DNA of 43,015 bases from Thioalkalivibrio versutus (GTDB lineage Bacteria; Pseudomonadota; Gammaproteobacteria; Ectothiorhodospirales; Ectothiorhodospiraceae). Location: positions 1 through 43,015 of the forward strand of contig NZ_MVAR01000035.1 in NCBI RefSeq assembly GCF_001999325.1. Direction: 5' to 3'. The position numbers and the translations under genes are program-made. How positions within the stretch are numbered: position 1 is the stretch's first letter; each line of letters starts with the position of its first letter. Positions 1 to 43,015 of the stretch are shown piece by piece. The notes under the pieces are model-generated. The model worked only from the letters and a program-made list of their open reading frames with translations, was not told the DNA's origin and did no database searches.

Positions 1-741
1 GCGCACGCGGCCGGGCATGTATTCGGCCAACAGGTCGAGGAACAGCGGTTCGGGATCGAGACCCCGTGCCCAGGCCAGTTCGCGGAACCAGTGCGTACCG
101 ATCGCTACGTGCGCGACCTCTTCGCGCTGGATGATCTCCAGCAGCGCCACGGTGTCGGTATCGCCCGCCGCTTCCAGCCGCTGGATCATGCCCGGAGTCA
201 CGTCCAAGCCCCGCGCCTCCAGCACCCGCGGCACCAGTGCCATGCGCACCATCACGTCGTGGTCGGTCGCCAGCGCCGCCTCCCACAAGCCGTTGTGGGC
301 GGGCAGGTCGCCGTAGTCCGCACCCAGCTCGTGCAGGCGCGCCCGCAGCAGCCGGAAGTGCCGCGCCTCCTCCGCCGCGACCTGCAGCCAGTCGCTGACG
401 AACGGCGCCGGCATGGCGCGGAATCGGTACACGGCATCGAGCGCCAGGTTGATCGCATTGAACTCGATGTGCGCCACCGCATGCACCAGCGCGACCCGAC
501 CGGCAGTGGTATTCAGTCCACGCCGCGGCAGCTCCTTCGGATGCACCAGCACCGGCCGCTCAGGCCGCCCCGGCACCTCCATGCGTTGCGGCGCGGGGGC
601 ATTCGCGCCCTCCAGCTCATCCGCCCACCAGGCGCGCGCCAGCTCCAGCACACGCTCGCACTTGGCCTCCGGGTCGCGCTCGCGCAGGGCGGCCTCGGCC
701 GCGCGGTAGACGGCCGGGTGCGGCCGCGGTCTTTCGCTCAT
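1..741 (-). CDS. DUF455 ferritin-like protein (partial, cut by window start)
   Basis: The frame is open from the ATG at 741 to the left edge (247 codons, no stop), so the C-terminus is missing. The protein resembles the DUF455 family of ferritin-like helical-bundle proteins. It shows family-style helices with possible metal ligands: AHIEFNAINLALD near residue 90, EEARHF near 123 and EEVAHV near 210, the last two each giving an ExxH pair. A di-iron or other di-metal centre is therefore plausible, but no reaction is established for the family that I can name. The start lies 25 bases after the multicopper oxidase stop on the same strand, so it is probably the last gene, or one of the last, of the copper operon. 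Co-transcription may only reflect packing, and a copper role is inference. Confidence 0.85.
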   Translation of the reverse strand, partial: MSERPRPHPAVYRAAEAALRERDPEAKCERVLELARAWWADELEGANAPAPQRMEVPGRPERPVLVHPKELPRRGLNTTAGRVALVHAVAHIEFNAINLALDAVYRFRAMPAPFVSDWLQVAAEEARHFRLLRARLHELGADYGDLPAHNGLWEAALATDHDVMVRMALVPRVLEARGLDVTPGMIQRLEAAGDTDTVALLEIIQREEVAHVAIGTHWFRELAWARGLDPEPLFLDLLAEYMPGRVR

Positions 742-766
742 GGCATCTCTCTGTCGCTACGCACGG

Positions 767-2350
767 TCAGGCCCGGACGCGCACGTTCACCATCATGTCG
801 TTGTCCTCGTGCTCCAGATTATGACAGTGGAACACGTAGAGCTGATCGCCATCGTAGTGATGGGTGAAGTCGATCGCGATGCGCACCGTCTCGCCCGGCC
901 ACAGCAGGACCGTGTCCTTCCAGCCCAGGTCCGTGACGGTCAGGCCTTCATCGTTCACGGCCTGCTGGCGCACAAAGTCCGGACCGCCTGAACGTGACAG
1001 CACCTGGAACGAGAAGCCATGGATATGCATCGGATGCGGCATGCTGCGGTCCGCATTGCGGATCGTCCACACCTCCCGCGTATTGGCATCCACCTCGATC
1101 GGCACCCGGTCAGGAGCGTACGTCTCTCCGTTGATGCGCCACTGCATCGGTGCCATGTCCAGACGGATATCCCGTTCGCCGGCATCCGTCACGTCGATGG
1201 GCTCGATCCGCGACAAACGCTCGGGCACCTCGGCGGTGACCGCCTCGCCCTCGCGGACCACGAACTCGAGCAATGCGAGCGGATCGCCGTCGTGCATGCC
1301 GCCACCCATCATGCGACCCATGCCGCCGCCCATGCCACGCCCCATCATTCCGCCGCCCATGCCGCCACCGGCCATCGGGTCGAATTCCAGGCTGTGCAGC
1401 TCGACCCGGTCGCCTCCGGCAAACGCGGCGAAGTCAACCAGGACCTCCAGGCGTTCTCCCGGCGACAGGAAGGCCTCCCGGGCCTCCCGGGGCGACTCCA
1501 GCAGCCCCGCGTCCGTGCCGATGACCCGGAACGGAATGGCCTGACCCTCGGCGCGCAGGGCCAGCCGGTAGATCCGGGCGGTGGAGCCGTTCAGCAGGCG
1601 CAGGCGATGGATACGCCGCTCCACCTCGTGCGTCGCGGCCGGCGTCATGTTCACCAGCACCTCGTCGCCGAGATAGCCCATCATCCCCTGCATCGGGTTC
1701 GGCCGGTACACCAGATGGCCGAGCCGGTCGAAGCGCTTGTCCTGCAGTACCAGCGGCAGGTCGGTCGTGCCCAGCTCCAGCCCCAGCGCCTCGTTCAGCG
1801 CCTCGTTGTCGTCGTCGCTCACCAGCAGGAAGCTCGCCAGCCCCTGGTGGGCCTGGCGCGCGGTCCGGTGATGGGCATGGGTGTGATACCAGTAGGTACC
1901 GCCACGGTTGGTCACTTTGAAGCGGTATTCGTACTGCTCACCGGGGTCGACCGTATGGATCGGATGGCCGTCCACCCGGCCCGGAACATGCAGGCCATGC
2001 CAGTGGATGATCGTGCCCTCGTCGAGCTGGTTGTCCAGGGTCACGTCCAGTTCATCGCCGGTGCGCAACAAGAGGATCGGATTCTGGTATTCATGGCCGT
2101 TCATCTGCGTCCGGTACCAGAGGAACGGGGTCTCCTCGCGCCCCGGCACCGGCAGCCACCCCTGCTCCGCGACCAGGGTGAACGGCTTGTTGGGTGCGAG
2201 CACCGCAAACGGGCCGTCCGCGCCGGGCAGAAACAGGGCGTTGTCGAAACGGGGGGCGGACACTGCATGGTTGAACAGGCTCCAACCGCCGAATGTGGTG
2301 ATGACGGGAAGCGCCGCGGCCAGCCCCAGAAACTGACGTCGTTTCATCAT
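767..2350 (-). CDS. Multicopper oxidase, CueO/CopA-like, Tat-exported, Met-rich loop
   Basis: Laccase-like periplasmic multicopper oxidase of 527 residues, a usual length for the family. The N-terminus MMKRRQFLG plus a hydrophobic stretch looks like a Tat signal, expected for an enzyme folded with copper before export. Copper-site motifs appear in order: HWHGLH (116-121), YWYHTHAHH (153-161), HPMHIHGF (439-446) and HCHNLEH (508-514), with a Met at 519-520 as likely axial type-1 ligand. Residues 326-352 form a Gly/Met-rich loop with nine Met, comparable to the Met-rich segment of CueO that takes up Cu(I). The likely role is oxidation of Cu(I) in the periplasm. The start overlaps the CopA stop by four bases (ATGA, 2347-2350), so the two are translationally coupled. 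A start one codon later (MKRRQF) is equally possible. Confidence 0.93.
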
Positions 2351-4866
2351 TGCTTTTCTCCAGTACGGGATGCCGGCATGCTCCGGCGCAGCAGAATGGA
2401 ATTGCCGATCACCGAGAGCGAGCTGGCGGTCATCGCGACCACACCGATCATCGGGTGCAGCAGCCCGGCCGCGGCGATCGGGATCGCGGCGCTGTTGTAG
2501 CCCCAGGCCCAGAACAGGTTCTGCACGATCTTGCGGAAGGTCAGCCGCGACAGCTGGACGGCCTCGACGACCTTGGTCAGCTCCCCGCGCACCAGGGTCA
2601 CGTCCGCGGCCTCGATCGCGACGTCGGCGCCGGCCCCGATCGCGATGCCGACATTGGCCTGCTGCAGGGCCGGGGCGTCGTTGATGCCGTCGCCGACCAT
2701 TGCCACGTGCTCGCCGTACTCCTTTTGCAACTCGCGGATGGCCTCGACCTTGCCCTCCGGCAGCACGCCGGCGCGCACCTCGTCGATTCCCACCTGGGCG
2801 GCCACGGCATTCGCGGTGCGCTCGTTGTCGCCGGTGACCATCACGCAGCGGATACCGAGGTCATGCAGTTGTTCGATCGCGGCCTGCGACTCTTCCTTGA
2901 GCGTATCGGCGACCGCGACAACGCCGGCCGCCTGGTCGCCAATGGCCACCAGCATCGCGGTCTTGCCGGCATCCTCCAGTTCCCGCAACGGCCCAAGCAG
3001 GGCCGACGGATCCAGGCCCTGCTCCTCCAGCAGGCGCTGGCTTCCCACCAGCACCCGCTCGCCGTCCAGGTGGGCCTCCACTCCACGTGCGGTATGCGAC
3101 TGGAACTGCTCGACCTCGGCGACCTCCAGCTCCCTGTCGCGCGCCCCTTGCACGATGGCATCGGCCAGCGGGTGTGCGGAACCGGCCTCGACGGCCGCCG
3201 CCGCCCGCAGCACCCGGGACTCGTCAAAGCCTTCGGCCGGGAGGACGTCGGTCAATGCCGGCTTCCCCCGGGTAATGGTGCCGGTCTTGTCGAGCACGAT
3301 CACCGCAATGTCCTTGAGCGTCTGGATCGCGGAGCCCGAGCGGATCAACACGCCGCGCTCGGCCCCCATGCCGGACCCGACCATCAGCGCGGTGGGCGTG
3401 GCCAGCCCCAGCGCACAGGGGCAGGCAATGACCAGCACGGCGATCGCCGCCAGGATCGCCAGCACCAGCGGCGGGCGTTCGGAATCGACCCAGGGCAGGA
3501 AGCCCTCGCCCCAGACCAGGATCGGCTGCAACGCCCCGGAGAACGCCAGCCAGGCCGCGAACGCGGCCAGCGCGATCACCAGCACCGCCGGCACGAAGCG
3601 CGCGGTGATGCGGTCCGCCAGTTCCTGCACCGGCACGCGCGAGCCCTGCGCCTCGTTGACCAGGCGGATTACCTGCGAAAGGAAGGTATCGGCGCCGACG
3701 CGGGTGGCGCGCACCTTCAATCGCCCCTGTTGGTTCAGGGTGGCGCCAAGCACGGTGTCGCCCTCGCCCTTGTCCACCGGGACCGACTCGCCGGTGGCAA
3801 TGGACTCGTCCACGGTGCTTTCGCCGGCCACCACCTCGCCATCGGTCGGCACCTTCTCGCCCGGGCGCACGATCATCACGTCGCCCACCTGGAGCGACTT
3901 GACCGACACCTCGACCTCCTCGCCATCACGCTCGACCCGGGCGGTCTTCGCACCCAGGTCCAGCAACTTGCGGATCGCCGAGGAGGCCTCGCCCTTCGCG
4001 CGATACTCCAGATAGCGCCCGAGCATATGGAAGGCCATGATGGTCGCGGCCATCTCGATGAACGAGGTCATCGGATAGACGAAACCAACCAGCCCGATCA
4101 GGTAGGGCGGCAGCGAGCCCATGGAGATCAGCACGTCCATGTTCAGGTTGCCGCTTTTCAGCGAACGCCAGGCGGACCGATGCGTGGCCGCGCCCCCCGC
4201 CAGGAACACCACCGGGAAGGCCAGCAACGCGATGATCAACAGATAGCCGGGGATCGGCTGCCAGAACATGTGCGGCATCATCAGGACCATGATCGCGATG
4301 GTCGGCACCATCGCGAACCACAGACGGTTCCAGGCCTGCTTCACGTAGGCGGCGTCGATCGCCGCGTCGTCCGCCTCGCTGGCGGCGTCGTCGGTCTCCA
4401 CCGCCGCCACGTCGTAGCCGGCCCCCTCCACAGCCGCGCGCAGGGCCTCGCCATCGGGCCCGTCCGGCGTCACCTCCACCGTCACGCGGTGGTCGGAGAT
4501 GTTGGTGCGCACCGTCTCGATCCCGGCGAGCTTCTCGATCGCCGCGCGCACGATGCCGGCGCAGTGATCCGAACCCATGCCCGGCACCACCAGCCGCACC
4601 GAACCGGAACCCCCGGCCTCGCTCTCGACCTGTGCGACGTCGTAGCCGGCGCCCTCCACCGCGGCGCGCAGCCCCTGCGGGTCGACCTGGTCGGGGTCAT
4701 ACCCCACCGTCACCCGGTGCCGGGCGATATTGGTCCCCACCGAGGTCACCCCCGGGGTCTTTTCCAGCGCCGAGCGCACGATGCCCCCGCAGTGGTCCGA
4801 CCCCATGCCGGGGACGATGACCACCGCCTCGCGGGCGGTCGCCGGCTTCGTTTCTGACGTCGTCAT
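2347..4866 (-). CDS. copA: Cu(I)-translocating P1B-type ATPase with two N-terminal HMA domains
   Basis: Inner-membrane copper-exporting ATPase, 839 residues. Two heavy-metal-associated domains (about residues 14-80 and 89-155) precede the membrane part. Core motifs are intact: TGES in the actuator domain, CPC in the sixth membrane segment ([11 protein letters not shown]), phosphorylated Asp in [16 protein letters not shown] (the HP motif), [10 protein letters not shown], then YNSAA and MTASSLS in the last two membrane segments. That combination fits the Cu(I) subgroup P1B-1. Unusually, both HMA domains read GMGSDHC where GMTCxxC is expected, so the first metal-binding Cys is Ser (residues 23 and 99) while the second Cys is kept (26 and 102). 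The ATG at 4866 follows AGGAGT at good spacing. Upstream and downstream genes on the same strand form one copper operon. No CueR-like gene is visible. Confidence 0.95.
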
Positions 4867-4877
4867 CGCGTGACTCC

Positions 4878-5009
4878 TTACCGACCACCGAACAAATACT
4901 TGATCAACGCGGCGATCGCGAGGATCAGCAGTACCAGGACCAGAAGCCCGATCAGGCCTCCGCCCAGACCCATACCGCCCAGCCAGCCAAAACCTTGTTC
5001 ATTCATCAT
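4878..5009 (-). CDS. 43-residue single-pass membrane protein in copper operon
   Basis: Small gene lying 11 bases upstream of copA. It begins [18 protein letters not shown], continues as one hydrophobic helix of about 20 residues rich in Leu, Val and Ile, and ends KYLFGGR followed by TAA. The upstream GGGAGGACTCC is a good ribosome binding site for the ATG at 5009; the second ATG at 5006 is also possible. There are no Cys or His, and a few Met near the N-terminus. I do not recognise a family. Its size, single helix and position next to the ATPase suggest a small membrane partner or modulator of the copper pump, which is inference only. The reading frame, ribosome binding site and tight operon spacing make it likely to be a real gene. 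Confidence 0.7.
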
Positions 5010-5117
5010 GATGGAGTCCTCCCAAGGACTTAAATTCAACGGCGATACGCGGTTTCGCGTATCGAGGGGGCGATCCGCAATCGCCCGGGGCCGGGCGGAC
5101 GCCCGGCCAGGGAGGAC

Positions 5118-5495
5118 TCAGAGAGGGGGACGCAGATCCGGGCCCGAACGGGCGCCGGGACCCATGGCCACGGCCCCCGGAACGGGGCGGGACAGCGATG
5201 CAGTGACCGGCTTGGTCACGGAGGAAGGCAAGGCGGAGGCCCCGCAGATACCGCAAACCGCGCACGGCATCTCGCAGCCCGAGAAGTCCGCCTGAACCGC
5301 GGGGTCCAAGGGCAGGGGTTCCGAGGGCGAGGTGGCGCCTTGATCCGGACAGTGGCCCGGCGTGGCGATTGCCGCCCCGTGATCCCCATGCATCATGCCC
5401 GCACCGGCGATCGGCGCCAGCAACAGCGCGGCGGCAATCAGCAGAGTCAGCAGATGGGACAGGGCTCGCGACACGGGCAGGCCTCGAAAGAGCAT
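5118..5495 (-). CDS. Small exported Cys/Met/His protein, first gene of copper operon
   Basis: Predicted 125-residue protein. Residues 8-33 form a hydrophobic signal-like segment (SHLLTLLIAAALLLAPIAGAG), so export or membrane anchoring is likely. The mature part begins with MMHGDHG and contains GHCPD and a cluster CEMPCAVCGICG (Cys spacing 3, 2, 2), a plausible soft-metal site. The C-terminal 45 residues look disordered and Pro/Gly-rich. I do not recognise a named family. It is the first gene of the strand-coherent run that continues with the small membrane protein, copA and the multicopper oxidase, so a role in periplasmic copper binding or sensing is a reasonable inference. The ATG at 5495 has only a weak A/G-rich ribosome binding site (AAAAAGA), and no other good start precedes the signal segment. 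Confidence 0.7.
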   Translation of the reverse strand: MLFRGLPVSRALSHLLTLLIAAALLLAPIAGAGMMHGDHGAAIATPGHCPDQGATSPSEPLPLDPAVQADFSGCEMPCAVCGICGASALPSSVTKPVTASLSRPVPGAVAMGPGARSGPDLRPPL

Positions 5496-5532
5496 TCTTT
5501 TTACAAGTCTAGCAGCGTCGCGGACCGGTCAC

Positions 5533-5546
5533 ATGAGATAGATCAA
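5533..5546 (-). promoter_or_regulatory. FNR/Anr-like half-conserved box upstream of copper operon
   Basis: On the minus strand this reads TTGATCTATCTCAT. Against the FNR-type consensus TTGAT-N4-ATCAA the left half is perfect and the right half matches 3 of 5. Its centre is about 44 bases upstream of the ATG at 5495, which would put a -41.5 activator site almost at a leaderless start, so a repressor role or chance is equally possible. No CueR-type operator was recognised here. Confidence 0.25.
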
Positions 5547-5565
5547 GCAGGGAAGCACAACAACA

Positions 5566-7038
5566 TTACAGCACCGGCGCCAGCAGGTAGGCGGCACGCG
5601 CGGCCACGCGGCGCCAGAGCGGGAGATCGTTCACGTCCTGCGGAGTCATCTCGCGGGAACGGGCGAAGTCGGCCTCGAACATGCGCGCCGTCTCGCGCGC
5701 GAAGGCCGGGTCCAGCACCAGTGCCGTGACCTCGAAGTTCAGCCGGAAGGAACGGTTGTCCAGGTTCACCGTACCCACGGCCGCGCCCATGTCGTCCACC
5801 ACGAACGCCTTGCCGTGCAGGAAGCCGTCCTCGTAACGATAGATGCGCACGCCGGCGTCCAGCAGCGGCCCCAGGAAGGCGTAGGCCGCATGCGTGGTCA
5901 GCGGGTTGTCGGTGACCTCGGGAATCAGCACGCGCACGTCGACGCCGCTCAAGGCGGCCAGCTTGAGCATGCCCTGCACGCCCTCGTCGGGCACGAAGTA
6001 CGGGCTGGCGATCCAGATGCGCCGGTCCGCCGCGTGGATCGCCTGCTGCATCATCAGGCTGGCGGTCTCGAATTCATCGGCCGGACCGGAGGGAAGGATC
6101 AGTACCGGGACCCCGTCCTCCGCCATGGTCGCCGGCTTCCATTCCAGCTCCGGGACCGCCTCGGTGGCCCAGTGCCAGTCCTCCAGGAACACCGACTGCA
6201 ACGCGAGGGCGGACGGCCCCGCAATACGCAGGTGGGTGTCGCGCCAGGCACCGATTGCCGGATCGCGGCCCAGGTACTCGTCGCCCACGTTCAGCCCGCC
6301 GACCCAGGCCTGTTCGCCATCGGCGACCACGATCTTGCGATGATTGCGGAAGTTCAGCTGGAAGCGATTGCCGCGTCCGCGGGTGGAGTGAAAGTGCTGC
6401 ACGTGCACACCGGCCTCGCGCAGGGTATCCAGATAGGATCCGGGCAGGCGGTAGCTCCCGATCTCGTCATACAGGAAATAGACCTCGATACCGGCCTCGG
6501 CACGCTCCACCAGCCGGCGCTGGAGTTCGCGCCCGATCGCGTCGTCACGCACGATATAGAACTGCACCAGCAGGTAGCGTTCGGCCTGCTCGATCCCCCG
6601 GAAGATGCTGTCGAAGGTCGCCTCGCCGTCCACCAGCAGCTCGACCTCGTTGCCGTGGAGAAACGGCCAGCGGGCGAGCTGCTGGACGCCGTCCAGGTGC
6701 TTGCTGGGTTCCTCTGCGAGGTACTGGTGCGACCACAGCTCCTCGGTCTTCGGCTGCAGGGCCCGGGCCAGGCTGGAGTCCTCGTCGCGGCGCGCCACGA
6801 CATAGCCGCGAAACTCACTGGCGCCGAACACCCAGTAGGCCGGGACAGCCACATACGGCACGGTGTTGAGTGAAACGATCCAGGCCACCGCGCCCTGCGA
6901 TGTGCGGGTGGACATCAGCGCATCCAGCGAGGACAGGAAGCCCAGCAGGTGGAACGCAATGACCACAGTCAGCAGGACGCGCCAGCGCGGGCGCCGCCGG
7001 CGCGGCTGCGAACGGGCCTCCCCGCTGGAAGCCGACAT
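5566..7038 (-). CDS. cls: Cardiolipin synthase (phospholipase D family)
   Basis: Membrane enzyme that condenses phosphatidyl groups to make cardiolipin, 490 residues, normal for bacterial Cls. Two N-terminal hydrophobic segments (about 21-43 and 48-74) are followed by two PLD domains. Each carries an HxK(x)4D catalytic motif: HRKIVVAD at 233-240 and HGKAFVVD at 408-415. The start at 7038 (MSASSGEARS) was chosen because the frame further upstream overlaps metZ and reads as Arg/Pro-rich shadow. The start lies 7 bases after the metZ stop, so the two are probably co-transcribed although functionally unrelated. Which Cls subtype this is cannot be fixed from motifs alone. Confidence 0.92.
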   Translation of the reverse strand: MSASSGEARSQPRRRRPRWRVLLTVVIAFHLLGFLSSLDALMSTRTSQGAVAWIVSLNTVPYVAVPAYWVFGASEFRGYVVARRDEDSSLARALQPKTEELWSHQYLAEEPSKHLDGVQQLARWPFLHGNEVELLVDGEATFDSIFRGIEQAERYLLVQFYIVRDDAIGRELQRRLVERAEAGIEVYFLYDEIGSYRLPGSYLDTLREAGVHVQHFHSTRGRGNRFQLNFRNHRKIVVADGEQAWVGGLNVGDEYLGRDPAIGAWRDTHLRIAGPSALALQSVFLEDWHWATEAVPELEWKPATMAEDGVPVLILPSGPADEFETASLMMQQAIHAADRRIWIASPYFVPDEGVQGMLKLAALSGVDVRVLIPEVTDNPLTTHAAYAFLGPLLDAGVRIYRYEDGFLHGKAFVVDDMGAAVGTVNLDNRSFRLNFEVTALVLDPAFARETARMFEADFARSREMTPQDVNDLPLWRRVAARAAYLLAPVL

Positions 7039-7045
7039 ACCCGTC

Positions 7046-8239
7046 TCAGCCCAGGGCGTCGAGGCCGCGCGCCAGATCGCGCTGGATGTCGGCGACGGCC
7101 TCGAGCCCGACCGCGACCCGCACCAGGGCCTCGGTAATACCCTGGGCCTCGCGCTTCTCCGGGTCCACGCGACCGTGGGTGGTGGTGGCCGGATGGGTAA
7201 TGGTGGTCTTGGCATCCCCCAGGTTCGCGGTGATCGACAGGAACTGCGTGGCGTCGATCACCGACCAGGCGGCGTCGCGCCCGCCGGCGACCTCGAAGCT
7301 CAGCACCCCGCCGAAGCCGCTTTGTTGCTGCTTCGCGATCCCGTGCTGCGGGTGATCTTCGAGGCCGGGGTAATGCACGGCCGTGACCGCGGGGTGGGAT
7401 TGGAGCCACTGCGCCAGATTGAGCGCGTTATCGCTGTGCGCGCGCATGCGCAGGGGCAGCGTCTCCAGCCCCTTCAGGAACACCCAGGCGTTGAACGGCG
7501 ACAACGTCGGACCCGCGGTGCGCAGGAAGCCGTAGACCTCCTTGCCCACCCGCTCGGCGTCGCCCACCACGGCACCGCCGAGGCAGCGGCCCTGGCCGTC
7601 AAGGAATTTGGTCGCCGAGTGGATAATGATATCGGCGCCCAGATCCAGCGGGCGCTGCAGGATCGGCGTGCAGAAACAGTTGTCCACCGCGAGCAGCACG
7701 TCGCGGCGATGGGCGATGTCGGCCAGCGCACGGATGTCCACCACCTCGCCCAGCGGGTTCGATGGCGTCTCGCAGAAGTACAGCCGCGTGTTCGACTGCG
7801 TCGCCTGTTCCCAGGCCTCGAGGTTCGACAGCTCGACGTAGGTCACCTCGACGCCGAAACGCGCCAGGTAGTTGTTGAACAGCACGGTGGTGGTCCCGAA
7901 CACCGAGCGCGAACAAACCACGTGATCGCCCGCCTTCAGCAGGCCCATCATGGTCGCCAGGATCGCGGACATCCCGGAGGCGGTCGCCACGCAGGACTCG
8001 CCGCCCTCCAGCGCGGCCAGGCGGTCCTGGAAGGTGCGCACGGTGGGGTTGGTGAAGCGCGAATAGATATTGCCCGGGACCTCGCCACCGAAGCGCGCGG
8101 CGGCCTCCGCGGCCGAGCCGAACACGAAGCTCGAGGTCGGGAAGATCGCCTCGGAGTGCTCGCCCTCGGGCGTGCGCTGGTAGCCATAGCGGATGGCGAC
8201 GGTCTGCGGGTCGTATTCGCTGGGATCGAAATCGGTCAT
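7046..8239 (-). CDS. metZ: O-succinylhomoserine sulfhydrylase
   Basis: Cytosolic PLP enzyme of the Cys/Met-metabolism family, 397 residues. It is expected to join sulfide to O-succinylhomoserine to give homocysteine, the direct sulfhydrylation route to methionine. The PLP-binding Lys is in SATKFLDGQGR (Lys 211), with the pyridine-N Asp in AVDNCFCTP (186) and YSRFTNPT near 59-66. The sequence fits the MetZ branch better than MetB or MetC, but substrate preference (succinyl or acetyl ester) is from family resemblance. The start at 8239 (MTDFDPSEYD) has a GAGAGA ribosome binding site, and the upstream frame has no family sequence. No SAM riboswitch was recognised in the 53 bases between this gene and alr. 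Confidence 0.9.
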   Translation of the reverse strand: MTDFDPSEYDPQTVAIRYGYQRTPEGEHSEAIFPTSSFVFGSAAEAAARFGGEVPGNIYSRFTNPTVRTFQDRLAALEGGESCVATASGMSAILATMMGLLKAGDHVVCSRSVFGTTTVLFNNYLARFGVEVTYVELSNLEAWEQATQSNTRLYFCETPSNPLGEVVDIRALADIAHRRDVLLAVDNCFCTPILQRPLDLGADIIIHSATKFLDGQGRCLGGAVVGDAERVGKEVYGFLRTAGPTLSPFNAWVFLKGLETLPLRMRAHSDNALNLAQWLQSHPAVTAVHYPGLEDHPQHGIAKQQQSGFGGVLSFEVAGGRDAAWSVIDATQFLSITANLGDAKTTITHPATTTHGRVDPEKREAQGITEALVRVAVGLEAVADIQRDLARGLDALG

Positions 8240-8292
8240 TGGGGTCTCTCGGGCCACGGATTGCTGACCGGACAGTGTACCCGGCGTTTTCG

Positions 8293-9402
8293 TCAGTTTC
8301 CGGGCTGCAGCCGGTCCGCCACGCGCGTGAGCACGTCGTAGCTGATGGTGCCCGCCGCGCGGGCGACCCGCTCCACCGGCAGGCCCTCGCCCCACAACGT
8401 CGCCATGGCACCGACCTGCACCTCCGGCAACCCGGACAGGTCCACCGCCAGCATGTCCATGGAGACACGCCCGATCAACGGGCAGAGCCGGTCCTGCACA
8501 AGGATCGGCGTGCCCGACGGGGCATGCCGCGGGTAGCCATCGGCATATCCCATTGCCACGATCCCGGCACGGCCCGGAGCGGCGGCGGTCCAGGTCGCGC
8601 CATAGCCCACCGTACTGCCAGGCTCGAGAGGCTGGGTGGCGATGATCGGGGCGCGCACGGTCATCGCCGGGCGCAGATCACCGTCCGGGCCCTCCGGGAG
8701 GTGCTCGACGGGGACCGAGGCCGGATGCGCGCCGTAGAGCATGATGCCGGGGCGTGCCCAGTAGTCGCCGGGCGCCGCCGACGCCCCGCCCTTGCCCCAG
8801 CCGGCGAACAGGGCCGCCGAATTGGCCACGCTACGGAGCCCCGGAAAAGCGGAAACCGTCGCGCCGAATTGTTCCAGCTGGCAAGCATTCTGCCGATGCC
8901 CGGGCTCGTCGGCGCACGCCAGGTGCGTCATCCAGTGCAGGCCACCGCACCCGTGTCCGGCGGCCTGCAAACGCGTGGCGACGCGCTTTGCCACCTGCGG
9001 CGCGAAACCCAGGCGATTCATGCCGGTGTTGAGTTTGACCCAGACCACGGGAAGCACCACGCCAGCGGCGTCGAGATGGTCAAGCTGCGTCGCGTCGTGC
9101 AGCACGGGCTGCAGGTCGAACTCGGTACAGGCACGCGCCTCGGAGACGTCGCGCGGGCCCTGCAACACGAGGAGTGGGCCGCCGAAGCCGGCAGCGCGCA
9201 AGGCGCGGGCCTCGCCGATCTGAGAGACCGCCAAACCATCGCTCGTCTGCGCAAGGGCCTCGGCCGCCCACAGCAGACCATGGCCGTAGCCCTCGGCCTT
9301 GATGACCGACCACATCGGAACGCCCGGCGCCAAGCGGCGCGCCACACCCAGGTTGTGTCGGAGCGCCTCGGGATGAAGGTGGATGCAGGCCGCGCGTCTC
9401 AC
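8293..9402 (-). CDS. alr: Alanine racemase
   Basis: PLP-dependent racemase converting L- to D-alanine for peptidoglycan, 369 residues, normal length. The PLP Lys is in VIKAEGYGHG (Lys 35); the second catalytic base Tyr is in VGYGATW (about 254); RVSMDML near 310 is the usual C-terminal domain motif. The barrel domain is N-terminal and the beta domain C-terminal. The start is GTG at 9402, 7 bases after the dnaB stop, so dnaB-alr form an operon, an arrangement common in gammaproteobacteria. Confidence 0.94.
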   Translation of the reverse strand: MRRAACIHLHPEALRHNLGVARRLAPGVPMWSVIKAEGYGHGLLWAAEALAQTSDGLAVSQIGEARALRAAGFGGPLLVLQGPRDVSEARACTEFDLQPVLHDATQLDHLDAAGVVLPVVWVKLNTGMNRLGFAPQVAKRVATRLQAAGHGCGGLHWMTHLACADEPGHRQNACQLEQFGATVSAFPGLRSVANSAALFAGWGKGGASAAPGDYWARPGIMLYGAHPASVPVEHLPEGPDGDLRPAMTVRAPIIATQPLEPGSTVGYGATWTAAAPGRAGIVAMGYADGYPRHAPSGTPILVQDRLCPLIGRVSMDMLAVDLSGLPEVQVGAMATLWGEGLPVERVARAAGTISYDVLTRVADRLQPGN

Positions 9403-9409
9403 GTCGTGC

Positions 9410-10780
9410 CTAGTGGCCGATCTCGCCGTAAACGTCGGGGGCGTAGTTCTCGAAGCGCGTGAACTGCCCGTGGAAGGTCAGGCGCACGGTCCCGATGGGG
9501 CCATTACGCTGCTTGGCGATAATGATCTCCGCCGTGCCCTTGTCGGGCGACTCGTCGTTGTAGACCTCGTCGCGATAAACGAAGGCGATGATATCCGCAT
9601 CCTGTTCAATGGCCCCGGACTCGCGCAGGTCGGACATCACCGGGCGCTTGTTCGGACGCTGTTCCAGCGAACGGTTGAGCTGCGACAACGCGATCATCGG
9701 CACACTCAGCTCCTTCGCCAGGGCCTTCAAGCCACGCGAGATATCCGAGATCTCGTTGGCGCGATTCTCGCTGCTGCCGGGGGACTGCATCAGCTGCAGG
9801 TAGTCGACCACGATCAGGCCCAGGCCCTTGTGTTCGCGCATCAACCGCCGGGTCCGTGCTCGCAGCTCGGTGGGCGAGAGCGCCGGCGTATCGTCGATGT
9901 ACAGCGGGGCCTCGGACAGCATCTGCACCGCGCTGGTGAGGCGCGGCCAGTCGCCATCCTCCAAGCGTCCGGAGCGCAGCTTCTGCTGGTTGATCCGCCC
10001 CATCGAGGACAGCAGGCGAATGGCCAGCTGCTCACCCGGCATCTCCATGGAGAAAATCGCGACCGGCTCGGAGTTCTTCATCGCCACATACTCGGCAATG
10101 TTCATCGCGAACGAGGTCTTCCCCATCGAAGGCCGCCCGGCCACGATCACCAGATCGCCCGGATTCAGCCCCGAGGTCAGGGCATCCAGATCCTGGTAAC
10201 CGGTGGCAATCCCGGTGATTGGATTCTGGCTTTCGTAGAGATACTCGATCTGGTCCACCGCCGCCGTCAGCAGTGGCTTCATCCCGCGAAAGCCCTGAGC
10301 CCCGCGCGCACCCTGCTCGGCGATGCGGAAGACCTTCTGCTCCGCCACGTCCAGCAGTTCCTTGGAACCGCGGCCGTCCGGGGTATAGGCGGAATCGGCA
10401 ATCTCGGTACCTACCGAGATCAGCGAACGCAGGATAGAGCGCTCGCGGACGATATCCGCATAGGCCACGATGTTGGCCGCACTCGGCGTCTCGGCGGCCA
10501 GCCGTCCGAGATAGGCCATGCCCCCGGCCGATTCCAGCTCGGTCGTGCGATCCAGCTGCTCCGACACGGTGACCATGTCGAACGGGGCATTACGATCCGC
10601 CAACGCGGATACCGCCCGGAAGATCAGGCGGTGATCATGGCGGTAGAAGTCGTCTGCAGTGATGCGGTCCGCCACCCGGTCCCAGGCAGCGTTATCCAGC
10701 ATCAGCCCTCCGAGGACCGCCTGCTCGGCCTCCTCGGAATGCGGGGGGACCCGCGGATTCGGGATCATGGGCGAGTTCAT
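9410..10780 (-). CDS. dnaB: Replicative DNA helicase DnaB
   Basis: Hexameric 5'-3' helicase of the replication fork, 456 residues, typical length. The N-terminal primase-interacting domain begins PPHSEEAEQAVLGGL; the RecA-like domain has Walker A GRPSMGKT near 210, Walker B region LGLIVVDYLQLM near 320, and the motif QLNRSLEQRPNKRP. No intein interrupts the Walker A region. The ribosome binding site upstream of the ATG at 10780 is weak. It follows rplI and precedes alr in the classic rpsF-rpsR-rplI-dnaB-alr neighbourhood. Confidence 0.97.
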   Translation of the reverse strand: MNSPMIPNPRVPPHSEEAEQAVLGGLMLDNAAWDRVADRITADDFYRHDHRLIFRAVSALADRNAPFDMVTVSEQLDRTTELESAGGMAYLGRLAAETPSAANIVAYADIVRERSILRSLISVGTEIADSAYTPDGRGSKELLDVAEQKVFRIAEQGARGAQGFRGMKPLLTAAVDQIEYLYESQNPITGIATGYQDLDALTSGLNPGDLVIVAGRPSMGKTSFAMNIAEYVAMKNSEPVAIFSMEMPGEQLAIRLLSSMGRINQQKLRSGRLEDGDWPRLTSAVQMLSEAPLYIDDTPALSPTELRARTRRLMREHKGLGLIVVDYLQLMQSPGSSENRANEISDISRGLKALAKELSVPMIALSQLNRSLEQRPNKRPVMSDLRESGAIEQDADIIAFVYRDEVYNDESPDKGTAEIIIAKQRNGPIGTVRLTFHGQFTRFENYAPDVYGEIGH

Positions 10781-10847
10781 GCGACGAACCCGCCCATGTG
10801 CCGGGTATCAGCGACCCGGTGGGGCCACCCTCCCGACATCCGGCGGA

Positions 10848-11297
10848 TCACTCTTCGCCGATCACGACGACGCGGATGTCGACGTCCACGTCCGAGTGCA
10901 GGTGCAGGCCGATCTCGAATTCACCGGTGGTGCGCAGCGGACCTTCCGGCATGCGCACTTCGCGCTTTTCGACTTCGGTACCCTTGGCGGTCAGCGCGTC
11001 GGCGATGTCCGCCGGGCCGATGGAGCCGAACAGCTTGCCTTCGCCACCGGACTTCGCGGTGATCTCGAGCACGGTTGCGTCCAGCTTTTCCTTGCGGGCC
11101 TCGGCCGCAGCCAGGGCCTCGGCCGCCGCCTTTTCCAGTTCGGCGCGACGCGCCTCGAATTCGGCGATGTTCTCGGCGGTGGCAAACTTGGCCTTGCCCT
11201 GCGGCAGCAGGAAGTTGCGCGCAAATCCCGGACGCACGTTGACGCGGTCGCCCAGGGTGCCCAGGTTATCGATCTTTTCCAGCAGAATGACTTCCAT
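10848..11297 (-). CDS. rplI: 50S ribosomal protein L9
   Basis: 149 residues, full length. It starts [17 protein letters not shown], the conserved RNA-binding N-domain including [13 protein letters not shown], followed by the long connecting helix (Ala/Glu/Lys-rich, about 41-75) and a C-domain ending VRVVVIGEE-like. It sits between the DUF2232 gene and dnaB. The ribosome binding site includes AGGA. Confidence 0.97.
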
Positions 11298-11344
11298 CTT
11301 TGGTATTCCTGTAACGTTTGATCAGCCCCCGAAGGGGCGCATTC

Positions 11345-11375
11345 TACACCGGTCTCGGACCGGTCTCACGGATTG
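11345..11375 (-). promoter_or_regulatory. Possible promoter for rplI
   Basis: On the minus strand a GTGAGA -35-like hexamer is followed after 17 bases by TAGAAT (5 of 6 match to the -10 consensus). The spacer contains an inverted repeat, ACCGGTC-TCG-GACCGGT (11348-11364). Downstream of it a GCCCC-TTCG-GGGGC hairpin forms in the leader. This could give rplI-dnaB-alr transcription independent of rpsF, or the hairpins could only be processing or attenuation structures. Confidence 0.3.
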
Positions 11376-12301
11376 TTGTCACTGTCCTGCCCGCCCTGCG
11401 CGGAACCGGGGCCCAGTCGCGAGCGGATATCCGCCCAGGCGTCGATCACCCCGATGGTGGCCAGCAGCAGAAACATCTGCGGCATGGCCAGGGCCAGAAG
11501 CACGTACATCCCCACCAGCCAGAAGCTGCTCATCCCCTGCCGGAAGGTCAGCGCGTGCATCAGCGCGATCCCCTGCAGGAAGAACAGCACCGCCAGGATG
11601 AACGCCAACTCCGTGGCCACCGGGACCGGGCCCAGATGCCCGATACCGGCCAGCAACAGCGTGACGGCACTCAGCATCCGCCCGAACTGCAGCCCCCGGA
11701 ACTCCTCGCCGAACGCCCCCGGGTTGTACAGCAGTGCCTGCCAGTAGCGACCCAGCAGCACGGCCAGCGTCAGGCTCAGCAGCAGGATCCCGGCCAAGAG
11801 CCCGGTCAGGTACGGCGCCGCGCGGCGCAGCCCCGCCTCCAACTCCTGTGGCCCGGTCTCGCTGCCCTCGACCAGAGGCCCCAGCAGGGCCATGCCCGCC
11901 TCGGCCCAGGTGGACTCCAGATCCGGCACCAGCAGGTGCACGGCCAGCACGCCGATCCCGGCGACCGCGGCGGCGACCTGCAGCGTCATGCGCCACGAGA
12001 TCGTGCGCCGCAGCAGCTCGGCGAGCAGCGCCACTGGCGCCCACTGCACCACCCCGGCAACCACCCCCGCGAACAGCGGGGCCTCCGGGATCAGGACAAA
12101 CATCGCCACCCCGAGTACCACTGCGGACAGCACCATCACCAGGAGTGCCTGGCGCAGGCCGATGCGCAGCCCCACGAGGGCGATCAGCGCACTGCTGAGC
12201 AGCGCCACCGGAGGCAGGAACAGGCCCGCCACGCCAAAGCCGGAAACCGCGCCTACGGCGCGGCTCCGGCTTTTCATCGCAAATTCGGCCAGTACGCGCA
12301 T
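11366..12301 (-). CDS. DUF2232 (YybS-like) integral membrane protein
   Basis: 311-residue protein with about eight hydrophobic helices across its length. It ends with the conserved stretch HALTFRQGMSSFWLVGMYVL and IGVIDAWADIRSRLG typical of DUF2232 proteins found between rpsR and rplI in gammaproteobacteria. The biochemical function is not known to me. The position inside a ribosomal-protein operon is conserved but does not by itself show a translation role. The C-terminal tail (GPGSAQGGQDSDNNP) is hydrophilic. The start at 12301 lies 30 bases after the rpsR stop. Confidence 0.88.
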   Translation of the reverse strand: MRVLAEFAMKSRSRAVGAVSGFGVAGLFLPPVALLSSALIALVGLRIGLRQALLVMVLSAVVLGVAMFVLIPEAPLFAGVVAGVVQWAPVALLAELLRRTISWRMTLQVAAAVAGIGVLAVHLLVPDLESTWAEAGMALLGPLVEGSETGPQELEAGLRRAAPYLTGLLAGILLLSLTLAVLLGRYWQALLYNPGAFGEEFRGLQFGRMLSAVTLLLAGIGHLGPVPVATELAFILAVLFFLQGIALMHALTFRQGMSSFWLVGMYVLLALAMPQMFLLLATIGVIDAWADIRSRLGPGSAQGGQDSDNNP

Positions 12302-12331
12302 GGCGACGGCCCCGGCGAACCGGTGCGGGAC

Positions 12332-12556
12332 TTAGTGGTTATCGCTGTACGGCAGCAGGGCCAGGAAGCGCGCACGCTTCACCGCCGTGGCCAGCTGGCG
12401 CTGATACTTCGCGCTGGTGCCGGTGACACGGCTGGGTACGATCTTGCCGGTCTCGGTCACAAACCCCTTCAACAAATTCAGGTCCTTGTAATCGATGTAC
12501 TCGATGCCTTCGGCGGTGAACTTGCAATACTTGCGGCGACGCGGAAAACGGGCCAT
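12332..12556 (-). CDS. rpsR: 30S ribosomal protein S18
   Basis: 74 residues, full-length S18. It starts [13 protein letters not shown] and contains [18 protein letters not shown] and the basic C-terminal helix [18 protein letters not shown] strong ribosome binding site, AAGGAGAT, precedes the ATG. S18 pairs with S6, encoded directly upstream. Confidence 0.98.
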
Positions 12557-12598
12557 GTCAGATCTCCTTCAATGATTCGGTCAACGAACGGGCGGGAT

Positions 12599-13003
12599 TT
12601 ACTCGGCGGAAGCCGAGTCGTCGGAGGCGCCTTCGCCACCCTCGTCGTCACGCTCGCGGCGACGGCCCTTGCCACTCTCCTCTTCCTGGCCCTTGGCCAG
12701 CGGGGAGATCTCGGTCACGGCCTCTTCCATGCGCATTGCCAGGTGGCGCAGCACGGCATCGTTGAACCGGAAGGCACTGGCGAGCTCTTCCATCGCCTCT
12801 TCCGAGGCCTCGATGTTCATGAGCACGTAGTGGGCCTTCACCAGCTTCTGGATCGGGTAGGCCAGCTGACGGCGGCCCCAGTCTTCCAGGCGGTGGATCT
12901 TGCCTTCATGACCTTCGACCAGGCCCTTGTAGCGCTCGATCATCGCCGGGACCTGCTCGCTCTGGTCCGGGTGGACCAGGAATACAACTTCGTAATGACG
13001 CAT
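12599..13003 (-). CDS. rpsF: 30S ribosomal protein S6
   Basis: 134 residues. The S6 ferredoxin-like fold covers about residues 1-100 ([19 protein letters not shown], then [21 protein letters not shown]). It carries a charged tail of about 30 residues, first mixed basic (GKGRRRERD) then acidic and Ser-rich to the end. Tails in S6 are common in proteobacteria, and in E. coli the tail receives added Glu residues. The gene heads the rpsF-rpsR-DUF2232-rplI group. AAGGAG lies at suitable spacing and is part of a folded leader described separately. Confidence 0.97.
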
Positions 13004-13011
13004 CGGGAACT

Positions 13012-13053
13012 CCTTGCGGGTATCAGCCTCCCGTCAAATGCGGTGAGGCAAGG
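13012..13053 (-). promoter_or_regulatory. Candidate S6:S18-binding leader hairpin
   Basis: On the minus strand the leader folds as CCTTG / CAAGG enclosing CCTC / GAGG, then CCG / CGG with a CATTTGA loop. A one-sided internal loop CTGATACCCG lies on the 3' side, and there is a single bulged A. The 3' strand of the outer stem overlaps the AAGGAG ribosome binding site of rpsF, so folding would hide it. Known rpsF leaders bind the S6:S18 complex through a stem with a CCG-containing internal loop; assignment here rests on this resemblance. Confidence 0.5.
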
Positions 13054-13095
13054 GTTCGGCCCAGCGGACGCAGCCGCAGGGCAGAAAGGCGCGAC

Positions 13096-13124
13096 ACGAT
13101 AACCGAAGCGGGCGCCAACAACAA
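13096..13124 (-). promoter_or_regulatory. Likely sigma70 promoter of the rpsF operon
   Basis: Minus strand: TTGTTG (13119-13124), 17-base spacer, TATCGT (13096-13101). The transcript would begin near 13089 at a GC-rich discriminator and give a leader of about 86 bases that contains the folded element at 13012-13053. Confidence 0.45.
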
Positions 13125-13174
13125 GCAGGGGCCGGCGAAACAGGGGTTTGCACCGCCCATGGGAAGGCTACCAG

Positions 13175-13951
13175 CTACGCAGAACCAGCCGGCGGACCTT
13201 CGCGGCGCTGACGGACCGCCTCGAACAGGGTGACGCCGGTGGCGACGGAGACGTTGAGGCTCTCCACCGCGCCCTGCATCGGCAGGGCCGCGAGGTGGTC
13301 ACAGGCCTCCCGGGTCAGACGCCGCAGGCCCTCGCCCTCGGCCCCCATGACGATCGCGGTCGGCGGGCGCAGGTCCAGATCATAGAGGCTCTCTCCCCCC
13401 TCCCCGGCCAGGCCTACGGTCCACATCCCGGCATCCTTCAGGACTGCCAGCGTCCGCGCGAGATTGCCGACCGTCACCACCGGCACGGTCTCGGCGGCCC
13501 CGGACGCCACCTTGATGGCGGCGGGGGTCAATGCGGCGCTGTGATGGCGCGGCATGACCACCGCCCCGGCCCCGGCCGCATCCGCGGTCCGCAGGCAGGC
13601 CCCGAGATTGTGCGGGTCGGTCACCCCGTCGAGCACCAGCAGCAGATCCAGGCCATCGCGCACCCGGGTGATCAGGGCCTTTTCGTCCAGCAGCGGACGC
13701 GGCGTGCAGTGCACGACCACACCCTGGTTCTGGAACCCCGGAAGCTGCTGATCGAGCCGCTCGCGGCCTACCCGCTCGATCGAGATGCCCCGCGACTGCG
13801 CCAGCGCTCGCAGGCGCTCCAGGGCGGGTTCGATGGGGTCGGTCGCCAGCTGCAGCCGCTTGACCCGCTCCGGGGCCCGCTGCAACACGGCGGCCACTGC
13901 GTGGATGCCACCAAAAGTCTCGGCGCGGCTACCCTTGCCCCCCTTGCTCAT
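13175..13951 (-). CDS. rlmB: 23S rRNA (guanosine-2'-O-)-methyltransferase RlmB
   Basis: SpoU/TrmH-family methyltransferase, 258 residues. An N-terminal substrate-binding domain (about 12-85) is followed by the knotted SPOUT domain with the three usual motifs: LDGVTDPHNLGACLRTADAAG near 105, VMGAEGEGLRRL near 205, and LPMQGAVESLNVSVATGV near 227. It is expected to methylate G2251 (E. coli numbering) of 23S rRNA. The start at 13951 (MSKGGKGSRAE) is preceded by GGAGGT. rnr ends 106 bases upstream on the same strand, giving the rnr-rlmB pairing seen in many gammaproteobacteria. Confidence 0.95.
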   Translation of the reverse strand: MSKGGKGSRAETFGGIHAVAAVLQRAPERVKRLQLATDPIEPALERLRALAQSRGISIERVGRERLDQQLPGFQNQGVVVHCTPRPLLDEKALITRVRDGLDLLLVLDGVTDPHNLGACLRTADAAGAGAVVMPRHHSAALTPAAIKVASGAAETVPVVTVGNLARTLAVLKDAGMWTVGLAGEGGESLYDLDLRPPTAIVMGAEGEGLRRLTREACDHLAALPMQGAVESLNVSVATGVTLFEAVRQRREGPPAGSA

Positions 13952-14057
13952 CGCGAACCTCCGGCACGGCGATCCCGCCACGGGTCAACGCCCCGGCGGA
14001 CACCGCCTGAGCGGCCCCCGAGCAAGCGGGGGAACAGACGCGGGTTCACCCGGTGCC

Positions 14058-16892
14058 TCAGGACGAGGACGGACGTCGACGACGGCTGCGGCCTCGTCCG
14101 GACCCAGAGGATTCCTTGGCCTTGGCCGGGCGATCCGCACTCGGCTCGACAATGGTATTTCCGTCCTTGTCGGCCTCGGGTCGCGGCGGCGGAACCGCCT
14201 CGTTGCCCGGTTCCGGGGCATCGCTGTTGCCTTCATCCGGCGCGCTCCGCGGGCGGCGTACGTTGCCCCGGCCACGTCCGCTGCCCCGACTACGTTCATT
14301 GCCTGGGCTTGCTTCATTGCCCGGGCTTGCTTCATTCCCCGGGCTCGCTTCATTCCCCGGGCTCGCCTCATTCCCCGGGCTCGCCTCATTCCCTGGGCTC
14401 GCTTCATTCCCTGGGCTCGGCTCTTTCTCCGAGCTCGGTTCTTTCGCCGGGCTCGGCTCGGCAGCAGGGCTCGTCTCGCCACCGGCGGCCCCACGGCGGC
14501 GGCCACCACGACGGCGGCGCTTCTTCTTCGGCGCCGGGGCATCATCGTCGGCCGCGGGCGCTCCCGGCCCGGCTGCTGTGGGCTTTGCCTCAGGCTCGGG
14601 CGCTGCTGCGGTTGGCTCGGCGGCGGCCTCGACCGGCGCCGCATCGGCATCCTTGCGGCGCTTGCTACGACGGCTGCGCTTTTTCGGCGGCGGAGCGGCG
14701 GGACTCGGCTGACCCGCTTCCTGGGCCAGGGCCAGATCGATCTTGCGATCATCCAGACTCACCCGGGCCACCTGCACCTGGAGCTCGTCGCCGATACGGA
14801 ACACCCGGCCACCGCGTTCGCCGGTCAGGCTGTGGCGCGCCGGGTCAAAGTGGTAGAAGTCGTTGTCGAGGCTGGTCACGTGCACCAGGCCCTCGATGTA
14901 GACGTCCTTGATCTCCACGAACAGACCGAACCCCGTGACTCCGGAGACCACGCCGGGGAAGGTCTCGCCGACCTTGTCCTGCATGTACTCGGCCTTCAGC
15001 CAGGCCACCGCGTCGCGGGTCGCGTCGTCGGCGCGTCGCTCGGCCATCGAGCAATGCTCACCCAACTGCTCCATGTCGCCATGCGAGTACGGGAAGGCCT
15101 TGGCGGTGCCCTTGCGCAGCACATGGCGAATGCCGCGATGCACCAGCAGGTCCGGATAGCGGCGGATCGGCGAGGTGAAGTGCGCGTAGTCGTCCAGCGC
15201 CAGGCCAAAGTGGCCGTCGAGTTCCGGGGCATACACCGCCTGGCTCAGCGAGCGCAGCAGCACGGTCTGGATCAGCTGCTGGTCGGTGCGCTGGCGCGCC
15301 GCCTTCAGGACCTCGGTGTAGTCGGCGGGGCTCGGCTCGTCACCACCACCCAGGCTCAGGCCCGCGCCATTGAGGAACTCGCGCAGGTCGTCGATCTTGT
15401 CCGACGGCGGCTGATCATGGATGCGGTACAGCGCCGGCACCTTGTGCTTCTTGAGGAAGCGCGCGGCGGCCACGTTGGCCATGATCATGCATTCCTCGAC
15501 CAGGCGATGCGCATCGTTGCGCACCGTCGGCACGATCTTCTCGATCTTGCGGTCCTCGCCAAAGACGATCTTGGTCTCGGTGGTGTCGAAGTCGATCGCG
15601 CCCCGGCGATTGCGCGCCGCGTGCAGGGCCTTGAAGGCCTGGTGCAGGGTCTCCAGGTTCGGCATCACATGCGCGTTCTGCTCGCGCTGCGCCGCGTCGC
15701 CGTCGAGCATCGCGGCCACGTCCTCGTAGATCAGGCGGGCGTGCGAACGGATCAGTCCCTCGTGGAAGCGATAGCTCTTCAGCGCCCCGCGCGCACCGAT
15801 CTCCATCTCGCAGATCATGCTCAACCGGTCCACGTTCGGATTCAGCGAGCACAGACCGTTGGACAGGGCCTCCGGCAACATCGGGATCACGTTGTTCGGG
15901 AAGTACACCGAGGTGCCGCGCGTGCGCGCCTCGCGATCCAGCGCGGCGTCGCGCTGGACGTAGTGCGACACGTCGGCGATCGCAACCCACAGCCGCCAGC
16001 CCTTGCCTTCCGGCTCGCAGTACAGGGCGTCGTCGAAGTCGCGGGCGTCGTCGCCATCGATCGTGACGAACGGCTTCTCGCGCAGGTCCAGGCGATCCTT
16101 CTTGTCTGCCTCGGCCACCTCGGCGCCCAGCTCGTCAGCCGCCGCGGTGACCTCGTCCGGCCACTCGTGCGGCAGGGCGTGGGCGCGGATCGCGATGTCG
16201 ATCTCCATACCCGGCGCCATGTGCTCGCCCAGGACTTCCTGCACGTCCCCACGCAGGCGCGCCGTGCGTGAAGCGGATTCACGGATGCGCACGACCACGA
16301 TCTGGTCGTCCTCCGCCTCGCCCAGGCCGTCCGGCGGCACCAGGATGTCGTGGGTGATGCGCTTGTTGTCCGGGGTCAGGATGCCGACACCGTCCTCGAT
16401 CTTCAGGCGCCCGACCACCTGGGTGGTGTTGTGCTCCAGGACCTCGACAATCCCGCCCTCGCGGCGGCCGCGACGATCAACGCCCATGACCCGGGCCAGA
16501 ACCCGGTCGCCATGAAATACCCCGCGCATCTGCTTCGGCGACAGGAACAGGTCGTCATCCTGCTCGTCCGGCACCAGAAAACCAAAACCATCCGGGTGAC
16601 CGATCACGCGCCCGCGGATCAGGTCTTCCTGGTTGACCGGCAGATAGGCACCGCGACGGTTGCAAAGGGCCTGCCCATCGCGCTCCATCGCCTTCAGGCG
16701 GCGGCGCAGGGCCTCGAGGCGATCCTCGTCGTCGATCTTCAGACGTTCCGCGATCTCGTCGTAGGACAACGGATTGTCGGCTTCCTGCAGAAGCCCGAGG
16801 ATGAACTCGCGACTGGGGATGGGGTTGTCGTATTTCTGCGCCTCGCGCTCGAAATTGGGATCGGCGGGGGTCTTGCGACGTTGTCTTGGCAT
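14058..16892 (-). CDS. rnr: Ribonuclease R with long repetitive basic tail
   Basis: Processive 3'-5' exoribonuclease, 944 residues; typical RNase R is about 750-830, and the excess is C-terminal. Order: helix-turn-helix-like N-terminus (to about 80), two cold-shock domains, RNB catalytic domain with TIDGDDARDFDDALY near 268-282 (catalytic Asp cluster), and an S1 domain near 640-720 (GVVSGVTGFGLFVEIKDV). From about 725 the protein is low-complexity: Lys/Arg clusters (PPKKRSRRSKRRKD, PKKKRRRRGGRRRG), then degenerate and finally seven exact hexapeptide units SPGNEA/R, then Arg/Gly-rich sequence to the end. Basic RNase R tails are known to affect RNA and ribosome binding; the Glu-containing hexapeptide array is not something I recognise. 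The start ATG at 16892 gives MPRQRRKTPADP. Confidence 0.96.
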   Translation of the reverse strand: MPRQRRKTPADPNFEREAQKYDNPIPSREFILGLLQEADNPLSYDEIAERLKIDDEDRLEALRRRLKAMERDGQALCNRRGAYLPVNQEDLIRGRVIGHPDGFGFLVPDEQDDDLFLSPKQMRGVFHGDRVLARVMGVDRRGRREGGIVEVLEHNTTQVVGRLKIEDGVGILTPDNKRITHDILVPPDGLGEAEDDQIVVVRIRESASRTARLRGDVQEVLGEHMAPGMEIDIAIRAHALPHEWPDEVTAAADELGAEVAEADKKDRLDLREKPFVTIDGDDARDFDDALYCEPEGKGWRLWVAIADVSHYVQRDAALDREARTRGTSVYFPNNVIPMLPEALSNGLCSLNPNVDRLSMICEMEIGARGALKSYRFHEGLIRSHARLIYEDVAAMLDGDAAQREQNAHVMPNLETLHQAFKALHAARNRRGAIDFDTTETKIVFGEDRKIEKIVPTVRNDAHRLVEECMIMANVAAARFLKKHKVPALYRIHDQPPSDKIDDLREFLNGAGLSLGGGDEPSPADYTEVLKAARQRTDQQLIQTVLLRSLSQAVYAPELDGHFGLALDDYAHFTSPIRRYPDLLVHRGIRHVLRKGTAKAFPYSHGDMEQLGEHCSMAERRADDATRDAVAWLKAEYMQDKVGETFPGVVSGVTGFGLFVEIKDVYIEGLVHVTSLDNDFYHFDPARHSLTGERGGRVFRIGDELQVQVARVSLDDRKIDLALAQEAGQPSPAAPPPKKRSRRSKRRKDADAAPVEAAAEPTAAAPEPEAKPTAAGPGAPAADDDAPAPKKKRRRRGGRRRGAAGGETSPAAEPSPAKEPSSEKEPSPGNEASPGNEASPGNEASPGNEASPGNEASPGNEASPGNERSRGSGRGRGNVRRPRSAPDEGNSDAPEPGNEAVPPPRPEADKDGNTIVEPSADRPAKAKESSGSGRGRSRRRRPSSS
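14293..14418 (-). repeat. 18-bp tandem repeat in the rnr tail (7 units)
   Basis: Seven near-identical 18-base units encode SPGNEA six times and SPGNER once. Differences between units are mostly synonymous (cattgcc or cattccc, gctcgc or gcttgc), so the peptide is held while the DNA drifts. Further degenerate units (such as SEKEPS and PAKEPS) lie at 14419-14470. Confidence 0.9.
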
Positions 16893-16962
16893 TCAGTGAA
16901 CTCTGTGGATGTTGCAATGGGCAGCCCCTCGCCGGGAATCCGGCTGGGCGCGCAAAGCGCCC

Positions 16963-16968
16963 ATTATG
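16963..16968 (-). promoter_or_regulatory. Possible -10 element for rnr
   Basis: Minus strand CATAAT (5 of 6 to consensus) lies about 70 bases upstream of the rnr ATG. No convincing -35 hexamer is seen at 16-18 bases. A strong GC-rich stem (16990-17017, arms GCAGGGG/CCCCTGC) lies just upstream, between this site and the tRNA promoter on the other strand. Confidence 0.3.
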
Positions 16969-17054
16969 AGGCATGCGGAATTTTGTTGCGCAGGGGACGC
17001 GTTTGCGCGCCCCCTGCCGACCACACCGGAGGGAAACATTCCCGCTCCGGGGCG

Positions 17055-17083
17055 TTGACAGCCCCCCAGCCGCGCACTATATT
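17055..17083 (+). promoter_or_regulatory. Sigma70 promoter of tRNA-Leu
   Basis: TTGACA (17055-17060, perfect -35), spacer of exactly 17 bases, then TATATT (17078-17083, 5 of 6). It is followed by a GCGCGC discriminator, the type associated with stringent control of stable-RNA promoters. Transcription would start near 17090, about 48 bases before the tRNA. Confidence 0.85.
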
Positions 17084-17137
17084 GCGCGCTCCTGAAGCGC
17101 AGGACACACGGTTTCCTCATTGTGTGTCGTCCCTCGT

Positions 17138-17224
17138 GCCGAGGTGGCGGAATTGGTAGACGCGCTAGCTTCAGGTGCTAGTGGGGGTAACCCCGTGGAG
17201 GTTCAAGTCCTCTCCTCGGCACCA
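17138..17224 (+). tRNA. leuT: tRNA-Leu (anticodon CAG)
   Basis: 87-base class II tRNA including an encoded CCA end. The acceptor stem GCCGAGG (17138-17144) pairs with CCTCGGC (17214-17220). The D-arm has GGCGGAATTGGTAGACGC. The anticodon loop TTCAGGT, with CAG at 17172-17174, lies on stem CTAGC/GCTAG. The long variable arm TGGGGGTAACCCCGT is typical of leucine tRNAs, and the T-loop is GTTCAAGTC. It reads CUG, the main Leu codon expected in this GC-rich genome. The particular leu gene symbol is a guess; identity as tRNA-Leu(CAG) is secure. Confidence 0.97.
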
Positions 17225-17264
17225 TTTTTCAGCTGTATTCGAATCCCTGTTATACGCGAAGCGA

Positions 17265-17288
17265 CACCCGTGAGGGTGGCGGATTTTC
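17265..17288 (+). terminator. Possible terminator after tRNA-Leu
   Basis: CACCC-GTGA-GGGTG stem with a GTGA loop is followed by GGCGGATTTTC. The stem is short and the T-run broken. A T-run (TTTTT at 17225-17229) also directly follows the tRNA CCA. No comparable T-tract serves the converging purA transcript here. Confidence 0.35.
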
Positions 17289-17376
17289 TGCGTGGCGAAT
17301 CCCACCTGCTCCGCCACTCGGCTCGCCGGAGCCCGCACGGTGGTGCGCGCCCCGACGTGCCCAGGGAGACACGCAA

Positions 17377-19862
<2,486 letters not shown>

Positions 19863-19887
19863 CTCGTCCCTGCTCTTGTGCTGTGAT

Positions 19888-19907
19888 CCGCCACGCCCGA
19901 GTGGCGG
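19888..19907 (-). repeat. Inverted repeat between hflC and hisZ
   Basis: CCGCCAC-GCCCGA-GTGGCGG, a perfect 7-bp stem with a six-base loop, just after the hflC terminator and 25 bases before the hisZ start. It could be a leader hairpin of hisZ-purA. Confidence 0.5.
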
Positions 19908-19913
19908 CCCGGC

Positions 19914-19943
19914 AAAAATCGGGCCCGGAATCTTCCGGGCCCG
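19914..19943 (-). terminator. Rho-independent terminator after hflC
   Basis: Perfect inverted repeat CGGGCCCGGAA/TTCCGGGCCCG (19920-19943). On the minus strand it is followed by ATTTTTG (TTTTT opposite 19914-19918). It should stop much hflK-hflC transcription and separate it from hisZ-purA. Confidence 0.8.
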
Positions 19944-19995
19944 TTGCAAACGGCCACCTTCGAGGCGGCCACGGCGGACCGCCTCCGCCCCTCCT

Positions 19996-20880
19996 TTACC
20001 GGGTCGGCAACGGCGCCGGGCGTTCGCCACCGGGGGCGTTGAAGAACTGGAAGAACTCGGAGTTCGGTTCCAGGATGAAGGTGCTGTTCTCGCCACTCAT
20101 GCTATTGCGGTAGGCGATCAGGCTTCGATAGAAGCGGAAGAATTCCTGATCCTCGCCAAACGAGCGCCCGAGGGTCTCGGTGGCGATCGCATCACCGCCA
20201 CCGCGGATCTCTTCCGAGTCCCGATAGGCGTTCGCCAGGATGACCGTGCGTTCACGGTCGGCGCGCGAGCGGATGCGCTCGGCCTCTTCCTGACCGCGGG
20301 CGCGGAAGTCCTGGGCGACCCGCTGACGCTCGGCGCGCATGCGCTCGTATACCGACTCGGACACCTCTTCCGGCAGGTCCATGCGGCGGATGCGGACATC
20401 AACCAGGTCGATCCCCAGCTCCTGCGCGGTCTCCAACGCAGTCTGGCGCACCGCACCCATGATCGTCAGGCGTTCGCCAGCGACCACGTCCTGCAACTCG
20501 AAGCGAGCAAACTCGTTACGCATCCCGTCGCGCAGGATCTGGGCCAGGCGCTCTTCGGCCAGACGCTCGTCACCACGGGTGGCACGGTAGAACTGACCGA
20601 CATCGTCGATCCGCCACTTGGCGTAGAAGTCGACAATGATGTTCTTCGCCTCGGAGGTCAGGAACCGGTCCGGCGGGATATTCAGCGTCATGATCCGGGC
20701 GTCGAACTTCTCGACGTTCTGGATCAGCGGGAACTTGAAGTGCAGCCCAGGGGCCGGGTCGACCTCCCGGATCTCCCCGAGGGCGAACTTGATCACGCGG
20801 TCACGCTCGTCGACGGTGTAGGTCGACAGCGCGACCACGATCCCGAGCACGACTACGGCAATACCGACGATGCGTAACAT
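19996..20880 (-). CDS. hflC: Membrane protease modulator HflC
   Basis: SPFH/band 7 protein of 294 residues, one N-terminal membrane helix (about 1-20) and the band 7 domain (about 20-180), then a coiled helical region rich in Arg and Glu, and a C-terminal segment EDQEFFRFYRSLIAYRNS typical of HflC. Together with HflK it forms the large periplasm-facing cage that surrounds and restrains the FtsH protease. Its ATG overlaps the hflK stop as TAATG, implying translational coupling. Confidence 0.96.
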   Translation of the reverse strand: MLRIVGIAVVVLGIVVALSTYTVDERDRVIKFALGEIREVDPAPGLHFKFPLIQNVEKFDARIMTLNIPPDRFLTSEAKNIIVDFYAKWRIDDVGQFYRATRGDERLAEERLAQILRDGMRNEFARFELQDVVAGERLTIMGAVRQTALETAQELGIDLVDVRIRRMDLPEEVSESVYERMRAERQRVAQDFRARGQEEAERIRSRADRERTVILANAYRDSEEIRGGGDAIATETLGRSFGEDQEFFRFYRSLIAYRNSMSGENSTFILEPNSEFFQFFNAPGGERPAPLPTR

Positions 20881-22094
20881 TAGCGAACCTCCCGCGAACG
20901 CTGGGCGGCCGGGCTGCGATCGCCCAGTCGGTTCGTGCCCGTGCCACTGTTGCCGAACGTGCTGCGGCTGGTATCCAGCGGCCGCGGTGTTGGCGTGTCA
21001 CCGGAATTAGTGGTGGAGCGCTGCCCCTGGAACAGTTGATCCAGCGGCAGCATCATCAGGTTGTTACTGCTGCCCACATCCAGCATGACCTTGCGGGAAT
21101 CCTGCAGCACGGCCTCGACGGCCTCGAGGTACAGGCGGTCGCGGGTTACGTCCGGCGCCTGCTGGTATTCGGCCAGCAACTGATCGAAGCGCGAGGCGTC
21201 ACCCTCGGCGCGCGCGATCACCTGGTCCCGGTAACCCTCGGCCTCCTCGATGATACGGGCGGCCTGACCGCGTGCCCGCGGAATCACACCGTTGGCGTAG
21301 GCCTCGGCCTCGTTGCGGAAACGCACCTCGTCCTCGCGGGCACGAATCGCGTCGGCAAAGGCCTCCTGCACCGGCTCCGGCGGCTGCGCCTGCTGCATGG
21401 ACACGGCCGTCACGATAATGCCCGCGCCATAGGAATCGAGGTTTTCCTGCATCACCACTCGCGAGGAGGATGCGATCTCGCCACGCCCCTCGCCGAGGAT
21501 GAAGTCCAGGTTGTTCTTGCCGATACGCTCGCGGATCGCCGACTCCATCACCTGGTTCACGGTGGTGTCGGGGTCGCGCACGTTGAACAGGTAGTCGACC
21601 AGATCGAGGACGCGGTACTGCACCGCGATGTCGACATCAATGATGTTCTCGTCACCGGTCACGATCAGCGCACGGTGGGAGAGCGTACGCACGTTGTCGA
21701 CATTCTCGATCTCGACGCGCTCGATCGGGTACGGCAGGTGCCAGCCCGGCCCCGGGTTTTTCACTTGCTGGAATTCGCCGAAACGCAGCACGACACCGCG
21801 CTCGCCTTCCGAGATGATATGGAATCCGGAGGCCAGCCAGACAACCACGGCAATGATCAGACCGAGGCTGACCAGGGCCTGCGTGCCGCGCCCCATGCCG
21901 CCGCTTCCGGAACCGCCGGAGCCGCCACTGCCGCCCCCGCCGAAGATGCCGTTCAGCTGACGCGACAGCTTGCGCATCATTTCTTCGAGATCGGGCGGCT
22001 GGTTACCGCTTCCGCCGCCACCGCTACCGCGCTGGCCGCCACCACCCCCACTCCAGGGGTCGCGGTTGTTGTTTCCCGGTTCGTTCCAGGGCAT
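20880..22094 (-). CDS. hflK: Membrane protease modulator HflK
   Basis: 404 residues. The N-terminal 75 residues are cytosolic and Gly/Ser-rich (PWNEPGNNNRDPWSGGGGG, and a second Gly/Ser run near 52-68), as in other HflK proteins. One membrane helix (about 73-92) is followed by the band 7 domain (FHIISEGERGVVLRFGEF, then GPGWHLPYPIERVE). It ends with a low-complexity Thr/Ser/Arg tail. It is the partner of HflC in the FtsH-modulating complex. hfq and hflX, often upstream elsewhere, are not here; acpS precedes at 22222. Confidence 0.96.
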   Translation of the reverse strand: MPWNEPGNNNRDPWSGGGGGQRGSGGGGSGNQPPDLEEMMRKLSRQLNGIFGGGGSGGSGGSGSGGMGRGTQALVSLGLIIAVVVWLASGFHIISEGERGVVLRFGEFQQVKNPGPGWHLPYPIERVEIENVDNVRTLSHRALIVTGDENIIDVDIAVQYRVLDLVDYLFNVRDPDTTVNQVMESAIRERIGKNNLDFILGEGRGEIASSSRVVMQENLDSYGAGIIVTAVSMQQAQPPEPVQEAFADAIRAREDEVRFRNEAEAYANGVIPRARGQAARIIEEAEGYRDQVIARAEGDASRFDQLLAEYQQAPDVTRDRLYLEAVEAVLQDSRKVMLDVGSSNNLMMLPLDQLFQGQRSTTNSGDTPTPRPLDTSRSTFGNSGTGTNRLGDRSPAAQRSREVR

Positions 22095-22169
22095 GGAGTG
22101 GACTCCGTCGCTCGCTCAGGGCTGCGCCCGACGCGGAATCCATGGAGACCGGCGGGCATAAGGGGTCAC

Positions 22170-22198
22170 ATTCTAGGGAGGCGCCTCCGGGCGGGCAA
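22170..22198 (-). promoter_or_regulatory. Likely promoter of hflK-hflC
   Basis: Minus strand TTGCCC (22193-22198), 17-base spacer, TAGAAT (22170-22175, 5 of 6 to consensus). The spacer contains the palindrome GGAGGCGCCTCC. The leader to the ATG at 22094 would be about 70 bases. Confidence 0.55.
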
Positions 22199-22221
22199 CC
22201 ACGTCCGGAGGGAAATGGGGG

Positions 22222-22620
22222 TTACTCGGGGCCCATACCGGCCGGCTCGGCCTCAATCACGACAAACGCCTGGGCGTAATCGCGCTCGTCGCTGATGCTG
22301 AGATGGATGGTCCCGGCGCCCAGACGCTCGGCCGTGGCGCGGGCACGCCCCTCCAGCACGAACTCCGGCCGACCACGGGCATCATGGGTCACGCCGGCCT
22401 CGGCCAGTGCCATATCCGCCCCGATGCCGCAGCCGAGCGCCTTGGACAGGGCCTCCTTGGCGGCGAAGCGCCGGGCGAGAAAACCGGCCGGGTGTTCGGG
22501 CGGCAGGTCCGCGCGCTCCAGCGGGTGCAGGATACGTTCCGCCAGGCGCGCACCGTGGCGCTCCCACATGCCCTGCATGCGCGCGACCTGCACCAGATCG
22601 GTTCCGATGCCCAGGATCAT
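22222..22620 (-). CDS. acpS: Holo-[acyl-carrier-protein] synthase
   Basis: 132-residue phosphopantetheinyl transferase that moves 4'-phosphopantetheine from CoA to apo-ACP. The start MILGIGTDLVQVARM (Mg-binding Asp in GTDL) and the ARRFAAKEALSKALGCGI motif (Glu ligand near 58) are intact, as is HLSISDERDYAQAFVV near the end. The start at 22620 is the conserved family start. It lies 7 bases after the pdxJ stop, the usual pdxJ-acpS pair. Confidence 0.95.
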   Translation of the reverse strand: MILGIGTDLVQVARMQGMWERHGARLAERILHPLERADLPPEHPAGFLARRFAAKEALSKALGCGIGADMALAEAGVTHDARGRPEFVLEGRARATAERLGAGTIHLSISDERDYAQAFVVIEAEPAGMGPE

Positions 22621-22627
22621 CCGGCGC

Positions 22628-23395
22628 TCAAACCGGGTACTGACCGGGCGGCAGACCCTGGCGCGCGGCATCCATCAGGCCGCGCATATGGCTGACCGCC
22701 TCGGGCAGGCCGGTGAACAGGGCCCGGGCCACGATCGAATGCCCAATGTTCAGCTCGTGAAACACCGGGTTGGCAGCAATCGGCCGCACGTTGTCATAGT
22801 CCAGCCCGTGCCCCGCGTTGATGACCAGCCCCATGGCCCGGCCGGCCGCAGCGGCCTCGTTGATCCCGCCCAGGAGCCGCTCGCGCTCGGCGACATCGCG
22901 GGCATTCGCATAAGCACCGGTATGCAACTCCACCACCGGGGCGCCGATGGCCACGGCGGCCTCCAGCTGGCGCACATCCGGCTCCACGAACAGCGAGACC
23001 TCGATCCCGGCGGCGGTCAGCGGCGCAACAAACGCGCGCAAACGCTCCAGCTGGCCCAAGGCATCCAGGCCGCCCTCGGTGGTCAGCTCCTCGCGCTTCT
23101 CCGGCACGATACAACAGGCCTCCGGGCGCAGCTTCAGGGCGATCGCCTGCATCCCCTCGGTGGCGGCCATCTCCAGGTTCATCGGGACCTTCAGCCGCGG
23201 CTTGATCCCGAACACGTCGTCATCCTGAATGTGGCGCCGGTCCTCGCGCAGATGCAGGGTGATCGAATCCGCCCCGCTGGCCTCGGCCAGGCGCACGGCC
23301 TGCATCAGGTCCGGGTACGGCGTATGCCGCGCCTGGCGGATGGTGGCGATATGGTCGAGATTGACCCCGAGCTTCAGCGGAGCAGGATGCGACAT
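22628..23395 (-). CDS. pdxJ: Pyridoxine 5'-phosphate synthase
   Basis: 255-residue TIM-barrel enzyme making pyridoxine 5'-phosphate from 1-deoxyxylulose 5-phosphate and 3-amino-2-oxopropyl phosphate, the last ring-forming step of vitamin B6 synthesis. Conserved sequence: LGVNLDHIATIRQARHTPYPD (10-30), HLREDRRHIQDDDV, LEMAATEGM, GHGLDYDN and LNIGHSIVARALF. The start at 23395 (MSHPAPLKLGVN) has AAGGG upstream; a GTG at 23431 that would overlap the recO stop is less likely. This window also has several PLP enzymes (MetZ, Alr). Confidence 0.95.
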   Translation of the reverse strand: MSHPAPLKLGVNLDHIATIRQARHTPYPDLMQAVRLAEASGADSITLHLREDRRHIQDDDVFGIKPRLKVPMNLEMAATEGMQAIALKLRPEACCIVPEKREELTTEGGLDALGQLERLRAFVAPLTAAGIEVSLFVEPDVRQLEAAVAIGAPVVELHTGAYANARDVAERERLLGGINEAAAAGRAMGLVINAGHGLDYDNVRPIAANPVFHELNIGHSIVARALFTGLPEAVSHMRGLMDAARQGLPPGQYPV

Positions 23396-23430
23396 GATGC
23401 GGTGCCCTTGTATGGCTGCGGTCCGGGCCA

Positions 23431-24087
23431 CTACAGCAGACCCCGGGTCCGCAGCGGCCGCCCGGCCAGATGGATGTCGATCAGCCGACGCATGAAGTCG
23501 CGGCTGACGCGGGCCTGATTATCCGGCACGTCGCAGGCGCTGGCCAGCGCCTGCAGCGCGACACCGGGGATCGCCTCGCTGCGACCGGCGGCCACACGTT
23601 CCATCCCCGCTTCCGGGTCGTAGCGATACCAGGCATCGGGGTCCAGCTCGGCCGGGTCCACGTGTTCGAGCCCGGAATCGAGTGGTGCGAGCAGGGCCCA
23701 TTCCGCGCGGCGCAGGACCGTATCGGCGCGCTCGCGGGCGGCCAGCCGGGCATAAGCGGATAACAGCGCCGGGAGCGCCTCCGGGATCGGTGCGTCGCGT
23801 GGGTACAGGCGCAGGATCAGCTCGTTCAGGTACAGCCCGCAGACCAGGGCCCGCCCGGTCAGCGGGAAGACCCGCTGCTGCTCGGCCACATTCAGCGTCG
23901 GGAGCTCGCCGCGCCCCCGCCAGGCGAGATCCAGCAGCACGAAGGGCTGCACCGATCCGGCCTTGCCGCGCACCACTGCCGACAGGCGCCCGGCCTCGGC
24001 GGTGAGCAGGTCGAGGACCCGGCTGTTCTCGCGTAGCGGGCGGGCGTGCAGGACCACCCCCTGGGTGAGCCCGGCGGTCGCGCTCAC
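23431..24087 (-). CDS. recO: DNA repair protein RecO
   Basis: 218 residues; mediator that loads RecA onto SSB-coated DNA with RecR. An N-terminal OB-fold (GVVLHARPLRENSRVLDLLTAEAGRLSAVVRG) is followed by a helical domain (LYLNELILRLYPRDAP). The zinc-binding Cys residues of some RecO proteins are not present in the usual spacing. Its GTG start overlaps the era stop as GTGA (24084-24087), fitting the rnc-era-recO operon. Confidence 0.93.
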   Translation of the reverse strand: MSATAGLTQGVVLHARPLRENSRVLDLLTAEAGRLSAVVRGKAGSVQPFVLLDLAWRGRGELPTLNVAEQQRVFPLTGRALVCGLYLNELILRLYPRDAPIPEALPALLSAYARLAARERADTVLRRAEWALLAPLDSGLEHVDPAELDPDAWYRYDPEAGMERVAAGRSEAIPGVALQALASACDVPDNQARVSRDFMRRLIDIHLAGRPLRTRGLL

Positions 24088-25004
24088 CGCGATTCTTCGA
24101 TCCCGAGGTCACGCAGGGCGCGCGGGTTGCGGGTCCAGTCGGCCTCGACACGCACGGTCAGGCGCAGCATCACCTTGCGCTCCAGCAGCGCCTCCAACTG
24201 GACGCGTGCGGCCTGGCCGATGCGCTTGAGTCGCTGCCCGCCCTTGCCGATCACGATGCCCTTCTGGCTGTCGCGCTCGACCAGGATCACGGCATCAATG
24301 TGGGTGGTGCGCGGCTCGTCCGACCACTCCTCCACGCGCACCGCCACCGAGTACGGGACTTCCTGCCCCAGATGCTCCAGCATGGACTCGCGGATCATCT
24401 CTTCGGCACGGAAGCGCTGCGGGCGATCCGAGAGCTGATCCGGGTCGTACAGGAACGGCCCCTCCGGGATATGCGCCCGAATCTCCGCGATCAGACCGTC
24501 CAGGTTGGATCCGGTCTTTGCCGAAAGCGGTACCACGCCGACATAGCCGAAGGCCGCGGCGCGGGCCTCGATGAACGGCAGCAGCTCTTCCTTCTCCCGA
24601 CACTGGTCCACCTTGTTGATCACCAGGAGTGCCGGACGCCCGGAATGACGGATGGTCTCCTCGATGCGCTCGTCGCCGGGGCCGAACTCTCCAGCCTCGA
24701 CGATGAAGCAGACCAGATCGGCATCCGCCAGCGCCTGGCTGGCCGTGCGATTGAGGACCCGGTTCACCAGCTGGGTACGCTCGGTATCGATCCCCGGGGT
24801 ATCCATCAGTACGACCTGGTCCTGCCCCTCGGTCACGATGCCGAGGATGCGATTGCGCGTGGTATGCGGCCGGCGGGTCGTCGCCGCCAGCTTCTCCCCA
24901 ACCAGGCGGTTCATCAGCGTGGTCTTGCCCACGTTGGGCCGGCCAATCAGTGCGACCAGCCCGCAGTGCGTGGTGGCGGGTTCGGGGACTACGGTTTCAC
25001 TCAT
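24084..25004 (-). CDS. era: GTPase Era
   Basis: 306 residues. GTPase domain: GRPNVGKTT near 22-30 (G1), TTRRPHTT (G2), DTPGI (G3), NKVD (G4) and SAKTG (G5). The C-terminal KH domain has VIGKGGQRLKRIG near 252. Era binds the 3' end of 16S rRNA and acts in 30S assembly. The ATG at 25004 overlaps the rnc stop as ATGA. Confidence 0.97.
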   Translation of the reverse strand: MSETVVPEPATTHCGLVALIGRPNVGKTTLMNRLVGEKLAATTRRPHTTRNRILGIVTEGQDQVVLMDTPGIDTERTQLVNRVLNRTASQALADADLVCFIVEAGEFGPGDERIEETIRHSGRPALLVINKVDQCREKEELLPFIEARAAAFGYVGVVPLSAKTGSNLDGLIAEIRAHIPEGPFLYDPDQLSDRPQRFRAEEMIRESMLEHLGQEVPYSVAVRVEEWSDEPRTTHIDAVILVERDSQKGIVIGKGGQRLKRIGQAARVQLEALLERKVMLRLTVRVEADWTRNPRALRDLGIEESR

Positions 25005-25678
25005 TGTTCCTGTACCTGTTGCAGGCGTTTCAGGGCCGCCTCGGCCGCGGCCTGTTCGGCGCGACGGCGCGAGGAGCCCTGGCCACGTTGGCCCCAGCCC
25101 TGGGTGGGCAGGTGGACCGCCACGGTGAACTGGCGCTTGTGATCGGGGCCGACCACCTCCAGCACCTCGTAGACCGGCAGATCCGCATTGCGGCCCTGCA
25201 GTTGTTCCTGCAGCCGGGTCTTGGGGTCCTTCAGCGATTCAGCCGACGGGAGATCGTTCAGGCGCTCGACATACAGCGCCAGGGTAAAGTCGCGCGCGGC
25301 CTCCATCCCGGCCTCGCGGTAGGTCACCCCGATCAGGGCCTCCACCGCATCGGCCAGGATGGAGTCGCGGCGTTGGCCGCCACTCTTGCGCTCGCCCTGC
25401 CCCAGGTTCAGCGTGCCCTCGAGGCCGGTCTCCCGAGCCAGATCCGCCAGCGACTCGCGATTGACCAGCGCCGCACGCAGGCGGGTGAGATCCCCTTCCG
25501 GGGCATCCGGGAGCTTCTCGTACAGGGCGTCGGCGATCACCAGCCCAAGGACGGCGTCACCCAGGAACTCCAGGCGCTCATTATTGCGCCCGCCGGCGCT
25601 GCGGTGGGTCAACGCCTGGTCAATCCCGTCGCCGTCGCGCACGGCCGCGGGCAGCAGACTGCGAAAATCCCGGCTCAC
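25001..25678 (-). CDS. rnc: Ribonuclease III
   Basis: 225 residues from a GTG start (MSRDFRSLLPAAV), the usual length. RNase III signature NERLEFLGDAVL near 34-45 and Glu/Asp of the second metal site in DAVEALIG near 112. The C-terminal double-stranded-RNA-binding domain covers about 150-222 (DPKTRLQEQLQGR, RRRAEQAAAEAALKRL). I chose the GTG at 25678 because GGGTGG lies at a good distance and sequence upstream in frame has no RNase III character. It processes rRNA precursors and structured mRNAs. Confidence 0.94.
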   Translation of the reverse strand: MSRDFRSLLPAAVRDGDGIDQALTHRSAGGRNNERLEFLGDAVLGLVIADALYEKLPDAPEGDLTRLRAALVNRESLADLARETGLEGTLNLGQGERKSGGQRRDSILADAVEALIGVTYREAGMEAARDFTLALYVERLNDLPSAESLKDPKTRLQEQLQGRNADLPVYEVLEVVGPDHKRQFTVAVHLPTQGWGQRGQGSSRRRAEQAAAEAALKRLQQVQEQ

Positions 25679-25721
25679 GAACCCACCCGACAAAGCATGC
25701 AAGGAACCGACGCCGACCCCA

Positions 25722-26099
25722 TCAGGGGGCCAGCGTCTCGCTGTTCGAGAAGCGCGCCACCACGTCCACATTGCCGAGGAATTCGCGGCGCACCTCGTAC
25801 TGCAGGTGCAGCTGGCGGCTGGCGCCATTCTCGGTCACGCTGAAGTCCTCCTCGCCGATCCCGTCGTATACGGAATTGATCTGGAAGCGGCGGTTGATCT
25901 CGCGCCACAGTTCGCGTTCGCTCTTCTCTGCCGCGCCGGCCTGGGTGGCGACGTCCTGCATGATCGAGCGCACGGTGAGGAACTGGGTGTACTGCGTGCC
26001 CATCTTGATCACGAAGGTACCGACCAGCAGCGCCAGGAAGATCAGCGCGAGAATGGTGATCGCGCCCGCGCCCTGCATCGAGTGTCTGGAATGTTGCAT
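25722..26099 (-). CDS. DUF4845 family membrane protein
   Basis: 125-residue protein with one N-terminal membrane helix (about 13-33, AITILALIFLALLVGTFVI) and an exported domain. It fits the DUF4845 family, which often sits between lepB and rnc in gammaproteobacteria; the leading Gly and hydrophobic segment give it a superficial resemblance to pilin-like proteins, but there is no clear prepilin cleavage site. Function is unknown. It lies between lepB (stop 26138) and rnc on the same strand. Confidence 0.85.
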   Translation of the reverse strand: MQHSRHSMQGAGAITILALIFLALLVGTFVIKMGTQYTQFLTVRSIMQDVATQAGAAEKSERELWREINRRFQINSVYDGIGEEDFSVTENGASRQLHLQYEVRREFLGNVDVVARFSNSETLAP

Positions 26100-26137
26100 G
26101 AATACCCCGTCCCTGTTTGCCCGCCCCCGCGGGGCTA

Positions 26138-26908
26138 CTAGCGAATCGCCTGGCCGATCCGGGAAAAGTCCCGATGGCCTTCATTGTAATCCCAATGCAG
26201 CCAGATGAAGAGGGCACGCCCAACCAGATGCTCCTCGGCGACAAAACCCCAGGATCGGCTGTCGTTGGAATTATCGCGGTTGTCACCGACCATGAAGTAG
26301 TGCCCGTCGGGCACGGTGACCGATCCATCCAGGCTGGCCTGCTGCTCGCGCATCAGGGTGTTATAGGTGCGCCCGTCCAGGGTCTCCTCGAAGATCGAGG
26401 CACCCGACATCACCTGCCCCGAGCCCTCGCCCTCGAAGGTCCCGACGCGCTCGGCCGACTGCGGCTCCCCATTCACGTACAGGACGCGGTCGCGGAACGC
26501 GATGGTGTCGCCCGGCAGGCCGATCACACGCTTGATGTAGTCCTCGGTCGGCTTGCGCGGATACTTGAACACCACCACCTCGCCCCGCTCCGGTTCCCCG
26601 GTGTCGAGAATCTTGGTGCGCGTCACCGGCAGACGAATGCCGTAGGAAAACTTGCTGACCATGATGAAGTCGCCCACCAGCAGGGTGGGCATCATCGAAC
26701 CCGAGGGAATGCGAAAGGGCTCGGCCACGAACGAGCGCAGGATCAGCACGATCAGCAGGACCGGGAAGAACGAGCGCGAGTAGTCGACGAACCAGGGCAT
26801 TTCGCGCTGGCGCTCGGGGCTCCGACGCCGCCGCAGGATCACCCAGCCCAGCCAGATCAGGCCGGTCACGGCGGTTGCCAGCACCAGGATCAGTTCGAGA
26901 TTTGCCAT
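26138..26908 (-). CDS. lepB: Signal peptidase I
   Basis: 256-residue inner-membrane protease that removes Sec and Tat signal peptides. Two N-terminal membrane segments (about 4-24 and 46-61) precede the periplasmic domain. The catalytic Ser is in RIPSGSMMPTL (near 71) and the catalytic Lys in YIKRVIGLPGD (near 126), with GDNRDNSNDSRSWG near 211-224 as the conserved box E. Ribosome binding site AGAGGA. The lepA-lepB order is conserved from E. coli. Confidence 0.97.
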   Translation of the reverse strand: MANLELILVLATAVTGLIWLGWVILRRRRSPERQREMPWFVDYSRSFFPVLLIVLILRSFVAEPFRIPSGSMMPTLLVGDFIMVSKFSYGIRLPVTRTKILDTGEPERGEVVVFKYPRKPTEDYIKRVIGLPGDTIAFRDRVLYVNGEPQSAERVGTFEGEGSGQVMSGASIFEETLDGRTYNTLMREQQASLDGSVTVPDGHYFMVGDNRDNSNDSRSWGFVAEEHLVGRALFIWLHWDYNEGHRDFSRIGQAIR

Positions 26909-26975
26909 GCCGTGTCCTCTGTTCCCGGCCCGCCGGGGATCGCCCTGCGACCCGTCCGGGCCGCAGGCCTGGTTG

Positions 26976-28780
<1,805 letters not shown>

Positions 28781-28784
<4 letters not shown>

Positions 28785-29020
28785 GCAGGGGCCAGTAGGT
28801 CCAGCAGTGCCTTTCGGTCAAGGAAATGGCAGCAGAGAATGTCGTCGTCGACCGCGAGCACCGGGACCTTGACGTTGAAACGCGCCTGCAGGTCCGGGTG
28901 CTCGTCGATGTCGACGACCGTAAGCGCGAAAGTATAACGGCTTTTGAGGGCCATGATCTCGGCCAGCATGTCATGGCAGAGACCGCAGCTCTCGCGATGA
29001 TAAAGGGTCAGTTCGGTCAT
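28781..29020 (-). CDS. Glutaredoxin-like (DUF836) protein
   Basis: 79-residue thioredoxin-fold protein. [19 protein letters not shown] gives a CxxC site (CGLC at 12-15), followed by [23 protein letters not shown] with the cis-Pro loop (VPVLAV near 53). Family members resemble small glutaredoxins; substrate unknown. A second Cys pair (ILCCHF) lies near 63-64. It sits between mucD and lepA, a position I recall for this family in Pseudomonas-like genomes. The start at 29020 was chosen for the fold boundary; an in-frame upstream extension runs into the terminator hairpin at 29033-29065. Confidence 0.85.
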
Positions 29021-29032
29021 CCAGAAACGATT

Positions 29033-29065
29033 GGGAGGGCTGCCGAACCCGCCGGCAGCCCTCCC
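29033..29065 (-). terminator. Strong hairpin after mucD (probable terminator)
   Basis: Perfect 13-bp stem GGGAGGGCTGCCG / CGGCAGCCCTCCC with a seven-base loop, between the mucD stop and the glutaredoxin-like gene. On the minus strand it is followed by AATCGTTTC, so the T-tract is weak. It may reduce readthrough from the sigma-E operon into lepA-lepB. Confidence 0.55.
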
Positions 29066-29130
29066 GTTCTCCATTGCTGCCCCGCAGCACCCGCGCCGTT
29101 GGACCCGCGCGAGCGCAGCACGAGGCGGTT

Positions 29131-30555
29131 TCAGTCCCGCGGAACGCGCAGGGCGATATAGGTCGGATTGCCACCACGGTACACCAGTACCGGCACCGTG
29201 CGCCGCTCACCCACCTCTTCGATCCGCTTCTCCAGGGTCTCCACCGAGTCGACCGCATGGCCGCCAAACTGGACGATCACGTCGCCGGAGCGCACCCCGG
29301 CCGAGCGCGCCGGATTGTCGGTGACGTCCCGGACCACCAGGCCGCCATCGACGTCCAGCTCTGCGGCACGCTCGGCATCCAGCGGCTCCAGGACCATCCC
29401 CAACAGGCTTTGCGGCTCGGTCCGCTCCGGGGCCTCACGCTGCGGCCCCCCGCGCTGGGCGGAGATATCCTCCGGCAGACGCTCGATCTCGACGATGATG
29501 GTGCGAGTCTCGTCACCACGGCGCACCTCGACCTCGGCCTCGGCGCCCACCGGCGTGCGCCCGACAATCGGCGGCAGCGCGGACGAGTTCGGCACCTCGA
29601 TGCCGTTGAACGACAGGATCACGTCCCCGGTTTCAAAGCCGGCCTTCTGCGCCGGACTGTCCGGCTGCACGCGCGAGACCAGCGCCCCGGCCGGCTTGTC
29701 CATGCCGAAGGAGTCGGCCAGCTCGCGGGTCACTTCCTGGATCAGCACACCCAGCCAGCCACGCGTCACCTCGCCGTGCTCGCGCAACTGCTGTACCACG
29801 TCGCCCACCATCTCGATCGGTACGGCAAAGGACAGCCCCATGAAACCGCCGGTCCGGCTGTAGATCTGCGCGTTGACGCCAATCACCTCGCCATCCAGGT
29901 TCAGCAGCGGCCCGCCGGAGTTGCCCGGGTTGATGGCCACATCGGTCTGAATGAACGGCACGTAATTCTCGCTCGGGAGGCTGCGCCCCTTGGCACTGAC
30001 GATGCCGGCGGTCACCGAGTGATCGAAGCCGAACGGCGAACCGATCGCCAGCACCCATTCGCCAACCTTCAGATCGGACGAGGAGCCGAGTTTCAGAGTG
30101 GGCAGGTTCTCGGCGTCAATCTTGAGCAGGGCCACATCACTCTGCGGGTCCTTGCCAACGATCTCGGCGTCGAACACGCGCCGGTCGGACAGGTGCACGA
30201 CAACCTCCGAGGCGCCCTCCACCACATGGTTCGCGGTGATGATGTAGCCATCTTCGGTATAGATGAACCCGGAACCCAGCGAGTTGCGCTCGAAGCGCTC
30301 AGGCCCGCGCGGGCCTTCGCCCCCGGGGCCCCCAAAGAAACGTTCGAACAGGTCCTCGAAGGGCGAGCCCTCGAAGTCCGGCATCTGACTGCGATGCGGG
30401 TTCTCGCGCTCGCGGGTGGTCGCGATATTCACCACCGCCGGGCTGTGCTCCTCCGCCAGCGGCACGAAGTCCGGCAGCATGCGCGCCGAGGCCGGCAGCG
30501 ACAGGGCGAGAAAGGTCAGGGCCACCAGTGCCCATTGCATCGGTTTCATCATCAT
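29131..30555 (-). CDS. mucD: Periplasmic serine protease, DegP/MucD type
   Basis: HtrA-family protease and chaperone of about 474 residues. The N-terminus from MMMKPMQWAL has a Sec signal peptide ending SLPASA. Protease domain: His in IITANHVV, Asp in SDVALLKID, Ser in GNSGGPLL. Two PDZ domains follow (RGWLGVLIQEVT onward; DVDGGLVVRDVTDNPARSAG onward). An acidic/Gly-rich LA loop (FFGGPGGEGPRGPERFER) is present. It degrades misfolded envelope proteins. The start is uncertain: ATGs at 30555, 30552, 30549 and an earlier one at 30585 are all in frame, and none has a strong ribosome binding site. Placement after rseC in the sigma-E operon matches the algU-mucABCD layout. Confidence 0.94.
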   Translation of the reverse strand: MMMKPMQWALVALTFLALSLPASARMLPDFVPLAEEHSPAVVNIATTRERENPHRSQMPDFEGSPFEDLFERFFGGPGGEGPRGPERFERNSLGSGFIYTEDGYIITANHVVEGASEVVVHLSDRRVFDAEIVGKDPQSDVALLKIDAENLPTLKLGSSSDLKVGEWVLAIGSPFGFDHSVTAGIVSAKGRSLPSENYVPFIQTDVAINPGNSGGPLLNLDGEVIGVNAQIYSRTGGFMGLSFAVPIEMVGDVVQQLREHGEVTRGWLGVLIQEVTRELADSFGMDKPAGALVSRVQPDSPAQKAGFETGDVILSFNGIEVPNSSALPPIVGRTPVGAEAEVEVRRGDETRTIIVEIERLPEDISAQRGGPQREAPERTEPQSLLGMVLEPLDAERAAELDVDGGLVVRDVTDNPARSAGVRSGDVIVQFGGHAVDSVETLEKRIEEVGERRTVPVLVYRGGNPTYIALRVPRD

Positions 30556-30636
30556 CCAGCCCGCATTGGGAAGTCGTAGGTTCATGGCTCTAGAAAGCCG
30601 GCCCGGCCACAAGTTCCCGGCGACCGGCGCGAAGAT

Positions 30637-31125
30637 TCAGGGCCGGGGCGCAGCCATGGGTGCCGCAGCGCGGTGGGTTCCCGTGGCCGGATGGCGCTCC
30701 AGCAGCACCGGCGCCAGATCCGGGGCGCGCCGGCGCAGCCAGGCGCGCACGCCGAGCAGCCCGCCCGCGAACCCCAGGGCCCCGGCCAGCAAGTGAAAGC
30801 CCTCTCCGAGTCCGGGCACGACCAGCATCAGCAGTGCCGGCGCCGCCACCAGGCCGGCGAGCGGCAACAGGTACATCGCCAGGGCCCCCGAAACCAGCGC
30901 CTGATCGCGAATACCCAGGGTCACGGTATCTCCCGGCTGCAGCGAGCCGGGATGGCCGATGGACACCTCCACTGCCTTGCGGCCCAGCACCTCGGACAGG
31001 ACGCCGCTGCCGCAGCCCGTCCGGGCCGAACAACTGCCGCAGGTCGAACGGCGCTCGATACGCACACGCGCCGCGTAGCCCTCCACCGAGAGCACGGTTC
31101 CCTGTTCGCGGATCCATTCACTCAT
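30637..31125 (-). CDS. rseC: RseC/MucC family sigma-E regulator
   Basis: 162-residue inner-membrane protein. An N-terminal cytosolic part has four Cys (STCGSCSARTGCGSG near 28-41), the RseC signature. Two membrane helices follow (about 80-101 and 104-123), then an Arg/Pro-rich tail. In known systems RseC/MucC modulates sigma-E output and has links to redox control; the precise mechanism is not settled. Start at 31125 (MSEWIREQGTVL). It lies between rseB and mucD. Confidence 0.9.
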   Translation of the reverse strand: MSEWIREQGTVLSVEGYAARVRIERRSTCGSCSARTGCGSGVLSEVLGRKAVEVSIGHPGSLQPGDTVTLGIRDQALVSGALAMYLLPLAGLVAAPALLMLVVPGLGEGFHLLAGALGFAGGLLGVRAWLRRRAPDLAPVLLERHPATGTHRAAAPMAAPRP

Positions 31126-31147
31126 GCTTGCGAGCCCATGTGGCGAT

Positions 31148-32134
31148 TCAATTGCCGGGGTGATGCACCACGGCGTCCAGCACGCCCCGCACCGTCGCCT
31201 GCGGGACATCGCCCACCGCAGTGACCTGGTGCCCCGCGATCGAACGCGCGGCCCCGTGCGTGGCCCCGGCACGTGTCGTGCCCTCGAACATCTGCTCGCC
31301 GCTGGCCTTCTCGATATAGACCGAGACCGAGGCCAGACCGTCGCTCAACACGAAATGACGCAGGCTAGCCTGGTCGTCTCCGACACGGCGTTCGGACGCG
31401 GCAATCGCGGAAAAGCCATCCGGCAGTTTGGCAAAGCTCCAGCCGTCCATGCCGGTCTGCTCGTCCCAGTCGGGCTTCTTGTGCCCATGGTCGGCTCGCA
31501 CCTCGACATGCTCGGCGTCCTCGCGGGTCGCCTCGAGGGCGGTTTCCGCGACCTCGTCAAGATGCTCAAGATCGGTAAAGGCCAGGCGCTCAAGCAGCGC
31601 CCCGTGACCGTCGTACAGTTCGCTGAGCAAGGGGAGCGCGGTCGCGGTGTGCAGGCAGTAGCGATGGCTGTAACGCAGCATATCGCGGGCACGCGCTAGG
31701 ATCATGCGGCACTCGAGTCCGGCGACACGGTCCACGCCCATGTCTTCCAGGGCGTAGTGATCGTGATGTTCGAGCAGGAAGACTGGCGCTCCGGCCGGCC
31801 AGTGCGGGGCCCCTCCACCACCTTCGCCGGCTGCGGCCCGGGCTCCCTTCAACGCGCTCAGACGGTCGACCGACCGCAGGATCTCGCGGTGGCTTCCGGT
31901 CAGGGTTTCCAGGCGCTCGCGGTAGCCACCGTTCTCGGCGGCGTGCACCACACGAATGGCGTCCAGTCGGTCATCCCGCTGGAGCACGAAAGTTCCCTGG
32001 TAACTCTCCGAATGCAGGCTACTGGTCATCCGCTGCAGCCAGTCTGCCGGGGATTGATCCCCGGCCAGAACCGGCAACGGAACACAGCAAAGTGCAGTGG
32101 CGGCAACCAGGACGAACGGTAGGCCGCGGCGCAT
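31148..32134 (-). CDS. rseB: Periplasmic sigma-E regulator RseB/MucB
   Basis: 328 residues from the ATG at 32134; a GTG one codon earlier is the alternative. Signal peptide ends near PVLAG. The mature protein starts SPADWLQRMTSSLHSESYQGTFVLQRDD, the conserved beginning of the lipid-binding N-domain related to LolA/LolB, and continues to the C-domain (AVGDVPQATVRGVLDAVV). RseB binds RseA in the periplasm and blocks its cleavage until lipids or misfolded proteins are sensed. The start follows the rseA stop by six bases. Confidence 0.93.
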   Translation of the reverse strand: MRRGLPFVLVAATALCCVPLPVLAGDQSPADWLQRMTSSLHSESYQGTFVLQRDDRLDAIRVVHAAENGGYRERLETLTGSHREILRSVDRLSALKGARAAAGEGGGGAPHWPAGAPVFLLEHHDHYALEDMGVDRVAGLECRMILARARDMLRYSHRYCLHTATALPLLSELYDGHGALLERLAFTDLEHLDEVAETALEATREDAEHVEVRADHGHKKPDWDEQTGMDGWSFAKLPDGFSAIAASERRVGDDQASLRHFVLSDGLASVSVYIEKASGEQMFEGTTRAGATHGAARSIAGHQVTAVGDVPQATVRGVLDAVVHHPGN

Positions 32135-32140
32135 CACGCG

Positions 32141-32707
32141 TTACTCGTCACTCACCGAGTAACGAACCCGGCCCAGGGCGGTAGAACCCGGCCCGGTCAG
32201 TTCCGCGTGATTTTCGAGGTAGCGGGCAAAGCGTGGGTCCAGCGACTCGCGTCCGGCGGCCGGGGCCTCGACGTCGGAGGTACTGGCCCGCTGCACGCCA
32301 TCGGCGACCTGTGCCGGGGTACGGGTCTCGCTGGCGACCGGAGCGGCCTCCTGCGTGCCCGTGTCGGGCCCCAGCATCTGCATCCCGACAAGGGTCACCA
32401 TCGCGACCGCGGCGGCCACACCAGTGCCCGCAACCGGCTTCAGCCAGCGCGGCTGCGCCGGCTTGTGGGCAGCCGACAGCGGCGCCTCGTCGGCCAGGGC
32501 CGCATGGACACCGTCCATGAAGTTCGCGGGGGCCGTGCGGCGCATCCCGCCGCGCAGACTATCGCCGATCAGGTGATAGCGTTCCCACTGACCGCGGTCC
32601 TCTTCGGACTTGACCAGTTCATCCATCAGGCGACGCGTCTCGAAGTCATCCGTTTCTCCGTCCACCAGGGCCGAAAGACGTTCATTCTTTGAGACTTGCT
32701 CTGTCAT
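32141..32707 (-). CDS. rseA: Anti-sigma-E factor RseA/MucA
   Basis: 188 residues. The N-terminal cytosolic anti-sigma domain has LSALVDGETDDFETRRLMDEL and the WERYHLIGDSLRGGM motif near 41-55. One membrane helix (about 94-112, GVAAAVAMVTLVGMQML) is followed by a periplasmic region ending ALGRVRYSVSDE. It sequesters sigma-E at the membrane; regulated proteolysis releases it. Directly downstream of rpoE (12-base gap). Confidence 0.93.
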   Translation of the reverse strand: MTEQVSKNERLSALVDGETDDFETRRLMDELVKSEEDRGQWERYHLIGDSLRGGMRRTAPANFMDGVHAALADEAPLSAAHKPAQPRWLKPVAGTGVAAAVAMVTLVGMQMLGPDTGTQEAAPVASETRTPAQVADGVQRASTSDVEAPAAGRESLDPRFARYLENHAELTGPGSTALGRVRYSVSDE

Positions 32708-32719
32708 GTCGCTACTCGT

Positions 32720-33301
32720 TCAGTTGTTGTCTAACAAAGGACGCAAGGTCCGGTCGATGGCCTCGCGGGCCCGAAAGATACGCGACCGGACCGTGCCGAT
32801 CGGGCATCCCATCGTCTGCGCGATTTCCTCGTAACTCAGTCCCTCGATCTCGCGCAGTGTGATGGCCATCCGAAGGTCGTCGGGCAGTTCCTCGATGGTG
32901 CGACGCACCGCCCCTTCAATCTCTTCGGACAACAGCTCCCCCTCCGGGGTTGCACTGTCCTTCAGGGCGGAGTCACCGCCCATCTGTTCCGCGTCCTGCG
33001 CATCGATTTCGGCCTCGGGCCGCCGCCGTCCCTGGGAGACAAGGTGATTCTTGGCCGTATTGATGGCGATGCGGTAGAGCCACGTATAGAACGCACTCTC
33101 GCCGCGAAAGTTCGCCAGCCCCTTGTAGGCCTTAATAAAGGCCTCCTGAGACACGTCCAGGGCCGCTGCATGGTCATGGACATAACGCCCAACCAGGTTG
33201 ACGATCTTGTGCTGGTACTTCAGCACCAAGACGTCGAAGGCCGCCTTGTCGCCCTTCTGAACTCGCTTGACCAGGGCCTCGTCGGAAGCCTTCTCGCTCA
33301 T
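32720..33301 (-). CDS. rpoE: RNA polymerase sigma-E (AlgU/RpoE)
   Basis: 193-residue ECF sigma factor. Region 2: LDVSQEAFIKAYKGLANFRGESAFYTWLYRIAINTAKNHL. Region 4: LPDDLRMAITLREIEGLSYEEIAQTMGCPIGTVRSRIFRARE. The group is the sigma-E/AlgU type that controls envelope stress genes. A GGGAG ribosome binding site precedes the ATG at 33301. First gene of rpoE-rseA-rseB-rseC-mucD. Confidence 0.98.
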   Translation of the reverse strand: MSEKASDEALVKRVQKGDKAAFDVLVLKYQHKIVNLVGRYVHDHAAALDVSQEAFIKAYKGLANFRGESAFYTWLYRIAINTAKNHLVSQGRRRPEAEIDAQDAEQMGGDSALKDSATPEGELLSEEIEGAVRRTIEELPDDLRMAITLREIEGLSYEEIAQTMGCPIGTVRSRIFRAREAIDRTLRPLLDNN

Positions 33302-33346
33302 GCGGGGACTCCCGCCAACACGCCAGTCTCCGGTATTCTATGTTGC

Positions 33347-33373
33347 ATGGACCGCCTGACTCGCATTAAGTTC
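33347..33373 (-). promoter_or_regulatory. Candidate sigma-E-type promoter of rpoE
   Basis: Minus strand GAACTT (33368-33373), a perfect -35 of the sigma-E/AlgU type, then 16 bases to TCCAT (33347-33351), a poor match to the TCTGA -10. If active it would start about 40 bases before the rpoE ATG and give autoregulation, as in known rpoE and algU operons. Confidence 0.4.
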
Positions 33374-33376
33374 GCT

Positions 33377-33399
33377 TTGCGCACAACACTGTTGCGCAA
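33377..33399. promoter_or_regulatory. Palindrome in the rpoE-nadB divergent intergenic region
   Basis: TTGCGCA and TGCGCAA arms, 9 bases apart, enclose a second overlapping palindrome CAACA-C-TGTTG. It lies just upstream of the rpoE -35 candidate and about 47 bases upstream of nadB, a fitting place for an operator of either gene. No known repressor site was recognised. Confidence 0.35.
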
Positions 33400-33445
33400 G
33401 GGCCACAATTCGCTCTGGCAACAAGCGCAGCACGTTACCTGACCC

Positions 33446-35086
33446 ATGGGGACAGTACAACAACCGCGCCTGGCGGACGTCCTCGTGATTGGAAGCGGCG
33501 CGGCGGGGCTCTCCGCAGCCCTGCATCTGGCCCCGCACCGTCGCGTCACCGTGATCAGCAAGGGCCCGGTGGACGAGGGTTCTACCCGCTATGCCCAAGG
33601 CGGAATCTCGGCAGTCCTCGACCGCACCGACTCCTTCGATGCCCACATTCAGGACACCCTGGACGCGGGCGCGGGCCTGTGTGACCCGGACGCCGTGCGC
33701 CGCACCGTGGCGGCGGGCCCCGAGGCGATCCACTGGCTACTCAACCTCGGCGTGCCGTTCACCCGCGAGCCGCTCGAGGGCCGCAGCCGGCTGCACCTGA
33801 CCCGCGAGGGCGGGCACAGCGCCCGGCGCGTCGCGCACGCCGCCGATGCCACCGGGCGAGCCATCGAAGAGGCCCTGGTGCGCAGCGCCTCGGGCCAGGG
33901 CAGCATCGAGGTGTTCGAACGCCACGTGGCCGTGGACCTGATCACCCAACCAGTGGACGGCACCCGCCGCGTGGTTGGCGCCTACGTGCAGGACGCCAAG
34001 ACCCGTGAGGTGGAGACCATCCTCGCCCCGACCGTGATCCTTGCAACCGGCGGCGCCAGCAAGGTCTACCTCTATAGCTCCAATCCGGACGGCTCCACCG
34101 GCGACGGCATCGCGATGGCCTGGCGCGCCGGGTGCCGCATCGCCAACATGGAGTTCATGCAGTTCCACCCGACCTGCCTGTTCCATCCGCGGGCCAAGTC
34201 GTTCCTGATCTCCGAGGCGGTCCGCGGCGAGGGTGGTGTCCTGCTCCTGCCAAACGGCGAACGCTTCATGCCGCGCTTCGACGAGCGCGCCGAACTGGCC
34301 CCGCGCGACATCGTCGCCCGCGCCGTCGACCACGAGATGAAGCGCCTCGGCATCGACCACGTGAACCTCGACATCAGCCACAAACCGGCCGAGTTCATCC
34401 GCGAACACTTCCCCACCATTCACGAGCGCTGCCTGGAATTCGGCTTCGACATGACCCGCGAGCCGCTGCCGGTGGTGCCGGCCGCGCACTACACCTGCGG
34501 CGGCGTGATGGTGAACCACTTCGGCCAGACCGACCTGCCGGGGCTGTACGCCGCCGGCGAGGCCTCCTACACAGGTCTTCACGGCGCGAACCGTATGGCC
34601 AGCAACTCGCTCCTGGAGTGCCTGGTGTATGCCCGTGCCGCGGCCGACCACATCCTGTCGCAGACCGATTTGCCCGCCCCCGAGAATCTCCCCGTGCCGC
34701 CGGCCTGGGACGAGTCCCGAGTGACCGAGTCACAGGAGGAGGTGGTGGTCGCCCACGACTGGGACGAGCTGCGCCGGCTGATGTGGGACTACGTCGGGAT
34801 CGTGCGCGCACGCGAACGCCTGCACCGCGCCGAGCGGCGCATCCGCATCCTGCAGGAAGAGATTCACGAGTATTACAGCCACTTCCGCATCTCCCCGGAC
34901 CTGCTGGAACTGCGCAACTTGGCCATGGTCGCCGAGATCATCGTGAAGAGTGCCCTGTCGCGCAAGGAAAGCCGCGGGCTGCACTTCATCCGCGACTACC
35001 CGGACACCGACCCGGCCCTGGACGGCCAGCCGACCATCCTCGCCCCCGAAAACGCCCTGCGCCCGGGCGACACCCGCCGGCCGTAA
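33446..35086 (+). CDS. nadB: L-aspartate oxidase
   Basis: 546-residue FAD enzyme oxidising L-aspartate to iminoaspartate, first step of de novo NAD synthesis. The Rossmann motif [15 protein letters not shown] lies at 11-25. YAQGGISAV (near 49), HTYCGG-like [12 protein letters not shown] (near 350) and [28 protein letters not shown] (near 368-395) are typical. A C-terminal helical domain starts near 430. No obvious Shine-Dalgarno precedes the ATG at 33446. nadA and nadC are not in the window. Its 3' end faces a repeat element and the convergent oxidoreductase gene. Confidence 0.96.
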
Positions 35087-35121
35087 TCCTTCTGGGTTCG
35101 AGCACCGCGCCTGCCTTCCCT

Positions 35122-35300
35122 CCCGTCATTGCGAGGAGCGCAGCGACGAAGCACAAAAGCAGCGAAGCTGCGTTGAACGGCCGCAGGCCGGCCCGAAGGG
35201 CGAGCGGAGCGAGTAACCCACCCCACGCTGGCAAAGCGCTGGGATCAGGTGGCCGAGCACATCGATTGCCACGTCGCCTGCGGCGACTCGCAATGACGGG
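35122..35300. repeat. 179-bp element with 14-bp terminal inverted repeats
   Basis: Ends are CCCGTCATTGCGAG (35122-35135) and CTCGCAATGACGGG (35287-35300), perfect inverted repeats. The left end continues GAGCGCAGCGACGAAG, a pattern I recall as a common dispersed intergenic sequence in GC-rich proteobacteria. Inside are several short hairpins (GCAGCGAAGCTGC, GGCCGCAGGCC). There is no open frame for a transposase, so it is a MITE- or REP-like element. It fills the gap between the convergent nadB and fpr-like genes and may act as a two-way terminator. Confidence 0.8.
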
Positions 35301-35321
35301 TTCAGCTAGACACGCGGCGCG

Positions 35322-36046
35322 TTACCACCACTTCTCGTATTTCAGCTGCGCCTCGGGGATGCCCCATTCCGCCAGCAGGGTGGCCATGTCCTCGATGAAC
35401 TCGCGCGAGCCACAGAAGTAAAACAGCGCATCGCGCGGCAGATCGAGCGACTCCAGCAGCCGATGGCTGATACGTCCGGTGTGGCCCAGCCAGTCCTCGG
35501 CCTCGCGGGTCACGGTCAGGCTGACGTCGATATTCGGCGCCTTGGCCATCGCCTCCAGCTCCTGCGGGAACAGCACCTCGTCCTGGTGCGCCACGCTGTA
35601 CACCAGATGCGCATAGACCTCGGGCATGTCGGCATGAATCGCGCGCAGGATGCCGAACAGCGGCGTCACGCCGATGCCGGCCCCCAGCAGCACGACATTC
35701 CTTGCCATGCCGGGCTCGAAGAAGAAACTGCCCTGTCCCGGCGTGATGTACACGGTGTCGCCTTCCTGCGCGACCGCGTGCAGGTGATGCGTCGCGTGGT
35801 GGTGGTCAGCGTACTTGATGGCCAGTTGCAAGCGGCCATCCGCGCGCGGCGCGGACACGACCGAATAACCACCGACGAAGGGCTTGCCCTCGGGTTGCGG
35901 GATCACCAGATCCAGCCACTGGCCGGCCTTGCTGGTAAAGCGCTGCGGGTCCGCGGCCAGGGTGAACACCTTGATCAACGGGGTAACCTGCTCGATCGAC
36001 TCGATCCGGGCCGGCAGGAAATGGTCGGGCAGTTCGACGGCGTCGC

Positions 36047-36050
<4 letters not shown>
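35322..36050 (-). CDS. FAD/NAD-binding oxidoreductase (ferredoxin-NADP reductase family)
   Basis: 242 residues: an FAD-binding beta-barrel (about 1-105) with GGYSVVSAP near 80 (in the RxYS position the Arg is Gly) and an NAD(P)-binding domain with GAGIGVTPLFGILR near 121 and FYFCGSREFIEDM near 213. The C-terminus LKYEKWW is like that of OXNAD1-type proteins, and differs from Fpr flavodoxin reductases that end in Trp. The electron partner is not evident. The ATG at 36050 overlaps the mazG stop as ATGA, so it is coupled to mazG. Confidence 0.85.
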
Positions 36051-36907
<857 letters not shown>

Positions 36908-37004
36908 CGCGGGAGTGTACGGGGTCCGGCAGGCGGTAAAAACCGCCCACCGGATGAACATTCGGAACCGGTAGCTCCTGGCGGGGCCACCGGAAGGGGT
37001 CGAA

Positions 37005-37757
37005 CTAACCCTGCTGATCGGTCTCGCAGAGGCGCCTCTTCTCGTCCGGCAGGTTGTCGGGGCAGATCCCGCAACCCTCGTTGCCCGGCAGGGCCCAGTC
37101 GATCTTCTTCGGGTACGGCAGGTCCATCTCGTCCATGATTTTCACGAACTCCGCCTCCGGCTTGCCTTTGCCCAGGCGCGGGTTGCGCATCTTCTCCTGG
37201 CCGATGGTGGTGATCTGGCGCTCTTCGTAATCGTGCGCGGGATACACCAGGGTCTCGTCCGGCAGGGTGAAGAACTTTTCGTGAATCGAGTGATAGAGCG
37301 TCTTGGCATCCCCCGACTGGAAGTCGGTGCGGCCACAGGCCTCGATCAGCAGGGCGTCGCCGGAGAACAGCATTTTCAGGCCCACGTGATCCATCAGGTA
37401 GGCGTGGTGCGCATCCGTGTGTCCCGGGGTATAGAGCGGGTTGACCACCAGGTTGCCCACCTGGAAGGGCTCGCCCTCGCGCAGGCCGAAATCGCGACAC
37501 GGCAGTTCGTCCATCGCCGGCCCGCCCAGCTTGCAGCCGGTTTTTTCGCGCAGCATCCGGGCGCCGGTGATGTGGTCGGCGTGGATATGGGTCTCGATGA
37601 CGTAATCGAGGCTCAGGCCCATCTCCTGCAACACGCGCATGTCGCGGTCGACGGTTTCGATGACCGGGTCGATCAATGCGGTCTTACCGGTATCCGGGCA
37701 GCTCAGAAGATAGGTATAGGTGGACGACTCGTCCTCGAACAGTTGCTTGAAGATCAT
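37005..37757 (-). CDS. Metallo-beta-lactamase hydrolase, persulfide dioxygenase (ETHE1)-like
   Basis: 250 residues. Metal motifs: THIHADH at 56-62, PGHTDAHH near 110, GDALLIEACGRTDFQ near 133, and VYPAHDYEER near 170. The set (THxHADH, GRTDFQ) matches ETHE1-type persulfide dioxygenases, which oxidise glutathione persulfide to sulfite and have one iron, rather than glyoxalase II. This would fit a sulfur-oxidising host, but host identity is inferred. The C-terminus has an unusual Cys-containing tail (GCGICPDNLPDEKRRLCE), possibly redox or metal-linked. GGAGGC precedes the ATG at 37757, which decides the start over an in-frame ATG at 37772. Confidence 0.85.
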   Translation of the reverse strand: MIFKQLFEDESSTYTYLLSCPDTGKTALIDPVIETVDRDMRVLQEMGLSLDYVIETHIHADHITGARMLREKTGCKLGGPAMDELPCRDFGLREGEPFQVGNLVVNPLYTPGHTDAHHAYLMDHVGLKMLFSGDALLIEACGRTDFQSGDAKTLYHSIHEKFFTLPDETLVYPAHDYEERQITTIGQEKMRNPRLGKGKPEAEFVKIMDEMDLPYPKKIDWALPGNEGCGICPDNLPDEKRRLCETDQQG

Positions 37758-37879
37758 TGCGATTGCCTCCATGGCCCGGCGGGCCGAACGTTAGTGACCT
37801 GATGCTAGCGCAGCCAACCCGGAACAACCCAAACCAGCCCGACAATCCATGCAGGTGTTTTCCTACGAACCCGTGCCGC

Positions 37880-37893
37880 GGGAACGAGTTCCC
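37880..37893. promoter_or_regulatory. Palindrome between the hydrolase and bolA genes
   Basis: GGGAAC-GA-GTTCCC, perfect, extended by flanking CGC/GCG with one mismatch. A further GGGGGAAC lies 8 bases to the right. It sits in the 216-base region between divergent genes, about 80 bases upstream of the bolA ATG and upstream of a TATCAT -10-like site (37930-37935). No known operator was recognised. Confidence 0.3.
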
Positions 37894-37973
37894 CGCGTGG
37901 GGGAACTTCTGTCGGGCCCATCGCCCGGCTATCATCCGCGGCTGACCAATACGCACCAATCAAGGGACTCATC

Positions 37974-38213
37974 ATGGATGCCAATCAAGTGGCCGAACTC
38001 ATTCGCGCCGGCCTGCCGTCGGCCGAGAAGGTCGAGGTTACCGGAGGCGAGGGCAAGTTCGAGGCCCTGGTCGTCAGCCCACAGTTTGCTGGCATGAACG
38101 CGGTCAAGAAACATCAGACCGTCTACGCCACCGTACGCGAGCAGATCGACTCCGGCGAACTCCACGCCCTGTCCATCCGCGCCTTCACCCCCGAGGATGC
38201 CCCGAGCGCCTGA
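37974..38213 (+). CDS. BolA/IbaG family protein
   Basis: 79 residues of the BolA-like fold. Conserved: an N-terminal helix (MDANQVAELIRAGLPSA), FEALVVSPQFAGMNAVKKHQTVYATV and the end HALSIRAFTPED. Sequence is closest to the short IbaG (YrbA) branch, which with monothiol glutaredoxin handles [2Fe-2S] clusters. AAGGGA is upstream of the ATG. It begins the plus-strand group that continues with two unknown genes; typical IbaG neighbours (murA, mla) are absent here. Confidence 0.92.
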   Translation: MDANQVAELIRAGLPSAEKVEVTGGEGKFEALVVSPQFAGMNAVKKHQTVYATVREQIDSGELHALSIRAFTPEDAPSA

Positions 38214-38227
38214 GGCGTTCAGCGCGC

Positions 38228-38638
38228 GTGCCGATGCTGTCGCCCAAGGGTCGCGAGGAGATCGAACGCCTGCTGGAGGGCGGCCTGGTACACGACTGGG
38301 GCGAGGCCGAGACCACCCTGCGCAACGTCACGCGCATGCTGCTGACCACCCGCCCCGACCTCCTGCGCCTGTATTTCACTCCCGAGGCCTGGGAGCAGAT
38401 TACCGCCTGGCCGCAGAAGAAGGCCGCCAACGCGATCATCGCGGCGTTGCGCACCGGCGTGGTGGACACCCTGGGGCGGCCCGCCATCGCCAACCGCGAG
38501 CAGGCGCGGTTCTATTTGCTGTGCTTTCAGGACGACCTCACCGAGCGGGTCGACACCTGGTGCCGCGAGCACCCCGAGGAATGCCCACGGCGCAGCCGCA
38601 AGCGCACCACGGCCCTGCCCGACGACTCCGACACATGA
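38228..38638 (+). CDS. Unrecognised helical protein
   Basis: 136 residues from GTG at 38228; a second candidate start is the ATG at 38234 (MLSPKGREEIER). It reads as a soluble alpha-helical protein with an acidic N-terminal half, Trp at several points (WEQITAW, CREHPEEC) and a basic tail RRSRKRTT. I do not recognise a family. It follows bolA by 14 bases and its stop overlaps the next ATG (ATGA, 38635-38638), so it is translated with the downstream HEAGH protein. Coding is supported by operon packing and sensible composition. Confidence 0.65.
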   Translation: MPMLSPKGREEIERLLEGGLVHDWGEAETTLRNVTRMLLTTRPDLLRLYFTPEAWEQITAWPQKKAANAIIAALRTGVVDTLGRPAIANREQARFYLLCFQDDLTERVDTWCREHPEECPRRSRKRTTALPDDSDT

Positions 38639-39189
38639 ACAACCCCGCGATCCAGACCTGTGGCGACCCGGCCCTGCAGGACGCGCTCGTGACCCTGTTC
38701 GCCCGCTACGGCCTGCGCCTGGTCGCGCACCCGGCCCAGGCGCCGCTGCCCGGCAGCTGGTGGGGCGAACCCGAGGCCGGGATCGTCGGCCATGACGTGC
38801 ATGTGCGTCCCGACACCCCCATCCACTCGGCCCTGCATGAGGCCGGACATGTCATCTGCATGGACGCAGGACGGCGCGCCGCCCTGCATACCAATGCGGG
38901 CGGCGACGACCTGGAGGAGTGCGGCGTATGTTATCTGCAGATCCTGCTGGCCGACGAGATCCCCGGCGTCGGCCGCGACCGGCTGATGCGGGACATGGAC
39001 GCCTGGGGCTACAGCTTCCGCCTGGGAAATACCGCCGCCTGGTTCCGCGAGGATGCCGCCGACGCGCGGGGCTTTCTGCAAGCCCATGACCTGATCGACG
39101 CCGCCGACCGACCGCGCTTCGCCTGCCGTGGGGCGGCGTCAGCGCTTCCCGCCACCAGATCGGATGCTACACTGGCGCCAGTCGAGTAA
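38635..39189 (+). CDS. HExxH-motif protein of unknown function
   Basis: 184 residues. The motif SALHEAGHVIC (His 68, Glu 69, His 72) is a zincin-type HExxH. A possible third ligand lies in the helix GGDDLEECGVCYLQIL (Glu 94/95), with a Cys pair CGVC at 96-99. No signal peptide or membrane helix is evident, so it is probably cytosolic. Beyond about 160 the sequence is low-complexity. Protease activity is possible but not shown; some HEAGH proteins are structural zinc proteins. ATGA coupling to the upstream gene is a good sign of expression. Confidence 0.75.
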   Translation: MNNPAIQTCGDPALQDALVTLFARYGLRLVAHPAQAPLPGSWWGEPEAGIVGHDVHVRPDTPIHSALHEAGHVICMDAGRRAALHTNAGGDDLEECGVCYLQILLADEIPGVGRDRLMRDMDAWGYSFRLGNTAAWFREDAADARGFLQAHDLIDAADRPRFACRGAASALPATRSDATLAPVE

Positions 39190-39275
39190 CCCGCGTGGCG
39201 GGTACGCCCCGCGGCCCGCCACGCGGCGCTGCAGCGCGGGAACGGATTGGCACAGCACGGATCGGGAACCGCCCC

Positions 39276-40487
39276 ATGGATAGCACCAGCATTGATGCCC
39301 TGCTTCAGGACTTGGACCTGACCTCCAGCCTGTCGGAGCAAGCCCGCGGCGAACTGGCCGCGGCCTGCCTGGCCCGGGAGCTGGACGCCGGGCGGCGCCT
39401 GCGCCCGCAGGAGGTCGAGGATCGCTACCTGTTCCTGGTACGCGGCCAGCTGGTCCGCGTCAGCGGCGGCAGTCCGGCCCGCATCACCCTGGAGTCGACC
39501 GATCCGGACAGCCCCCTGCAGATGTTCGACCAGAACATCGGGCAGCAGGACTTCCTCATTACCGAGAAGACCTGTCAGTTGCTGGAGATCCCCACAGCGG
39601 CGCTGAAGAAGGCCCACAGTGCCTCGCTCGTAGTGCACGACACCGACCTGGACGACACCGAGGGTGCCTTCTTCGGCGAGCTCTACGACCTGATCACCAG
39701 CAATCGGCTGGAATTGCCGACCATGCCGGAGATCGCGCTGCGCATTCAGGAACTGACTAACGATCCGGATGCCGACCTGGACAAGCTCACCGAGGTCATC
39801 CAGCGCGACGGGACGATCGCCGGTGCGCTGCTGCACGCCACCAACAGCCCGCTGTTTCGCGCCGCCAAGCAGATCCAGTCCGTGCGCGACGCAGTCAACC
39901 GCCTGGGCTTTCGCAACACCCGCATGCTGGCGATGAACATGGCCCTGCGTCAGGCCTTCAAGGCCAAGCACGCCTCGACCCGCGACGCGATGGAGTCCAG
40001 CTGGAAACACGGCGCCCTGCAATCGGCCTACAGCTACCTGATCGCGGACTCGCTGAAGCAGCTGGACCGCGAGCGGGCACTGCTGGCCGGGCTGGTCGCC
40101 GGGATCGGCGCGGTCCCGATCATCCAGTTCGTGGAACTGCGCGAGGACCATCCCGACCGCGAGCGCGTGCAATCGCTGGTGCGGCGCCTGAGCAATCTCG
40201 CCGGCGTCCTGGTAATCAACTACTGGGATCTGGGCGGCGACCTGGTAACGGTCGCTGAACACGCCGGAGACTGGGGCTATCGCGCCAGCGAACCGGACTA
40301 CGCCAGCATCGCCCTGGTCGCGGAATGGGCCACCCGCCGCGCCGAAGGCGAGGCCGTGCCCGATGCCACCGATGTCGCGGCCTTCGAGGTCCTCGGGATC
40401 ACCCCGCCCCCACCCGGCGAGCCGATCGCGTTCCTGGAAGAGCGCGCCGAGGATCTGGCAGAACTCCGCGCCATGTTCAACGTCTGA
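39276..40487 (+). CDS. HDOD-domain protein with N-terminal cyclic-nucleotide-binding-like region
   Basis: 403 residues. Residues about 1-115 resemble a degenerate cyclic-nucleotide-binding fold (LFLVRGQLVRVSGG near 52, then FLITEKTCQLLEIP). The HDOD region, about 145-345, begins LELPTMPEIALRIQEL and has VIQRDGTIAGALLHATNSPLFR and AVNRLGFRNTRMLAMNMAL. HDOD domains are non-catalytic relatives of HD phosphohydrolases, used in signalling. Ligand and partners are unknown. The start at 39276 (MDSTSIDALLQDL) has GGGAA upstream. It is tandem with a paralogue directly downstream. Confidence 0.88.
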   Translation: MDSTSIDALLQDLDLTSSLSEQARGELAAACLARELDAGRRLRPQEVEDRYLFLVRGQLVRVSGGSPARITLESTDPDSPLQMFDQNIGQQDFLITEKTCQLLEIPTAALKKAHSASLVVHDTDLDDTEGAFFGELYDLITSNRLELPTMPEIALRIQELTNDPDADLDKLTEVIQRDGTIAGALLHATNSPLFRAAKQIQSVRDAVNRLGFRNTRMLAMNMALRQAFKAKHASTRDAMESSWKHGALQSAYSYLIADSLKQLDRERALLAGLVAGIGAVPIIQFVELREDHPDRERVQSLVRRLSNLAGVLVINYWDLGGDLVTVAEHAGDWGYRASEPDYASIALVAEWATRRAEGEAVPDATDVAAFEVLGITPPPPGEPIAFLEERAEDLAELRAMFNV

Positions 40488-40493
40488 ACCGCG

Positions 40494-41699
40494 GTGATCG
40501 AGCAACGCCTCCCCCAGCTGCGCCCGTTTTCCGAGCTGAGCGACCGGGCCCGCGACAAGCTACTGCAACACGCCCGGACCATGACGGTGGATCCGGGCTT
40601 CAAGCTGCATGCACGCGACGAATTCCGCAGCATGATCTTCCTGCTGGAAGGCCGCATGATCCTGGCCAGCGGGCGCAATTCGGTCATGTTGAAAGGCGAC
40701 AGCAGCGAAGCGCTGAACCCCCTGTTCGATGCGCACGACTACCACAGCCATGCCATCGCCGCGACTCGCTCGACCCTCGCCATGCTTGATCGCAAGGTCT
40801 ATGAAACCCTGATCGACGGCGGCGGCCAGGACAGCGTCGAGGTCAGCGAGATCGAGCTATCCGATCTCGAGGGCGAACTGTTCAGCAGCATCTACACCCA
40901 TGCCTACTCCGGGGAACTGGCCCTGCCCCAGCTCCCCGAGGTTGCCCTGCACCTGCAGCGGGCCCTGAAGGATCCGGATGTCTCCATCGCCGAGGCCACC
41001 CGGATCATCGAGGAAGATCCGAGTGTAGCCGGCCGCCTGCTGAGTGTGGCCAACAGCCCGGCCATGGGCAGCCGCCGTGTCGTCTCGCGCCTTCAGGATG
41101 CCGTCGCCCGGCTTGGACTGGAACGCACCCGCCAGTTGGTGATGGCCCTGGCGATGCACCAGGTCTTCATCCATCGCGACAACCCCTACCACGAACTGCT
41201 GGAACGCCTGTGGCGGCGCTCCGCACGCATTGCCGCGGTCAGTTGCGTGCTGGCCGACCAGTGCGAGGCCGCCGATCCACAGAGTGCGTTGCTCGCCGGA
41301 CTCCTGCACCGCGTCGGGGCCTTGCCGGTCATCGCCGAGGTCGCCCGCACCCATCCGGATCGAACACCCGGGGAAGTGGAACGCGTACTGTTCCGACTGG
41401 AAGGCCTGATCGGCGAACTGGTTGCCCAGCAATGGGACCTGGCATCCGATATCATAGAGGCCATTCGCGATTCCGGCGGCCCGGAAAACCCGGAGGCTCA
41501 CGCCCTGACCGACATCGTGCGAATCGCCCGCGCCGCATGCCCGCGGGATGCCGAAGACGACCTGCTCGCCGACCGCATCCCGCTCACCGACCTGCGGGCA
41601 GTGGAACGCCTCGGCTTTATCCTGGACGAGGACGGCAACCTGCCCGCCATCGAGACGGCTAGGCAGGAAGTCGAGGCGCTGATCCGCGAGGTTGCCTGA
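40494..41699 (+). CDS. Second HDOD-domain protein, paralogue of the preceding gene
   Basis: 401 residues from GTG at 40494, six bases after the previous stop. Same layout: a cyclic-nucleotide-binding-like N-terminus ([24 protein letters not shown] near 44-67), then an HDOD region beginning [17 protein letters not shown] near 145 and with [21 protein letters not shown] and [23 protein letters not shown]. It aligns along its full length with its neighbour but only at moderate identity, so the duplication is old. Tandem arrangement suggests a heteromeric or antagonistic pair. The weak ribosome binding site implies coupling to the upstream gene. Confidence 0.88.
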
Positions 41700-41761
41700 G
41701 CACGCCCGATCGCCCCACGCCGGCCGCACAACCCGGCCGCCACGAAATTCAGGGAAGGTCC

Positions 41762-42718
41762 ATGGACACTCGAATCCGCCCCCAGCCCGGTGAAAAACAG
41801 CGCGCCGCCGACAAGGTCGCGCGCATCCCGGTCAAGATCCATCCCACCGAGAAGCCCCAGCGCAAGCCCAAGTGGATCCGCGCGCAAAGCCAGGCACGGC
41901 CCGAGGTACAGCGCATCAAGGGCATCCTGCGCGAGCAGAAACTGCACACCGTCTGCGAGGAGGCCAGCTGCCCGAACCTCGGCGAATGCTTCGCCCACGG
42001 CACCGCCACCTTCATGATCATGGGCGACATCTGCACCCGCCGCTGCCCGTTCTGCGACGTCGCCCACGGCCGCCCCGAGGCCCTGGACGCGGACGAGCCC
42101 CGTCACCTGGCCGAGACCATCCAGGCGCTTGGCCTCAAGTACGTCGTGATCACCTCGGTGGACCGCGACGACCTGCGCGACGGGGGTGCCGGGCACTTTG
42201 TCGACTGCATCCGCGAGGTGCGCTCCCTGAATCCGGGCATGAAAATCGAAATCCTCGTACCGGATTTTCGCGGTCGCATGGATCGCGCGCTCGAAATCAT
42301 GCAGCAGGCCCCGCCGGACGTGTTCAACCACAACCTGGAGACGGTCCCGCGCCTGTACCGCGAAGCCCGCCCGGGCGCCGACTACGCCTGGTCGCTGGAG
42401 CTGCTCCGGCAGTTCCGGGAACAGCACCCTGGCGTGCCGACAAAGTCGGGCCTGATGCTGGGGCTCGGCGAGACCCGTGAAGAACTGCTGGAGGTCCTGC
42501 AGGATCTGCGCGACCACGGCTGCGACATGCTGACCCTGGGCCAGTACCTGCAGCCGTCGCGCCATCACCTGCCGGTGACGCGCTTCCTCTCCCCCGAGGA
42601 GTTCGACGAGCTCGGCGACCGCGCCCGCGAGATGGGCTTCAAGCAGGTGGCCAGCGGCCCGATGGTCCGCTCGTCCTACCACGCCGACCTCCAGGCCCAG
42701 GGCCTCGAAACCGCCTGA
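41762..42718 (+). CDS. lipA: Lipoyl synthase
   Basis: 318-residue radical SAM enzyme inserting two sulfurs into octanoyl chains on lipoyl domains. Both [4Fe-4S] sites are visible: [12 protein letters not shown] near 63-74 for the auxiliary cluster and CTRRCPFC near 89-96 for the radical SAM cluster. The C-terminal RSSYHAD supplies the conserved Ser that ligates the auxiliary cluster. AAGG lies ahead of the ATG. lipB is not nearby in this window. It is separated from the HDOD gene by 62 bases. Confidence 0.97.
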
Positions 42719-43015
42719 CCCGTCCCGAGTGCCTTGCCGCGGCAACGCGTCCGGTGCGGCCTGGCTGCTCCGAACGTTCACGTGTCGTACCAGCGCAGCC
42801 CGTAGCTAGAGCGGCTTGAAAACCGATTGTTTACAGGGCCTCGCGCCACCGCCTGCCTGGTCGTGGCTGGCCCCGGTTCATCCTCTGGTGTTTACGGTGG
42901 CTCCGGTCCGCATACTGCCCGGCGCTGACCCGCCAGCGCGCCCCGAGGCACTTTCTTGCTTGCCCAAAGCAGGGCACCCGGATTCCGCCCAGGAACCTTG
43001 CTCCAGGGCCCTCGG
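42719..43015. other. Right-end region without a convincing gene
   Basis: 297 bases after lipA. It holds a perfect palindrome TTGCCGCGGCAA (42734-42745) without a T-run. Near 42946-42982 is the stretch GAGGCACTTTCTTGCTTGCCC followed by a small TGCCC-AAAGCA-GGGCA hairpin, which resembles a decayed copy of a dispersed intergenic sequence that I recall in similar genomes. No start, ribosome binding site and open frame combination looks coding on either strand, and no RNA gene was identified. Confidence 0.4.

Follow-up and report, generated by a model that had tools for sequence, protein, structure and literature searches.

The 43-residue open reading frame that precedes copA in Thioalkalivibrio versutus is, almost certainly, a real gene, and the peptide that it encodes is very probably a member of a copper module. 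The reading favoured here, which is on balance probable, is that a nascent-chain copper sensor encoded by the preceding Cys-cluster gene gates the translation of this micropeptide, and probably also of copA, and that the peptide assists in copper export. The separate parts of the proposal carry different weight. By analogy, CutF-like gating of the 43-residue ORF is likely, while a role for the peptide in assisting copper export at the inner membrane is the weakest step and is put forward tentatively. All coordinates given below refer to the window, the whole stretch of 43,015 nucleotides that was analyzed.

The gene (4878..5009, minus strand) starts with an ATG at 5009 and ends with a TAA stop at 4880-4878, giving 43 residues. 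The earlier note had described, from the letters of the sequence, a 43-residue membrane protein with a single helix and a good ribosome binding site, located behind the Cys gene and 11 bases from copA, and each of these statements was borne out. The Shine-Dalgarno (SD) sequence, GGGAGGAC, was found at 5016..5023 (minus strand) and its GGGAGG was invariant in all 11 aligned sequences of the genus, while the gap between the stop codon and the copA ATG at 4866 is indeed 11 bases. A TTG further upstream, which would extend the protein to 53 residues, was also considered as the start but was disfavored; the ATG at 5009 was preferred because the SD sequence and the Met-Met pair are conserved. At two T. 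halophilus loci (L039 and L063), the start region was duplicated (MMNDQYTMMHDQG), resulting in a longer N-terminus.

A single-sequence AlphaFold model of the peptide, with a mean pLDDT of 81, placed the main helix at residues 17-40 (pLDDT of about 93 from residue 21 to residue 40) and a short helical turn at residues 7-11. The Kyte-Doolittle hydropathy averaged over 19 residues reached a peak of 3.2, and Lys37 and Arg43 stand behind the hydrophobic stretch. According to the positive-inside rule, basic residues mark the cytoplasmic side of a membrane protein, so the location of the Lys and Arg behind the helix suggested an N-out, C-in orientation. The model and the distribution of charge suggest that the peptide is a single-pass protein of the inner membrane with a cytoplasmic C-terminus. 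The ORF reading, the homologue searches, the substitution analysis and the AlphaFold model together identified it as a short-form member of a small-protein family of the TM/SHOCT type.

Matches to the peptide were found in 25 of 58 genomes, its own included, at E<=1, and 12 of these besides that of the window were strong (E<=1.8e-6). With a profile, the 43-residue ORF was located in 15 genomes among the 47 of the order, again counting its own, made up of 11 of 30 in the window's genus and four of five in a second genus; the genome from which the window was taken has a single copy. The ATGATG start was retained in all 15 copies and the frame was free of internal stop codons in 14 of 14 sequences. 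The mean dN/dS was 0.198 for the 10 genus sequences (45 pairs) and 0.235 for the 14 sequences, where 86 of 91 pairs yielded a value, the set having been assembled without L065, the one sequence with a 4-residue insertion. Controls in shifted frames gave values of 0.84 (32 codons) and 2.59 (40 codons). The earlier note had proposed that the gene be given up if the frame lacked conservation and synonymous bias in relatives, but when this was examined the gene held, with a dN/dS of approximately 0.2 compared to 0.84 and 2.59 for the controls. It could be argued that the ORF is spurious and open merely through the GC-rich sequence, as one antisense frame was likewise open throughout in 14 of 14 sequences. 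However, the length, start, SD sequence and residues are all conserved, the dN/dS is 0.2 and there are profile matches in other families, many preceded by SD-like sequences of their own, so that this explanation is scarcely tenable.

Searches of Pfam and NCBIfam returned no family above the cut-off for the peptide. A match to the holin family PF07332 was rejected (E=1, 9.9 bits versus a curated cut-off of 28.4). Plasmid searches with three peptides of the family gave no matches, possibly through low-complexity filtering.

The copA gene, which codes for a copper P1B-type ATPase and was identified by profile matches and an orthologue search, occupies 2347..4866 (minus strand). A CueO-like multicopper oxidase is encoded at 767..2350 (minus strand) and adjoins copA in nine of the 11 genus loci that have the 43-residue ORF. 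In all 11 of these loci, the window included, the gene order was the same, a phospholipase-D-like gene, the Cys gene, the 43-residue gene and copA, with the 43-residue gene directly upstream of copA. All four loci of the T. denitrificans group carried a gene for a beta-propeller between the 43-residue gene and copA. The propeller protein was considered as a partner of the peptide and rejected, since a propeller match at E<=1e-20 occurred in none of the 30 genus genomes, yet 11 of them keep the peptide.

A close copA (at least 69% identical) was present in 20 of the 47 genomes of the order. Fifteen of the 20 also had the Cys gene together with the 43-residue gene, and the remaining five had neither, a co-inheritance with a Fisher p of 6e-5 when shared ancestry is ignored. 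In three of the five genomes lacking both small genes, the copA was 90-92% identical to that of the window. In L050 the phospholipase-D-like gene adjoins copA and both small genes are absent, while in L051 and L052 the phospholipase gene is also absent beside copA, as are both small genes. The five CopA orthologues without the peptide indicate that CopA can do without it. Among the 20 genomes, the strictest partner of the 43-residue gene is the Cys gene, not copA. Outside these pairs, Cys-like genes occur without a 43-residue gene in G031, and in G034 a second such gene precedes a gene for a cytochrome-like lipoprotein.

Several other features of these loci were recorded. Both N-terminal HMA domains of the CopA encoded in the window (2347-4866) read GMGSDHC, at residues 20-26 and 96-102, where the usual copper motif of an HMA domain is GMxCxxC; the first 200 residues contain no CxxC, and the membrane CPC at residues 482-484 is intact. 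Upstream of the Cys gene (5530-5547, minus strand), the sequence CTTGATCTATCTCATGTG, whose TTGATCT part is common to nine of the 11 aligned genus loci, resembles an FNR/CRP-type site, so that the copper operon may respond to oxygen as well. Two genomes of the T. denitrificans group encode a second CutF-like leader (L057, 4916-5257; L055, 4640-4299) with the cluster CDHCGSCGHC and the ending PPGSLRPPDIA, located about 80 nt ahead of a gene for a lipoprotein-like cytochrome.

The Cys gene (5118..5495, minus strand) was described by ORF reading and motif comparison as a CutF/DUF2946-like leader with an apparent signal peptide, and its 125-residue product is a candidate nascent-chain copper sensor. 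As published, the rules for CutF-like leaders are a length under 150 residues, a signal peptide, a Pro-Pro pair among the 15 C-terminal residues and no more than 1,000 nt to the downstream gene (PMC9973294). The protein of the window, at 125 residues, is within the limit of length, and its N-terminus, an Arg-containing start followed by the core LLTLLIAAALLLAPIAGA, was judged by eye to resemble a signal peptide. In 15 of 15 loci there is a Pro-Pro inside the last 15 residues, and the distance to the downstream gene is 106-163 nt, compared to the limit of 1,000 nt.

The Cys protein has a CxxxC motif (CEMPC, residues 74-78; 5262..5276, minus strand) and a C-terminal PDLRPPL (5118..5141 with the stop codon, minus strand), a possible stalling motif that was invariant in 11 of 11 genus loci despite synonymous codon changes. 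The distance from CxxxC to the last Pro-Pro was 44 residues in all 11 genus loci and 43 in the four T. denitrificans-group loci, whereas the spacing between the signal core and CxxxC ranged from 55 to 66. A fixed distance between the metal motif and Pro-Pro has been described for the DUF2946 family (PMC9426467). One of the six Cys proteins tested, a T. denitrificans orthologue, matched DUF2946 (PF11162) nearly end to end, although with E=6.7e-4 and 20.8 bits the match was below the curated cut-off of 23.7. The other five had no match to DUF2946, and the protein of the window matched no Pfam or NCBIfam family. Arrest peptides of the RAPP type have an RxPP motif (PMC12992588). This motif, with Arg two residues before Pro-Pro, was absent from the Cys proteins of the genus, all 11 of which have LRPP; the corresponding residues in the four T. 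denitrificans-group leaders are QRPP, HRPP (two loci) and GHPP.

The gap between the Cys gene and the 43-residue ORF is 108 nt in the window and opens with the anti-SD GTCCTCCC (5110..5117, minus strand), which is located directly behind the stop codon of the Cys gene and is the exact complement of the SD sequence. The predicted structure is an 8-bp stem that closes the SD sequence around three hairpins on the minus strand: one at 5089..5108, placed by the fold and the alignment, one at 5068..5086, with four pairs changed on both sides, and one at 5043..5064, with two such pairs. The predicted minimum free energy for the window was -61.2 kcal/mol (z=-5.94), and none of 200 shuffled sequences was as stable; the z values for four other genus sequences were -3.3 to -5.5. 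In the 11 genus sequences, 92% of the pair cells were kept, compared to only 42-49% pairing when the partner strand was slid. There were six pairs with changes on both sides across the 11 sequences, a number equalled by two of 500 shuffles, while a further measure of covariation, based on pair types, was equalled by 95 of 500. The double changes were confined to the inner hairpins, and the anti-SD stem, which is nearly invariant, is without covariation because it is too conserved.

The probability that the SD core is unpaired was 0.00-0.01 in 10 of the 11 genus loci and 0.34 in the eleventh. When the first 6 nt behind the leader stop codon were masked, this probability rose to 0.22-0.60 in all 11. 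The SD sequence of the 43-residue ORF is thus predicted to be hidden by the anti-SD structure in the 11 genus loci. For the T. denitrificans group, none of the four loci gave the SD-hiding fold when the ORF start was included, though both genes are kept. An anti-SD stem at the T. denitrificans locus L058 was seen in a short fold (z -1.9) and was discarded, as it disappeared once the ORF start was included; for L059, one fold used a sequence cut before the SD and a later fold used the full stretch. The SD sequence of copA was mostly open in seven of the 11 loci (unpaired probability 0.72-0.90) and mostly closed in four (0.01-0.38). The idea that it is locked within the 43-residue ORF was dropped as inconsistent among the loci, and its open state in the seven implies that copA may be translated without the micropeptide. 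No T-run was seen by eye behind the hairpins. A search of Rfam with window positions 4860-5600 gave SorX alone, below threshold (E=0.77), and this was rejected.

The relatives of the peptide extend beyond the order. A first peptide profile matched sequences in 34 of the 369 genomes sampled from the class (E<=0.01) and a second matched sequences in 19 of 398 genomes of the phylum (E<=0.001), both counts including the genome of the window. Many members stand alone as ORFs of about 40 residues and have an SD-like sequence, and in some relatives a helix of this kind is followed by a SHOCT domain. The window peptide did not match SHOCT (PF09851), and four of 20 aligned sequences did, which is the number of long forms put into the alignment. 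The possibility that truncation of a SHOCT protein at this locus gave rise to the peptide was considered and rejected; of the SHOCT matches in the genome, one above the cut-off and three under it, none is on the contig of the window.

A copper marker, defined as a homologue of CopA, multicopper oxidase, propeller or CusA, was found within 5 kb of 25 of 38 relatives, compared to one of 20 control stretches that were placed by hand at round coordinates, not at random, in 19 of the 30 genomes concerned (Fisher p 5e-6, the 38 stretches not all being independent). The 38 contexts comprised 18 of the 40 non-window matches in the class, mostly the better-scoring ones, with the lower-scoring and most of the SHOCT-bearing matches left out, and 20 of the 26 matches from the phylum profile; they include the near-identical pairs L152/L154, L157/L163 and L159/L160, the SHOCT-bearing L116 and L155 and several stretches at contig ends. 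An oxidase was found near 16 of the relatives, CopA near 13, a propeller near 10 and CusA near two, and there was no marker near 13. In three genomes of another family, a CopA homologue is followed immediately by the relative, and in two of these a MerR-type regulator gene is located upstream. The propeller genes near the relatives (L101, L102, L104, L106-L111 and L116) are of the YVTN type and are often the next gene downstream.

The N-terminal tails of the family are rich in Met, His and Cys. In 20 members chosen by similarity, Met, His and Cys accounted for 88 of 300 positions (29%) in residues 2-16, compared to six of 512 (1%) in the rest of the sequence; 20 of the 88 are the Met at residue 2, and 68 of 280 remain without it. 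The enrichment is not independent because the members were picked by similarity. The window peptide lacks the His residues of its relatives (H3 and H17), and its tail has only M1, M2 and M13, which weakens a copper-binding role in this lineage. Small membrane proteins of this family recur in the copper-efflux clusters of Pseudomonadota, and the 43-residue peptide represents their short form, which has no SHOCT domain.

The preferred mechanism, which for the gating step is based on the anatomy of the locus, the predicted folds and the CutF precedent, can be outlined as follows. Copper would bind to the emerging leader and the ribosome would slow at the C-terminal Pro-Pro. A ribosome stalled at the last Pro codons would cover approximately the first nucleotides behind the leader stop codon, that is, the anti-SD. 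With the anti-SD covered, the SD sequence would open and the micropeptide would be translated, so that by analogy it is probably made when copper rises. The copA gene, only 11 nt downstream and with an SD sequence abutting the micropeptide stop codon, would be co-translated, and translational coupling between the two is plausible. The peptide would then work beside CopA, possibly by means of its Gly/Met/His-rich periplasmic N-terminal tail.

KdpF and MgtS are tiny single-helix proteins that are encoded beside P-type ATPases and bind pumps. The 43-residue peptide is likewise tiny, with a single predicted helix, and is encoded beside a P-type ATPase, and the earlier note had suggested a CopA-associated micropeptide. 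Part of that suggestion was upheld, as the gene is genuine and conserved, belongs to a copper operon and immediately precedes copA wherever it occurs in the genus (11 of 11 loci), but specificity for CopA did not hold, since five of the 20 close CopA orthologues lack the ORF and the Cys gene is the stricter partner. A dedicated subunit or regulator that binds to the membrane domain of CopA, as KdpF or MgtS do with other P-type ATPases, is rather improbable. The position of the gene, the occurrence, in three genomes of another family, of a relative right behind a CopA homologue and the retention of the peptide where no oxidase was found (L069, within the 9 kb examined; L070, within roughly 1 kb after copA) are all points in its favor. 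Nevertheless, the peptide is missing beside the five orthologues, no CopA homologue was found within 5 kb of 25 of the 38 relatives, many of which neighbor an oxidase or propeller instead, a propeller gene separates the peptide gene from copA in four of four T. denitrificans-group loci, and the partner genes vary among the relatives, which sets the peptide apart from KdpF and MgtS.

The ORF could also serve chiefly to carry ribosomes from the leader-gated SD sequence into copA, with the peptide itself of little use. The gated SD sequence does belong to the 43-residue ORF, and in the window copA starts 11 nt behind the ORF stop codon, which its own SD sequence touches. However, purifying selection acts at the level of the amino acids, distant relatives keep the peptide in unrelated arrangements and the copA SD sequence is mostly open in seven of 11 loci, so this explanation is quite improbable. 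A copper-envelope accessory that serves no single pump, its Met/His/Gly-rich periplasmic tail binding or passing Cu(I) near exporters and oxidases, is unlikely but deserves consideration. It would agree with the concentration of Met, His and Cys in residues 2-16 of the 20 members (88 of 300 versus six of 512) and with the varied copper partners of the relatives, although the tail of the window peptide has only M1, M2 and M13, the ligand positions are not conserved and the enrichment is not independent of the choice of members. The favored reading remains a leader-gated micropeptide that assists copper export.

Genome annotations often omit small membrane proteins, and a family of roughly 40 residues that turns up repeatedly in copper clusters is a candidate for a common role. 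The locus is a compact, testable case of translational copper sensing in which a micropeptide is the first output ahead of a P-type ATPase. The gating principle itself is already known from CutF. A literature search, conducted mostly outside subscription journals and supplementary neighbor tables, found no micropeptide as the first output ahead of a P-type ATPase and no copper-linked short-form family, nor was a small subunit of a bacterial copper pump found. A wider proposal, which is speculative and at present improbable, is that the micropeptide gated by a copper-sensing nascent chain is a general inner-membrane component of bacterial copper export, belonging to a family that travels with CopA, multicopper oxidases, the periplasmic beta-propeller and at times CusA across the Pseudomonadota and that, in Thioalkalivibrio, became the first output of a CutF-type switch in which the anti-SD immediately follows the stop codon of the sensor gene.

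The peptide resembles the SHOCT small membrane proteins (PF09851; PMC3581485) in its Gly/Trp-rich N-terminal tail and in a helix with a basic-aromatic end, and differs from them in having no SHOCT domain. The Cys protein is similar to CruR of Bordetella pertussis, a DUF2946-type leader in which the distance between the metal motif and Pro-Pro is also fixed (PMC9426467); 45 residues intervene between CXXC and RAPP in CruR, while 43-44 separate CxxxC from Pro-Pro here. The CruR system differs in that copper lowers a TonB-dependent transporter via Rho termination and a RAPP arrest motif (PMC9426467). The closest parallel is cutF-cutO-cutG of Rhodobacter capsulatus, where copper control has been demonstrated for CutF (PMC9973294, PMC8456105). 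Both loci begin with a small leader that has CxxxC and a C-terminal Pro-Pro and is the first gene of a copper operon, and in both an mRNA structure is predicted to hide the SD sequence of the next gene (PMC9973294). The leader described here ends in DLRPPL, in contrast to EGPPPRL in CutF, and here the anti-SD starts directly behind the leader stop codon, with a stem that encloses three hairpins. Moreover, the hidden SD sequence is that of an oxidase in the CutF system (PMC9973294), while in Thioalkalivibrio it is that of a 43-residue membrane protein ahead of a P-type ATPase.
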